Of a DNA stretch of 64,000 nt, positions 1-64,000 are shown in pieces (within the stretch, counting starts at the first letter, position 1; every line of letters begins with the position of its first letter). The DNA is from Pseudomonas viridiflava (GTDB lineage: Bacteria > Pseudomonadota > Gammaproteobacteria > Pseudomonadales > Pseudomonadaceae), in contig NZ_RBTP01000022.1 in assembly GCF_003702045.1 (NCBI RefSeq), forward strand, positions 1-64,000, read 5' to 3'. The notes beneath the pieces are model-generated. The model did no database searches. It was not told the origin of the DNA and worked only from the letters and a program-made list of their open reading frames with translations. The position numbers and the translations under genes were made by a program.

Positions 1-2
1 TC

Positions 3-449
3 ATGGAGCGGTTACACAAGAACTTCTATACGGGCGGGAATATCTGCGGTGGAACAGTGGCCTCGGAAGGCCGAGGCACTGTGGGTGAGTATCCGCAGCT
101 CAATGGAGTTGCCGCTGCTGGGACAGCCTGTGCCACCAACGGCATGATCGGGCACACGAGCACCGGGCGGTCGCTTTCTTGTGAGAGTCAGGTGGGGTGG
201 GTGACTGGTGCGAGCGTGCCAAATTGCACTACCCTGACGATTCATGGCCGTGACACCAATGACGTCACGGCGTATGCCTGCCCTGTCGGTTATACCAAGA
301 TCAGTTGGGACAAAACGGGTTCGGGGCAGAGATTTCAAACCCAGCCCATCGCTTCATCATGCGCCGGACAGACTTCCCTTCCTTGTCTTCGGCTTCGGCT
401 TCGGCTTCGGCTTCGGACTTGTGATGCACCAAGCCATCGCGCGCACTAG
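3..449 (+). CDS. PilV-like pilus tip protein, C-terminal part (partial or rearranged)
   Basis: The frame is open to the left edge, so the ATG at 3 need not be the real start. The translation is rich in Gly, Thr, Ser and spaced Cys, with a segment G-x-x-x-TSTGRSLSCES followed by W, as in the C-terminal adhesin segments of type IVb PilV minor pilins of conjugative elements, which are often varied by a shufflon. After about residue 120 the frame runs through a CTTCGG hexanucleotide repeat into Leu-Arg repeats and stops at 447. That end looks like read-through after a breakpoint rather than native protein. The context (IS66 fragment, tRNA-Lys island site) fits a mobile element. The family assignment is by resemblance only; a phage tail-fibre tip is an alternative. 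Confidence 0.4.
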   Translation: MERLHKNFYTGGNICGGTVASEGRGTVGEYPQLNGVAAAGTACATNGMIGHTSTGRSLSCESQVGWVTGASVPNCTTLTIHGRDTNDVTAYACPVGYTKISWDKTGSGQRFQTQPIASSCAGQTSLPCLRLRLRLRLRTCDAPSHRAH

Positions 450-525
450 TCAAGCTCTTCAGGCCGTTAATGGCGGGACCGTTGGTGTCGAGCGATTCGC
501 CACCAACCAGACGCGTTGTGGTCAT
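301..525 (-). CDS. Small ORF overlapping the stop of the LOV kinase, Glu-Ala repeat
   Basis: This 74-codon frame starts at the ATG inside a TAATG overlap with the stop codon of the LOV kinase, an arrangement that allows translational coupling. Its N-terminal half (MTTTRLVGGESLDTNGPAIN) reads as plausible protein. Then comes an acidic Glu-Ala run encoded by five CCGAAG units, and a basic C-terminus. I recognise no domain. It overlaps the end of the PilV-like frame on the other strand, so at most one of the two 3' ends is native here. It may be a small partner of the kinase, a gene truncated by rearrangement, or chance. The coupling is seen; coding status is inferred. Confidence 0.35.
   Translation of the reverse strand: MTTTRLVGGESLDTNGPAINGLKSLTSARDGLVHHKSEAEAEAEAEDKEGKSVRRMMKRWAGFEISAPNPFCPN
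387..416. repeat. CTTCGG hexanucleotide tandem repeat, five units
   Basis: Five perfect CTTCGG units run head to tail. Because the unit is six bases, gain or loss of a copy keeps every reading frame. On the minus strand it encodes alternating Glu-Ala within a 74-codon ORF; on the plus strand it encodes Leu-Arg at the end of the PilV-like frame. Such a tract can change length by slippage. Confidence 0.9.
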
Positions 526-2591
526 TAATCCAACTTTTGCCGCTGAGTTTGAGCAGCTGCCTTTGTAAGCACCTGAGAAACTTGTTCTACTGAATAAGGT
601 TTATGCAACAGCTCAAACCCATAGGTACCATTTCGGGCTAACACATGGCTGTAACCCGAAGTTAGCACCACGGGAAGATGTGGATACAGGCTACGAATTA
701 TTTGCCCCAGTTCTACGCCGCTCATACCCGGCATCACCACATCCGTAAACACCACGTCAAACTGCTTCGCATTTTCAACTAGAAGATCAAGCGCGGCTGC
801 CGCGTCACAGGCCAGAACAGATTCATAACCGAGATCGGTTAGTAGCTCAATTGCGAAAAGCCCTAAGCTGGAATTGTCTTCTACGACCAACACGCGCAGG
901 CCATGACCGGCCGACATAATTTGAGAGTCCCCCGCTCGAAGCGCGCGCTCGACTGGCGCCACTTGTGGAAGGTAGAGTGTAAATGTAGTGCCTTTGCCTA
1001 AAGTACTTTCAACATCAATCTCACCTCCTGACTGTTTCGCAAAGCCGAACACCTGCGACAAACCCAAGCCGGTGCCCTTGCCTGTATCTTTAGTCGTGAA
1101 GAACGGCTCAAAAATACTTTCCAGCTTGTCGGGAGGAATACCACATCCCGTGTCGCTCAACGCAACAGCAACGAAGTCCCCTGGAACGGCTGGATGACTA
1201 CGGATGACAGGTAAATAATCAACGGCACGCACGGAAACACTCAGTTGACCACTCTGCCCCATTGCGTCGCGCGCATTGGCCGCAATGTTTACGATAGCCG
1301 TGTCGAATTGAATCGGGTCGGCCTTCACAAAACAAGGCGTTTCAGGAAGATCAAATTTGATAGCTATATGGGTACCCGTTAGGGTATCCATCATGTCAGA
1401 GATCGAGCGCACCGCGTTGCAGACAGAAAAAACTTCTGGCTTAAGGGCTTGCCTGCGAGCAAAAGAAAGAAGTTGCCCGGTTAACCGAGTGGCTCTGTCT
1501 ACCGTATCCGAAATGGCATCAACGTACCGACGGCGTCGCTCATCGGACAGGTTGGGCCGTTTCAGGAAGTCAGTGGAAGAGCGAATGACCGTCAGCAAAT
1601 TATTGAAGTCGTGCGCAACACCCCCAGTGAGCTGGCCTATAGCTTCAAGCTTTTGTGACTGACGAAGCTGTTCCTCGATCTTGCCTCGTTCGGCCAGGGC
1701 CTGAGCAACCCGCTCCTCTAGGTTCTCATGAACCTGGCGTAGTGCTTCTTCCGCTTTTTTACGCTCAGTAATATCGGAAGCAGCACCAAACCACTCCTTG
1801 ATTTCACCTGCATCATCAAGCATTGGCACGGCGCGTGCGAGGGCCCAACCGATAGAGCCGTCCACGCGGTTAACTCGGTGCTCTATCAAATAGGTCGATT
1901 TAGTAAGCGTCGCTCGGGTTATTTCGGCACGAACTGCGGCGCGATCCTCATGGGGTATGTATCGATCAAGCCAGTGTGGATCGTTCGCCTGAGTGTCAGG
2001 TATAAAATCACCGCCGTTAAGCTGATGCAGCTCACTCCAATCCGCGCTGATGCGGAAACGTACCTCGGTAGAGGAGCGGATAAGGGCTTCAAGCGCGCGT
2101 TCGTTTAAGCCGATGTCGTCACCAAAATAGCGCAAGCGCTCATAATCAGAGGTAATGGCATAAAGCGAAGCGGAGAAATAAACTAACGTCCCTGCCTTGT
2201 CGAATACAGGGTGCACACTCAAATGATTCCAGAACGGTTTTCCATCTTTGCGGTAGTTTTGAAGTTTAATATCTATCGGCTCTTGCCGGTTCACGGCCTC
2301 ACGAACGCTAGCTACGTGGTCTTGGTTCGTTGCCGGACCTTGAAGAAAACGGCAGTTTCGGCCTAAGACTTCTTCAGCAGCGTATCCGGTCAATTCATAA
2401 AAAGCCGGGTTTGCGAAAACGATTGGATTATCGTCTTGGTGAGGGTCGGTGATGACCATTGGCATACGCGTATCACATACAGCAGCCACAAAAGGATCAC
2501 CGCACGTTCCCCTCAGCTCGGTGACAAGACGCGGCGTCTTCCCATCAGGGCCACCACCGGAGAGAACTATGGTTTGTGTGTCTATGGTCAT
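525..2591 (-). CDS. LOV-PAS hybrid sensor histidine kinase/response regulator (blue-light receptor)
   Basis: The product is a 688-residue soluble hybrid kinase. A LOV domain (about residues 33-150) carries the flavin-binding signature GRNCRFLQ with the photoactive Cys80. A second PAS/PAC domain follows (about 170-278), then a coiled linker, a HisKA domain with the phosphoacceptor His327 in GGVAHDFNN, an HATPase_c domain (N-box near N439, G1 SDTGCGIP, G2 GKGTGLGLS), and a receiver domain with Asp617 in FTDVVMPG and Lys664. LOV kinases of P. syringae form a cysteinyl-flavin adduct in blue light and affect motility, attachment and virulence. The well-studied P. syringae form (about 534 residues) lacks the extra PAS domain seen here. 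The ATG at 2591 is preferred over upstream starts because GGAAAGG lies just before it. The output partner is unknown. Confidence 0.9.
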   Translation of the reverse strand: MTIDTQTIVLSGGGPDGKTPRLVTELRGTCGDPFVAAVCDTRMPMVITDPHQDDNPIVFANPAFYELTGYAAEEVLGRNCRFLQGPATNQDHVASVREAVNRQEPIDIKLQNYRKDGKPFWNHLSVHPVFDKAGTLVYFSASLYAITSDYERLRYFGDDIGLNERALEALIRSSTEVRFRISADWSELHQLNGGDFIPDTQANDPHWLDRYIPHEDRAAVRAEITRATLTKSTYLIEHRVNRVDGSIGWALARAVPMLDDAGEIKEWFGAASDITERKKAEEALRQVHENLEERVAQALAERGKIEEQLRQSQKLEAIGQLTGGVAHDFNNLLTVIRSSTDFLKRPNLSDERRRRYVDAISDTVDRATRLTGQLLSFARRQALKPEVFSVCNAVRSISDMMDTLTGTHIAIKFDLPETPCFVKADPIQFDTAIVNIAANARDAMGQSGQLSVSVRAVDYLPVIRSHPAVPGDFVAVALSDTGCGIPPDKLESIFEPFFTTKDTGKGTGLGLSQVFGFAKQSGGEIDVESTLGKGTTFTLYLPQVAPVERALRAGDSQIMSAGHGLRVLVVEDNSSLGLFAIELLTDLGYESVLACDAAAALDLLVENAKQFDVVFTDVVMPGMSGVELGQIIRSLYPHLPVVLTSGYSHVLARNGTYGFELLHKPYSVEQVSQVLTKAAAQTQRQKLD

Positions 2592-2852
2592 GCCTTTCCA
2601 TACCCGTTGTGATTGGGAAACCCGTCTCACATAAGCTGTATTAAAGCGTATCTTTCGGAAGAAATTAGGTAGTTCGTCGCCTGGCAGCTGTCTGCACGCG
2701 CGCTTGAAGCCGCACTGCCGCGAATGGCCCCACAGCAAACATATGGTTTTTTCTCAGCATGACATGAACTCCCAATGAAGCCTCAACGGACTATAATTGC
2801 GCAACGCGGCGTCATGCTTGGCACCGTGTTCGAATAAGATACGCAAGGGATC

Positions 2853-3320
2853 TTGCAGGAGTTCGTGGGACATGATCAAGCCAGCGTCCTGAGTCAATGG
2901 ATAAAAGCCCTTACCTGCTCGGATGAAATGGCGATGCCCATCGCGGAGAAGTTGCATCAGTGGATGCTGGCTCAGCGCGAACTTGTGCCCGAGGGCTCGG
3001 CCACGGCCAAGGCTCTGGATTACAGCCTGAAACGCTGGGTAGCATTAACGCGCTACCTCGATGATGGTGCTGTGCCCATCGACAATAACCGGGTCGAAAA
3101 TACGATCCGGCCTTGGGCCCTTGGCCGTTCTAATTGGCTTTTCGCCGGATCACCGCGTAGCGGTAAGCGAGCGGCGGCAATTATGAGTTTGATTCAATCG
3201 GCACGCATGAACGGGCATGATCCGTTCGCGGATCTGAAGGATGTACTGACGCGGTTACCGACACAGAGGGCCAGTGCGATTGACCAATTACTACCGCATC
3301 AATGGGCACAGGGCTCTTAA
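2853..3320 (+). pseudogene. IS66-family transposase, C-terminal fragment
   Basis: From about 2925 the translation matches the C-terminal end of IS66-type DDE transposases (TnpC): ADALHQWMLAQR-like start, the block SATAKALDYSLKRW, YLDDG, the catalytic-region motif DNNRVENTIRP, GRSNWLFAGS and the IS66 C-terminal tail DVLTRLPTQ. An intact IS66 transposase is about 500 residues, with helix-turn-helix and zinc-binding N-terminal parts, and is preceded by tnpA and tnpB. None of these is present here, nor are recognisable inverted repeats, so this is a decayed remnant. It lies between the LOV kinase and the HxlR gene. The fragment marks past insertion or deletion at this accessory locus. Confidence 0.85.
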
Positions 3321-3337
3321 TACGCTGTGAGCTACAT

Positions 3338-3814
3338 TCAATCAGACGCTTCTGAGCTTGATGGCGTCGATGTAGGTATTTGCCATGCGGGTTTTTTATC
3401 ATCCTGACTATCGAAAATACGCCGCGCCTTGCGGAAATCCTCAACGTTCTCGACAACCCAAGTCCAGATAGGGGACATGCGGGTCAACAGTCCCATACCC
3501 AGCGGCGTCAGATCATACTCGACACGTGGCGGGATTTCACCGAACTCCCGCCGAACCACTAGGCCATCCCTCTCCATGGAGCGGAGTGTCTTGGTCAACA
3601 TCCGCTGAGTCACACCGGTCATCTGCCTTTTTATTTCGGCATGACGCATCGTGCCGTACACACCCAGAGCATGCAGGATACCCAACGACCAGCGGCTGCC
3701 TGCGTGAGCAAGCACTTCCCGCCTGATGCCATCATCGTCTTCTCTCAGGGTTTGGCAGATTGTCTCTGCCTGGCTGAGAGCCTCCTGATCGGTCATTTCT
3801 TTCTCTGGTATCAC
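3338..3814 (-). CDS. HxlR-family winged-helix transcriptional regulator
   Basis: The 158-residue product has the HxlR core: a Cys/Trp-containing start around SRWSLGILHALG, the recognition region MTGVTQRMLTKTLRSMERDGLVVR, and the wing RVEYDLTPLG. HxlR regulators often sense electrophiles or redox state and repress a divergent oxidoreductase gene, and here an NmrA-like reductase gene is divergent across about 80 bp. The GTG start at 3814 has AAGAAGG seven bases upstream; an ATG at 3796 is the alternative start. The C-terminus after the wing (STPSSSEASD) is low-complexity and may have been altered next to the IS66 remnant. Confidence 0.85.
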   Translation of the reverse strand: MIPEKEMTDQEALSQAETICQTLREDDDGIRREVLAHAGSRWSLGILHALGVYGTMRHAEIKRQMTGVTQRMLTKTLRSMERDGLVVRREFGEIPPRVEYDLTPLGMGLLTRMSPIWTWVVENVEDFRKARRIFDSQDDKKPAWQIPTSTPSSSEASD

Positions 3815-3892
3815 AGGTGTGCCTTCTTACGAGCGTTGCCAAATCGTGCAAGCATTTGTTCATCTTACAGGCAACAGGTCTCAGGAGAAATC

Positions 3893-4849
3893 ATGACCGA
3901 AGTGACCCAGTTCCCCCCCCAATCCATTCTCGTTCTAGGCGCCGGTGAGCTTGGGCTACCGGTTTTGCGTAATCTTGCGCGAGTAGCAAAGCGCGCGCCC
4001 GGTTCCACAATCAGCGTGCTGCTCAGGGATTCGACCATCAACACTGAGGTACGCGAGAAAAAGGTCGAAATAGATGAGCTTCGGGGGCTCGGCATCCAAA
4101 TGGTAGCCGCAGACCTCGTGAATGACTCAATCGATCAGTTGGCTGAAGTATTCGCACGTTTCGATACCGTAATCGGCTGTGCAGGCATGGTTGCAGGCCG
4201 GGAAACCCCGATGAAACTGGCTAGCGCTGCTCTGAAATCCGGTGTGAAGCGCTACTTCCCGTGGCAGTTTGGTGTCGACTTCGAGGTCATCGGTCGGGGC
4301 AGTCCTCAGGATCTGTTCGATGCTCAGCTTGATGTTCGCGAATTGCTTCGAGCCCAGGATAAAACTGAATGGGTAATCATCTCGACGGGTATGTTTACCA
4401 GTTTCCTGTTCGAGCCTGTATTCGAGGTGGTTGACTTCGAAAACGATACCGTGAACGCGCTGGGCAGTCTTGATACCAGCGTGACGCTTACGACTCCAGA
4501 CGACATTGGTGCGTTGACAGCGGAAATCGTTTTCTTCGAACCTCGCTTCCGAAATCAGATTGTGTACCTCTCGGGAGACACTGTGACGTACGGAGAGATT
4601 GCGAGCCTCCTCGAACGTGTACTGGGCCGCCCGTTCAAACGTAACGTATGGACTGTTCCGTACTTGCTCCAAGAATTGGAGAAAGACCCAACGCATCACA
4701 TCAAGAAGTACCGCGCTGTGTTCGCCCAGGGCAGAGGTGTGGCCTGGCCTAAAGCAGGCACCTTCAACGCGCAGCAATCGATTCAGGTCACGACCGCTGA
4801 GAAGTGGGCCCGGGCAAATCTGACAACCTCTTCAGCGCAAGTGCAGTAG
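3893..4849 (+). CDS. NmrA-like/aromatic alcohol reductase family NAD(P)-binding protein
   Basis: This 318-residue protein has an N-terminal Rossmann fold (ILVLGAGELGLPVLRNLA, a GxGxxG-type nucleotide loop) and the PF05368/PF13460-type pattern of isoflavone-reductase-like atypical short-chain dehydrogenases, with KRYFPWQFGVD in mid-protein. These enzymes reduce phenylpropanoid-like or other electrophilic substrates with NADPH, or act as redox sensors. The start at 3893 is chosen because CAGGAG precedes it; the frame is open upstream without SD support. The divergent HxlR gene is probably its regulator. The substrate is not known. Confidence 0.8.
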   Translation: MTEVTQFPPQSILVLGAGELGLPVLRNLARVAKRAPGSTISVLLRDSTINTEVREKKVEIDELRGLGIQMVAADLVNDSIDQLAEVFARFDTVIGCAGMVAGRETPMKLASAALKSGVKRYFPWQFGVDFEVIGRGSPQDLFDAQLDVRELLRAQDKTEWVIISTGMFTSFLFEPVFEVVDFENDTVNALGSLDTSVTLTTPDDIGALTAEIVFFEPRFRNQIVYLSGDTVTYGEIASLLERVLGRPFKRNVWTVPYLLQELEKDPTHHIKKYRAVFAQGRGVAWPKAGTFNAQQSIQVTTAEKWARANLTTSSAQVQ

Positions 4850-5320
4850 CCGAACGAGCGTTTCCGCGCAGGGAGTTGACCTACTGAATAGCTCATCAGT
4901 CTGATAAAGGGCGCTGATGACCGAGCAAAACCGCGAGGGGACGGGTTTAGTAATCCTAGACGTCCAAATCTTTATCTTTTCCGCACTATCTGCCAAGGTC
5001 TGAGGCGCTTCAAAGCCACCAACTATTGAGTTTTCTTAGCGCGGATTGCGAACCACAGCGCGTTAATCAAACGCTTGCCATGATTGGGGGATGAATGTGT
5101 GTTCGTCGGACGCTTACGATATGGCACTATCAGCGAAGACAACATATTGACTCCGGCATCTGTGAGTTTCTACACAGACGGCTGCTTGCATGGGTGTACA
5201 TCGCTCTCAAACGGTACTACTTGCCTTCAGCTTCGAAAGACTTGCCAACCGCTTTACAGATCGTCGCTTCACCCATGACGAAAGCTCAAAGCAGCTCTCC
5301 GACCTGACGATCTGCAACGC
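4850..5320. other. Non-coding stretch between the NmrA gene and the tRNA-Lys terminator
   Basis: About 470 bases without a convincing gene. Short ORFs on both strands have no recognisable domain and no good ribosome site. I looked for a copy of the tRNA-Lys 3' end that would mark an att site and saw none, and there is no integrase remnant that I can recognise. It is presumably decayed island DNA. Confidence 0.6.
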
Positions 5321-5366
5321 AAAAAAAATCTGGAAATCCGCATTTTCATGGGCCTTCCAGATTTTC
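5321..5366 (-). terminator. Rho-independent terminator of tRNA-Lys
   Basis: On the minus strand, AAAATCTGGAA pairs with TTCCAGATTTT across a 19-base loop and is followed by a run of eight T. It lies 5 bases past the tRNA CCA end. Confidence 0.8.
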
Positions 5367-5370
5367 GAAA

Positions 5371-5446
5371 TGGTGGGTCGTGTGGGATTCGAACCTACGA
5401 CCAATTGGTTAAAAGCCAACTGCTCTACCAACTGAGCTAACGACCC
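5371..5446 (-). tRNA. tRNA-Lys (UUU anticodon), CCA encoded
   Basis: The minus-strand sequence begins GGGTCGTTAGCTCAGTTGG, has anticodon TTT in the loop CTTTTAA, a TTCGAAT T-loop and an encoded CCA end, 76 bases in all. The acceptor GGGTCGT/ACGACCC pairs fully. It lies 63 bases downstream of queC in the same direction. In Pseudomonas the tRNA-Lys gene beside queC is a known integration site of genomic islands that recombine at the tRNA 3' end. Here the 3' end faces the accessory region at 1-5370. Confidence 0.97.
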
Positions 5447-5463
5447 TCTGTTGTGTGGCGCGT

Positions 5464-5491
5464 ATATTACTGATTTTTATGAGTAATTCAA
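5464..5491 (-). promoter_or_regulatory. Sigma70-type promoter of tRNA-Lys
   Basis: On the minus strand TTGAAT (5486-5491) and TAATAT (5464-5469) are separated by 16 bases, placed so that transcription would start about ten bases before the tRNA. The region is AT-rich relative to its surroundings. Confidence 0.6.
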
Positions 5492-5509
5492 CACCTATTT
5501 TAAAAAAAC

Positions 5510-6199
5510 TTAAAAATAACGCGTCGGGTCTGCTACACCGGCGGCGGCGAAGCCTTCTGCGCGCAGGCGGCAGCTGTCGCATTTACCGCACGCACGGCCT
5601 TGATCATCGGCCTGATAGCAGGAAACCGTGAGTGCGTAATCGACGCCCAGCGCAGTGCCAGCCTTGACGATGTCGGACTTGCTGAGGTTCTGCAGCGGCG
5701 CACGTATGGTGAAGCCCTGCCCTTCCACACCGGCCTTGGTTGCGAGATTAGCCATGCGCTCGAACGATGCGACGAACTCAGGGCGGCAATCCGGGTAGCC
5801 CGAATAGTCCACCGCATTGACGCCGATAAAGATGTCGCGCGCGCCCAGCACCTCTGCCCAGCCCAGTGCGAGGGAAAGAAAGACGGTGTTGCGGGCCGGC
5901 ACGTAAGTCACCGGGATGCCTTCTGAAGGCGCCTCAGGCACGGCGATGGAGCTGTCAGTCAGTGCCGAGCCGCCAATGCCGTTCAGATTCAGGCCAATCA
6001 CCTTGTGCTCAATGGCACCCAGGTCGCGAGCCACCTGCGCGGCTGCGTCGAGTTCAGCGCGATGGCGCTGACCGTAATCGAAGCTCATGGTGTAGCAGGC
6101 GTACCCTTCAGCAAGGGCCATTGCGACGACGGTGGCGGAGTCCAGGCCACCCGACAGCAGAATCACGGCTCTTTTTTCAGTCATGGTCGATTCAGTCAT
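5510..6199 (-). CDS. queC: 7-cyano-7-deazaguanine synthase QueC
   Basis: QueC converts 7-carboxy-7-deazaguanine to preQ0 using ATP and ammonia, in the pathway to queuosine at position 34 of four tRNAs. The 229-residue product has the PP-loop SGGLDS at residues 16-21, the FDYGQRH segment, and the C-terminal zinc site of four Cys in [11 protein letters not shown]. Its length is standard. It follows queE with a 1-base gap, so the two form an operon and are probably coupled. An internal ATG at 6184 is an alternative start. Confidence 0.96.
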
Positions 6200-6200
6200 T

Positions 6201-6857
6201 TCAGCGCCCCGGCTCGTCGTCCCAAAGAAATTTATGCAACTGCATCTGCAAGCGTACTGGCAGGTTATCCGCCACGATCCAGTCGGCCAGATCGCGGCCT
6301 TTCAGCTCATGATGGCTCGCGGAAAACAGAACCTCGCCAGCCCGGCGATCGAGCCCGTATTGAATGAGCTTGGAAACTGCCCAGTCGTAATCTTCCCGCG
6401 AACAAATCACGAATTTGACCTGGTCGTTGGGCGTAAGCAGTTCCATGTTTTCGTAGCGATTGCGTGCGACCTCTTTAGACCCTGGGGTTTTGAGGTCGAC
6501 AACACGACTGACACGAGGGTCCACTGCAGAGATATCCAGCGCGCCGCTGGTTTCCAGCGACACTTCGTAACCTGCGTCACACAGACGCTTTAGCAACGGA
6601 ATCGCGTTCGGCTGTGCGAGCGGTTCACCACCCGTTACGCAAACGTAACGAGGCCGGTAAGAAGCGACCTGAGCGACGATGTCGTCCAGCGAGTGGATCG
6701 TGCCACCCGTGAATGCGTAGGCGCTGTCACAGTACTGGCAGCGAAGAGGACAGCCGGTCAGGCGCACAAATACGGTGGGCAGCCCAGCCGTACGGGTTTC
6801 ACCCTGCAACGAGTGAAATATTTCGGTGATGCGTAATGTGTCTTGCATATCAGCCAC
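6201..6857 (-). CDS. queE: 7-carboxy-7-deazaguanine synthase QueE
   Basis: QueE is a radical-SAM enzyme that contracts the ring of 6-carboxytetrahydropterin to CDG, the step before QueC. The 218-residue protein carries the cluster motif CPLRCQYC (C36, C40, C43), the FHSLQGE start and the GGEP motif that contacts SAM. It sits upstream of queC in the same transcription unit, downstream of the Tol-Pal genes. The ATG at 6857 is used; MQDTL nine bases further in is also possible. Confidence 0.95.
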
Positions 6858-6972
6858 GGGCGTAACAGCTAAACAGGCCGTCCGCCTCCGTCAGGCACTT
6901 CAAAGGACCCTGCGAGCGCAGAATCCAGAGAAGCGTAATGTGTACCGGAATTTCGGGTGCGAGATTCTAACG

Positions 6973-7002
6973 AAAAAAGCCGCGACGGGCGCGGCTTTCT
7001 TG
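6973..7002 (-). terminator. Terminator of the tol-pal-cpoB operon
   Basis: On the minus strand AAAGCCGCG pairs with CGCGGCTTT around a four-base loop, followed by TTTTT. It lies 17 bases past the cpoB stop and separates the Tol-Pal operon from queE. Confidence 0.8.
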
Positions 7003-7019
7003 ATTTGCGAGTCAGGACA

Positions 7020-7835
7020 TCAGAGACGCTGAAGATCTCGCTGTGCCAGCTGAGCCGCGGATGTGCCCGGATATTGAGCGACAACCTGCTGCAAAATGCC
7101 TTTGACCTTGTCGTTGTGACCCAGGCGGCGCTCTACGTCGGCCAGCTTGTACAACGAATCAGGAACCTTGGCGTGTTTCGGGTATTGCTGACTCACTTTG
7201 GCGAATGCCTGACCGGCACCTTGAAGGTCGCCTTTGGCCAGATTCACTTCACCCAGCCAATACTGGGCATTGCCAGCGTAAGAGCTGTTCGGGTATTTGC
7301 GCAGGAAAGCGGTAAAAGCCTGGCTGGCCTTGTCGAAATCCTTTGCCTTGATCAAATCGAAGGCAGCTTCGTAATAAAGCTTTTCCTTCGCCGGGTCAGG
7401 AGGCTCGGTGCCTGCTGCCGGTGCCTGAGCGGCCGGAGCCGAAGGCGTCCCACTGGCGTCAACAGCGCCACCAGAAGGTTGAGAATTATTGGTAGCCGGA
7501 GCGGCAGCGCCACTGGCTATACGTTGGTCGAGTTCCTGATAACGCTCCAGAGCTTCCTGCTTCATGCGCTGGATGTCGTTCTGCTGAACCTCGACAAGCC
7601 CGCGCAAACGCGCGATCTCTTCCTGCATTTGCTGTAGCTGCATGAACAGCTGACCTTGTGCCGAGGGAGGGGGTGTAACCCCTCCCCCGGCATAGGCGCC
7701 GGACGTGCCATAACCCGCTGGCGGATAACTGCTGCTGCCAGAGCCAGAATTGTTATCGACCACAGGAGCCGCACCCAACGCTGAAAGCGGAAGGGCAAGG
7801 GCCAAAACGGTTAGAGCACGTCGGCACGTTCGCAT
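7020..7835 (-). CDS. cpoB: Cell division coordinator CpoB (YbgF), Tol-Pal associated
   Basis: CpoB is a periplasmic protein that links Tol-Pal constriction with PBP1B-dependent peptidoglycan synthesis and binds TolA. The 271-residue product has a signal peptide (about 1-21, cut near ALGA/APVV), an N-terminal trimerising coiled coil at about 61-106 (QLFMQLQQMQEEIARLRGL), a Pro/Ala-rich linker, and three TPR-like repeats at about 151-271, including LYYEAAFDLIKAKDFDKA. It is the last gene of the operon, six bases after oprL. Confidence 0.93.
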   Translation of the reverse strand: MRTCRRALTVLALALPLSALGAAPVVDNNSGSGSSSYPPAGYGTSGAYAGGGVTPPPSAQGQLFMQLQQMQEEIARLRGLVEVQQNDIQRMKQEALERYQELDQRIASGAAAPATNNSQPSGGAVDASGTPSAPAAQAPAAGTEPPDPAKEKLYYEAAFDLIKAKDFDKASQAFTAFLRKYPNSSYAGNAQYWLGEVNLAKGDLQGAGQAFAKVSQQYPKHAKVPDSLYKLADVERRLGHNDKVKGILQQVVAQYPGTSAAQLAQRDLQRL

Positions 7836-7841
7836 GTCAAA

Positions 7842-8339
7842 TTACTTACGCAGTTCGACGCGACGGTTTTGAGCCCACGACTGCTCGTCGTTGCCGGTAG
7901 CAACTGGACGCTCTTCGCCGTAGGAAACCAGTTCCAGCTGAGCTGGGGAAACACCTTGCAGTACCAGGTAGCGCTGAACGGCTTTCGCACGACGCTCGCC
8001 CAGTGCCATGTTGTACTCACGAGTACCACGTTCGTCGGTGTTGCCTTCCAGAACAACGCGAGCGCCGTTGGATTTCAGGTCTTTAGCATGCACGTCCAGG
8101 GAGCGCATGGCTTCTGGCTTCAGGTCCGAACTGTCGTATTCGAAGTAGAAGGTGGTGATTGCGCGCAGAGCAGCTTCTTCGCTCATGGAACCGTCAACAG
8201 CACCCGTGTTAGCGCCGTAACCAGCGTTAGGGTCGACAGCGCCAGCACCGGCATTGTCGCCGCCTTTGGACGAGCAACCTACAGCTACAGCCATGGCCAG
8301 AGCCAGCGCAGCAAACTTACCAAACTTCAGCATTTCCAT
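7842..8339 (-). CDS. oprL: Peptidoglycan-associated lipoprotein OprL/Pal
   Basis: Pal is an outer-membrane lipoprotein that binds peptidoglycan and TolB. The 165-residue product has a lipoprotein signal with lipobox AVGC (Cys22), an acidic/Gly linker, and a C-terminal OmpA domain (about 60-165) with the diaminopimelate-binding pattern [19 protein letters not shown]. The ATG at 8339 is chosen because TTAGGAG lies eight bases upstream; longer frames lack this. It follows tolB in the operon. Confidence 0.96.
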
Positions 8340-8391
8340 CTTGAAACTCCTAATGAACCCCAGTGTGTTAAGCAAATCGTGTAGCGCCGCG

Positions 8392-9693
8392 TCAGTTCAG
8401 GTAAGGGGACCAGGACGGTTCTCTGACTTCGCCTTGTGCGGTAGGAAGCGGGAGCCTTACGCGTCCGTTAATGGACACGAGCATCAAGACTCCCCGGCCC
8501 TGCTGGCGGGTGGCGTAGATTACCATGGTGCCGTTGGGCGCAACAGTAGGCGACTCATCAAGGTTGCTATCTGTGAGGATTTTTACGCTTCCGCGGGCCA
8601 AATCCTGTACTGCAACCTTGAAATTAGTAAAGCCGTCCTGCCTGTGAATCATCACCAGCGTCTTTTCATCGGCTGACAATTTCGGATTGGCGTTGTAGTT
8701 ACCCACGAACGTAACTCGTTCGGCACCACCGCCATTAATATTGGTTTTATAGATTTGCGGCTTTCCACCACGGTCCGACGTGAAGTAGATCGTCGAGCCA
8801 TCCTTGCCGAAGAACGGTTCGGTGTCGATGGAGGAATCGTTGGTCACACGGCTCAACTGACGCGAAGCCAGGTTGATGACGTAGATTTCCGGGTTGCCAT
8901 CCTTGGACAGTACGAACGCAAGCTTGGTGCCATCCGGCGACCAAGCAGGTGCGCCGTTCAGACCTTCAAAGTTGGTGATCTGCTCGCGACGACCGGTATC
9001 GATATGTTGAACGAAGATACGTGGACGTCTCTGTTCGAAAGACACATAGGCGATACGCTTGCCATCGGGCGCAAAGCGCGGCGACAGGATTGGCTCACGG
9101 GACTGCAACAGCGTTACCGCACGTGCACCGTCATAATCCGAACGTTGCAGGGTGTAGCGCGTATTGCTTTCGGAGAAGCGCTCGGCGGTTACGTAAAGCA
9201 TGCGTGTCGAAAACGCACCCTTGATGCCCACAAGCTTCTCGAAAGACTGATCAGCAATGTAGTGCGCCATGTCACGCAGTTGGTCGTTGGTGCCGGAAAC
9301 ATTGCCGGTCAGGACCTGTTGCTCAGTGGCCACGTTGAACAGCGCGTATTGAATCTGCAGACGACCACCCGCAGGAACAATGTTGCCGACCATGACGTAT
9401 TGGGCACCCAGCGCTTTCCAGTCACGGAAAATGACTTCGCTGGCCTGGGTCGGCAAGCTGATCATGTTCTGCTTCGGGATCGGCGAGTAGTAGCCGGAGT
9501 TGCGCAGGTCGTTGCCGATGATCTCCGCCATGTCTTCCGGCAGCACGTTGCCGCCCTGCCAGCCAAATGGCACGACAGCGATCGGTGTGGCACGGTCACT
9601 GCCGCTGGTGACCAGAATGTTCTTTTCTTCTGCGGCCGCAACTCCGGCTGCACAGCAGAGAACGAAAAGCAGTCCTCGAAAAAGGTTGATCAC
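8392..9693 (-). CDS. tolB: Tol-Pal system beta-propeller protein TolB
   Basis: TolB is the periplasmic component that shuttles between TolA and Pal. The 433-residue protein has a signal peptide (about 1-21, ending GVAAA), an N-terminal alpha/beta domain, and a six-bladed propeller seen as repeated [30 protein letters not shown] and NGTMVIYAT blades. Its ATG overlaps the tolA stop by four bases (ATGA), a sign of coupling. Confidence 0.97.
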
Positions 9694-10760
9694 AAGGCTA
9701 GATCTCCAGGTGTGAATGTCATCTTGAATGAACGATAGGGAGCGAAGTCAGCGGGCTTCAGACCCTGCATTTCTGTCAAACGCCCAATGTTTTTCACCGC
9801 AGCAACCGCAGAGCTATCAAAAGGCCCGTCGCCACTGGACTTTGCAATCGACACAGAGGCGATTGTTCCGTCCGGCAACATGCCGATCTGCAACGTTACC
9901 GACATGTTGTTACGTGCCGATGGAGGCCGACTCCAGCCTTCAGATGCACGAACCCGAATCAGATCGTCGAAGCTGCCAGCGGTTTCATCGCCACGCTCAT
10001 CTGCCAGTGCCTGTTGCCGTTCCGGCTTGTCGGAGAGCAAATCGGCCAATGCCTGCGCCTTCTTGTCTTCTGCAGATTTACGTGCAGCTTCCTGCGCCTT
10101 TTTGGCGGAATCGGCAGCTGCTTTCTTCTTCGCGTCCTCGGCAGCCTTTTTCTTGGCGTCTTCGGCAGCCTTTTTCTTGGCCTCGTCAGCCGCCTGCTTC
10201 TTGGCTTCCTCGGCAGCGGCCTTCTTGGCGTCTTCCTCGGCTTTCTTCTTCGCTTCGTCTTCGGCTTTCTTCTTGGCTATGTCGGCCAACTGTTTCTCTT
10301 CAACTTTTTTGGCGTCGGCAACCTTTTTGGCTTCGTCAGCTTTCTTGGCGTCGTCAGCCTTTTTGGCCTCCTCGGCTTTCTGCTCGGCCTTCTTGGCTTC
10401 GTCGGCGGCCTTCTGTTCTTCCGCTTTTTGAGCGGACTCTTCTTTCTTTTGTTCCGCAGCTTTAACAGCTTCCTGCTTCAACTGCTCGATTTTCTTCTGC
10501 TCCAACTGCTCGACTTCAGTCTGTCGCGCAGCAGTCTTCTTTGCCTCGCCAGCAATTTTCTGGTTGGTCTGGGTCGTCGCCTGACTCTTGGACTTGAGCT
10601 GATAGAGCGTTGCCTGAACGATAGGCTTGGCTTCAGGCAAATCCGGAGTCATGGCGAAACTGACGAACAGCATGCCAAAAATCAGAATGTGCAACGCCAC
10701 AGCCCAGACACTGGGCCAGAAATAGCTTTCCGAGGCAGACGGCTCTCGAATCGGCTGCAT
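9690..10760 (-). CDS. tolA: Cell envelope integrity protein TolA
   Basis: TolA spans the periplasm and couples the TolQR proton motor to TolB-Pal. The 356-residue product has one N-terminal transmembrane helix (about 18-37), a long Ala/Lys/Glu-rich helical domain (about 60-240) built of [14 protein letters not shown]-type heptads, and a globular C-terminal domain (about 262-356) with [11 protein letters not shown]. The start overlaps the tolR stop as TGATG. The repeat tract makes misassembly and length polymorphism likely. Confidence 0.95.
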
Positions 10761-11224
10761 CAGGGTGCCTCGGTAATCAAGCCAACATTCCCGACCCCGG
10801 CTTTCTGCAGCCCGCCCATCGTGCCCATGACCGAACCGTAATCAACGGTCTTGTCACCACGAATGAACACCTGTGTCTGCTTGCCGGCATCACGCCCGGC
10901 AGCGACGATCTTGGTGACGGCGGCTGTCAGCTGGGGCAAGGTCATCGCCTTGTCCATCTGCTTGTCAGTATCGACTTCGCTGCCAAGGTTCCAGTAATAG
11001 GTCTTGTCAGCCTTGATCGAAATGGTCAGGACCTGATTATTGTTGTCCTGCGGCAAAGCCTCGCTGGAGACCTTGGGCAAGTCGACTTTCACGCCCTGGT
11101 TGATCATGGGAGCAGTCACCATGAAAATCACGAGCAACACCAGCATCACGTCGATGTAGGGCACTACGTTCATTTCGGCGACCGGCTTGCGTTTTCTGCG
11201 TCGATCTCGAGCGATTAAAGCCAT
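10760..11224 (-). CDS. tolR: TolR, proton-channel component of Tol-Pal
   Basis: TolR is an ExbD-like inner-membrane protein that forms the proton path with TolQ. The 154-residue product has a basic cytoplasmic N-terminus, one transmembrane helix (about 20-41) with the essential Asp25 in YIDVMLVLL, and a periplasmic domain with FIRGDKTVDYG. It follows tolQ by 14 bases and overlaps tolA by one base. Confidence 0.96.
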   Translation of the reverse strand: MALIARDRRRKRKPVAEMNVVPYIDVMLVLLVIFMVTAPMINQGVKVDLPKVSSEALPQDNNNQVLTISIKADKTYYWNLGSEVDTDKQMDKAMTLPQLTAAVTKIVAAGRDAGKQTQVFIRGDKTVDYGSVMGTMGGLQKAGVGNVGLITEAP

Positions 11225-11238
11225 GGGGAATTACCTGC

Positions 11239-11934
11239 TCACTCTTCGCTGGTATGCACTTTACGGTGCAGGATTGCCTGGAACTCGTCAGCGAACGTGT
11301 AGTAACGGCTGATCAAGGTCTCGCTGCGCGCGGAGAAACGGTTGTAGGCAATAACGGCCGGGATTGCCGCGAACAGACCAATGGCCGTTGCGATAAGGGC
11401 TTCGGCAATACCTGGCGCGACAGTGGCAAGCGTCGCCTGTTGGGCTGTTGCCAGACCACGGAAGGAGTTCATGATCCCCCAGACAGTACCGAACAGACCG
11501 ACGTACGGGCTGGTAGAACCCACGGTGGCCAGGAAAGAAAGACCGGACTCCAGTTTTTCCTCTTCACGGGAAATGGCAACGCGCATGGCACGCGCCACAC
11601 CTTCCATCACCGCATCAGGATCGACACCGGACTGCTGACGCAGACGGGAGAATTCCTTGAAGCCTGCACGGAAGATCTGCTCCACGCCCGAGTCCGGGTC
11701 AGGGTTGCTGCCTGCCTGACGGTACAGCTTGGACAAATCGATGCCGGACCAGAAACGCTCTTCAAAGCTATCCAGTGCCCGCCGACCTGCGCGCAGCATG
11801 TTGCTGCGCTGAAAAATCACGATCCATGAAGTGACCGAGGCGGCCACCAGAATCAGCATCACCAACTGAACAACAATGCTGGCATTGCTGACCAAACTCC
11901 ACATGGAGGAATGGTCGACGACGTTAGCTTCCAC
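11239..11934 (-). CDS. tolQ: TolQ, MotA/ExbB-type proton channel protein
   Basis: TolQ forms the pentameric stator of the Tol motor with TolR. The 231-residue protein has three predicted transmembrane segments (near 15-38, 138-160 and 172-195), a cytoplasmic loop with [27 protein letters not shown] split across the second helix, and the conserved [13 protein letters not shown]. It overlaps the 3' end of ybgC by 11 bases, continuing the operon. Confidence 0.96.
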
Positions 11935-12391
11935 GCTTTATCTCCTGCTCTGAATGTGTGCCCACGCCACTCTGGTCGGCAAAGGCCGCTCGCAGAGCTT
12001 CGGGAATGGCCCGGGGTTTCAAACTATCGGCGCTTACACACGCCACCAAGAACTGCCCCTCGCAGAGCAGCGTTGCATCCGAAGCCCGCCTGACTTGCTG
12101 TTGAAAGCGCAGGCTGACACGGTTCAATTCGGTTACTTGTGCACTGACGAGCAATTCGTCATCCAGCCGCGCAGGCTTGTGATAACGCGCTTCGCTGGAG
12201 TGCACGACAAACAGCAGGTTGTCCTGCGCCATTGCGGACTGAGCGAAACCAAGATCGCGCAGCCTCTCGGTACGAGCCCGTTCCATGAATTTCAGATAAT
12301 TGACGTAGTAGACGATGCCGCCAGCATCGGTGTCTTCGTAATAAACGCGACAGCGATGTGCGAACGACTGAACCCCGTTTTGCGCGCGCAT
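11924..12391 (-). CDS. ybgC: Tol-Pal-associated acyl-CoA thioesterase YbgC
   Basis: YbgC is a hotdog-fold thioesterase usually first in the tol operon. The 155-residue product has the catalytic-region motif [19 protein letters not shown], with the Asp general base, and the [12 protein letters not shown] helix. Its exact cellular substrate is unsettled; short or malonyl acyl-CoA and acyl-ACP have been reported in homologues. The ATG at 12391 gives a protein of usual length. Confidence 0.93.
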
Positions 12392-12526
12392 ACTCTAGTG
12401 CTTACTCCTCACGTTGCCAATCGGGTCAGGCAACTGTTTTTCAACGATTTGCCGCTCGCCACCTTTAGCGCCCACGAGACTGGCAATGTGACACACAGAC
12501 GGCGATTAAATTGCATGACGTCACAT

Positions 12527-13585
12527 TTAATCAGCCGAATCATCAACAAACTCCTCGGCAGTTGGCAGCTCTCCCATCCTGGAAGGGATGTTCAGCCCAA
12601 AATGCAGGTAGGCATGACGGGTCACGACCCGACCGCGCGGTGTGCGCATCATATAGCCTTGCTGGATCAAATAGGGTTCCAGTACGTCTTCAATCGTATG
12701 GCGCTCTTCACTGATGGCCGCAGCGAGGCTGTCGACACCTACCGGACCACCGTCAAACTTCTCGATCATGGTCAGCAGCAAACGCCTGTCCTGATGATCG
12801 AAACCATGCTCGTCGACGTCCAGCAGATTCAACGCCTTGTCAGCGGTTTGACGGGTGATTTGACCGTTGCCGCGTACTTCGGCGAAATCGCGCACGCGAC
12901 GCAGCAGGCGGTTGGCGATACGCGGGGTGCCACGGGCTCGACGGGCGATCTCGAACGCGCCTTCAGGTTCGATGACCAGCCCCAGGATACCGGCCGAGCG
13001 GGTCACGATGGTCGACAGATCGGCAATGCTATAAAACTCAAGACGCTGAACGATACCGAAACGGTCACGTAACGGATTGGTGAGCATGCCGGCTCGCGTG
13101 GTCGCGCCCACCAGGGTGAAAGGCGGCAGGTCCAGTTTGATAGAGCGGGCAGCAGGCCCCTCCCCGATCATGATATCCAGCTGAAAATCTTCCATCGCCG
13201 GGTACAACACTTCCTCGACAATGGGCGACAGCCGGTGAATCTCGTCGATGAACAACACATCGTTCGGCTCAAGATTGGTCAGGATGGCGGCCAGATCTCC
13301 GGGACGTTCAAGGACGGGACCTGACGTGCTCTTGATCGAAACCGACATTTCCTGCGCGATGATATTGGCCAGCGTGGTCTTGCCCAGACCCGGAGGCCCG
13401 AAAATCAGGGTGTGGTCCAGAGATTCGTTACGCCCTCTCGCGGCCTGGATGAACAGCTCCATCTGCTCGCGAACCGTGGGCTGACCAATGTAGTCAGCCA
13501 GGCTCAGCGGACGAATCGCACGGTCCAGCTGCTCGTCGCGATCACGGCCGCCAGTAGCGGTTATCAAACGGTCGGCATCTATCAC
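12527..13585 (-). CDS. ruvB: Holliday junction branch migration helicase RuvB
   Basis: RuvB is the AAA+ motor that drives branch migration on RuvA-bound Holliday junctions. The 352-residue product has Walker A GPPGLGKT (63-70), Walker B DEIH (114-117), sensor 1 GATTRAG, an Arg finger region PLRDRFGI, and a C-terminal winged helix ending in TPRGRVVT. It starts directly after the ruvA stop with no gap, so the two are one operon. Confidence 0.97.
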
Positions 13586-14194
13586 TTATCCCATCCCCTT
13601 CAATGCACGCCGGATGAGATCGGCACTGCTCAAGTCTTTTTCCTTGATGGCAGAGACGGCTTTGCTCGCCTCTTGTGGCTTGTAGCCCAGCGATATCAGG
13701 GCACTGACCGCATCGGACTCGGCCGACGCCACAGGTTCGGCCTGATTCGGGCCATTGGAAACCAGTGTAAACGTGCCTGGTAACGACTCCCAGGCCTTGA
13801 AGCGGTCCTTGAGTTCGACCAGTAGACGCTCGGCGGTCTTCTTGCCGACACCTGGTATGCGGGTGAGCGCCGAGGTGTCCTGCGCCTGAACACAGCGCAC
13901 CAGCTCATCGACCTCAAGACCTGACATCAACGCCAAGGCCAGCTTGGGGCCTACGCCGTTGAGACGAATCAGCTCGCGAAACAACTCGCGCTCACGCTTT
14001 TCATAAAAGCCGTACAGTAAATGCGCGTCTTCGCGGACGACAAGGTGTGTGTGCAGGGTCACGGGCTCACCAACGTGGGGCAGCCGATAGAGCGTGGTCA
14101 TCGGCACCTCCAGTTCGTAACCGACGCCATTGACGTCCAGCACCAGATGCGGAGGCTGTTTCTCAGCGAGAAAGCCGCGTAAACGTCCAATCAC
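13586..14194 (-). CDS. ruvA: Holliday junction DNA helicase subunit RuvA
   Basis: RuvA binds the four-way junction and loads RuvB. The 202-residue product has the OB-fold N-terminus ([21 protein letters not shown]), two helix-hairpin-helix motifs ([14 protein letters not shown] and [14 protein letters not shown]) and a C-terminal RuvB-contacting domain ([16 protein letters not shown]) after a flexible linker. Length and domain order are standard. Confidence 0.97.
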
Positions 14195-14300
14195 GTTTCA
14201 GATCCTTTCGTGTTGCTTATCGCTTGCGCGAAAAAGTTGGGAACAATCATCACAGGAGTGGCCAGACCTGCAAGTAAAAAAATGCGTGCGAATGATGCCG

Positions 14301-14825
14301 TCACAGACGCAGCCTGCCGCCACGGCTGCGCGCGGTGTTCAAGCCGTGGGGAATAAGGCTGGAACGGGTATGCGCATGACACAACGCAATGGCCAGCGCA
14401 TCGGAGGCATCGATTTGCGGTTTCTGAGTCAGTTTAAGCAGGTGCATCACCATCATCATCACCTGCTCTTTATTGGCACCACCGGTACCCGCCACAGCCT
14501 GCTTGACCTGAGTGGCCGTATATTCGGCGATCTCGAGCTCTTCCTCGGCCCCAGCCACGATGGCAGCGCCTCGCGCCTGGCCGAGCTTGAGCGCGGAGTC
14601 GGCGTTTTTTGCCATGAAGACCTTTTCGATCCCCATCGTCACCGGCCCGTAAGTCTTGATCACTTCACGGACGCCGCGATAGACGATTTGCAGACGTTCG
14701 TGCAGCTCGCCACTGCCTGTGCGAATACAACCCGATGCCACGTAAACGCAGCCGCGACCGGTGTCACGCACCACGCCATAGCCGGTGATTCGCGAACCGG
14801 GGTCGATACCAAGAATAAGAGTCAT
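14301..14825 (-). CDS. ruvC: Crossover junction endodeoxyribonuclease RuvC
   Basis: RuvC resolves Holliday junctions. The 174-residue product begins with the RNase H-like strand carrying the first catalytic Asp ([15 protein letters not shown]7), has the second acid in GIEKVF, and C-terminal acids in [15 protein letters not shown]. It is followed by ruvA after 106 bases and preceded by yebC with a hairpin between them. Confidence 0.96.
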
Positions 14826-14878
14826 AACGCCTGCAGCTAGAGAAGGTAACGCAACACAATGAGCGCAGCATAAAGGCA

Positions 14879-14931
14879 GAAGCCGGAGGCCGATAGCCGC
14901 ATGACGCTTACGGCTTCGTTCCTCCGGCTTC
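14879..14931. repeat. Inverted repeat between yebC and ruvC (REP-like hairpin)
   Basis: GAAGCCGGAGG (14879-14889) and CCTCCGGCTTC (14921-14931) are perfect 11-base inverted arms around 31 bases, the inner part of which can also pair (AGCCGCATGACGCTTACGGCT). There is no T run, so it is not a standard terminator. It could be a REP-type element or an mRNA-stabilising hairpin within the operon. Confidence 0.7.
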
Positions 14932-14954
14932 CGGTGCAGCTTATCTGACGATGA

Positions 14955-15701
14955 TCAGCCCAACTGCTCCATGACCTCGTCCGGAATTTCTGCGTTCGAG
15001 TAGACGTTCTGTACGTCATCCAGGTCTTCAAGCATGTCGATCAGCTTGAGGACCTTCTCGGCGATGTCCAGATCCAGCACGGCGCTGGTGGTCGGCAACA
15101 TGACGATTTCCGCATCCGACGCCTTGAAACCGGCCGCCTCCAGTGCGTTACGCACCGCATAGAAGCCCGAAAACGAGGTAAACACATCGATGGAGCCATC
15201 TTCATTGGTAACGACGTCGTCGGCATCTGCCTCCATTGCCGCTTCGATCAAGGCATCTTCATCGACGCCAGCCGCAAAGGATATCTGCCCCTTGCGATCA
15301 AACAGATAGGCCACAGAACCGTCGGTCCCCAGATTGCCACCGCATTTGGTGAACGCGTGACGCACGGCGGCAGCGGTTCGGTTACGGTTGTCAGTCATGG
15401 TTTCAACCATGATCGCCACCCCACCCGGGCCATAACCTTCGTAACCCAGCTCCTCGACATCATCACCGTCGGAAGCCCCCACGCCGCGAGCCACGGCACG
15501 ATCAATGGTGTCACGGGTCATGTTTGCGCCCAGCGCCTTGTCCAATGCCAGACGCAGGCGCGGGTTGGAGCCGGGATCACCGCCGCCCTGACGAGCGGCA
15601 ACGGTCAGTTCACGAATCCACTTGGTGAAAATCTTGCCTTTTTTGGCATCCTGACGCTCTTTGCGGTGCTTGATGTTCGCCCACTTAGAATGACCTGCCA
15701 T
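14955..15701 (-). CDS. YebC/PmpR-family protein
   Basis: The 248-residue product begins [14 protein letters not shown] and matches the YebC/PmpR family along its length ([40 protein letters not shown]). In P. aeruginosa PmpR represses the quorum-sensing regulator pqsR. More recent work on the family points to a translation factor role at proline-rich or pausing motifs, so both functions are open. It lies between aspS and ruvC, as in other pseudomonads. Confidence 0.93.
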
Positions 15702-15814
15702 TTCTCGCTCCAGATTCTTTTCGAAACACCTTCACCTTTCGCCCATGCAACAGGCAAAAAGTTTCACTCTATTCGGGCAATGCAGGGCGCATCCAGGATA
15801 CGCCCTGCCCGGCA

Positions 15815-17590
15815 TCACTCGGCCTTTGGCTGCTCGCGCAGGCGAATGTGCAGTTCACGCAGGGCTTTGGCATCCACGACACCCGGTGCCTGGGTCATGA
15901 CGTCCGCAGCGCTCTGAGTTTTCGGGAAGGCGATGACTTCACGAATCGATTGAGCGCCAGTCATCAACATCACCAGACGATCCAGACCGAACGCCAGACC
16001 ACCGTGCGGTGGCGCGCCATATTTCAGCGCGTCGAGCAGGAAGCCGAACTTCTCCTGCTGCTCGTCTTCGGCGATGCCCAGCAGACGGAATACCGCCTGT
16101 TGCATTTCCTTGCGATGGATACGGATCGAACCACCACCCAGTTCGGTGCCGTTCAGCACCATGTCATAGGCGCGGGACAAGGCAGTGGCCGGGTTGGCTT
16201 CCAGTTCTTCAGGCGTACACTTGGGTGCTGTGAAGGGGTGGTGCAGCGCGGTGAAACTGCCGTCGTCGTTCTCTTCGAACATCGGGAAGTCGACAACCCA
16301 CATCGGCGCCCACTCACAGGTGTGCAGTTTCAGATCGTTGCCGACCTTGATGCGCAGCGCGCCCAAGGCTTCGCTGACGATCTTGGCCTTGTCTGCGCCG
16401 AAGAACACGATATCGCCGTCCACTGCACCCACGCGATCCAGGATCACATTGAGGTTGGCTTCCGGGATGTTCTTGACGATGGGCGACTGCAAGCCGTCAA
16501 CGCCGTTGGCGCGCTCGTTGACCTTGATGTAGGCCAGGCCTTTGGCACCGTAGATGCCGACGAACTTGGTGTAGTCGTCGATCTGTTTACGCGGCATGCT
16601 TGCCCCGCCTGGAACACGAAGCGCGGCGATGCGGCATTTCGGATCGTTGGCAGGACCGCTGAATACCTTGAATTCGACATCCTTGAGCTGATCGGCAACG
16701 TCAACCAGTTCCAGCGGGTTGCGCAGATCAGGCTTGTCGGAACCATAACGGCGCATGGCTTCTTCGAAGGTCATGTGCGGGAAGTCACCGAACTCCAGGT
16801 CCAGGACTTCTTTGAACAGCTGACGCACCATCTTCTCGGTCAAGCCGATGATGTCCTTCTCGTCCAGGAAGCTGGTCTCGATGTCGATCTGGGTGAATTC
16901 CGGCTGGCGGTCGGCACGCAGGTCTTCATCACGGAAGCACTTGGCAATCTGGTAGTAGCGGTCGAAGCCGGCGACCATCAGTAATTGCTTGAACAACTGA
17001 GGCGATTGCGGCAACGCGAAGAAGCTGCCCGGGTGTGTGCGGCTTGGGACCAGATAGTCGCGAGCGCCTTCCGGCGTGGCACGCGTCAGAATAGGCGTCT
17101 CGACGTCGAGGAAGCCATTGTCATCCAGATAACGACGGATGCTGGTGGTGATACGCGAGCGCAGACGCAGCTTTTCAGCCATTTCCGGACGACGCAGATC
17201 GATAAAGCGATAGCGCAGGCGGGTTTCTTCACCGACGTCCGAGTATTCGTTAAGCGGGAACGGCGGGGTTTCCGATTCGTTCAGTACTTCCAGCTCGTAG
17301 CCCAGCACTTCGATGGCACCGGACGCCATGTTGGGGTTCACTGCACCGGCAGGACGCGCACGCACCTTGCCGACGACCTTGACTACGTACTCACTGCGGA
17401 CACGGTCGGCAGCGGCGAAGGTGTCGGCACGATCAGGATCGAACACCACCTGAGCCATACCTTCACGGTCGCGAATATCGAGGAAGATAACGCCTCCGTG
17501 GTCACGGCGACGGTGGACCCATCCGCAAAGGGTAATTTCCTGACCTTCCAGGCTCTCGTTCAGTTGGCCGCAATAATGGCTGCGCATCAT
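15815..17590 (-). CDS. aspS: Aspartyl-tRNA synthetase, bacterial type (probably Asp/Asn non-discriminating)
   Basis: This class II synthetase of 591 residues has an N-terminal OB anticodon-binding domain ([13 protein letters not shown]), the catalytic core with [20 protein letters not shown] and the motif 2 [18 protein letters not shown], a GAD insertion, and motif 3 [13 protein letters not shown]. Pseudomonas AspRS lacks strict tRNA-Asp discrimination and feeds the GatCAB transamidation route; His31 seen here is one of the residues tied to that relaxed specificity in P. aeruginosa. The start may be either of two consecutive ATG codons. Confidence 0.96.
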
Positions 17591-17869
17591 GATGGTGTTT
17601 TCACTTCTCGTAATTCGAAATTCGGTGGGGCTTTCGCTCCTGGCTTGCGCTCAATAGTGCAAGGCGCCGGCACACAGTTCAAGCCAGCCGCAGAGTCGTG
17701 CCCGTTGGCAAGGCGAAGGATTATATAGAGTTAATCGATGCCGTGCAGCCAACGAACCTATCCTGTCAGGATAAGTTCGTCGCTGCTTCGTACGCTCGAA
17801 CGGCTCGTTCGCAGCGCAGGGAGCGCGCGGTCTCGCCAGAGGCAAGCCCGCAAAAATGAGGGGATCAAG

Positions 17870-18199
17870 CTACGCCTGGGCGATATCCAGACGGTCGGTC
17901 TTCAACAAATGTGCCACACAGACCACGCGGATCAGACCGCTGAAATTCTTTACACCGCCGTAGCGCAGATGAACCTCTCTATCGATATAGGAAAGCACGG
18001 CATTCACCGAGCAGTTATTGGAGCGCGCAATACCGGACAGTATATTCCAGTACACGTTCTCAAGACGCAGGCATGTGGCCAGACCGTTCAGCCGAACGGA
18101 CTTGGAATGAGGCTGCGCCAGCGTCATATTAAAATCCTCAACGAAAGGATCGTCCCGACTTAACGCTTTAACCTCACGCTCGACACCTCGTGACATCAT
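17870..18199 (-). CDS. Ribbon-helix-helix domain protein
   Basis: The 109-residue product (start ATG at 18199 or 18196, with AGAAGGG upstream) has a variable N-terminus and a C-terminal segment SVRLNGLATCLRLENVYWNI..IARSNNCSVNAVLSYIDREV that looks like the PF13467 ribbon-helix-helix family. The short strand SVRLNGL would insert in the DNA groove as a dimer. Members are often small regulators, some linked to porins or stress genes in pseudomonads. No adjacent target is obvious; aspS is downstream and dps upstream in the same direction. Confidence 0.7.
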   Translation of the reverse strand: MMSRGVEREVKALSRDDPFVEDFNMTLAQPHSKSVRLNGLATCLRLENVYWNILSGIARSNNCSVNAVLSYIDREVHLRYGGVKNFSGLIRVVCVAHLLKTDRLDIAQA

Positions 18200-18536
18200 A
18201 ATTACCGCCCTTCTGAAATCAAATTCAAGACAAAAAATGGGAAACATTTATAAACAAGTCAACACCCGACCTATAAAGCCCGATCCATGAATTTATATCC
18301 AGCAGGGCCTGCACTTAGTTAGCGTAGGACATGACCACAAAGGACTAGGGAATATCGAATACCAGCCTGCTATAAGCAAAAATCTGCTGCGCGGGTGTTT
18401 AACAATTATGCGAATGTAAATATTGAATACGCGGGGCATCAGAATCTGGATCGAGGCGAGCGTGAAACGGCAGAGGCACTGAGCAGTTGCAGGGGCGAAG
18501 CAAGCGAGCAGCACAAGGTGCCACTCGCCGTACTCA
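18200..18536. other. Intergenic region between dps and the RHH gene
   Basis: About 340 bases, AT-rich compared with the neighbours, with no convincing gene. It presumably contains the promoter of the ribbon-helix-helix gene and the end of the dps transcript. I see no strong terminator or known RNA. Confidence 0.5.
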
Positions 18537-19010
18537 TTATTTCGATTCGAGCATCGAGCGCAGCATCCATGCTGTTTTTTCATGAACCTGCATCCGTTGC
18601 GTCAACAAATCAGCCGTCGGCTCATCGCTGACTTTATCCAAAAGAGGAAAAATACTACGCGCCGTGCGGACAACAGCCTCTTGCCCCTGAACCAGACTTT
18701 TGATCATATCTTCAGCACTGGGCACGCCTTCTTCTTCCTTGATAGTAGAAAGACGCGCATAGGTCGAATAAGTGCCTGGTGCGGGGAAGCCAAGGGCACG
18801 AATACGCTCGGCTATGGAATCAACCGCCAAAGCCAGTTCGTTGTATTGCTCTTCAAACATCAAGTGGAGCGTACGAAACATTGGCCCACTGACATTCCAG
18901 TGAAAGTTGTGGGTTTTGAGGTAAAGCACATAAGTATCCGAAAGCAGATGCGAAAGACCATCAACGATCGATTTGCGATCTTCTTCACTGATACCAATAT
19001 CGATTGCCAT
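18537..19010 (-). CDS. dps: Dps-family DNA-protection/ferritin-like protein
   Basis: Dps dodecamers store iron at inter-subunit ferroxidase sites and protect DNA from hydroxyl radicals. The 157-residue product has the family signature [19 protein letters not shown] with His37 and His49, and [11 protein letters not shown] supplying Asp64 and Glu68. The N-terminus lacks a long Lys-rich tail, so direct DNA binding may be weak. The gene is followed by the RHH protein and preceded by a long non-coding region that should carry its promoter. Confidence 0.93.
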
Positions 19011-19457
19011 GTTTCATGTCCTTTTAGTGAGGATTGGAAAGCAGTAACAGCGCCTACTCTATCAAGAGAAGAGGAGCCGCGCAGCTATCTGTCGACGCCC
19101 TGCCCCATGTCGATGCAGCCGCGAGCGTCTCCCGACAGATTCCTGCCATCCCGCCTTTCTCAGGGCTGGCGTGTGAAAAACCGCCTCGAACACAGTTCAA
19201 AGCAGCTGCAAGGCTCTGTTTCAAGGGGTTTGGGGCAGTCGCCACTACGTTTTAAGACGCGCGCCACACAGCATTCGTTCACGGGCAAGCGACTGATTTG
19301 AGTAGCATCGGGCTTTGCTGTTAAATACACCGCGTGTCGCTAATGAGTTGTCATTTGGCTTAGCGCATAGGCTGGCCCCTCGCTCGTGCATCACGCCTTC
19401 CCTTGTTCAGAAGCGTACCGGGCGTTACCCGCTATTTCTTGTAATCCTTCTTGACCT
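19011..19457. other. Intergenic region between divergent dps and the membrane/cold-shock gene
   Basis: About 450 bases of divergent promoter space. Two overlapping short ORFs (19034-19255 on the plus strand and its minus-strand shadow) have no domain or ribosome site. I see no hairpin followed by a T run. It may hold stress-responsive promoters for both genes. Confidence 0.5.
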
Positions 19458-20078
19458 GTGAGCTTTTTAAAAATGTTGAAAATTGTCCATCTGGTAACGG
19501 GAGCAGCAGCTCTGTTGCTTTCTTTTATCCCCAGCCTGCGTAGTGAAGCCGTCGCTCCCTACCTGCAACAGCCAGACGCGCTTTTTCTGGCTTTTCTGGG
19601 GCTACTCAACCTGATCCTCGCTCCGGTAATTCCCTACTGGAATCGAGGCACACGTCACACACTGCAAAATCTGGTCAGCGCACTGCTGGTTATCGCCGTT
19701 GTACTGCAAATCCTCACGCTACTCGTTCCATTGCCTTATATAGCAGGCCAGCCAGCGATCATCGCCAGCCTGATTACTGCCATAGTCGCGGTCGCGCTGC
19801 ACCTGGGTGTGAGCTTCTACAGGTCATCTCCTTCGCCTGCGCCTCAAAGCCATGACATGAGCAATCGCGATACGGGCACCGTAAAGTGGTTCAACACCTC
19901 GAAAGGCTTCGGCTTTATCTCGCGTGATTCCGGCGACGATATTTTCGTTCACTTCCGTGCCATACGCGGTGAAGGTCATCGTGTGCTGGTCGAAGGTCAG
20001 CGCGTCGAGTTTTCTGTGATGAACCGAGACAAAGGCCTGCAAGCCGAAGACGTGATCGCAGCTCTGCCTCGTCGCTGA
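19458..20078 (+). CDS. Inner-membrane protein with C-terminal cold-shock domain
   Basis: The 206-residue product has about four hydrophobic helices (near 7-23, 41-59, 70-92 and 98-120) joined by a Ser/Pro linker to a complete cold-shock domain at 138-204, with RNP1 KGFGFIS (149-155) and RNP2 DIFVHF (161-166). The domain would bind RNA or single-stranded DNA on the cytoplasmic face. The GTG at 19458 is the assigned start; ATG at 19473 also fits. An internal ATG at 19857 would release a free 73-residue cold-shock protein starting [12 protein letters not shown], the usual length for CspA-like proteins. The equivalent gene in P. aeruginosa (near dps and aspS) is annotated as a probable cold-shock protein. 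Confidence 0.85.
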
Positions 20079-20092
20079 TTTCAAACAGCAAT

Positions 20093-20130
20093 AAAAAACC
20101 GCGACCTCCATGAGAGGCCGCGGTTTTTTT
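20093..20130. terminator. Bidirectional terminator between the cold-shock gene and slyX
   Basis: ACCGCGACCTC pairs with GAGGCCGCGGT (one mismatch) around a short loop, flanked by A6 on the left and T7 on the right, so it can serve both convergent genes. Confidence 0.85.
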
Positions 20131-20137
20131 ATATCTG

Positions 20138-20344
20138 TCAGTAATGAGGCGGCGGAGCATCTTCTTCGAAGGTTTCGAACTGATTGCCCAGCTCCTCTTG
20201 ACGCTTGAGCATCGCTGTCATCTGCAGTTGTAGCAGGTCAAGCTCGCGTCGTTGCGCCACCAGCACGTCATTCAATGACTGAATGGTATCGTCCTGAAAG
20301 GTGAGGCGGCTTTCCAGCTCCATGACTCGCTCATCAAGGTTCAT
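20138..20344 (-). CDS. slyX: SlyX-family protein
   Basis: A 68-residue coiled-coil protein ([22 protein letters not shown], then [19 protein letters not shown]) with the short acidic tail ending DAPPPHY that is typical of SlyX. Its function is not established in any organism. It starts two bases after the stop of the HIT-domain gene, so the two are co-transcribed. Confidence 0.9.
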
Positions 20345-20346
20345 GA

Positions 20347-20772
20347 TTATTCCCCCTCAAATCGAAAATCACTGGTCAGTTCCGGCCGGAGCCGTTCACG
20401 GATCGCTGCGAACGCCTCATCCGTATAAGGAACAGCCGGCTGCTTGCCCCAGACCGGTGCAGGCCAGGCAGCATCGTCACGCTTGCGCACGATCACATGC
20501 ATGTGAAGCTGGCTGACGACATTGCCGAGCGCCGCGACATTAATCTTATCAGCGCTGAACACATCTTTGAGAATCCTCGACAGGGTTGTCGTCTCTTGCC
20601 AAAGCTGTAGTTGCTCTTCAGGAGACAGCTCGAATATCTCGCTGATGTCGGTACGTCGCGGCACCAGAATGAACCAGGGATAGCTTGAGTCGTTGGAGAG
20701 CAGCAGCCGGCAGAGTGGAAAGTCGCCCAGAGGCCGAGTGTCTTGCAGCAGACGTGAATCCAGAACGAACAC
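20347..20772 (-). CDS. HIT-domain nucleotide-binding protein
   Basis: The product (141 residues from the GTG at 20772) has the histidine-triad motif QLHMHVIVR near residues 99-107 and the upstream [18 protein letters not shown] proteins hydrolyse nucleotide-phosphoramidates or adenylylated substrates. The GTG start has AGGAGC at a good distance (GGAGCTTATTATC before GTG). The frame remains open 345 bases further upstream, but that part has no similarity to the family. Confidence 0.88.
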
Positions 20773-21726
20773 GATAATAAGCTCCTGAATAGCCAGGTAG
20801 ATGTCTGGCCTGCCCTGTCGGTGACAGAGCGCCTCGTAATGGAAGTCAGGATACGCTTGATGAGGTAACGCTTCATCCCCTTGCCACTCATCAATCCTGA
20901 AGCCGGAAGCGTAACCCTTGAATGCAGACCTGCACCAGGATGCAGCCTGCTTTTCGCTGCCGCACTGATTTGAGTCGCCTAAAAAAGAAGAAGCATGATG
21001 ACGACCGCCAGCAAGGACGCACTCAGGCAAGGCGCACGAGGAGAAACCTGTATTCAGGTCATTAAAATGAAACAGCCTTTCGATCACCATGAGCCGCAGA
21101 CGAAGCACGCTCCACACTCAGGCAGCGCATCCCGACAGTGCACCAAAACCACACACTGATGTTGCGCTGGCAACAGCAGAGGTGCGTCATTTACACAGAT
21201 GTCGGTGTGCACGGGTAACAAACCTGCTGTGCCGGGCTACGCTGACTTCTGCAGCGCGCGCGAAACGATTTTTTATTTTTTAAAAAAACCATTTACAAAC
21301 AAGAAGATAAAAAGGAAAAGAAACGCTGATTCTGATTTTTCACAAATTTTTTTCATAATGTGGATTTTTGTGCACACTTGTTGCTATATCACCCATCATG
21401 GTCAAGACGTCTCTGGCGGAAAACAGAGATGACACGACCAAGGGAATGACTGTTCGTGGTCCGCAACGATGCTTTTGACAGGCTGCAGGTGATGAGGGCT
21501 TTGCTCCATTCCCCTCTACCCGGAGTCTGCAAACGCGGCACCACTACAGGGATGACGCACTCAGCGACACCGCCGTAAAGATTCTGAAAGGATAGGGCTG
21601 CACCTATCGCAAGCACCGTCAGCGTGATGTAGATTTTCCGCCGACATAAAAATAGAAAAGGCCGCCCAGATAAAAAAACAGGTGGGACGGCTTGGTTACC
21701 TTCTAAAAACCAAAGGAGCAATCACG
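20773..21726. other. Long, partly AT-rich region upstream of the OprD-type porin gene
   Basis: About 950 bases without a convincing gene. The stretch from roughly 21265 to 21395 is markedly AT-rich, with runs such as TTTTTTATTTTTTAAAAAAA and CACAAATTTTTTTCATAATG, against a GC-rich background. This is typical of binding regions for MvaT/MvaU-type silencers and of promoters for conditionally expressed porins. The rest may be a long leader. Short ORFs here lack domains. Confidence 0.55.
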
Positions 21727-23067
21727 ATGAGAGTGATGAAGTGGAGCGCAATCGCACTGGCCGTTACCGCAGCCAGCGCCCAACTGGCAACAGCTGCACC
21801 GTTCGTCAGTGATCAGGCTGAGGCCAAAGGTTTTGTTGAAGGCAGCACGCTTGACCTGAAGTTGCGCAATTACTATTTCAACCGCGACAATAAAGGCGAT
21901 GGCAATCAGGATCAGCGTGACTGGACTCAGGGCCTGTGGACGAACTTCAGTTCTGGCTACACCCAAGGCACAGTCGGCGTAGGCGTGGAAGCATTCGGCT
22001 ATTTTGGGTTGAAGCTCTGGGGTCCTGATACCTACTCCGGGTCTACCAACCTGGTTACGGACCGCAATGGCGGCAACGAAGATACGCTTGGCAAGTTAGG
22101 CGGTGCGGTAAAGTTCCGAGTATCTAAAACCGAGCTTAAAATCGGTGACATGCAGCCTACAAGTCCCGTTTTTGCGGTAGGCGGATCTCGACTGCTGCCA
22201 CAGACAGCTAGCGGCATCAGCCTGCAAAGCAGTGAGATCAAAGGCCTTGATCTTGAGGGTGGTCACTTCTATTCCGGCACCAGCCAGAACGACACCAGCC
22301 ATGACGGAAGCATCTGGGCAAACTACGCCGGTGTACGGGCTAACAGCGCAGATTTTGCTGGCGGTAAATACGCCATCAACGACGCTTTGGGCGTTGCGTT
22401 CTATGCAGCCAAGCTTGAAGACGTGTGGAATCAGTACTACGGAAACGTTAACTACGCGCTTCCGCTGGGTAACGAGCAGTCTCTTGCTTTCGACGCCAAC
22501 CTCTACCGCACTACGGATGAGGGCAGCGCAAAAGCAGGCTCGATCAGCAACACCACCTACTCCCTCTCCGCAGCCTACTCTTTTCTGGCTGCGCACACAG
22601 TTACCGTTGCCTTCCAAAAAGTTAACGGCGATACGCCTTTCGACTACATAGGCATTGGCGATAACAACCGTGGCGGCGACTCGATTTTCCTTGCTAACTC
22701 CGTCCAGTACTCTGACTTCAACGGTCCTGGGGAGAAATCCTGGCAGGTGCGTTACGACCTGAACATGGCGCCCTATGGCGTTCCTGGCCTTAGCTTCATG
22801 ACGCGTTACCTCAATGGTGACAACATCGACGGCACCGGCCTGGCCACAAACTCCGTTTACCGCAAAAATGATGGCACCCCAATATACGGCGCAGACGGTA
22901 AACACCACGAGACCAACCTGGAAGCCAAGTACGTCGTACAGACAGGTCCTGCAAAAGACCTGTCCTTCCGCATGCGTCAAGCATGGCACCGTGGCAACGA
23001 CGCTCAGGCCGACGGCGACGTCAACGAGTTCCGCCTGATCGTCGATTACCCGATTTCGATCCTGTAA
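21727..23067 (+). CDS. oprD: OprD-family outer-membrane porin
   Basis: The 446-residue protein has a signal peptide (about 1-23, ending QLATA) and the OprD-family start FVSDQAEAKGFVEGSTLDLKLRNYYFNRDN, followed by alternating beta strands and the ending EFRLIVDYPISIL with a terminal hydrophobic strand. OprD channels take up basic amino acids, peptides and, in P. aeruginosa, carbapenems. The position next to proS and the slyX/HIT genes matches the location of oprD in P. aeruginosa, which supports the name, though substrate cannot be read from sequence. The ATG at 21727 has AAAGGAG upstream. Confidence 0.85.
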   Translation: MRVMKWSAIALAVTAASAQLATAAPFVSDQAEAKGFVEGSTLDLKLRNYYFNRDNKGDGNQDQRDWTQGLWTNFSSGYTQGTVGVGVEAFGYFGLKLWGPDTYSGSTNLVTDRNGGNEDTLGKLGGAVKFRVSKTELKIGDMQPTSPVFAVGGSRLLPQTASGISLQSSEIKGLDLEGGHFYSGTSQNDTSHDGSIWANYAGVRANSADFAGGKYAINDALGVAFYAAKLEDVWNQYYGNVNYALPLGNEQSLAFDANLYRTTDEGSAKAGSISNTTYSLSAAYSFLAAHTVTVAFQKVNGDTPFDYIGIGDNNRGGDSIFLANSVQYSDFNGPGEKSWQVRYDLNMAPYGVPGLSFMTRYLNGDNIDGTGLATNSVYRKNDGTPIYGADGKHHETNLEAKYVVQTGPAKDLSFRMRQAWHRGNDAQADGDVNEFRLIVDYPISIL

Positions 23068-23092
23068 TCACGGCTCCGCACTCGGCAATACG

Positions 23093-23119
23093 AAAAGCCC
23101 GGCTCATGCCGGGCTTTTT
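23093..23119 (+). terminator. Terminator of oprD
   Basis: AAAAGCCCGGC, loop TCAT, GCCGGGCTTTTT: a perfect GC-rich stem with a T run, 26 bases past the porin stop. Confidence 0.92.
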
Positions 23120-23238
23120 CTTACTCGCTCCAACGATCAGCCGCACGACCAGAGCGACCGCCCTGCCCTGTACGTCACCGGCACATCACCGTACAATCCC
23201 GAGTCATTTCCAGTCTCAGCAACCGACAACGGCCAACC

Positions 23239-24954
23239 ATGCGCACCAGTCAATTTTTGCTCGCCACACAGAAAGAAACCCCTTCCGATGCGGTCGTGGT
23301 CAGCCATCAGCTGATGCTGCGCGCCGGCATGATTCGCAAGCTTGCCTCAGGTCTTTACACCTGGCTGCCGATGGGCCTGCGTGTGTTGCGCAAGGTAGAA
23401 GCCATCGTTCGCGAGGAAATGGACGCTGCTGGCGCACTCGAAATCCTGATGCCTGGCATTCAGCCCGCAGAACTGTGGCAGGAATCCGGTCGCTGGGTGC
23501 AGTACGGCCCGGAACTGATGCGCCTGGTCGACCGCCACAACCGTGACTTCTGCCTGGGCCCGACCCACGAAGAAGTCATCACCGATCTGGCCCGCAACGA
23601 GCTGAACAGCTACAAGCAGCTGCCGATCAACCTGTACCAGATCCAGACCAAATTTCGTGACGAGATCCGCCCACGCTTCGGCCTGATGCGCGGTCGTGAG
23701 TTCGTCATGAAGGACGCCTACTCGTTCCACGCCGATCATGCTTCGTTGCAGGAAACCTACGACCGCATGCATCAGGCGTACAGCAATGTCTTTACCCGCC
23801 TGGGCCTGAAATTCCGCCCTGTCGAGGCAGATAACGGCTCGATCGGTGGCGCAGGCTCACACGAATTCCACGTGCTGGCCGAGTCCGGCGAAGACGACAT
23901 CGTGTTCAGCGACGGCTCCGATTACGCCGCTAATATCGAGAAGGCCGAGGCGGTTCCGCGCGAAACGTCGCGCCCTGCTCCGACCGAAGAGCTTCGCCTG
24001 GTCGATACACCTGACACCAAGACCATCGCGCAACTGGTCGAAGGCTTCAATCTGCCGATCGAAAAGACTGTCAAGACGCTGGTGGTGCATGCTGCCGAAG
24101 AAGGCAAGCTGATCGCGCTGATCATTCGTGGCGACCACGAACTCAACGAAATCAAGGCCACCCGACTGGAGCAGGTCGCAGACCCTCTGGTCATGGCGTC
24201 CGAAGCCGAACTGCGTGACGCCATCGGCGCAGGCGCAGGCTCACTCGGTCCGCTCAACCTGCCACTGCCTTGCATCATCGACCGCTCGGTCGCGCTAATG
24301 AGCGATTTCAGTGTTGGCGCCAACATCGACGACAAGCACTACTTCGGCGTCAACTGGGAGCGCGATCTTCCGATTCCGACCGTCGCCGACCTGCGTAACG
24401 TCGTTGCAGGCGATCCAAGCCCTGATGGCAAGGGCACGCTGGAAATCAAGCGCGGCATTGAAGTCGGCCACATTTTCCAGTTGGGCACCAAGTACAGCGA
24501 AGCGATGAAATGCCAGGTACTTGGCGAAAACGGCAAGCCGGTCAACCTGTCGATGGGTTGCTATGGCATTGGTGTATCCCGTGTCGTCGCCGCTGCCATC
24601 GAACAGAACAGCGATGAAAACGGCATTATCTGGAACGACACGCTGGCGCCCTTCCAGATCGCCTTGGTCCCGCTGCGCTATGAAACCGACGCGGTACGTG
24701 AAGCCACAGACAAACTGTACGCCGACCTGAAAGCCGCCGGTTTTGAAGTGCTGCTCGACGACCGTGACAAGAAAACCAGCCCCGGCATCAAGTTCGCAGA
24801 CATGGAACTGATCGGCATCCCGCATCGCATCGTTGTCAGTGATCGCGGCCTGGCTGAAGGAAATCTGGAATACAAGAGCCGTACCGAGTCGCAACCGCAA
24901 GCCATTGCGGTCGCTGACGTGCTGTCGTTCATCCAGGGTCGCGTAAAACGCTGA
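23239..24954 (+). CDS. proS: Prolyl-tRNA synthetase, bacterial type with editing domain
   Basis: This class II synthetase has 571 residues: the catalytic core starts with [23 protein letters not shown]-type sequence, motif 1 around [14 protein letters not shown], motif 2 [19 protein letters not shown], an INS editing domain in mid-protein (about 225-405) that clears Ala-tRNA-Pro, motif 3 [13 protein letters not shown] and the anticodon-binding domain at the end. Length is standard for the bacterial type. Confidence 0.97.
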
Positions 24955-24961
24955 GTTAAAA

Positions 24962-24987
24962 GGCGCACCGGTATCTGTCGGTGCGCC
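24962..24987 (+). terminator. Hairpin after proS (weak terminator)
   Basis: GGCGCACCG and CGGTGCGCC form a perfect 9-base stem with an 8-base loop, eight bases after the proS stop. No T run follows, so it may attenuate rather than stop transcription into the lipoprotein gene. Confidence 0.5.
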
Positions 24988-25022
24988 ACTCATCAACGCC
25001 CCCATCCGCATCAAGAGATCCC

Positions 25023-25979
25023 ATGCTCAAACGAAGCACCCTAAGCCTCGGCAGCGCCGTTCTCTGCGGCACGTTCCTCGTCGGCGGCTGTGCCAATCAG
25101 TTGTCACAACGCAGTGAGCACGAAGAACGCGTCGAGCGAAAACTGCTCGAACACACGCTGCAGGTTGATATCGGCGAACCCAAAACGCTTGAGTTACCGC
25201 AACGTCGCGTGCGGATCCACGAGCATAAATCGTTTGAAGTCACCGACTTTGAAGTCACGCGTCATTATGATCGCTACACGCCTTATCAACCCTGGCGGGA
25301 AATCTATGAAATCCCGATGGGTGCAGTCGCGGTCGTGGCGGGCGTCGGTGCCAATGTCGTCAACGTGTTCGCACTGGGCAGCCTGCCTGAGAGCGTGACC
25401 AAGGACTGGATCACCTATGGCGTCGCCGGGCTGAACCCGTTCATGAACGTCCCTTCTCACGGTCGCGCCCAACAGAACCTGGCGGGTATCGATGAGGTTC
25501 AGAAAGACAAACGAATCGAAAACTCCAACCTGCCCTGGAACGAGCGTTCGGTGATGGTCAAGGCCGGCAATGAAACCCATGAGATGGCCACGGACCGCAA
25601 CGGCGTACTCAGGCTGAATCTGCTGGACAGTCCCTTTGCCGAGCAGGACCTGAGCCGCGTCACTCGCCTTTATATCAATGTCGAGGACGAGCAGGACAAT
25701 GCTCACGCCAACGCCAGCTTGCCTATCAGTCATTCATTGCGCGGCAAACTGCTGGAAGCGCATGCGCTGATCTACGACGACCTGGAAGATGACGAAGTGA
25801 GTGAATGGGTACACCGGGTCAAGCGTCTTTCGGAACTAGGACTGGAAGAGGAGGCCAGCGAGCTTGAACAAAGCCTGATTGAATTGACTCGCAATGATCC
25901 ACAACTGCAGAACGAGTTTCTTAAGTCGCTCGCCAAGGATGCAGGTCGTCTGGTGGCCGTTCCCGCACAGGCGCAATGA
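25023..25979 (+). CDS. Predicted outer-membrane lipoprotein, function unknown
   Basis: The 318-residue product starts with a lipoprotein signal and lipobox LVGGC (Cys23). A charged segment follows, then a glycine/valine-rich hydrophobic stretch (about 98-123, GAVAVVAGVGANVVNVFALG) that could insert in a membrane, and a C-terminal part with helical, acidic repeats (VKRLSELGLEEEASELEQSL). I do not recognise a catalytic motif. It follows proS in the same direction, as a hypothetical gene does in other pseudomonads. The start is the ATG at 25023; the longer frame has no signal peptide. Confidence 0.75.
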   Translation: MLKRSTLSLGSAVLCGTFLVGGCANQLSQRSEHEERVERKLLEHTLQVDIGEPKTLELPQRRVRIHEHKSFEVTDFEVTRHYDRYTPYQPWREIYEIPMGAVAVVAGVGANVVNVFALGSLPESVTKDWITYGVAGLNPFMNVPSHGRAQQNLAGIDEVQKDKRIENSNLPWNERSVMVKAGNETHEMATDRNGVLRLNLLDSPFAEQDLSRVTRLYINVEDEQDNAHANASLPISHSLRGKLLEAHALIYDDLEDDEVSEWVHRVKRLSELGLEEEASELEQSLIELTRNDPQLQNEFLKSLAKDAGRLVAVPAQAQ

Positions 25980-25986
25980 CCTATCA

Positions 25987-26008
25987 GGCTCCGTGATCCC
26001 ACGGAGCC
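25987..26008. terminator. Convergent hairpin between the lipoprotein gene and dinB
   Basis: GGCTCCGTG, four-base loop, CACGGAGCC: a perfect 9-base stem lying between two convergent genes. It lacks a T run on either side, so its strength as a terminator is uncertain. Confidence 0.5.
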
Positions 26009-26013
26009 GCCGA

Positions 26014-27075
26014 TCAACGCGAAAACAGCTCAAGCTGTTCGTGTGCCGCACGCAAATCGTGCAAGCGCACACCAACGCCCAACAGCCGAACCGGCTTCCC
26101 TCCCCGCGCGAAGGCTTGGGACAACAACTGCTCATAACTGCCCAGATCCCTGCCTGCGCCGGTTTGCTCTAGCGTGGTCTGGGTGAAGTCATGAAACTTC
26201 ACTTTGACGAAAGGCTTGCCGGGGCGGTACTGACCTTCCATCCTTGCCATGCGTTGGGTCAGCGTTTCCAGCAAGGCAGGCAGCTTTTCAAGGCAACTGG
26301 CCAGATCAGGCAGGTCCTTGTCGTAAGTGTTTTCGACGCTGACCGATTGGCGCCTGCTGTCATTCTGCACGGGCCGGTCATCAATACCGTGCGCCAGGCT
26401 CCAGAGCCGCTCACCAAAACTGCCGAACTCACGCACCAGAGCAAGCTTGCTGCGGCTGCGCAGGTCTGCGCAGCCAACGATCCCCAGACGCCCCAGCTTG
26501 TCAGCGGTGACCTTGCCCACGCCATGCAGCTTGTTGACTGGCAACGATGCGACGAAATCCTCGACTTGGTCTGGAGTAATGACAAACAACCCGTTTGGCT
26601 TTTTCCAGTCGCTGGCAATCTTGGCCAGAAACTTGTTGGGCGCAACGCCTGCCGATACCGTGATGTGCAACTGATTCGAGACTCTGCGCCGAATGTCCTG
26701 AGCGATGCGCGTCGCGCTGCCTGAGAAGTGGCTGGCGTCGGACACGTCCAGAAAAGCCTCATCCAGAGACAAAGGCTCGATCAGATCGGTGTAGTCCCGA
26801 AAGATCGTCTGGATTTCCTTCGACGCTTCTTTATAGGCCTCCATGCGAGGCTTGACGATGGTCAGGTCCGGACACAACTTGAGCGCATGACGAGAAGACA
26901 TAGCGGAGCGCACGCCAAACGCACGAGCTTCATAGTTGCAGGTCGCGATCACACCTCGCCGCTCGGCCGATCCTCCCACGGCAAGTGGCTTGGCCACCAG
27001 GCTGGGGTCGTCGCGCATTTCGATGGCTGCATAAAAGCAGTCACAGTCGATGTGGATGATTTTGCGCTGCGTCAT
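26014..27075 (-). CDS. dinB: DNA polymerase IV (DinB), Y-family
   Basis: DinB performs error-prone or lesion-bypass synthesis. The 353-residue product has the first catalytic Asp in IIHIDCDCFYAAIE (D10), the SLDEAFLD motif (D105, E106), the helix-hairpin-helix region LHGVGKVTADKLGRLGI, the little-finger domain, and a C-terminal sliding-clamp motif QLELF three residues from the end. I saw no clear LexA box upstream, although dinB is SOS-induced in many bacteria. Confidence 0.96.
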   Translation of the reverse strand: MTQRKIIHIDCDCFYAAIEMRDDPSLVAKPLAVGGSAERRGVIATCNYEARAFGVRSAMSSRHALKLCPDLTIVKPRMEAYKEASKEIQTIFRDYTDLIEPLSLDEAFLDVSDASHFSGSATRIAQDIRRRVSNQLHITVSAGVAPNKFLAKIASDWKKPNGLFVITPDQVEDFVASLPVNKLHGVGKVTADKLGRLGIVGCADLRSRSKLALVREFGSFGERLWSLAHGIDDRPVQNDSRRQSVSVENTYDKDLPDLASCLEKLPALLETLTQRMARMEGQYRPGKPFVKVKFHDFTQTTLEQTGAGRDLGSYEQLLSQAFARGGKPVRLLGVGVRLHDLRAAHEQLELFSR

Positions 27076-27294
27076 GACCTGATGAAATTTTGCTGTCCGT
27101 GGCCGCGCAGTATCTCACTGCTATCAATGGCTGACACGTCCGCACTGAAAATGCGCGATGAAATGGCGTACCAAACGCTCCGTCATCAAGCAAATAGGGC
27201 CGCTAGCGCTGCCGGCCGAACGTCATGAGCACCCTGCCAGCTCGCTTCGTTTCGCTAACCGATTGAAGAAAAAGCAGTTTTTCGACATTAACCA

Positions 27295-27322
27295 TTGACA
27301 CCTCGGCAACTCTCTGTAGAAT
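27295..27322 (+). promoter_or_regulatory. Promoter of first tRNA-fMet gene
   Basis: TTGACA (27295-27300), a 16-base spacer and TAGAAT (27317-27322) lie 14 bases before the tRNA. The second tRNA copy has the same elements. Confidence 0.75.
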
Positions 27323-27335
27323 GCCGCCACACAGA

Positions 27336-27412
<77 letters not shown>

Positions 27413-27422
27413 AACATCAAGA

Positions 27423-27451
27423 AAGGCTACTCGAAAGAGTGGCCTTTTTTG
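27423..27451 (+). terminator. Terminator of tRNA-fMet copy 1
   Basis: AAGGCTACTC, loop GAAA, GAGTGGCCTTTTTT: a stem with one wobble pair followed by a T run, ten bases past the CCA end. Confidence 0.85.
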
Positions 27452-27569
27452 TGCGTGTCGATAAAGCACGGACTGGACCCGCTCCGACTGCCGAGGCGGC
27501 AACTCCATCAGGCGCTTCCTTATAAACAGCACGATAGACCGCTTATTTTCAGCTTTTCAGGATTAAGGG

Positions 27570-27597
27570 TTGACACTTCTGCGTTCGGCTGTAGAAT
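27570..27597 (+). promoter_or_regulatory. Promoter of second tRNA-fMet gene
   Basis: TTGACA (27570-27575) and TAGAAT (27592-27597) with a 16-base spacer, 13 bases before the tRNA. The bases from TAGAAT to the tRNA are the same as in copy 1 (TAGAATGCCGCCACACAGA). Confidence 0.75.
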
Positions 27598-27610
27598 GCC
27601 GCCACACAGA

Positions 27611-27687
<77 letters not shown>

Positions 27688-27708
27688 AACATCAAAACAA
27701 GGCTACTC

Positions 27709-27727
27709 GAAAGAGTGGCCTTTTTTG
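27709..27727 (+). terminator. Terminator of tRNA-fMet copy 2
   Basis: The same GGCTACTC/GAGTGGCC hairpin and T run as in copy 1. Confidence 0.85.
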
Positions 27728-27729
27728 TG

Positions 27730-28040
27730 CCTGATCGAAATACTCTCCACGCCGCCGGTAACTGTCTGACAAAAAAGACTATTTGCTCCAGGCACTCAAG
27801 CCCTATCATCACCACCGTCGCGCAATATTTTCCAATTGCGACAGTTTTTTCACATGCGGCCGATAGGCTTATGGCTAAGCTGAATCAGACCTGAATCAGG
27901 ACTGAACAGCAATGACCCGCTCTAATCGCTGTTCGCTCGTCAGGCGTTGACGCGCTAACATCCTGAAATATTTTTTGCGTAGGGATTGGTAACTTGGCTG
28001 TATACCTCCATCCTGTCGCGCACGATCCAAGGAGTGATTG
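27730..28040. other. Upstream region of mprF
   Basis: About 310 bases with no gene seen. It should contain the mprF promoter; the only clear element is AAGGAG at 28029-28034, the ribosome site for the ATG at 28041. Confidence 0.5.
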
Positions 28041-30683
28041 ATGCGCGACAACACGTCAGATTCCAATGAAGCAGTAAATGCCGACCAACCTGGCACACCC
28101 GCACGCATGAATTGGCGCGAGTTGCTGAGCAAGTATCGCCAGCCTATCGGGCTGGCCGTGATGCTGTTGCTGTTCGGACTGGCGCTGATCGCCTGTCGGC
28201 ACATGCTCATAGAGATGGACTGGTATGCGCTGCACGACTCCTTGTTCGCAGTGCCACTGCCCTCCTTGGGCGGCGCGTTGCTGGCAGCGATCATCGGTTA
28301 CGTCATCCTGATGGGTTACGAAATCTCCGCGAGTCGTTACGCCAACGTAGACCTGCCCACCAAAACGCTCATTCTCGGCGGCTTCACCTCCTTTGCCATT
28401 GGCAACGCGGTCGGACTGTCGATGCTGTCCGGTGGCTCGGTCCGCTATCGCCTGTATTCCCGGCATGGCATCGGCGCGATTGAAATTGCCCGCATGACCG
28501 TGTTCGCCAGCCTTTCGCTGGGTTGCGCGTTACCGCCCCTCGCTGCAATCGCAACCCTGAGCAACCTGTCCGGCGCGTCCCTGGCGCTTAAGCTTCCCGT
28601 TGAAGTGCTGGCTATCGTTGCGACAGCGGTACTGGTGGGCAGCGTGGCGCTGGCCGTTGCCATCTATCGACGCCGTCTGCCTGAGCAGGACATTCCCCAT
28701 AACATTCTGGTACGCCTCGGTCGTCGCACGCTGCGTCTTCCAGATCTGCGCCTGACCCTGATCCAACTGGTGATCACAGCGCTGGACGTTGCCGCGGCGG
28801 CGCTTGTGCTCTACATGCTGCTGCCCCATGCCCCGCCGCTGGGCGCGTTCATGCTGATCTACCTGCTGGCCCTGGCCGCGGGCGTCCTCAGTCATGTGCC
28901 CGGTGGGGTAGGCGTCTTCGAAGCGATTCTGCTGGCTGCATTTGCCAACGAGCTGGGTGCTGCGCCACTGGCAGCTGCCCTGCTGCTGTATCGCCTGATC
29001 TATGTGGTGCTGCCGCTGCTGCTGGCGTGCCTGACACTGCTGTTCACCGAAGCACAGCGATTGCTGCCGACCCGACAGGCGATGCGCGTCGCCTCGGGGC
29101 TCGCGGCCCCCATCCTGGCACTACTGGTTTTCTTGTCGGGGGTGGTGCTGCTCTTCTCTGGTGCCACCCCTGAAATCGATACCCGACTGGAAAACGTCGG
29201 CTTCATGATCCCCCATCGCCTGATCGACGCCTCCCACTTCGGTGCGAGTCTGGTCGGCGTGCTGTGTTTGCTGCTTGCCCAAGGCTTGCGCCGACGGCTA
29301 TCCGCAGCCTGGATGCTCACCGTGATTCTGCTGCTGGTAGGCGCGACGCTGTCGATGCTCAAAGGTTTCGACTGGGAAGAAGCCAGCCTGCTGCTTTTGA
29401 CAGCGTTGCTGCTGATGACCTTCCGCCGCTCGTTCTACCGCCCCAGCCGCCTTCTGGAAGTACCGTTTTCGCCGCTTTACCTGATCGCGAGTGTCTGCGT
29501 GGTGGGTGCCTCGATCTGGCTGCTGCTGTTCGCTTACCAGGACGTCCCTTACAGCCACAAGTTGTGGTGGCAATTCACGCTGGACGCTGACGCCCCTCGC
29601 GGCTTGCGCTCGGCACTGGGCAGCGCAGTTCTGCTGGTTGTGGTTTCCCTGACCTGGCTGCTGCGCACTGCGCGCCCTGTGATCAAACTGCCCGATGCAG
29701 CCGACCTCGACAAGGCTGCAGAGATTCTCAAGGCGTCCAGCCAGCCTGACGGCGGACTGGTACTGACGGGCGACAAGGCGATCCTGTTTCACCCGGCAGG
29801 CAATGCGTTTCTGATGTACTCGCACCGTGGGCGCAGTCTGGTGGCGCTCTATGACCCGATCGGCCCGACGCAACAGCGCGCCGAATTGATCTGGCAATTT
29901 CGAGATCTGTGTGACGTACACCACGCACGCCCTGTGTTCTACCAAGTGCGTGCAGAAAATCTGCCGTTCTACATGGACATCGGACTGACCGCCATCAAAC
30001 TGGGTGAAGAAGCCCGCGTCAATTTGCTGAGTTTCGATCTCGAAGCCAAAGGCAAAGAGATGAAGGACCTGCGCTACACCTGGAATCGGGGTGGACGCGA
30101 TGGCCTGTCGCTTGAAATTTATGAGCCGGGCGAAGCCCCCATCGACGAGCTGAAAGTGATTTCCGATGCGTGGCTGACGGGCAAGAACGTGCGGGAGAAA
30201 GGGTTCTCGCTAGGCCGCTTCAGCCCCGAATACCTTAAGTATTTCCGCATCGCCATCGTTCACTTTCAGGGCAAACCGGTTGCGTTCTCCAACTTGCTGG
30301 AAACCACCGGCCGCGAACTGGCCAGCCTGGATCTGATGCGCTCTCATCCGGATGCACCCAAGCTGACGATGGAATTCATGATGGTGGGCCTGATTCAGCA
30401 TTACAAAGCTCAGGGCTACTCACGCTTCAGCCTTGGCATGGTGCCGCTCTCCGGCCTGCAACCCAGACGCGGCGCCCCCCTGACCCAGCGCCTGGGGTCG
30501 ATGATCTTCCGTCGCGGCGAGCAGCTTTACAACTTCCAGGGGCTACGGCGCTTCAAGGACAAGTTCCAGCCCGATTGGGAACCTCGATATATGGCCGTGC
30601 CCGCCGGACTCGATCCGCTTGTGGCGCTGGCTGATACTGCCGCCCTGATTGCGGGCGGCCTGACTGGATTGGTGAAACGCTGA
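28041..30683 (+). CDS. mprF: Aminoacyl-phosphatidylglycerol synthase/flippase MprF
   Basis: MprF transfers an amino acid from aminoacyl-tRNA to phosphatidylglycerol and flips the product, lowering membrane negative charge and giving resistance to cationic peptides. In P. aeruginosa the orthologous enzyme makes alanyl-PG. The 880-residue product has an N-terminal polytopic flippase domain of about twelve to fourteen helices (to about residue 540) and a C-terminal DUF2156 GNAT-like synthase domain (about 560-870) with LRYTWNRGGRDGLSLEIYEPGE split over its active region. The ATG at 28041 has AAGGAG upstream. Its stop overlaps the virJ-like start by one base. Confidence 0.93.
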   Translation: MRDNTSDSNEAVNADQPGTPARMNWRELLSKYRQPIGLAVMLLLFGLALIACRHMLIEMDWYALHDSLFAVPLPSLGGALLAAIIGYVILMGYEISASRYANVDLPTKTLILGGFTSFAIGNAVGLSMLSGGSVRYRLYSRHGIGAIEIARMTVFASLSLGCALPPLAAIATLSNLSGASLALKLPVEVLAIVATAVLVGSVALAVAIYRRRLPEQDIPHNILVRLGRRTLRLPDLRLTLIQLVITALDVAAAALVLYMLLPHAPPLGAFMLIYLLALAAGVLSHVPGGVGVFEAILLAAFANELGAAPLAAALLLYRLIYVVLPLLLACLTLLFTEAQRLLPTRQAMRVASGLAAPILALLVFLSGVVLLFSGATPEIDTRLENVGFMIPHRLIDASHFGASLVGVLCLLLAQGLRRRLSAAWMLTVILLLVGATLSMLKGFDWEEASLLLLTALLLMTFRRSFYRPSRLLEVPFSPLYLIASVCVVGASIWLLLFAYQDVPYSHKLWWQFTLDADAPRGLRSALGSAVLLVVVSLTWLLRTARPVIKLPDAADLDKAAEILKASSQPDGGLVLTGDKAILFHPAGNAFLMYSHRGRSLVALYDPIGPTQQRAELIWQFRDLCDVHHARPVFYQVRAENLPFYMDIGLTAIKLGEEARVNLLSFDLEAKGKEMKDLRYTWNRGGRDGLSLEIYEPGEAPIDELKVISDAWLTGKNVREKGFSLGRFSPEYLKYFRIAIVHFQGKPVAFSNLLETTGRELASLDLMRSHPDAPKLTMEFMMVGLIQHYKAQGYSRFSLGMVPLSGLQPRRGAPLTQRLGSMIFRRGEQLYNFQGLRRFKDKFQPDWEPRYMAVPAGLDPLVALADTAALIAGGLTGLVKR

Positions 30684-32026
30684 TGATTCGACGCTCCTGG
30701 CGCCTTTTGCTCGCAGCCCTGGTAATTCTTCTTTTGGTCGCCGTGGGGGTCTGGATCTGGAACCGCCCCGCTCCGCCCGCCACCCTTGAACACTCAAGCC
30801 TGGACGACGGAGCCCCGCTGACCAGCGTGATACCCGCCACCCGTATCAATACCCGTATCGCGCTGGCCGTTACTGCCGAGGAGATGCTCACCGACAAGCA
30901 ATTGCTGGCCATGAGCAAAGACGCCTCGGCACGTATCGTCCAGGTGGTTCTGCCCAAAGACGACTGCGTGATGCAGCAGAAGACCTTTCAGAGCGCTCTT
31001 GAGAAGCTCGACGGCCCTGCGCTGGTGGTCGGCGGTATAGGCCCAGGCGCAACGTTGGCCTGGCGCTGGTTGGCCGGCCAGACCGATGACAAGGCGCAGG
31101 CCATTTCCGTAGGCTTTGAGCTTGAACACGTGTCCAATCCGCCGCCTGTAGTGGACGAAGGTGATACGCCGCCACGCATCTGCGACGTGCCGCTGCCCCA
31201 AAAAGCACCGCATGGCCATTGGCTGGCCGCCTGGAACGACGCGCCGGATGATCCCAGCGCCGCGTTCGTGCGCGATCAGAACAACGCTGACACCAGCATC
31301 AGTGATTACGACATTAAGTTGCCACAAGTATTGAACACCGAACTGCGCCATTTGCTCCTCGGTGAGAACGATGGCGGCGGTCTGGGTATTCCAGTCGTTG
31401 AAGTACCGGCCAGCCAACCGTCCGACACGGTAACGCTGTTCATGTCCGGCGACGGCGGCTGGCGCGACCTGGACAAGGTCGTCGCAGGCGACATGGCGAA
31501 GATGGGTTATCCGGTAGTCGGCATCGATGTGCTTCGCTACTACTGGGAACACAAGACGCCTGAACAGACGGCCGTTGACCTGACCGACCTGATGAACCAT
31601 TACCGTCAGAAATGGGGCACCAAACGCTTCATTCTTGCTGGTTACTCATTTGGTGCCGACGTGATGCCTGCCATTTACAACCGCCTGGCAACCGAAGACC
31701 AGAATCGCATCGACGCGATCATCCTGCTGGCCTTCGCCCGCTCCGGCAGCTTCGAGATCCACGTCGACGGCTGGCTGGGTAATGCTGGCAAGGAAGCAAC
31801 CACCGGCCCGGAAATGGCCAAGCTGCCTGCTGCCAAGGTGTTCTGCGTGTACGGCATCGAAGAGAAGAAAGACAGCGGCTGCACCGACACCACCGCCGTA
31901 GGCGAAACGGTCCAGTTGCCCGGCGGTCATCACTTTGATGAAGACTACCCTGCCCTGGCCAAACGCCTGATCGACGCCATCAACAAGCGTCAAGGCAAGA
32001 CAGGCGCAGCGACGGGCGCTCAATAA
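30683..32026 (+). CDS. VirJ/AcvB-family alpha/beta hydrolase, probable aminoacyl-PG hydrolase
   Basis: The 447-residue product has one N-terminal membrane anchor (LLLAALVILLLVAVGVWIW), then a periplasmic part with two domains, the second a VirJ-type alpha/beta hydrolase with LFMSGDGGWRDLDK and the nucleophile motif GYSFGADVMPAIYN. In P. aeruginosa the gene next to the alanyl-PG synthase encodes a periplasmic alanyl-PG hydrolase that tunes lipid levels, and Agrobacterium AcvB does the same for lysyl-PG. The one-base overlap with mprF (TGATG) indicates coupled translation, so synthase and hydrolase would be made in fixed proportion. Confidence 0.9.
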   Translation: MIRRSWRLLLAALVILLLVAVGVWIWNRPAPPATLEHSSLDDGAPLTSVIPATRINTRIALAVTAEEMLTDKQLLAMSKDASARIVQVVLPKDDCVMQQKTFQSALEKLDGPALVVGGIGPGATLAWRWLAGQTDDKAQAISVGFELEHVSNPPPVVDEGDTPPRICDVPLPQKAPHGHWLAAWNDAPDDPSAAFVRDQNNADTSISDYDIKLPQVLNTELRHLLLGENDGGGLGIPVVEVPASQPSDTVTLFMSGDGGWRDLDKVVAGDMAKMGYPVVGIDVLRYYWEHKTPEQTAVDLTDLMNHYRQKWGTKRFILAGYSFGADVMPAIYNRLATEDQNRIDAIILLAFARSGSFEIHVDGWLGNAGKEATTGPEMAKLPAAKVFCVYGIEEKKDSGCTDTTAVGETVQLPGGHHFDEDYPALAKRLIDAINKRQGKTGAATGAQ

Positions 32027-32044
32027 TCGGCCAGTAGCCTGAGC

Positions 32045-32083
32045 TAAAAAAATCCCGGCACCATGAGGTGGCCGGGATTTTTT
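32045..32083 (+). terminator. Terminator of mprF-virJ
   Basis: AAAAATCCCGGC(A)CC pairs with GG(T)GGCCGGGATTTTTT around a small loop, 18 bases past the virJ-like stop; the A and T runs on either side let it also serve the convergent gene. Confidence 0.85.
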
Positions 32084-32145
32084 ATGGGTGGTCACAGGGT
32101 ACATCCCCCGCCAAGTATCAACCCGGCGGACTTGTGAGATTGAGC

Positions 32146-32619
32146 TTATCGCCCGCTAGGTAAGGGCGGTCGCGTTTCCACCTGTTCAAGGCTCACGCGA
32201 TAGGTGGTGTACGTGTCGCCGTCTTCCAGATAAAGGTTGCTCTGGTAATTCGAGACCGCGCCTTTAAGTTTGATGTGTAGACCGTTGGAAACATGCTGGA
32301 TTACCACATCTTTCAAGTCAGTGTCCGAGACCAGAAAGGGAGGAGTCTTGCCGAGGCGCACCCTCATCGCCTCATTACTTCTGCCGCCACCGTCGTTGAC
32401 GTAGAAACGCAGCCTTTTGGGCTCATCCGGATCTCTGGCATCTTGAACAAGGTAGATCGACTGCCCCGGAATGAAATCTTGCGTCAGGACTATTTCAGAA
32501 GGAAATTCCGGTTTGTGCAGGTATGCATGGATGAGAAAGCCTGATAGGCAGAGAAAAAAGATAATCGTTAGATACTTTTTAACGCTGAATATGAGGGTTT
32601 GCAGTTCGGTCTTAGTCAT
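32146..32619 (-). CDS. Predicted membrane-anchored periplasmic protein, function unknown
   Basis: From ATG 32619 the product has 157 residues: a single transmembrane helix near the N-terminus (YLTIIFFLCLSGFLIHAYL, about 14-33) and a periplasmic domain rich in beta strands (VVIQHVSNGLHIKLKGAVSNY). There are no Cys and no motif I recognise. The frame is open further upstream to 32670, and neither start has a good SD site. It is convergent with virJ. The lower GC of its N-terminal part and lack of family recall suggest a lineage-specific gene. Confidence 0.6.
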   Translation of the reverse strand: MTKTELQTLIFSVKKYLTIIFFLCLSGFLIHAYLHKPEFPSEIVLTQDFIPGQSIYLVQDARDPDEPKRLRFYVNDGGGRSNEAMRVRLGKTPPFLVSDTDLKDVVIQHVSNGLHIKLKGAVSNYQSNLYLEDGDTYTTYRVSLEQVETRPPLPSGR

Positions 32620-32825
32620 AAGATTTAGCCGTAATCGAAAGTGAATGGCACACGCCTTCAACTGGCTCACTGAACCTGTCGATCAGGCCTGCGCCGTCCA
32701 GGCCGATACGCTCTTCATTGCCAAACGTCGCCCCAAATGCTGATGGGCACTGCCGTCGTTGGGCCAAGGACAGATGCAGTTTTCGCATTCATCAATGGCG
32801 CATACCGGCCCCGCATAAATGAAGC

Positions 32826-32850
32826 CTTGCCTGATTGCAGATCAGGCAAG
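32826..32850. repeat. Inverted repeat, 10-base arms
   Basis: CTTGCCTGAT and ATCAGGCAAG are perfect arms around TGCAG. No T run follows on either strand. It lies downstream of kup with a second, larger palindrome 85 bases away. Confidence 0.75.
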
Positions 32851-32933
32851 TGTCGCAAGAGAGTTGCACCGACCCGTTACCGAGGGGATCGGGATGGTAG
32901 ATAAAGTGGGGCCGAGTCGTGAATGCATCCTTG

Positions 32934-32963
32934 TGAGGTGCACTTAAACTTAAGTGCACCTCA
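32934..32963. repeat. 30-base palindrome (14-base arms) downstream of kup
   Basis: TGAGGTGCACTTAA and TTAAGTGCACCTCA flank two central bases (AC), a perfect inverted repeat. There is no T run on either side, so it is not a standard rho-independent terminator. It could be a protein-binding site, a strong mRNA 3' end hairpin for kup, or a mobile repeat. Confidence 0.85.
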
Positions 32964-33026
32964 TGTCTTGGCTTCACGGGATTATTCGGCTGACTTGGCC
33001 GGACGCGTGCACCCTATCCGCCAAAC

Positions 33027-34922
33027 TTACATCTCGACCTGGGTCCCCAGCTCGATCACCCGGTTGAAGGGCAGCTTGAAGAATCGCAGGTTACCGTTGG
33101 CGTTCTTGAGCATGAACGCGAACAGCGCTTCTCGCCAACGGGCCATGCCTTCCATCTTGGACGGAATCACCGTCTCGCGGCTCAGGAAGTAAGTCGTGCG
33201 CATTGGGCTGAAGTCCAGTTCTCGCAGAGGACACAGCGCCAGCGCCGCAGGCACGTCCGGCTCGTCGATGAACCCGAAGTGCAGGATGACGCGATAGAAG
33301 CCTTCGCCATGAGATTCCACTTCGAACCGCTGCTGGACCGGAACCCTCGGCGAATCCTCGTAGACCACCGTCAGCAGCACCACTTGGTCATGCAGCACCT
33401 GGTTATGCAGCATGTTATGCAACAGGGCATGGGGCACGGCGTCCGAGCGAGCGGTCAGGAACACAGCGGTGCCCTGCACTCGGTGTGGCGGCTGCACACG
33501 AATGCTGCCAATGAAGATCGGCAATGGCAGCCCACCCTCATCGATACGGTCAGCGAGCAGTTGCTTGCCCCGCTTCCAGGTGGTCATGAGGATGAACAGC
33601 ACCGCACCCGCCAGTACCGGGAAGGCACCGCCCTGAAAGATCTTCGGCACGTTGGCGGCGAAGAACAGGCCGTCCACCAGCAGCAGCCCCACCAGCAGCG
33701 GAATGGCCAGCAACGGCGGCCACTTCCACAACAGCAGCATGACCGAAGACACCAGAATCGTGGTACAGAGCATGGTCCCCGTGACTGCAACGCCATAGGC
33801 CGAAGCCAGTGCGCCAGACGACTCGAAGCCGATCACGAGCATGATCACGCCCGCCATCAGCGCCCAGTTCACCGCACCGATGTAGATCTGGCCCTGCGCG
33901 TCGCTGGAAGTATGCTGGATGTGCATGCGCGGAATATAACCAAGCTGGATAGCCTGCAAAGTCATGGAAAACGCACCGGAAATCACGGCCTGCGAGGCAA
34001 TGATCGTGGCCATCGTCGACAGACCGATCAGCGGCAGCAGCGCCCAACCCGGCGCCAGCAAGTAGAACGGGTTGCGAACCGTCTCGGGGTTGCCCAGCAC
34101 CAACGCGCCTTGTCCGAAATAATTGAGCAGCAAAGCAGGCAGCACCAGGATGAACCAGGCCCGGGAAATCGGCTTGCGACCAAAATGCCCCATGTCTGCA
34201 TACAACGCTTCAGCACCAGTCAGCGCCAGTACCACAGCACCTAGAATCGCAACGCCGATGCCCGGATGGATAATAAAGAAATGCACGCCCCACGCAGGAT
34301 TCACGGCCTTGAGCACTTCCGGGGACTGCATGATGCCGTAGACGCCTAAAGCGCCCAGCACCACAAACCAGGTCACCATCACCGGGCCGAACAGCACGCC
34401 GATGCGTGCCGTACCGTGTCGCTGAATCAGAAACAACCCGATCAACACCACCAGCGCCATTGGCACGATCCAGTGTTCCAGGCCATCGAACGCCAGTTCA
34501 AGACCCTCCATCGCCGACAACACCGAAACGGCCGGCGTGATCATGCTATCCCCGTAAAAAAGTGCTGCGCCGAACAGGCCGAACACCACCATCATCATCT
34601 GTAATTTGGGGTATTTGGCCGTCGCCCGCCGCGCCAGCGCCGTCAGGGCCATGATGCCGCCCTCGCCCTGGTTGTCGGCGCGCAGAATGAAGACCATGTA
34701 CTTGAACGACACGACCCAGATCAGCGACCAGAAGATCAGCGACAACACGCCCAGAATCGCGTCATGCGTGACCTCGACGCCATAGCCACCCTGAAACACC
34801 TCCTTGAGCGTATACAGCGGACTGGTGCCGATATCGCCATACACCACGCCGACTGCCGCGATCAGCAGCCCCACGGGCTTGGCAGCACTTCCAGAACCTG
34901 CATGACTGTTTGTTTGACTCAT
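33027..34922 (-). CDS. kup: KUP-family low-affinity potassium transporter
   Basis: The 631-residue product has about twelve transmembrane helices and the family start [22 protein letters not shown], which forms part of the K+ selectivity region, plus [13 protein letters not shown] hydrophilic C-terminal domain (about 470-631) is cytoplasmic. Kup imports K+ with protons, mainly at low pH or under osmotic stress. It is transcribed away from rimO across a 457-base divergent region. Confidence 0.95.
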
Positions 34923-35379
34923 CCACTACTCCCGGAAACCAGACATGAGGCTCAAAGCACTATGAACTTCACAACGCGTAACAATTCAGATGCGCCCAGA
35001 CATTGACACGCATAGACGCAATGGCGCGAAGCATAACGCAGCGGTGGAGGTAATTCTCTTACTAAGACAGTTGCCAAGGTGGTTGCATGACCTGCAAGCC
35101 CGCCGAAACGGATTTCATAACGCCCTCGTCACAACAACACAGGGCAGCCACGGCTGCTCGGGCGAAGGCAGTGCTTGTACGCTGAGTGAACCCAGAAGAC
35201 CGCTCATCCTTCCTTGGGCTTTGCCGCTGCCAGACAGCACTCGTCGTAAATCTTGTCCAAACGCTGGTCATCGCGTCCGCTCATCGCTAGAATTGCGCAC
35301 TTTTTGATCAGAGGCGCAACCAAGCGCCCAATCGGTGCCTGCGCGCAGTGTCCAGGCCCCCTTCACGCCGAGGTTCGCC
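34923..35379. other. Divergent region between kup and rimO
   Basis: About 460 bases with no recognisable gene. A TAGAAT -10-like element lies near 35287, upstream of rimO. Short frames on both strands have no domain. I see no riboswitch or hairpin-plus-T-run. Confidence 0.5.
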
Positions 35380-36723
35380 ATGTCCACCGTCACCACGCCA
35401 TCCGCCCCCAAGGTTGGATTTGTCTCACTCGGTTGCCCGAAAGCCTTGGTCGACTCCGAGCGCATCCTGACTCAGCTGCGCATGGAAGGTTACGAAGTCG
35501 TTGCGACGTACGAAGACGCCGACGTTGTGGTGGTCAACACCTGCGGCTTCATCGATACCGCCAAGGCCGAATCGCTGGAGGTGATTGGTGAGGCGCTGGC
35601 GGAAAACGGCAAGGTGATCGTGACCGGCTGCATGGGTGTCGATGAAAGCGTGATTCGCAAGGTACACCCGAGCGTTTTGTCGGTCACCGGTCCTCAGCAA
35701 TACGAGCAGGTCGTCAATGCCGTGCATGACGTCGTGCCGCCGCGCCACGATCACAATCCGCTGATCGATCTGGTACCGCCCCAAGGTATCAAGCTGACCC
35801 CGCGTCACTACGCCTACCTGAAGATCTCCGAAGGCTGCAATCACAGCTGCAGCTTCTGCATCATCCCGTCGATGCGCGGCAAGCTGGTCAGCCGTCCGGT
35901 GGGTGATGTGCTGGACGAGGCCAAGCGTCTGGTCAAATCTGGCGTGAAGGAACTGCTGGTCATTTCTCAGGACACCAGCGCCTACGGCGTCGATGTCAAA
36001 TACCGCACCGGTTTCTGGGACGGCCAGCCGGTCAAGACCCGCATGACCGAGTTGTGTCAGGCACTGGGCTCGATGGGCGTCTGGGTGCGACTGCACTATG
36101 TTTACCCATACCCGCACGTTGACGAGCTGATCCCGCTGATGGCCGCCGGCAAGATCCTGCCGTACCTGGACATCCCGTTCCAGCACGCCAGCCCGAAGAT
36201 CCTCAAGCTGATGAAGCGTCCGGCGTTCGAGGACAAGACCCTGGCCCGCATCAAGAACTGGCGCGAGCAGTGCCCGGACCTGATCATTCGTTCGACCTTC
36301 ATTGTCGGCTTCCCGGGCGAAACCGAAGAGGACTTCCAGTACCTGTTGGACTGGCTGACCGAAGCGCAACTGGACCGCGTTGGCTGCTTCCAGTACTCCC
36401 CGGTCGAAGGCGCGCCAGCCAATCTGCTGGATGCCGCCATCGTACCGGACGATGTCAAACAGGACCGTTGGGATCGCTTCATGGCCCACCAACAGGCCAT
36501 CAGCGCCGCACGCCTGCAAATGAAGATCGGTCGAGAGATCGAAGTGCTGATCGACGAAGTCGATGAACGTGGCGCGGTCGGTCGCTGCTTCTTCGATGCG
36601 CCGGAAATCGATGGCAATGTATTCATCGGTCTGGAGGATGACAGCGACGTCAAGCCAGGTGACAAGATCATGTGCCGCGTCACCGATGCCGACGAATACG
36701 ACCTGTGGGCCGAAATCATCTGA
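35380..36723 (+). CDS. rimO: Ribosomal protein S12 methylthiotransferase RimO
   Basis: RimO adds a methylthio group to Asp88/89 of ribosomal protein S12. The 447-residue product has the N-terminal UPF0004 domain with cluster Cys19, Cys55 and Cys84 (SLGCPKA, NTCGFID, GCMG), the radical-SAM motif CNHSCSFC (153-160) with PSMRG after it, and a C-terminal TRAM domain. The ATG at 35380 gives the usual start [19 protein letters not shown]; frames further upstream are not supported. Confidence 0.95.
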
Positions 36724-36742
36724 TAACGCCTTAAGCGTTCTT

Positions 36743-36778
36743 AAAAAGCCCTGCCCTTTCAAAACGGCAGGGCTTTTT
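36743..36778 (+). terminator. Terminator of rimO
   Basis: AAAAAGCCCTGCC, ten-base loop, GGCAGGGCTTTTT: a perfect stem with a T run, 20 bases past the stop. Confidence 0.92.
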
Positions 36779-36829
36779 CGTTCAATGTCGCGGTCTATGC
36801 AAAAACACATGGCTGGGAGCGCAAGCCCG

Positions 36830-37273
36830 ATGGAGCTCTACTTTCCAGATAAAAAGGACCACCCGCGATTGGCAGACGTATGGGAACGCTCTGTGCGTGC
36901 GACCCATGACTTCCTGCCGAACGCGTACATCACGCAGCTGAAGGGTTTGCTGCTCAAGCAGTACCTCGACAGCGTCACACTGTTCTGTACACGCGATGCG
37001 CGGCTCGACATCACCGGGTTTGCAGGCGTCAACAGACGCAAACTGGACATGCTGTTCATCGATCCGGATCACCGGGGGCAAGGGCTGGGATCACGCTTAC
37101 TGACTCACGCGATCTCGCGCTTCGATATCCAGGAGCTGGACGTGAACGAGCAAAATCCGCAAGCACTCGGCTTCTACCTCAAGCACGGTTTCAAGGTAGT
37201 CAGTCGCTCCGAGGTCGATGGTTTGGGGAACCCTTATCCGATGCTCAGAATGCGTCTGGATCGTCGCAACTAA
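36830..37273 (+). CDS. GNAT-family N-acetyltransferase
   Basis: The 147-residue product has the GNAT core: the acetyl-CoA loop HRGQGLGSRLL (Q/R-x-x-G-x-G/A, about 82-92), the strand LDMLFIDPDH before it, and the final NPQALGFYLKHGFKVVSRSE helix-strand. The substrate is unknown; the family includes antibiotic, protein and small-molecule acetylases. The ATG at 36830 is preceded by GGGAG about eleven bases away; an ATG at 36797 has no ribosome site. Confidence 0.85.
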   Translation: MELYFPDKKDHPRLADVWERSVRATHDFLPNAYITQLKGLLLKQYLDSVTLFCTRDARLDITGFAGVNRRKLDMLFIDPDHRGQGLGSRLLTHAISRFDIQELDVNEQNPQALGFYLKHGFKVVSRSEVDGLGNPYPMLRMRLDRRN

Positions 37274-37364
37274 CCAACTGGGGAGAGCAATTGCAATGTT
37301 GCTGCGATTAACCCGGCGCGGGCGGTTACAATGCAGCCTTTCTCATCAGTAAACGGCTTCTTTC

Positions 37365-38075
37365 ATGACAGACCCCATTCGCCTCTCCAAACGCCTCATC
37401 GACCTGGTCGGCTGCTCCCGCCGAGAGGCCGAACTGTTCATTGAGGGCGGCTGGGTCACTGTGGATGGCGTGGTTGTCGATGAACCGCAATTCAAAGTCG
37501 AGAACCAGAAGGTAGAACTCAGCCCTGAAGCCAAGGCCGACGCGCCGGAGCCGGTCACTATCATTTTTCACACACCCGCCTCGATGACGGCCGAAAGCGC
37601 GTTGCAGACGATCACGCCCGGCACGCTCTCCGAGGAACACAGCTACGGCAAGCGTCCGCTCAAGGGGCATTTCCTGCGCCTTGAAGCAATCTCTAGCCTG
37701 CAGGCCAATGCCAGCGGCCTGATGGTGTTCAGCCAGGACTGGAAAATCCTGCGCAAACTCACCGATGACCGCAGCAAGATCGAACAGGAATACGTAGTGG
37801 AAATCGCTGGTGAGATGGTGCCTCACGGCATGAATCGCCTGAATCACGGCCTGACGTACAAGGGCAAGGAACTGCCGAAAGTGAAAGCCAGCTGGCAGAA
37901 CGAAAACCGCCTGCGTTTCGCCATGAAAAATCCACAGCCAGGCGTTATCGCCCAGCTCTGCGAAGCCGTTGGCCTGAAGATTATCTCCATTCGCCGTATC
38001 CGCATCGGCGGTGTGTCAATGGGCAAGTTGCCTGAAGGGCAATGGCGCTACATGACGACCAAGGAAAAGTTCTAA
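37365..38075 (+). CDS. RsuA/RluF-type pseudouridine synthase-like protein lacking the catalytic Asp
   Basis: The 236-residue protein has an N-terminal S4 RNA-binding domain (LSKRLIDLVGCSRREAELFIEGGWVTVDG split over 7-35) and a pseudouridine synthase fold ending in LKIISIRRIRIGGVSMGKLPEGQWR, the normal RsuA-type tail. The catalytic loop, usually R-L-D-x-x-T-x-G-L, reads SSLQANASGLMVFSQD: the Asp position is Gln113 (codon CAG) and the preceding Arg is Ser. All pseudouridine synthases use that Asp, so this protein should not isomerise uridine by the known mechanism. It may be an RNA-binding paralogue. The frame is intact, so it is unlikely to be a simple pseudogene. Confidence 0.82.
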   Translation: MTDPIRLSKRLIDLVGCSRREAELFIEGGWVTVDGVVVDEPQFKVENQKVELSPEAKADAPEPVTIIFHTPASMTAESALQTITPGTLSEEHSYGKRPLKGHFLRLEAISSLQANASGLMVFSQDWKILRKLTDDRSKIEQEYVVEIAGEMVPHGMNRLNHGLTYKGKELPKVKASWQNENRLRFAMKNPQPGVIAQLCEAVGLKIISIRRIRIGGVSMGKLPEGQWRYMTTKEKF

Positions 38076-38142
38076 CCCTCCTTCACACAGCGCGCACGAC
38101 GTCGTCGTGCGCCGTCAAATGACTTACAGGATTGCACCCCTC

Positions 38143-38604
38143 ATGATGAACAACGATGTATTGCGCAGCGTGCGCTACATGCTCGATATCAGCGACAGCA
38201 AGATCGTCGAGATCACCCAACTGACCGGCTTTGACGTTTCCAAGAGCGACGTCATTGCGTTCATGAAAAAAGAGGAAGAGGAAGGTTATCTGGATTGCAG
38301 CGATGAGATCATGGCGCACTTCCTGGACGGCCTGGTCTACTTCAAACGCGGCAAAGACGAGAGCCGCCCGCCACAACCGATCGACCTGCCGATCACCAAC
38401 AACATCGTGCTGAAAAAACTGCGTGTGGCCTTCGAACTCAAAGAAGACGACATGCACGCAATCCTCAAATCCGTGGATTTCCCGGTGTCCAAACCAGAGC
38501 TGAGCGCCTTGTTCCGCAAGGTGGGTCACACCAACTACCGCGAATGCGGCGACCAGTTGCTGCGTAACTTCCTCAAGGGCCTGACCCTGCGCGTGCGCGG
38601 CTGA
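38143..38604 (+). CDS. YehS-like DUF1456 protein
   Basis: The 153-residue product consists of two tandem DUF1456 repeats: NDVLRSVRYMLDISDSKIVEI..LTGFDVSKSDVIAFMKKEEEEGY and NNIVLKKLRVAFELKEDDMHAIL..VDFPVSKPELSALFRKVGHTNYRECGDQLLRNFLKGL. The family is widespread in gammaproteobacteria and its function is not known. Two consecutive ATG codons at 38143 and 38146 are possible starts. It lies 13 bases before trmO, so the two are probably co-transcribed. Confidence 0.88.
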   Translation: MMNNDVLRSVRYMLDISDSKIVEITQLTGFDVSKSDVIAFMKKEEEEGYLDCSDEIMAHFLDGLVYFKRGKDESRPPQPIDLPITNNIVLKKLRVAFELKEDDMHAILKSVDFPVSKPELSALFRKVGHTNYRECGDQLLRNFLKGLTLRVRG

Positions 38605-38617
38605 GTCGGCTGGCGCC

Positions 38618-39325
38618 ATGACCTACACCGTTTCGCCTGTCGGCTACGTACGCTCCTGCTTCAAGGAGAAGTTCGCCATCCCACGTCAGCCGCACCTGGC
38701 TCCGGCTGCACGTGGCGTGCTGGAACTGGTCCCACCCTTTGACCAGGCCGAAGCGATACAAGGCCTGGAACAGGTCAGCCATGTCTGGCTGCTGTTCCTG
38801 TTTCACCTGGCGCTGGAAGAAAAGCCGCGCTTGAAGGTGCGCCCGCCTCGTCTGGGCGGCAACCAGTCAATGGGCGTCTTCGCGACGCGCGCGACGCACC
38901 GCCCCAACGGCATCGGCCAGTCCGTGGTCAAGCTGGACAAGGTCGAAGCCGGACGTCTATGGCTGTCGGGCATTGATCTACTCGATGGCACGCCGGTGCT
39001 GGACATCAAGCCTTACGTGCCTTACGCGGACATCGTCGGTAACGCGACCAATCTGATGGCCAGCACAGCGCCTGTGCTTATTCCAGTGCGCTGGCAGGAC
39101 ACTGCACTGCGTCAGGCGCACGTACATGCCTTGAGGCTCGGCGAGCCGCTGGCTGAACTCATCGAACAATGCCTGGCTCAGGATCCACGGCCGGCTTATC
39201 AAGTGCCTACGCCGGAGCGACGCTACGGCGCACAGTTCTGGGATCTGGATGTGCGCTGGCACTATCCGCAGGCAGGCGTTATCTGCGTGCTTGAAGTGGT
39301 CCCGGCACAAAACCCGAGGCAATAA
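38618..39325 (+). CDS. trmO: tRNA t6A37 N6-methyltransferase TrmO
   Basis: TrmO uses SAM to methylate the t6A37 base of tRNA-Thr. The 235-residue product has the beta-barrel family motifs: PVGYVRSCF at the start, FAIPRQPHLAP, GVFATRATHRPNGIGQSVVKL (the SAM-binding region) and DIKPYVPYAD. Its length matches the E. coli YaeB form. It overlaps no neighbour and ends just before a shared terminator with fpr. Confidence 0.93.
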   Translation: MTYTVSPVGYVRSCFKEKFAIPRQPHLAPAARGVLELVPPFDQAEAIQGLEQVSHVWLLFLFHLALEEKPRLKVRPPRLGGNQSMGVFATRATHRPNGIGQSVVKLDKVEAGRLWLSGIDLLDGTPVLDIKPYVPYADIVGNATNLMASTAPVLIPVRWQDTALRQAHVHALRLGEPLAELIEQCLAQDPRPAYQVPTPERRYGAQFWDLDVRWHYPQAGVICVLEVVPAQNPRQ

Positions 39326-39366
39326 AAAACCGCCTCTCCCTGCGTAAAGGTGAGGCGGTTCTTTCA
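39324..39366. terminator. Bidirectional terminator between trmO and fpr
   Basis: AACCGCCTC and GAGGCGGTT pair around a 15-base loop, with A6 on the left and TTCTTTC on the right. The A run on the left strongly serves fpr on the minus strand; termination of trmO is weaker. Confidence 0.8.
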
Positions 39367-39373
39367 ATCCGGC

Positions 39374-40153
39374 TTACTTCTCGACGAAAGCACGCTCGAT
39401 CAGGTAGTCGCCTGGCTCACGCATACGCGGAGAAACGGTCAGGCCGAAGCTGTTCAACACTTCACTGGTTTCATCCAGCATGCTCGGGCTGCCGCACAGC
39501 ATGGCGCGGTCGTCCTGAGGATTGATCGGCGGCAGACCAATGTCGCTGAACAGCTTGCCGCTGCGCATCAGGTCGGTCAGACGGCCTTCATTTTCGAACG
39601 GCTCGCGGGTCACGGTCGGGTAATAGATCAGCTTGTCGCGCAGCGCTTCACCGAAGAACTCGTTCTGGGGCAGGTGTTCAGTGATGAACTCGCGGTAGGC
39701 GACCTCATTCACGTAACGCACGCCGTGACACAGGATGACCTTTTCGAAACGCTCGTAGGTTTCAGGGTCCTGAATCACGCTCATGAACGGTGCCAGGCCA
39801 GTGCCGGTGCTCAGCAGGTACAGATGCTTGCCAGGCTTGAGGTCGTCGAGTACCAGCGTGCCCGTAGGCTTTTTGCTGATGATGATCTCGTCGCCTTCCT
39901 TCAGGTGCTGCAACTGGGACGTCAGCGGGCCGTCAGGCACCTTGATGCTGAAGAACTCCAGATGCTCTTCCCAATTGGGGCTGGCAATCGAATACGCACG
40001 CATGAGCGGACGACCGTTTGGCTGCTGCAGACCGATCATGACGAACTGACCGTTCTCGAAACGCAGGCCTGGGTCGCGGGTGCACTTGAAACTGAAGAGG
40101 GTGTCGTTCCAATGATGGACGCTGAGGACACGCTCGTGGTTCATGTTGCTCAT
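39374..40153 (-). CDS. fpr: Ferredoxin-NADP+ reductase Fpr
   Basis: Fpr shuttles electrons between NADPH and ferredoxin or flavodoxin, supporting Fe-S repair under oxidative stress. The 259-residue product has the FAD-binding motif RAYSIAS (about 51-57), the pyrophosphate loop, GTGLAPFMSVI in the NADP domain, and the C-terminal ending FVEK of the short bacterial class. CAGGAG precedes the ATG. It is divergent from a LysR gene that matches finR, the known activator of fpr in pseudomonads. Confidence 0.95.
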   Translation of the reverse strand: MSNMNHERVLSVHHWNDTLFSFKCTRDPGLRFENGQFVMIGLQQPNGRPLMRAYSIASPNWEEHLEFFSIKVPDGPLTSQLQHLKEGDEIIISKKPTGTLVLDDLKPGKHLYLLSTGTGLAPFMSVIQDPETYERFEKVILCHGVRYVNEVAYREFITEHLPQNEFFGEALRDKLIYYPTVTREPFENEGRLTDLMRSGKLFSDIGLPPINPQDDRAMLCGSPSMLDETSEVLNSFGLTVSPRMREPGDYLIERAFVEK

Positions 40154-40276
40154 GTACGTGGAAACTCCTGAAAATTTCGTGCGCGCAGGGGCACAGCGCT
40201 ATTGCGCGACATTCTAGTGGCAGACACAATATCTGTTAAATGAATTATCAAGATATAGGTAATCGGTTATATAGAT
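40154..40276. promoter_or_regulatory. Divergent fpr/finR promoter region with ATAT dyad
   Basis: The region contains GATATAGGTAATCGGTTATATAGATAT-type sequence (near 40252-40279) with ATATA and TATAT half sites around a centre, just upstream of and into the finR start. LysR regulators bind such interrupted dyads. The site assignment is an inference from position and symmetry. Confidence 0.5.
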
Positions 40277-41203
40277 ATGCGATTCACTCTCCGTCAACTT
40301 CAGGTATTCGTTGCCGTCGCCCAGCAGGAAAGCGTCTCGCGCGCGGCGGTGCTGCTTTCATTGTCGCAATCGGCTGCCAGCACATCGATTACCGAGCTGG
40401 AACGTCAATCCAGTTGCCAATTGTTCGACCGCGCCGGCAAACGGTTAAGCCTCAATGCAACTGGTCGCCAATTGCTGCCTCAGGCGGTAGCCCTTCTTGA
40501 TCAGGCCAAGGAAATCGAAGACCTGCTTAATGGCAAGTCAGGCTTCGGCTCGCTGGCAGTCGGCGCTACGCTGACCATTGGCAATTATCTGGCAACGCTG
40601 CTGATCGGCGGTTACATGCAGCGTCATCCCGAAAGCCAAGTGAAACTGCACGTCCAGAACACGGCGCACATTGTGCAGCAGGTCGCGCATTACGAGATTG
40701 ATTTGGGGTTGATCGAAGGCGATTGCAGCCACCCGGATATCGAAGTGCAATCCTGGGTCGAGGACGAACTGGTGGTGTTTTGCGCGCCTCAGCACCCGCT
40801 GGCCAAACGTGGCCAAGCCACACTGGACGAGCTGACGCACGAAGCGTGGATTCTGCGCGAGCAGGGTTCCGGTACTCGGCTGACATTCGATCAGGCAATG
40901 CGGCATCACCGCAACGGCCTGAACGTGAAGCTTGAACTGGAACACACCGAGGCGATAAAGCGCGCAGTGGAATCAGGACTGGGGATTGGCTGCATTTCCA
41001 GGCTGGCGCTGCGCGATGCGTTTCGACGCGGCAATCTGGTCGAGCTCGCGACGCCGGATCTGGACCTGTCGCGGCAGTTCTACTTCATCTGGCACAAGCA
41101 GAAGTATCAGACCTCCGCCATGCGCGAGTTTCTAGAGCTCTGCCGCGCGTTCACCGCAGGAGTTCAGCGCAGCGACGAGATCGTATTGCCAAGCCTGTAT
41201 TGA
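40277..41203 (+). CDS. finR: LysR-family regulator, FinR-type activator of fpr
   Basis: The 308-residue protein has an N-terminal winged HTH (MRFTLRQLQVFVAVAQQESV, then LSLSQSAASTSITELERQ) and a LysR substrate-binding domain. In P. putida FinR activates fpr in response to superoxide-generating agents; the divergent arrangement with fpr is the same here. The substrate domain also resembles CysB-like LysR members in length. No signal can be assigned from the sequence. Confidence 0.88.
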   Translation: MRFTLRQLQVFVAVAQQESVSRAAVLLSLSQSAASTSITELERQSSCQLFDRAGKRLSLNATGRQLLPQAVALLDQAKEIEDLLNGKSGFGSLAVGATLTIGNYLATLLIGGYMQRHPESQVKLHVQNTAHIVQQVAHYEIDLGLIEGDCSHPDIEVQSWVEDELVVFCAPQHPLAKRGQATLDELTHEAWILREQGSGTRLTFDQAMRHHRNGLNVKLELEHTEAIKRAVESGLGIGCISRLALRDAFRRGNLVELATPDLDLSRQFYFIWHKQKYQTSAMREFLELCRAFTAGVQRSDEIVLPSLY

Positions 41204-41218
41204 ACATCTGCCGACGCA

Positions 41219-41584
41219 TCAGCCCAACAGAACGATGCCCCACACCAGACCGATCATGCTCAAGGCAATGAATTGTGCAGCGCTGCCCATGTCCTTGGCG
41301 TTCTTGGACAGTGGGTGCAAGTCCAGCGAGATGCGGTCGATAGCAGCTTCGACTGCCGAATTGAGCAGTTCGACGATCAACGCCAGCAAGCAAACGGCCA
41401 CCAACAATGCATGCTCGCCTTTGCTGATGCTCAGGAAAAACGACACGGGAATCAGCACCACGTTGAGCAGCACCAACTGGCGAAAAGCGGCCTCGCCCTT
41501 GAAAGCGGCGGACAGGCCGTCCAGGGAATAACCTGCGGCGTTGAGGATTCGTTTCAGACCGGTTTGGCCTTTGAAGGGCGACAT
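41219..41584 (-). CDS. dgkA: Diacylglycerol kinase DgkA
   Basis: DgkA phosphorylates diacylglycerol released from osmoregulated glucan and lipid A modification. The 121-residue product has three transmembrane helices and the catalytic motif ELLNSAVEAAIDRISLD, with the Glu residues that bind Mg-ATP. It is downstream of the erdR-like gene in the same direction, as in P. aeruginosa. Confidence 0.95.
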   Translation of the reverse strand: MSPFKGQTGLKRILNAAGYSLDGLSAAFKGEAAFRQLVLLNVVLIPVSFFLSISKGEHALLVAVCLLALIVELLNSAVEAAIDRISLDLHPLSKNAKDMGSAAQFIALSMIGLVWGIVLLG

Positions 41585-41666
41585 AGAGAGGCTGCTGTAC
41601 AGTAAGGATGGGGAAAGCTAAGGGAACGCAGGTCAAAAAAGCGTGAACATTTTCGATGACTGACCG

Positions 41667-42314
41667 TTAGCTCGCTGAAATGGATTCGAGTTGTTGCAAC
41701 AACAAAGCCGCCTGCGTACGGGTTCGCACACCGAGCTTGCGGAAAATCGCCGTCACATGAGCCTTGATAGTGGCTTCCGAGACGCTCAGTTCAAAGGCGA
41801 TCTGCTTGTTCAAAAGGCCTTCACAGACCATCGTCAACACCCTGAACTGCTGCGGTGTCAGGCTGGCAAGCCCTGCACTGGCGGCCTTGGCTTCAGCCGA
41901 CACGCTAATGGTTTCGTTGACTTGCGGCGGCCACCAGACGTCACCTTCCAGAACGGTTCGCACTGCATGCTGAATCGCTTCCAGTGAACTGGATTTGGGA
42001 ATGAAACCGCTGGCCCCGAACTCGCGGGACCTGACGACAATGGATGCTTCCTCCTGCGCTGACACCATCACCACCGGAATTTGCGGGTACTGCCCACGCA
42101 ACAGAACCAATCCGGAAAAGCCATAAGCGCCGGGCATGTTCAGGTCCAGCAGAACCAGATCCCAATCAGCCTTTTGCCCAAGGTGTGATTCCAGTTGAGC
42201 AATGCTCTCTGCCTCGACCAACCGTGCGTCAGGCCCCAGGCCGATGCTCAACGCCTGACGCAGCGCGCTGCGGAACAGGGGATGATCGTCGGCGATCAGG
42301 ATGTCGTAGGTCAT
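41667..42314 (-). CDS. erdR: LuxR/NarL-type response regulator, ErdR-like
   Basis: The 215-residue product has a receiver domain with acid pocket Asp9-Asp10, phosphoacceptor Asp57 (LVLLDLNMPG) and Lys at the GFIPKSSS position, and a C-terminal LuxR-type HTH (LTPQQFRVLTMVCEGLLNKQIAFELSVSEATIKAHVTAIF region). Next to dgkA, this matches ErdR of P. aeruginosa, which controls ethanol and acetate metabolism genes in a cascade with other Exa regulators. No sensor kinase gene is adjacent, so it is an orphan. Confidence 0.88.
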   Translation of the reverse strand: MTYDILIADDHPLFRSALRQALSIGLGPDARLVEAESIAQLESHLGQKADWDLVLLDLNMPGAYGFSGLVLLRGQYPQIPVVMVSAQEEASIVVRSREFGASGFIPKSSSLEAIQHAVRTVLEGDVWWPPQVNETISVSAEAKAASAGLASLTPQQFRVLTMVCEGLLNKQIAFELSVSEATIKAHVTAIFRKLGVRTRTQAALLLQQLESISAS

Positions 42315-42549
42315 GTGTTGGTCCTGTTTTTATAGTGAGCGCCTGCTACACGGGCCGCTCAGCAAGGCATCCGTAAATGCCGGCAAATTCACGTTGCCCT
42401 TAAAGGCAGATACAGGCCAAGCCCAGTGAATCGGCGTCCAAGCGGCGCCAAGCATGCCCAGCAACACCATGTCGGTCAAGCATGACGCGACCTTGCAAGA
42501 CGACAAGATGGCTATCGGCCAACAGACGCGGGAAAAGATATTCCGCCGA

Positions 42550-43260
42550 TTATAAAAAAGCTTTCAGATGACTGTGCGCCGCGTCATCCAGATCCAGCGG
42601 CAATTGATACTTGGCCCCCAGGTAATGCGCACTGAAGACGTCCAGATAGGCATCGAGCACACCGCTGGCGTCGGTATCATCCGCTAGCTCCAGACACAGC
42701 GCTGCCACCTCCGCCGTACAGAAATGATCGTCACGCCTGGAACGACGCAAGCGATAACGCGATATTTGCTCGGGCGCCAGGCTCAACACCGGGAATCTTT
42801 CCAGGTACGGGCTTTTACGAAACATCTTGCGCGCTTCCGTCCAGGTCGCATCCAGCAGAATGAACAGCGGACGCTTGCCATCGTGACGAGAAATCTGGGT
42901 AACCACCCGCTCCTCGGCAACGAACTCGCCGGGAAAGACAATGTAGGGCTGCCATTGCGGATCATCCAGAAGCGCCAACATCTGCTGATCAACGTCAATG
43001 CGTGACCAGCCGAACGCATGAGTGTCCTCAATGACATCGGCAATCAGCCACCCGGTATTGGTCGGCTTCAGTGGTTCGGTGTCGTACATCAATAAGCACA
43101 CGCCAGAATCGGCGACCACTTTAGGACGCCATGCACACAGACAATAGCTAAAGATGACCCGGCAATCCGGGCAGCGCGGCGCACGAGAACCCCGAGCGAT
43201 AAAGGGCCTGGTACTACGGGCAAGACGCTCGTCACGCAAGCGGGAAACAGCGTGGCTCAT
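42550..43260 (-). CDS. DTW-domain tRNA-uridine aminocarboxypropyltransferase
   Basis: The 236-residue product has an N-terminal zinc site CPDCRVIFSYCLC and the SAM-binding region with LLDATWTEARKMFRKSPYL, the DTW motif in the form D-A-T-W. This family transfers the aminocarboxypropyl group of SAM to uridine 47 (acp3U) of tRNA. The ATG at 43260 is used; the codon at 43275 is TTG. The same gene lies near dgkA and erdR in P. aeruginosa. Confidence 0.87.
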   Translation of the reverse strand: MSHAVSRLRDERLARSTRPFIARGSRAPRCPDCRVIFSYCLCAWRPKVVADSGVCLLMYDTEPLKPTNTGWLIADVIEDTHAFGWSRIDVDQQMLALLDDPQWQPYIVFPGEFVAEERVVTQISRHDGKRPLFILLDATWTEARKMFRKSPYLERFPVLSLAPEQISRYRLRRSRRDDHFCTAEVAALCLELADDTDASGVLDAYLDVFSAHYLGAKYQLPLDLDDAAHSHLKAFL

Positions 43261-43478
43261 TGCCAAACGCGCCAAACGAAGGAAAGCATCGACACCACGA
43301 AAACTCGGCAGGAATTAAGTGCGCACAGTTTATCAGAGCGCTGGCCGTTCAACCCTAGGCTGTGTGAAGCGTCCTGCCTTATACTGCTGCGCCATTGAAA
43401 CCCGCAGTCGGCAGGTTATCCCGGAACGCACTTTGAAGTCGCTGGTCCAACGGCCAGCTACTTAATCAGGAGAGTTTA

Positions 43479-43895
43479 ATGCTGCGCCTCATCGCCCCTA
43501 CCCTTACGCTTTTGCTCGTTGCTCCTCTGTGCGCCCAAGCGGCGTCAAAACAGGAGTTCGAACTCAGCAAGATGCTGGAAAAAGTCGCGAAGGAAAGCAG
43601 CGTCGGTACGCCCCGAGCGATCAACGAAGACATTCTGGATCAGGGATACACCGTCAACGGCAAGGAACTGATCAACCATCTGAGCGTGCGTGAAGGCCAG
43701 GCTCAGCAGATGCGCGCCAACCCGGATGCCATGCGCAACCAATTGGGTAACAGCGTCTGCCACAACAACGGCTTTCGTCAGTTGATGACCAAAGGTGCTG
43801 TGCTCAAGTACCAGTTCACTGAGTACAAGACCAACCGCCCGGTCGCGACGCAAACCTTCCAGGCCTCGGACTGCACCGTCAAACCCAAGAAGTAA
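43479..43895 (+). CDS. PA3611-like secreted protein (QSregVF_b family)
   Basis: The 138-residue product has a cleavable signal peptide (about 1-21, ending CAQAA) and a periplasmic domain with RAINEDILDQGYTVNGKELINHLSV and two Cys (SVCHNNG and ASDCTV) likely to form a disulfide. It resembles PA3611 of P. aeruginosa, a small quorum-sensing-regulated protein linked to virulence. GGAGAG precedes the ATG. Its molecular activity is unknown. Confidence 0.83.
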   Translation: MLRLIAPTLTLLLVAPLCAQAASKQEFELSKMLEKVAKESSVGTPRAINEDILDQGYTVNGKELINHLSVREGQAQQMRANPDAMRNQLGNSVCHNNGFRQLMTKGAVLKYQFTEYKTNRPVATQTFQASDCTVKPKK

Positions 43896-44242
43896 GTCGC
43901 CTTAGCCTGTCCCTCCGTGCGCCTGTCCATCAGGCGCATACGCTGCTCGTTTCGAGACATCCTGCACTGCCTCTGCCTGAAGACGGACTGAGAACCGGTG
44001 GCCTTTTCGAAGGAACCGGCACATCATCGATTCGACATATAAGCCAGGCTGGCGCTATAACTTCCTGAACGCCACCTGCCCTTTTCAGGCGCATGAACAA
44101 CAGGCTTAATGCGTGTCGTGTGCATCAATTGTTTCTGACCCAAGGAAACAGACAGAGTCCTATGAGTCGGCATTGGCGTGATCCGCATTTGCGCCTATCA
44201 CTGTCGACCGGGGCGATGACTTCTGTAGGAGGAGAATTTTGA
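43896..44242. other. Intergenic region before the LOG-family gene
   Basis: About 350 bases with no gene I can support. A small stem GTTTC/GAAAC with GG in its loop lies near 44130. AGGAGGAG just before 44243 is a strong ribosome site for the LOG gene. Confidence 0.5.
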
Positions 44243-45358
44243 ATGCCTTATGTACCTAACGATTTTCTGTCGCAACACTTTCAAAGCAACGGCCTGGACC
44301 TGACCGGCAAAATCGAAGAACACATCCATCAGGTCGCCCCAGGCAGCCCGAACATGGCGCTTTATCGCGATATGATGCTCACCGTCCTGCGCATGGCTCA
44401 GGATGATCGCAACCGCTGGAACGCGAAGATAACCCTGCAAACGCTTCGCGAACTGGATGGCGCTTTCCGGGTCCTGGAACGATTCAAAGGGCGCCGCAAG
44501 GTCACCGTATTCGGCTCGGCCCGGACCCCAGTCGAACATCCGCTTTATACGCAGGCCATTGAGTTGGGCGAAAAGCTGGCGCAATCCGACATGATGGTGA
44601 TCACGGGTGCGGGTGGCGGCATCATGGCGGCAGCCCACGCAGGGGCAGGCCTGAAACACAGTCTGGGTTTCAACATCACCCTGCCCTTCGAGCAACATGC
44701 CAATCCAACCGTCGAAGGAACGGAAAACCTGCTTCCGTTCCACTTCTTCTTCACACGCAAGCTGTTCTTCGTCAAGGAAGCTGACGCGCTGGTGCTATGT
44801 CCGGGTGGTTTCGGCACGCTGGATGAAACGCTGGAAGTGCTGACGCTGGTTCAAACAGGTAAGAGTCCGCTGGTGCCAATTGTGCTGCTAGACACGCCCG
44901 GCGCCCGCTTCTGGCAAAGCGCGCTGGACTTCTTCAAGGCTCAGTTGGAGGACAATCACTATATCCTGCCAGCAGACATGAAGTTGATGCGGCTGGTCTA
45001 CAGCGCCGACGAAGCGGTCGATGAAATCAATCGGTTCTACAGCAACTACCACTCCAGCCGCTGGTTGAAGAATAAATTCGTGATACGCATTCATTATGCC
45101 CTGAGCGATAAAGCGCTGGAACACATGCAGGGTGCGTTCGCCGATTTGTGCGTCAGCGAAAATTTTCACCAGCACGGTTATCAAGGGGAAGAACACGACG
45201 AGGCGCAGTTCAGCCATCTGACACGACTGGCCTTTACGTTCACAGGGCGTAATCAGGGTCGCCTTCGCGAATTGGTGGACTACATTAACCTGCCCGAGAA
45301 CTGGCTAGACCCGTCGAACCAGCAGCCAGCGAAACATCGCGAACCGCTCAGAGCCTGA
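44243..45358 (+). CDS. LOG-family (lysine decarboxylase-like) nucleotide-processing protein
   Basis: The 371-residue product contains the LOG/TIGR00730 Rossmann core with VFGSARTP, ITGAGGGIMAAAHAGA and the signature PGGFGTLDE, followed by LTLVQTGK. LOG proteins hydrolyse nucleoside 5'-monophosphates, releasing the base or producing cytokinins. This form is longer than the plant-type protein, with extra N- and C-terminal parts, closer to the PpnN-like group. Ribosome site AGGAGGAG is strong. It ends two bases before the convergent recX stop. Confidence 0.85.
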   Translation: MPYVPNDFLSQHFQSNGLDLTGKIEEHIHQVAPGSPNMALYRDMMLTVLRMAQDDRNRWNAKITLQTLRELDGAFRVLERFKGRRKVTVFGSARTPVEHPLYTQAIELGEKLAQSDMMVITGAGGGIMAAAHAGAGLKHSLGFNITLPFEQHANPTVEGTENLLPFHFFFTRKLFFVKEADALVLCPGGFGTLDETLEVLTLVQTGKSPLVPIVLLDTPGARFWQSALDFFKAQLEDNHYILPADMKLMRLVYSADEAVDEINRFYSNYHSSRWLKNKFVIRIHYALSDKALEHMQGAFADLCVSENFHQHGYQGEEHDEAQFSHLTRLAFTFTGRNQGRLRELVDYINLPENWLDPSNQQPAKHREPLRA

Positions 45359-45360
45359 CG

Positions 45361-45828
45361 TCAATCATCCCCGCCACGGCCGCTTAACAGGCGGCCAATC
45401 ATGTCTAACGGATAACCGCGGTAACTGAGAAATCGGCCTTGCTGGGCGCGCTCACGTGCATCAGCAGGCATCCGCCCGGCAAACTTTCGCTGCCAGGTTT
45501 CATGAAGTTTTTCCTGCCAGTCGACGCCGCATTCCCTTAGCGCCTGCTCAATATCGGCACGCTGCAAGCCACGCTGGCTGAGCTCTTCACGAATACGCAC
45601 AGGCCCATAGCCCGAACGAGATCGGTAGGAGACAAAGCTTTCAAGGTAACGGGATTCTGAGAGCAGCCCATCCTCGACCAGACGATCAAGAGCGGCTTCG
45701 ATGTGCTCGGGGGAAGCGCCGCGCTGACGCAGCTTTCGCGTCAGCTCGACTCGACCATGCTCGCGTCGCGCGAGCAGGTCCATTGCAGTTCGCCTGACGG
45801 CGACAGGTGTATCAAGCACGGCAGGCAT
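45361..45828 (-). CDS. recX: Recombination regulator RecX
   Basis: RecX caps and inhibits RecA filaments. The 155-residue product is made of three-helix repeats with [19 protein letters not shown] at the start and [15 protein letters not shown] later. It follows recA by 5 bases and is co-transcribed by partial read-through, as in most Pseudomonas. It is convergent with the LOG gene with only 2 bases between. Confidence 0.94.
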
Positions 45829-45833
45829 GGATA

Positions 45834-46898
45834 TCAGATATCGGCGTCTGCTTCAGCCATATCGTCAGCCACCGCTGGCTCGCGGGAGCCGACAGCCTTG
45901 GTATCGACACCCGGGGTCAGCAGCTTGTCACGAATCTGCTTCTCAAGGGCGTTACCAATTTCAGGATTCTCCGCCAGGAACTTGGCCGAGTTGGCCTTAC
46001 CCTGACCGATCTTGCTGCCCTGATAGCTATACCAGGCGCCAGACTTCTCGAGGAAGCCATGCAGCACTGCCAGATCGATGATCTCGCCGTTGAGGTAAAT
46101 ACCCTTGCCGTAAAGAATCTGGAATTCGGCCTGACGGAACGGCGGAGCCACCTTGTTTTTCACGACCTTGACGCGGGTTTCGCTGCCCACCACTTCGTCG
46201 CCTTCTTTCACGGCACCGGTACGACGGATGTCCAGACGAACCGAGGCGTAGAACTTCAGTGCGTTACCACCGGTGGTGGTTTCCGGGCTACCGAACATCA
46301 CACCGATCTTCATACGGATCTGGTTGATGAAAATCACCAGGCAATTGGCGTTCTTGATGTTACCGGTGATCTTGCGCAGCGCCTGAGACATCAGACGTGC
46401 CTGCAGACCTACGTGCATGTCACCCATCTCGCCTTCGATCTCGGCCTTCGGCACCAGCGCAGCCACGGAGTCGACCACGATCACGTCGATGGCGTTGGAG
46501 CGCACCAGCATGTCGGTGATTTCCAGCGCCTGCTCACCGGTGTCCGGCTGCGAAACGAGCAGGTCGTCAACGTTGACACCCAGCTTGCCTGCGTATTCCG
46601 GATCAAGTGCATGCTCAGCATCGACGAACGCGCAAGTCGCGCCCATTTTCTGAGCCTGAGCGATAACAGACAACGTCAGCGTTGTTTTACCGGAAGACTC
46701 AGGACCGTAAATTTCTACGATCCGACCCTTTGGCAAGCCACCAATGCCGAGCGCGATATCCAGACCGAGCGAACCGGTGGAAATGGCTGGAATCGCCTGA
46801 CGGTCATGGTCGCCCATGCGCATCACGGCACCTTTACCGAACTGACGCTCGATCTGACCCAAGGCCGCAGCCAAGGCTTTCTTCTTGTTGTCGTCCAT
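45834..46898 (-). CDS. recA: Recombinase RecA
   Basis: The 354-residue protein has an N-terminal helix starting [20 protein letters not shown], Walker [10 protein letters not shown] (65-73), Walker B and the LexA-cleavage loops L1/L2 ([18 protein letters not shown]), and an acidic C-terminus. The ATG at 46898 is used, with GAGGAC upstream; the frame is open further upstream but the family starts here. A LexA box lies upstream. RecA drives recombination repair and triggers the SOS response. Confidence 0.98.
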
Positions 46899-46948
46899 TG
46901 AAGTCCTCACGTAATCAAATTCAATTAGGGCCTTGATGGCCACAACAC

Positions 46949-46964
46949 CTGTATAAGTAGACAG
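46949..46964. promoter_or_regulatory. LexA (SOS) box upstream of recA
   Basis: CTGTATAAGTAGACAG matches the LexA consensus CTGT-N8-ACAG. It lies 50 bases before the recA start, as expected for SOS control. A match to the consensus by eye is strong here. Confidence 0.85.
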
Positions 46965-46991
46965 TATTATTCCACAGGGATCAGCGCTCGC

Positions 46992-47492
46992 CTACCCCTG
47001 TTTTGGCATTTCTCCGCACGCCAGCGCGATAAGCCCCTCCAGCGCGGCTTTCACCGTCTGTCGGCGCACCTGCTCACGGTCACCCGCGAACTGATAACGC
47101 TGGGAAATCAGCCTGTCGTCATCGCCCCAGCACACCCAAACGGTGCCGACCGGCTTGTCGACCGTACCGCCGCCTGGCCCCGCCACGCCGCTGACCGCCA
47201 CCCCAAACCGCGCACCACTGTTGAGCTGTGCGCCTTGGGTCATGGCCTCGACAACCGCTTGGCTGACAGCCCCGACCGAATGGAAAAGCTCGGCCGGGAC
47301 GCCCAGTTGACGGGTTTTCTGGGCATTGGAGTAGGTGACATACCCGGCTTCGAACCAGCCGGAGCTGCCATTGATGCGCGTGATGGCTTCAGCGATACCG
47401 CCGCCGGTGCACGACTCGGCGGTGGTCACCTGAGCCTTTAACGTCTGCAGAAGCTTGCCGAGCGAGCCCGCAAGCCGGGTTGTTTCATCCAC
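46992..47492 (-). CDS. pncC: Nicotinamide-nucleotide amidohydrolase PncC (CinA C-terminal type)
   Basis: The 166-residue product is a stand-alone CinA C-terminal domain with TTAESCTGGGIAEAITRINGSS and GVAVSGVAGPGGG. It deamidates nicotinamide mononucleotide to nicotinate mononucleotide in NAD recycling. It lies between the small protein gene and recA, all on the minus strand. In Pseudomonas this gene is often next to recA and mutS. Confidence 0.93.
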   Translation of the reverse strand: MDETTRLAGSLGKLLQTLKAQVTTAESCTGGGIAEAITRINGSSGWFEAGYVTYSNAQKTRQLGVPAELFHSVGAVSQAVVEAMTQGAQLNSGARFGVAVSGVAGPGGGTVDKPVGTVWVCWGDDDRLISQRYQFAGDREQVRRQTVKAALEGLIALACGEMPKQG

Positions 47493-47529
47493 GATAGTGT
47501 CCCGTTCAAAACCAATGCAGTGAAAAAGC

Positions 47530-47670
47530 CTACGCCTGATCGCGTCGGTTATTACGTTTCGAATCAGGTTTCCTGACCGTTTCGACCGTGGTCTCCCTTG
47601 GCCTGCGCTTTGCCTCGTCTAACGGAATGAAACGTCCGCTGACGGAATCCCTTGCTCGTTTGTTCGACAT
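47530..47670 (-). CDS. Conserved small basic protein, 46 residues
   Basis: From ATG 47670, preceded by AAAGGGA, the frame encodes [20 protein letters not shown] followed by a strongly basic tail ([24 protein letters not shown]). A longer start at 47688 adds six residues but lacks a ribosome site. Similar tiny ORFs stand beside mutS in pseudomonads; some are annotated with misleading transporter names. Function is unknown; the composition suggests nucleic-acid or ribosome contact. Confidence 0.65.
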
Positions 47671-47930
47671 ATAAAAGTCCCTTTTCATATCGCGCTTACC
47701 GACAGCCGGTAGCGATTGGGCAAGTCTATACATCAATACGGCTGCCGTGGCCGTCTGGAAATCCGACGTCACGATTGAGCGCCAGCAAACCGGAACTGCG
47801 CCCATGCAACGTGCGTGATAACCTTGCGCCCATCGCAAACACTCGGCAGACACCCCTCGGTACACGGAGGGATCGCACATTGCACCTCGAAGTTTGCCCC
47901 ACTCTCCTCAAGAACTTGCCTAACCTACTG

Positions 47931-50510
47931 ATGAATAAAGCAATTTCCGACCTCTCCGCACATACCCCGATGATGCAGCAGTACTGGAAGCTGAAAAACC
48001 AGCATCTGGACCAACTGATGTTCTACCGCATGGGCGACTTTTACGAAATCTTCTATGAAGACGCTAAAAAGGCCGCCAAGTTGCTGGATATTACGCTCAC
48101 CGCCCGTGGTCAGTCGGCAGGCCAGAGTATTCCCATGTGCGGCATCCCCTACCATGCGGCCGAAGGCTATCTGGCCAAACTGGTCAAGCTGGGCGAGTCG
48201 GTGGTCATCTGTGAGCAGATCGGTGACCCGGCCACCAGCAAGGGCCCGGTCGATCGTCAGGTGGTGCGTATCATCACACCGGGCACTATCAGTGATGAGG
48301 CATTGCTCGATGAGCGCCGGGACAACCTGATCGCTGCGGTCCTGGGAGACGAGCGCCTGTTCGGCCTTGCCGTGCTGGACATCACCAGCGGCAACTTCAG
48401 CGTGCTGGAAATCAAGGGCTGGGAAAATCTGCTGGCCGAACTTGAGCGCATCAACCCGGTCGAGCTGCTGATCCCGGATGACTGGCCTCAAGGCCTGCCA
48501 GCTGAAAAACGCCGTGGCTCACGACGTCGTGCGCCGTGGGATTTCGAGCGCGACTCGGCGCATAAAAGTCTGTGTCAGCAGTTTGCAACTCAAGACCTTA
48601 AAGGTTTCGGCTGTGAAATGCTGACTCTGGCGATCGGTGCGGCAGGCTGCCTGCTGAGCTATGCAAAAGAAACCCAGCGCACGGCCTTGCCGCACCTGCG
48701 CAGCCTGCGGCATGAGCGCCTGGACGACACGGTCATCCTCGACGGAGCCAGTCGCCGCAACCTGGAGCTGGATACCAATCTGTCCGGTGGTCGCGACAAC
48801 ACCCTGCAATCGGTCATGGACCGTTGCCAGACCGCGATGGGCACACGCCTGCTGACCCGCTGGCTGAACCGCCCGTTGCGCGACCTGACCATTCTGCAAG
48901 CTCGTCAAACCTCGATCACCTGTTTTCTGGAGCGCTATCGCTTCGAAAATCTGCAGCCGCAATTGAAGGAAATCGGTGACATCGAGCGAATACTGGCGCG
49001 CATTGGCCTGCGTAACGCTCGTCCACGCGACCTTGCCCGCCTGCGAGACGCCTTGAGCGCGCTGCCCGAGCTGCAGCAGGCCATGAGCGAACTGGAAGCG
49101 CCACACCTGCAACAACTGGCTCGCACCGCCAGCACCTACCCGGAATTGGCCGATCTGCTGCAACGAGCGGTCATTGATAACCCGCCCGCGGTGATTCGTG
49201 ACGGTGGCGTGCTGAAGACCGGCTACGACGCGGAACTGGACGAGCTGCAGTCGCTGAGCGAAAACGCGGGTCAGTTCCTGATCGATCTGGAAGCCCGCGA
49301 GAAAGCCCGCACCGGGCTTGCCAATCTGAAGGTCGGTTATAACCGTGTGCATGGCTACTTCATCGAGTTGCCCAGCAAGCAGGCCGAGCAGGCCCCTGCC
49401 GATTACATCCGCCGCCAGACGCTCAAAGGCGCGGAGCGTTTCATCACGCCGGAGCTCAAGGAGTTCGAAGACAAGGCCCTGTCGGCCAAGAGCCGTGCAC
49501 TCGCTCGGGAAAAAATGCTCTACGAAGCATTGCTCGAAGACCTGATCGGCCATCTTGCGCCCTTGCAGGACACTGCTGCGGCGCTGGCTGAACTGGACGT
49601 GCTGAGCAATCTGGCCGAACGCGCACTCAATCTGGACCTCAACTGCCCACGCTTCGTCACCGAACCCTGCATGCGCATCGAACAAGGCCGTCACCCGGTG
49701 GTTGAGCAGGTGCTGTCGACGCCATTTGTGGCCAATGACCTGGCGCTGGATGACAACACGCGCATGCTGGTCATCACTGGCCCGAACATGGGCGGTAAGT
49801 CGACTTACATGCGCCAGACGGCTCTGATCGTTCTCTTGGCGCACATTGGCAGCTTCGTACCTGCCGCCCAATGCGAGCTGTCCCTGGTGGACCGGATCTT
49901 CACCCGTATCGGCTCCAGCGATGACCTGGCAGGCGGGCGCTCGACATTCATGGTTGAAATGAGCGAGACGGCTAACATTCTGCACAACGCGACCGACCGC
50001 AGCCTGGTGCTGATGGACGAAGTCGGGCGCGGGACCAGCACCTTCGATGGCCTGTCCCTCGCTTGGGCTGCGGCAGAGTGCCTCGCTCAGTTGCGTGCCT
50101 ATACCCTGTTCGCCACGCACTACTTCGAGTTGACCGTTCTGCCGGAAAGCGAGCCGCTGGTCAGCAATGTGCATTTGAACGCCACCGAGCACAATGAGCG
50201 GATCGTGTTCTTGCACCGGGTCCTGCCAGGACCTGCCAGCCAAAGCTACGGCCTGGCTGTCGCGCAACTGGCCGGGGTTCCGGGCAAGGTCATCACTCGC
50301 GCGAAAGAGCATTTGCAACGTCTGGAAACCACCAGCCTGCCGCACGAGCAACCTCGGGCCAAACCGGGCAAAGCGGCGGCGCCGATGCAAAGCGACCTGT
50401 TTGCCAGCCTGCCTCATCCAGTGCTCGACGAACTGTCCAAGGTCAAGGTCGACGATCTGACACCGCGTCAGGCGCTGGATTTGCTATACACATTGCAAAC
50501 TCGACTGTGA
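47931..50510 (+). CDS. mutS: DNA mismatch repair protein MutS
   Basis: MutS recognises mismatches and recruits MutL. The 859-residue product has the mismatch-contact motif [11 protein letters not shown] (the Phe-x-Glu wedge) near the N-terminus, the connector and lever domains, and the ATPase with Walker [15 protein letters not shown], the DEVGRGTST Walker B region and the ATHYFEL motif. A long frame runs 93 codons upstream without homology; ATG 47931 gives the family start [19 protein letters not shown]. It is divergent from the small protein gene. Confidence 0.97.
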
Positions 50511-50756
50511 CGCGACCCGTTACATACTGTTAGAATCCCGCGCGGTCTGGGATGCGCTCGACTTTTAGCCTGGTTGAGTAGCCGTTCAAGCCGCGTGAAG
50601 ACGCAGCGAACCAACGATGAGCAGCAGGCGATGCAGCAAGACTGCATCAAGGTTGCTCATCAAAAGCACGTGTTTTCATAGGGCCGGGAACCGTCCCGAA
50701 CCTGGCAACCCTGTCTGGAAGGGCTCTGCCGCAGCCGCCTGAGGAGAGAATTAGAA

Positions 50757-51080
50757 ATGACCTTCGTCGTCACCGACAACTGCATCAAGTGCAAGTACAC
50801 CGACTGCGTGGAAGTCTGTCCGGTGGACTGCTTCTACGAGGGACCGAACTTCCTGGTGATTCACCCGGACGAGTGCATCGACTGCGCATTATGTGAGCCT
50901 GAATGCCCTGCACAGGCGATTTTCTCCGAAGACGAGATTCCTGCCGGTATGGAAAACTTCATCGAGCTCAACGCCGAGCTTGCCGAGGTATGGCCGAATA
51001 TCACCGAGAAGAAAGATGCGCTGCCGGACGCAGCAGAGTGGGACGGCAAGAAAGACAAGATTGCAGATCTGGAACGCTAG
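50757..51080 (+). CDS. fdxA: 7Fe ferredoxin FdxA
   Basis: The 107-residue protein has the two-cluster ferredoxin pattern: Cys9, Cys12, Cys17, Cys21 and Cys25 in [18 protein letters not shown], and [14 protein letters not shown] with the second cluster set. Azotobacter-type 7Fe ferredoxins carry one 3Fe-4S and one 4Fe-4S cluster. It follows mutS with 246 bases between and is separated from rsmZ by a strong terminator. Confidence 0.95.
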
Positions 51081-51092
51081 AATCCAGACAAT

Positions 51093-51122
51093 AAAAAAGG
51101 CCCTCTTGAGGGCCTTTTTTAT
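51093..51122 (+). terminator. Terminator of fdxA
   Basis: AAAAAAGGCCCTC, loop TTGA, GAGGGCCTTTTTT: perfect stem with flanking A and T runs, able to stop transcription in both directions. Confidence 0.93.
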
Positions 51123-51146
51123 ACTGTAAATCGGGTAAAGCGTTTG

Positions 51147-51276
51147 AAAAAGGGGCGGTGTGACCCGCCCACATTTTTTCCCTAATCCCTGTAATCCCTT
51201 TTCATCGTCCTGATGAATCGCATCCCGCGATGTCCTCACTCTCATCCTTGAGAGCGTGTGCCGATCCGTTGGCACA
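51147..51276 (-). ncRNA. rsmZ: RsmZ regulatory RNA (antagonist of RsmA/CsrA)
   Basis: The minus-strand segment between fdxA and rpoS is where rsmZ lies in pseudomonads. From the predicted start it reads TGTGCCAACGGATCGGCACA, a hairpin with GGA in its loop, then AAGGATG, GAGGACA, GGGATG, AGGACG and three GGGA motifs: eight GGA motifs in about 130 bases. It ends in a terminator hairpin GGGCGG-GTCACA-CCGCCC followed by TTTTT. A promoter with TTGTCG and TATTAT (16-base spacer) sits just upstream. RsmZ titrates RsmA/RsmE proteins and de-represses secondary metabolism, exopolysaccharide and virulence traits under GacS-GacA control. Confidence 0.9.
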
Positions 51277-51282
51277 GCCCAG

Positions 51283-51310
51283 ATAATAGAGACTTGAGTT
51301 TTTACGACAA
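51283..51310 (-). promoter_or_regulatory. Promoter of rsmZ
   Basis: On the minus strand TTGTCG (about 51305-51310) and TATTAT (51283-51288) are 16 bases apart, giving a start near 51276 at the first base of the 5' hairpin. Confidence 0.65.
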
Positions 51311-51446
51311 CGGGCGAAGCACGCCAAAATATTTCCGCTTTTGCCTGTACCCTTTTATAAATCCATGTATATCAAGCAGTTAAAAATAATTGAGGGACGC
51401 CGTCGCCGCTTATCTCACCTATAAACCCTTGATAGCTTACAAATCC

Positions 51447-51464
51447 TGTACGCAATGACCTACA
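51447..51464. promoter_or_regulatory. GacA-type upstream activating sequence of rsmZ
   Basis: TGTACGCAATGACCTACA resembles the GacA-box palindrome TGTAAG-N6-CTTACA (two mismatches in the half sites). Its centre is about 180 bases upstream of the rsmZ start, the usual distance in Pseudomonas. A nearby TGTAAG half site near 51436 is an alternative or helper. Confidence 0.7.
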
Positions 51465-51541
51465 ACGGCTAAACAACTCCCCGTCCAATGTCTTCTTCAC
51501 ACACAGAAAGTCGCCGGGGCATCAGATGACGAACACCATAT

Positions 51542-51580
51542 AAAAAGCCGACATGAACAACGCTGCTCATGCCGACTTTT
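51542..51580 (-). terminator. Terminator of rpoS
   Basis: On the minus strand AAAGTCGGCATGA pairs with TCATGTCGGCTTT (two wobble pairs) around a ten-base loop, followed by TT. It lies about 20 bases past the rpoS stop. Confidence 0.75.
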
Positions 51581-51600
51581 GTTACGCGGTGTTGGATTTT

Positions 51601-52611
51601 CTATTGGAAGAGCGACTCGCTGGACAGGCCATTTTTTTCGAGAATCTCACGCAGGCGCTTGAGACCTTCCACCTGAATCTGTCGCACGCGCTCGCGCGTG
51701 AGTCCGATCTCCAGGCCTACATCTTCAAGCGTACTGCTTTCATGGCCTCTCAGGCCAAAACGGCGTATGACGACCTCACGCTGCTTTTCGGTCAACTCGG
51801 ACAGCCACTGATCAATACTCTGGGAAAGGTCGTCGTCCTGCAGAAGCTCGCAAGGATCGGTAGGACGGTCGTCCGTGAGGGTATCGAGAAGCGTCTTGTC
51901 TGAATCAGGCCCAAGCGACACGTCAACCGAAGACACTCGCTCATTGAGCCCAAGCATGCGCTTGACCTCCCCCACCGGTTTTTCCAGCAGGTTAGCGATC
52001 TCTTCGGGGGACGGCTCGTGATCGAGCTTTTGCGTGAGCTCCCTGGCAGCGCGCAGGTAGACGTTCAGCTCTTTGACAACATGAATCGGAAGCCGGATGG
52101 TCCGGGTCTGATTCATGATTGCACGCTCGATGGTTTGACGAATCCACCACGTCGCGTAAGTAGAAAAACGGAAACCGCGTTCAGGATCGAATTTTTCGAC
52201 CGCCCGGATCAAACCCAGGTTGCCTTCCTCGATCAGGTCAAGCAATGACAGCCCACGATTGACGTAGCGCCTGGCAATTTTCACCACCAGCCGCAGATTG
52301 CTTTCAATCATGCGTTTACGCCCAGCCGGATCTCCACTTTGCGAGAGTCGCGCAAAGTGCACTTCTTCTTCCGGGGACAAGAGAGGAGAGAACCCTATTT
52401 CATTGAGATACAACTGGGTAGCGTCGAGCGCCCGAGTGTAATCAATATATTTGTGTTGTTTGAGCGATGACGACGGCTTGGCCTTTGCACGACGCGAGGC
52501 GGCAGTAGACGGCTGCTTCTCGTTCGACGGCTGCTCCAGGACAATGCCAGATTCCATAAGGAGTACGTCATCATCGATGTCAAACTCCGGCGCTTCGTTG
52601 CTAAGAGCCAT
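51601..52611 (-). CDS. rpoS: Stationary-phase sigma factor RpoS
   Basis: The 336-residue sigma-70 family member has region 1.2/2 with [21 protein letters not shown], region 2.4 [20 protein letters not shown], region 3, and region 4 [33 protein letters not shown] in segments. It directs stationary-phase and stress promoters. It lies downstream of nlpD, whose coding region often carries the main rpoS promoter. Adjacent rsmZ links it to the Gac/Rsm network. Confidence 0.97.
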
Positions 52612-52714
52612 TGTTATAGTCCTTTGGTGAGTTCGACCTCAAGCTCCAGCGACGCCTATATCCGTGGCAACGCTTGAGCCTGTTCCTTCTGCGCCAGGAA
52701 CAGGCTGGCAACAA

Positions 52715-53581
52715 TCAACGACGTGGCAAGAATCCCAGCGGATCTACAGGCTTACCTTGACGGCGAATCTCAAAATGCAGTTTCACCCGGTCAGTTCCTG
52801 TTGACCCCATTTCGGCAATTGTCTGCCCCGCCTTTACCTGTTGCCCTTCCCGTACCAAAAGCCTGCGGTTATGACCGTAGGCGCTGACGTAGGTATCGCT
52901 GTGTTTGATGATGATCAATTCGCCGTAGCCCCGTAATCCACTTCCGGCGTAAACAACTGAACCATCAGACGCTGCCAAAACAGGCTGTCCCAAATCACCG
53001 GCGATATCAATTCCTTTATTCAAACTACCGTTTGAAGAAAATTTACCTATCAAAATGCCACTGGAAGGCCAGGTCCAACCGCTCGGAGACTTGCCTGCCG
53101 GGCCTGTGGCGGTGGTCGCAGAAGGCGGTATTACGACGGGCACGACATCGACCGGCTTGGACATTACCGTGGTTTTCACCGAGCCCGAGTTGCTGGTAGT
53201 GGTGGAAGTGCTTGCGACCGGACGACCCGTTGCAGGGGCCGAAGCTACGCCCTGTGTTGAAGGGGAGCGCCCATCAAAGCGAATTGTCTGACCGGGTTTG
53301 ATGGTAAAGGGTTCGGGGATCTGGTTACGGGCAGCGAGGGCTTTCCAGTCCCAGCCGTAACGAAATGCAATAGAAAAAAGTGTATCGCCGCGCTTGACCA
53401 CATATTGCCCGGTCGTGACCGTTGGCCGTTGAGCCACTGCGTTACCATTTCGATCGACCACGCGGACGCCACCCGAAGGCGAACTGGAACAGCCGACCAA
53501 GAGGACACTGAGCGCAATGCCAATCAACAGACGCTGATAACTTCTTGAAGACCTGAGCTGCTGAATGACTGTGTGACTCAC
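52715..53581 (-). CDS. nlpD: NlpD-like lipoprotein, LysM and degenerate M23 domain
   Basis: NlpD activates amidase AmiC at the septum. The 288-residue product has a lipobox LLVGC (Cys31), a LysM domain (about 47-91, YVVKRGDTLFSIAFRYGW), a Ser/Thr-rich linker, and a C-terminal M23/LytM domain. The metal ligands are missing: the usual H-x-G-x-D reads NKGIDIAG, as in E. coli NlpD, with only LHFEIR retained. That fits an activator rather than a peptidase. It precedes rpoS. Confidence 0.95.
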   Translation of the reverse strand: MSHTVIQQLRSSRSYQRLLIGIALSVLLVGCSSSPSGGVRVVDRNGNAVAQRPTVTTGQYVVKRGDTLFSIAFRYGWDWKALAARNQIPEPFTIKPGQTIRFDGRSPSTQGVASAPATGRPVASTSTTTSNSGSVKTTVMSKPVDVVPVVIPPSATTATGPAGKSPSGWTWPSSGILIGKFSSNGSLNKGIDIAGDLGQPVLAASDGSVVYAGSGLRGYGELIIIKHSDTYVSAYGHNRRLLVREGQQVKAGQTIAEMGSTGTDRVKLHFEIRRQGKPVDPLGFLPRR

Positions 53582-53781
53582 CCGCCACTCCCTTTAATGG
53601 TACTGAATTCAAAGATGCCTATTGTGCCGCAAGAACGGCGGGCAGCCAGTGCTTAAACGCATCAAAAACGGTGTAATGACGGTTCTGACATGAGATTCGA
53701 TGCAATTTTGCCATCGTTCTCATGAACAGACGGTGTAGACCGATGACGTGCGCCAGAATTCATTCGTGAGTTCTGGCGTTT

Positions 53782-55195
<1,414 letters not shown>

Positions 55196-55208
<13 letters not shown>

Positions 55209-56254
55209 GGGCTGTCCGTCTGCCCAACCGGCACCAGATTGACGAGCTCGCGCACCAATACGGTGGCAAAGCATCCAGGCGGAAGGACGAATTCCAGTTG
55301 CAGAATGTCAGGCTCGGGATAATGCCACGTCAGCCGCCCAATGGGCAGCCGCAGGATGCGACGTTCGTGTTCCATTCCCGCTCGGATCAGCCAGTCACGC
55401 AGTGCGGCATGCTCTGCGGCGACCCTGCTTTCAAGCTCCGCCGTTTTGCCTTGGGCCGGTGAAGGGCCTGCGCCCCACTGCGGACCAGTCGGGTGAAGGT
55501 CCAGAATCGCCAGCCGCGGATCACTGCACTCGTTGGCCCCAGCTGGAAAAAAGCTTCGGCTGTCGGTGAAGGCCAGCAGATCGCCCACTTGCGCCGATTG
55601 CCAACTGCCATCGGCAACCCGTGCGGCGAGCACTTGATTGAACAGGTAGCTGCGAGCGGTCGACAGCAGGCGCGAACGGACGGCGCGCTGCTCGGGTAGC
55701 GCCTGGCGGGCAGCATAATCGCGAGCCTCGCCCAGATTGCCGCCTTGATAGCCGAAGCGCTGAGCGCCGAAATAGTTGGGAATGCCTTGGCGAGCGATCG
55801 ACTCCAGACGCGCATTCAGCGCTTCCTTGTCAGCCTCCAACTGCGTCAGGCGCAACGTGAAGCCATTGGCGGCGTGGGCACCGCGTTGCAATTTGCGTTT
55901 GTGGCGACTGCTCTTGAGGATGTGCAGCGTTTCGTCCTGCGCCGCCGACAGATCAGGGTCAGCCTTGCCGGGCAGTTGAATACTGAACCACTGGCGGGTG
56001 AGCGCCTGTCGATCCTTCAAGCCGGCATAGCTGACGGTACGTAGCTGAACACCGGCAGCCCGGGCCAGACGGCGTGCAGCTTCTTCAGTGTTCAGGCCGC
56101 GCTTCTCGACCCACAGCCACAAATGCTCGCCATCGCCCGAAAGCGGGATATCGAGGACTTCATCGACCTGGAAATCCTCGGCGCTCGCTTTGAGAACGGC
56201 ACGTCCCAGTGCATCGCCGTAGGCCATCGGGCCCAGCAATTCCAGTTCGGTCAT
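55196..56254 (-). CDS. truD: tRNA pseudouridine-13 synthase TruD
   Basis: TruD isomerises U13 in tRNA-Glu. The 352-residue product has [13 protein letters not shown] near the start, the catalytic Asp81 in [15 protein letters not shown], and the TRUD-specific insertion with [10 protein letters not shown]. It overlaps the ispF stop by four bases and the surE start by 13, so the cluster is tightly packed. Confidence 0.95.
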
Positions 56255-56724
56255 GCGGGCAGCAACAAAGCGACCGCATGGACTGCGATGCCTTCTTCAC
56301 GACCGGTAAAGCCGAGTTTTTCAGTGGTGGTGGCTTTGACGTTGACCTGATCCAGTTCGACCTGAAGGTCTTCGGCGATCAGGGCACGCATGGCGTCGAT
56401 ATGGGGCGCCATCTTGGGTGCCTGAGCGACGATGGTGGCGTCGACGTTACCGACTTTCCAACCCTTGCCCTGCACCTGCTTGAGCACATGGCGCAACAGC
56501 ACGCGACTGTCCGCACCCTTGAACTGCGGATCGGTGTCCGGGAAGTGTTTGCCGATATCGCCCAGCGCAGCAGCGCCCAGCAGTGCATCGCTTAGCGCGT
56601 GCAGCAAAACATCGCCATCGGAGTGCGCCAGAAGACCGAAACCGTGCGCAATCCGCACGCCGCCCAAGGTAATGAAATCGCCTTCAGCGAAACGGTGCAC
56701 ATCGTAGCCGTGGCCAATACGCAT
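56251..56724 (-). CDS. ispF: 2-C-methyl-D-erythritol 2,4-cyclodiphosphate synthase IspF
   Basis: IspF catalyses the fifth step of the MEP isoprenoid pathway. The 157-residue product has [12 protein letters not shown] with metal ligands Asp8 and His10, His42 in [16 protein letters not shown], and the C-terminal loop GFTGREEGI. Its ATG comes directly after the T run of a strong terminator, with the nearest SD-like AGGG inside the terminator stem. ispD lies 3 kb away in the same direction. Confidence 0.96.
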
Positions 56725-56754
56725 AAAAAAACGCCCTGAAAAAAGTCAGGGCGT
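56725..56754 (-). terminator. Terminator of fghA abutting the ispF start codon
   Basis: On the minus strand ACGCCCTGA, six-base loop, TCAGGGCGT is followed by seven T and then at once by the ispF ATG. The stem is perfect. It lies about 70 bases past the fghA stop. Confidence 0.88.
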
Positions 56755-56826
56755 GATTCTACCTGCTTTGACGCCGATTAGGTTTGCCGGAGACGCTACC
56801 GGTAAGCCAGCGTGTGCGAATGGCCT

Positions 56827-57672
56827 TCAGTCACGCAACGCGCTGGCGTGATGACGTAAATGATCCTCTATGAAGCTGGCGATAAAGAAATAGCTGTGGT
56901 CGTAACCGGGCTGCATTCTCAACGTCAATGGTTGCTGCGAGGCCTTGGCCGCCTGCACGAGCGTTTCGGGCTTGAGCTGGTTGACGAGAAAATCATCACG
57001 GTCGCCCTGATCTACCAGGATCGGCAGTTTTTCCGTCGCCTCAGCCATCAGCACACTGGCATCCCACTCGCGCCAGCGTGAACGGTCTTCGCCCAGATAA
57101 CGCGAAAACGCTTTCTGCCCCCACGGGCAATCCATCGGGTTACTGATAGGCGAAAATGCCGAGATCGATTTATAGCGACCCGGGTTACGCAATGCACACA
57201 CCAGCGCGCCGTGCCCGCCCATCGAATGGCCACTGATACTGCGAGCCTGGGAAGCCGGGAAATGCGCTTCGATCAGAGCGGGCAATTCCGTGACCACGTA
57301 ATCGTGCATTTGGTAGTGACGAGCGTAAGGCTGTTCGGTGGCATTGAGATAAAAGCCCGCGCCCAGACCAAAATCCCAAGCGCCGTCCGGGTCGCCAGGC
57401 ACATCAGGACCGCGCGGGCTGGTGTCTGGCGCCACGATGATGATGCCAAGCTCGGCAGCCACGCGCTGGGCCGCTGCTTTCTGCATGAAGTTCTCGTCGG
57501 TGCAGGTCAGACCGGACAGCCAGTACAGCACCGGCAGCTTGCCACCCTGCTCCGCCTGCGGGGGCAGGTAAACCGCGAACACCATGTCGCAACCCAGCAC
57601 CTGGGAGGCGTGCTTGTAACGCTTGTGCCAGCCGCCGAAGCTCTTCTGGCAGGAGATATTTTCCAGGGTCAT
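56827..57672 (-). CDS. fghA: S-formylglutathione hydrolase
   Basis: The enzyme hydrolyses S-formylglutathione to formate and glutathione, the second step of glutathione-dependent formaldehyde removal. The 281-residue esterase has the nucleophile motif GHSMGGHGAL, the oxyanion region LYWLSGLTCTDENF and YDHSYFFIASFIEDHL with the catalytic His. It starts at ATG 57672 (the upstream codon is TTG) and follows adhC by 59 bases. Confidence 0.95.
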   Translation of the reverse strand: MTLENISCQKSFGGWHKRYKHASQVLGCDMVFAVYLPPQAEQGGKLPVLYWLSGLTCTDENFMQKAAAQRVAAELGIIIVAPDTSPRGPDVPGDPDGAWDFGLGAGFYLNATEQPYARHYQMHDYVVTELPALIEAHFPASQARSISGHSMGGHGALVCALRNPGRYKSISAFSPISNPMDCPWGQKAFSRYLGEDRSRWREWDASVLMAEATEKLPILVDQGDRDDFLVNQLKPETLVQAAKASQQPLTLRMQPGYDHSYFFIASFIEDHLRHHASALRD

Positions 57673-57731
57673 GGTCAACTCCGAACGACCGGCAGCAGGC
57701 CTTATAAGGGCCTGCTGCCCATCGTCGCTGT

Positions 57732-58925
<1,194 letters not shown>

Positions 58926-58948
58926 TTAATGCTGTACAGGGATAATCG

Positions 58949-59845
58949 ATGTACACCAATCGCTGGGAAGGCCTCGATGAATTTGTGGCGGTGGCTGAAT
59001 GCGGTCAGTTCACTGCGGCGGCACTGCGCCTGGGCGTTTCGTCCTCGCACGTCAGCCGCCAGATCGTTCGGCTCGAAGAGCGGTTACAGACTCGTCTGCT
59101 GTACCGCAGCACACGCAAAGTGGCACTCACCGAGGCAGGCCAGACGTTTTTGCACCATTGCCAGCGATTGCAGGATGGACGCGAAGAAGCGCTAAGAGCA
59201 GTCGGCGACTTGGCCAGCGAGCCCAAAGGATTGCTGCGCATGACATGCGCAGTAGCGTATGGAGAACGTTTTATCACGCCGCTCGTGACACGTTTCATGG
59301 ACATCTATCCGCATTTGCGGGTCGATATCGAGCTAAGCAACGACACGCTGGACCTGGTTCATGAAGGCATGGACCTGGCGATTCGACTCGGACGGCTGCA
59401 GGACTCGCGCCTGGTCGCCACTCGACTGGCCCCCAGGCGCATGTACCTGTGTGCGTCGCCTTCCTACATCGAACGCTACGGCCGTCCGCATAGCTTGTCG
59501 GAATTGAGCCGCCACAACTGCCTGATCGGCAGCAGCGATACGTGGCTGCTTCAACACAACGGACGCGAATTTTCTCAACGCGTGCAAGGCAATTGGCGCT
59601 GCAACAGCGGCCAGGCCGTGCTGGACGCCGCGCTGCAAGGAGTCGGGCTGTGCCAGTTGCCGGACTATTACGTCCAGAAGCACCTCAAAAGCGGCGCGCT
59701 GATCTCGTTGCTGGACATGCATCAGCCGCCCAACACTGCCGTATGGGCACTCTACCCACAGCAGAGACACCTTTCGCCCAAGGTCCGCAAGCTGGTGGAT
59801 TATTTAAAGGAAGGACTGGCGATGCGTGATGAGTACCAGCAATAG
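58949..59845 (+). CDS. gfnR: LysR-family regulator of formaldehyde detoxification (GfnR-type)
   Basis: The 298-residue product has an N-terminal winged HTH (FVAVAECGQFTAAALRLGVSSSHVSRQIVRLEERL) and a LysR effector domain. Divergence from adhC-fghA matches GfnR of P. aeruginosa, which activates this detoxification pathway. It is convergent with ispD. The effector, perhaps formaldehyde-derived, cannot be read from sequence. Confidence 0.88.
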   Translation: MYTNRWEGLDEFVAVAECGQFTAAALRLGVSSSHVSRQIVRLEERLQTRLLYRSTRKVALTEAGQTFLHHCQRLQDGREEALRAVGDLASEPKGLLRMTCAVAYGERFITPLVTRFMDIYPHLRVDIELSNDTLDLVHEGMDLAIRLGRLQDSRLVATRLAPRRMYLCASPSYIERYGRPHSLSELSRHNCLIGSSDTWLLQHNGREFSQRVQGNWRCNSGQAVLDAALQGVGLCQLPDYYVQKHLKSGALISLLDMHQPPNTAVWALYPQQRHLSPKVRKLVDYLKEGLAMRDEYQQ

Positions 59846-59858
59846 CAAACCGGATTCA

Positions 59859-60569
59859 TCAACGACTCACATCACCACGGCGCTGGCGTAGCCACTCAAG
59901 GTCTTCAGGTCGGGTGACCTTGATGTTATCGGACCGACCTTCGATCAGACGCGGCGATTGACCGGCCCATTCAATGGCCGATGCCTCGTCGGTGATGCTG
60001 ACATTCGACACCAGACTGTCCGCCAGCGCTCGATGCAGGGCACCCAGGCGAAACATCTGCGGCGTGTAGGCTTGCCAGATAAGGCTGCGGTCAACCGTTT
60101 CGGCTACACGACCGTCGCTGCCGGCACGCTTGAGCGTATCCCGCGCAGGGACCGCCAGCAGGCCGCCAACCGGGTCATCCGCCAGCTCACTGAGCAGATT
60201 GTCCAGGTCGCTACGGGCCAGATTGGGACGCGCCGCATCGTGAACCAGGACCCAATCATCGTCACTCGCACCCTGCGCATGCAAATGCAGCAAGGCATTG
60301 AGGACTGAACCCGAACGCTCTTTACCACCGTCGACCCGCTGGATCCGAGAGTCCAGCGCACAAGGCAAGCCCGGCCAGTACGGATCATCCACGGCAAGGC
60401 TGATCACCAGGCCCTTGAGACGGGGGTGATCCAGAAAACCTAACAGGCTGTGTTCAAGAATTGTCAGGCCGCCCAGTTGCAGGTACTGCTTGGGACGGTC
60501 AGCTGCCATACGGGCACCAATGCCCGCTGCAGGTATCACTGCCCAGAAGGCAGGGAGAAAGTCTTTCAT
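59859..60569 (-). CDS. ispD: 2-C-methyl-D-erythritol 4-phosphate cytidylyltransferase IspD
   Basis: IspD transfers CMP to MEP, the third step of the MEP pathway. The 236-residue product has the nucleotide loop PAAGIGARMAADRPKQYLQL and VLVHDAARPNL, and the C-terminal VTRPEDLEW. It is 15 bases downstream of ftsB and probably co-transcribed. Unlike many proteobacteria, ispD and ispF are not adjacent here; the adhC-fghA cluster lies between them. Confidence 0.95.
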   Translation of the reverse strand: MKDFLPAFWAVIPAAGIGARMAADRPKQYLQLGGLTILEHSLLGFLDHPRLKGLVISLAVDDPYWPGLPCALDSRIQRVDGGKERSGSVLNALLHLHAQGASDDDWVLVHDAARPNLARSDLDNLLSELADDPVGGLLAVPARDTLKRAGSDGRVAETVDRSLIWQAYTPQMFRLGALHRALADSLVSNVSITDEASAIEWAGQSPRLIEGRSDNIKVTRPEDLEWLRQRRGDVSR

Positions 60570-60584
60570 GACACCTACTTTTTG

Positions 60585-60863
60585 TTATTGCGCCAACTGA
60601 TACAGGGTTTCACCATCCTTGACCATGCCCAGTTCATGACGGGCACGCTCTTCGACGGTTTCCAGTCCCTTTTTCAGCTCCATGACTTCAGCATCAAGCA
60701 CACGATTGCGCTCCAGCAAGACCTGATTTTCGGCATGCTGATCCGCGATCTGCTGGTTCAGGCTGGCCACCTGCGCGAGGCTGCCATTGCCTACCCACAG
60801 GCGATACTGCAGGCCGGCAAGCAATAGAAGCAGGATGAGGAACAACCAGTTAGGACTGCGCAT
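60585..60863 (-). CDS. ftsB: Cell division protein FtsB
   Basis: FtsB forms the divisome FtsQLB complex. The 92-residue product has one transmembrane helix (LFLILLLLLAGLQYRLWVG, about 7-25) and a periplasmic coiled coil LNQQIADQHAENQVLLERN. ATG 60863 matches the family start MRSPNW; the longer frame does not. It precedes ispD and follows eno after an inverted repeat. Confidence 0.93.
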   Translation of the reverse strand: MRSPNWLFLILLLLLAGLQYRLWVGNGSLAQVASLNQQIADQHAENQVLLERNRVLDAEVMELKKGLETVEERARHELGMVKDGETLYQLAQ

Positions 60864-60927
60864 TGAAATATCAGGTACCCAGTAAAAAAGACGGCAGAGC
60901 CAACACAACAAACAAACGACTGAGGGC

Positions 60928-60955
60928 ATTGAGCCTGACATAAGCCAGGCTCAAT
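60928..60955. repeat. Inverted repeat downstream of eno
   Basis: ATTGAGCCTG and CAGGCTCAAT form perfect 10-base arms around an 8-base loop between eno and ftsB. No T run follows, so it is a weak terminator at best. Confidence 0.65.
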
Positions 60956-61052
60956 CACTCCAGATTACAACGGAGCGTCAGCATCGGCGTTACGGGTGAA
61001 ACCGGATGAGCCGGTTTTCCCGCACGCCCCTGCGTCTTTTACCATCTATGGC

Positions 61053-62396
<1,344 letters not shown>

Positions 62397-62429
62397 TCAG
62401 ACGCAAAAAACGGCAGGCCTGAATGCGAC

Positions 62430-62453
62430 AACCCCGTCACGAATGACGGGGAA
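62430..62453 (-). terminator. Hairpin after kdsA
   Basis: CCCCGTCA, loop CGAA, TGACGGGG: a perfect 8-base stem 25 bases past the kdsA stop. It has no long T run, so termination is uncertain. Confidence 0.5.
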
Positions 62454-62477
62454 CGGCACTTTACCTGAGAACCCTGT

Positions 62478-63338
<861 letters not shown>

Positions 63339-64000
63339 TCAGGCGTTCTTTTGACGTTGAGCCAGCGCAGCTTTGACGAAACCGCTGAACAGCGGATGAC
63401 CGTCACGCGGCGTGGAAGTGAACTCCGGGTGGAACTGGCAGGCCACGAACCACGGATGATCAGGCGCCTCGACCACTTCGACCAGCGCGCCATCACCGGA
63501 ACGACCGGAAATCTTCAGGCCGGCTTCGATCAGTTGTGGCAGCAGGTTGTTGTTCACTTCGTAACGATGACGATGACGCTCGACGATCACATCGTTCTTG
63601 TAGCAATCGTGAACCAGCGAACCGGACTCCAGTTGGCATTCCTGCGCACCCAGACGCATCGTGCCGCCCAGGTCGGAGCTTTCGGTACGGGTTTCCACAG
63701 CGCCGGTCGCGTCTTCCCACTCGGTGATCAGACCCACGACAGGGTGTGCGCTGGTGCGGTCGAACTCGGTGGAGTTGGCATCTTTCCAGCCCAGCACGTT
63801 ACGTGCGAACTCGATGACCGCCACCTGCATACCCAGGCAAATCCCCAGGTAAGGCACCTTGTTTTCACGTGCGAACTGAACGGCGGTGATCTTGCCTTCA
63901 ACGCCGCGCAGACCAAAACCGCCCGGAACCAGAATCGCGTCCACGCCTTCGAGCAGACCGGTGCCCTGGTTCTCGATGTCTTCGGAATCGATGTAGCGCA
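63339..64000 (-). CDS. pyrG: CTP synthase, C-terminal glutaminase part (partial)
   Basis: The window contains the 3' part of pyrG; the 5' end is beyond the right edge. The visible part is the class I glutaminase domain with the oxyanion motif [10 protein letters not shown], the nucleophile in [15 protein letters not shown], and the catalytic His-Pro-Glu in [12 protein letters not shown] synthase aminates UTP to CTP. It is followed by kdsA in the same direction. Confidence 0.97.

Follow-up and report, generated by a model that had tools for sequence, protein, structure and literature searches.

Loss of the catalytic residue set in an S4-containing pseudouridine synthase homologue of Pseudomonas viridiflava: a probable pseudoenzyme that may act by binding structured RNA

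The window analysed here is a 64,000-nucleotide stretch of Pseudomonas viridiflava DNA (positions 1 to 64,000 of contig NZ_RBTP01000022.1). It carries a gene for a pseudouridine-synthase-like protein, termed the window protein below, which lies in the order radical-SAM/TRAM gene, GNAT acetyltransferase gene, window gene, DUF1456 gene and trmO, followed by a ferredoxin-reductase-like gene on the opposite strand. Judging from their domains, and partly from general background, we take the first of these genes to be rimO, the last to be fpr and the set to be translation-linked. The features of the locus are collected in Table 1. A promoter scan returned no promoter-like sites, and the four terminator-like sites, a number near the shuffle mean of 3.0, all lie on the minus strand.

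Table 1. Features of the window gene, its product and the downstream region (window coordinates)
Feature	Position	Strand	Basis
Gene for pseudouridine-synthase-like protein, 236 aa	37365..38075	+	exact ORF; full-length orthologues found
S4 domain, residues 16-46, Pfam PF01479	37410..37502	+	27.2 bits against a cut-off of 22.8
Ser111-Leu112-Gln113 replacing Arg-Leu-Asp (RluB 108-110)	37695..37703	+	alignment; codons AGC (Ser111, 37695-37697), CTG (Leu112, 37698-37700), CAG (Gln113, 37701-37703)
Gln141-Glu142-Tyr143 at the position of the K/R-x-Y motif	37785..37793	+	Tyr retained, Lys/Arg gone
Residues 191-197, Gln-Pro-Gly-Val-Ile-Ala-Gln, against RluB 192-198, Arg-Asn-Arg-Glu-Val-Arg-Arg	37935..37955	+	alignment
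Hairpin in the 67-nt spacer preceding the DUF1456 gene	38092..38112	+	folding; no T run
DUF1456 gene, conserved downstream neighbour	38143..38604	+	PF07308, 195.5 bits

The window protein is an S4-containing homologue of the RsuA/RluF-type pseudouridine synthases, and with both the S4 domain and the synthase fold present it belongs to the RsuA/RluB/RluF superfamily by descent. The Pfam PseudoU_synth_2 match, at 21.0 bits, falls below the cut-off of 26.8. The NCBIfam matches are likewise all sub-cut-off and include TIGR00093 and the RluF, RsuA and RluB models, with the RluF equivalog NF007784 scoring 46.2 bits against a curated cut-off of 318. A sequence search of the PDB gave RluF as the best match (E = 2e-9), with RluB and RsuA also at the top. 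The nearest named orthologue among the loci fetched, from P. viridiflava, is 96% identical, and one on a P. putida contig (L051) is 84% identical.

An AlphaFold2 model of the window protein, made with a 62-sequence alignment, has a pLDDT of 77.2 and a pTM of 0.60, and residues 93-112, including residue 111, lie below a pLDDT of 50. The top Foldseek matches of the model are RsuA (E = 4.6e-13), RluF and RluB, although the TM-scores over the full length reach only 0.41-0.48. A second structure aligner paired it with RluB at a Z-score of 12.3 (195 residues, rmsd 11.4) and with the RluF catalytic domain at 11.4 (153 residues, rmsd 4.3). In this predicted structure the domain folds are recognised, and the relative placement of the domains is unreliable. 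The S4 domain and synthase fold are thus shared with RluF (23S rRNA pseudouridine 2604 and tRNA-Tyr pseudouridine 35), a top fold match, and the architecture and fold are shared with RluB (23S rRNA pseudouridine 2605) and RsuA (16S rRNA pseudouridine 516).

The active site is a different matter. When the window protein is aligned to RluF, RluB, RsuA and RluE of E. coli and to the RluB, RsuA and RluE homologues of the same genome, Ser111 and Gln113 fall on RluB Arg108 and Asp110, and Gly193 in motif III occupies the position of the catalytic Arg194, the adjacent arginines being lost as well. Gln141 stands in place of RluB Arg138. Among the features that mark membership of the enzymes, the equivalents of Asp110, Arg108 and Arg194 are therefore absent, and only that of the active-site Tyr140 (Tyr143 here) is present. 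RluF keeps Arg-Leu-Asp, Lys-x-Tyr and NRQIRR, whereas the window protein does not; RluB and RsuA, each with a separate homologue in the same genome, keep Arg-Leu-Asp and motif III. In the available text of PMC3919597, Asp110 and Arg194 are named as catalytic in RluB, the base-flipping Arg is described as essential in both RluB and RluA, and Asp mutants of TruA, TruB, RluA and RsuA are cited as inactive. According to the same text, RluB R108A has 0.6% activity, RluB Y140F about 3%, and Arg variants of RluA are inactive.

An earlier note on this DNA had claimed that Ser-Leu-Gln, with CAG at codon 113, replaces Arg-Leu-Asp, and the ORF, codons, alignment and matched loci all bear this out. The note also called the S4 domain and the remaining fold intact, which is right as far as the fold goes; the arginines of motif III, however, have disappeared too, as has the Lys/Arg of K-x-Y. 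Gln is found at position 113 in 111 of 112 matched loci (the window locus being counted twice), the sole Asp belonging to a RluE homologue (L006), and because the matched loci share the residue Gln113 is not a sequencing slip. An assembly or frame error was likewise ruled out by full-length orthologues with the same residue. At 114 loci encoding 236 residues with >75% identity, a set that counts the window locus more than once, codon 113 is CAG in 76 and CAA in 38.

The wider alignment comprised 124 rows: 117 relatives left from 229 candidates after thinning at 88% identity, and seven references (RluF, RluB, RsuA and RluE of E. coli MG1655 and the three homologues from the window genome). Before thinning, the own-paralogue locus (L006) was removed, along with two duplicate entries for the window locus, and the distant family loci in the set were 40 chosen from the listed places, then 20 more. 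Rows were divided by residue 111 into 41 canonical rows with Arg (34 fetched loci and the seven references) and 83 rows without it, termed Arg-less; since site 111 defines the groups, it is no independent evidence. In the Arg-less rows this site holds Pro (56), Ser, Thr or Ala (seven each) or other residues (six).

The remaining catalytic positions separate the two groups. Canonical rows have Asp at 113 throughout (41/41, no variation); their position 141 is Lys in 39 and Arg in two, and their position 193 is Arg in 39 and His in two. Arg-less rows carry Gln (68), His (12) or Glu (3) at 141, and Gly (71), Asp (6) or other residues (6) at 193, where Arg occurs in 0/83; Arg is present at 196 in 14/83 and at 197 in 5/83, never at both. 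Tyr143 is retained in 67/83. Site 113 is Glu in 34 rows, Gln in 31, Asp in eight, Pro in seven and Leu, Val or Gly in one each, which requires 16 or more changes inside the group; its entropy, at the 61st percentile among sites, is that of an ordinary position. These alignments indicate that the position of the catalytic Asp is no longer constrained in the Arg-less group. The suggestion in the earlier note that orthologues be aligned for a conserved Gln, as the sign of a distinct family, is borne out only near at hand: Gln is fixed in close Pseudomonas orthologues, and in the wider group its place is taken by Glu, Asp, Pro, Leu, Val or Gly as well. The variation of site 113 among Arg-less rows rules out Gln as the defining residue, and, as judged from the sequences, the mark of the family is instead the loss of the catalytic set. 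The Asp-bearing orthologues that the note had named as a refuting case do occur (8/83), but all eight are without Arg at 111 and 193, and an Asp by itself is therefore not enough to restore the active site.

The 83 Arg-less rows make up one side of a single branch in a maximum-likelihood tree built from all 124 rows; this branch has support of 100/100 and was recovered in every one of the 200 bootstrap trees. It is long, at about 1.0 change per column (0.81 and 0.23 on either side of the midpoint root), and the four E. coli enzymes fall opposite the group. The tree was built on all columns, site 111 included, but one column in 244 cannot by itself carry the 100/100 support. Long branches were flagged for L232, L195, L192, L211, L191 and the RsuA homologue of the window genome. 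The closest active-looking relatives in the set are a canonical sister group of 29 rows from other Proteobacteria (for example L218-L221), which are about 32-39% identical to the window protein and keep both Arg and Asp in 29/29. In the tree the canonical group with L218, L219, L220, L221, L223 and L224 stands apart from E. coli RluF, RluB, RsuA and RluE. Four rows from other families (L161, L167, L178 and L179) nest within the Pseudomonadaceae rows, L161 and L179 grouping with same-genus rows with support of 100/95; this nesting suggests horizontal transfer.

Compared pairwise with 48 Pseudomonas orthologues, the window gene gives a median dN/dS of 0.086 (range 0.033-0.14), with dS below 1.5 in all pairs and near 1 in many. 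Such values indicate that the gene is under strong purifying selection and is not decaying.

Within the Pseudomonadaceae, stop-free matches were found in 143/198 genomes and 13/19 genera (E ≤ 1e-40). Among the matches listed there is one per genome, all at 3.7e-57 or better, and the best sister-enzyme match to the window query is weaker, at 9.2e-47. An order-wide draw (E ≤ 1e-15) gave 22/293 genomes, 13 from the family itself and nine others, the latter comprising four Arg-less members (G325, G387, G503 and G541) and five RluF-like proteins. Class (28/321 genomes) and phylum (56/349) draws, both at E ≤ 1e-20, mix Arg-less proteins with canonical sister enzymes.

The window genome encodes one homologue each of RluB (59% identical to that of E. 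coli), RsuA (47%) and RluE (59%). Nothing in it exceeds the RluF model cut-off, which is passed in 0/99 Pseudomonadaceae genomes and in 1/14 control genomes. The canonical sister query found 0/99 Pseudomonadaceae genomes at E ≤ 1e-55, in a genome set containing no positive genome. In a stand-in control the same query, run against proteins, placed 29/29 sister rows at 2e-58 or below and the best Arg-less row at 4e-52, protein-set E-values that are not equivalent to those of the genome search. Outside the family, eight genomes (G1037, G1152, G1069, G1087, G1059, G1191, G683 and G799) carry a sister enzyme alongside an Arg-less member, and the Arg-less group is therefore a separate paralogue line. 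Simple replacement of a lost sister enzyme was also considered and rejected: the sister is found in 0/99 genomes of the family, yet these eight genomes elsewhere carry both.

DUF1456 is the next gene in 80/80 close loci. It also adjoins 16/72 distant Arg-less loci, on the same strand and 19-136 nt from the aligned start, three of them in other families (L161, L167 and L179). It adjoins 0/34 canonical loci, a count of adjacency and not of presence elsewhere in those genomes. Another method gave 15 loci with this neighbour cluster, 14 of them on the same strand, in a set that departs from the 16 by a few loci. The model of the DUF1456 protein is all-helical with two repeats (pLDDT 93.9). A PDB sequence search gave no useful match, Foldseek gave none at E ≤ 0.001, and the best row of the second aligner, a repressor domain at Z 7.0, is below trust level; the model weakly suggests a helix-turn-helix-like protein.

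Taken together, these data very probably mean that the window protein has lost catalysis, as the earlier note had proposed. This is strongly supported because one strongly supported group, under purifying selection, has jointly lost the residues that match Arg108, Asp110 and Arg194 of RluB. The best explanation, to which we give a probability of about 0.55, is a pseudoenzyme with structured rRNA or tRNA as its ligand and perhaps a role as an RNA-folding or ribosome-assembly factor. With the catalytic set gone, pseudouridine would not be made by the known mechanism. Structured RNA would instead be gripped by the S4 domain together with the cleft of the synthase fold, the target most likely being an rRNA or tRNA stem-loop like those of RluF and RluB, and the protein would act by binding alone. 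RNA binding as such is plausible, and an assembly or chaperone role exerted through it, argued from precedents and from the retained S4 domain, has about even odds.

Catalysis-free roles of RNA modification proteins are already known. In the available text of the respective reports, TruB is a tRNA chaperone that relieves a growth defect even when inactive (PMC11301382), PUS1 serves as an assembly factor for the mitoribosome while its pocket faces away from the rRNA (PMC13294482), and inactive RlmB aids 50S assembly (PMC11194073). These give precedent for a binding or folding role apart from chemistry, but TruB, PUS1 and RlmB remain enzymes, whereas the Arg-less group as a whole appears to be without chemistry. 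In the E. coli 50S assembly work, as far as its available text goes, inactive RluC gave no rescue and expression of RluB, RluE or RluF had no detectable effect (PMC11194073). This counts against the pseudoenzyme explanation, as do the frequent retention of Tyr143, the eight rows with Asp113 and the low pLDDT of parts of the model.

The charge of the S4 segment (residues 1-60) also argues against a stronger RNA binder, being opposite to expectation: the mean net charge is -3.2 in the 83 Arg-less rows against +0.9 in the 29 sister rows, and it is -4 in the window protein. The protein might therefore work chiefly through protein partners, for instance by serving RluB, the DUF1456 protein or a ribosomal protein as a decoy or platform, and RNA binding would then come second. 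The conserved DUF1456 adjacency would fit, as would the conserved residues specific to the group, which include Ser176 and Lys188. The S4 match above the Pfam cut-off and the net positive synthase domain of the group (mean +6.4) point the other way, and on balance we consider a primarily protein-based role unlikely.

The spacer hairpin raises another possibility, that the window protein regulates its own transcript, binding the hairpin and tuning expression of DUF1456 and TrmO. As it has no T run, the hairpin is not a classic terminator. In 31 Pseudomonas spacers the consensus stem has six pairs, four of them with changes on both sides, and folding is stronger in the spacers (median z -1.19) than in two control stretches (0.38 and 0.14), as measured with single-base shuffles and with some spacers, including that of the window, shortened. 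The conserved position of DUF1456 would suit such control. However, the covariation was counted without a shuffle control, one consensus pair is broken or gapped in 8/31 spacers, and the stem is absent from several distant spacers (for example L150, L156 and L167). Moreover, 56/72 distant loci lack the DUF1456 neighbour, and the hairpin may be a mere transcript-stability or termination-like element. Autoregulation is accordingly improbable.

It is more doubtful still that the window protein remains an active synthase in which Glu, Gln or another residue has taken over from Asp. In 73/83 rows site 113 carries a polar or acidic residue (Glu, Gln or Asp), Tyr143 persists as noted above, and Leu112, Gly118, Leu119 and the shared Arg211 and Arg213 remain conserved in the Arg-less group. 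Against this, site 113 is Pro, Leu, Val or Gly in ten rows, the equivalents of Arg194 and of the group-defining Arg108 are missing in 83/83, and the Arg mutants of RluB and RluA are nearly dead, as given in the available text of PMC3919597. A decaying gene or an assembly artefact would fit the loss of catalytic residues taken alone, but the low dN/dS, the stop-free matches in 143/198 genomes and the same residue in 111 loci make it virtually impossible.

No description of the Arg-less family was recognised among the open-access papers that the literature searches listed. The gene is not treated in the available text of PMC13236023, PMC13062092 or PMC7822408, and RluF and RsuA are absent from the main text of the first of these. 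It is conceivable, though quite unlikely, that an old and widespread family of pseudo-pseudouridine-synthases in Proteobacteria has come to bind RNA hairpins without modifying them and in Pseudomonas serves or controls the translation-linked DUF1456-TrmO set, perhaps through the covarying hairpin.

Overall, the pseudoenzyme reading has two consequences for the family. Its members are likely to have been named pseudouridine synthases by similarity, so that a modification may be wrongly credited to these bacteria. A group that appears to be without chemistry and yet is under strong selection would also be a natural way to test whether RNA modification enzymes owe part of their importance to RNA binding.
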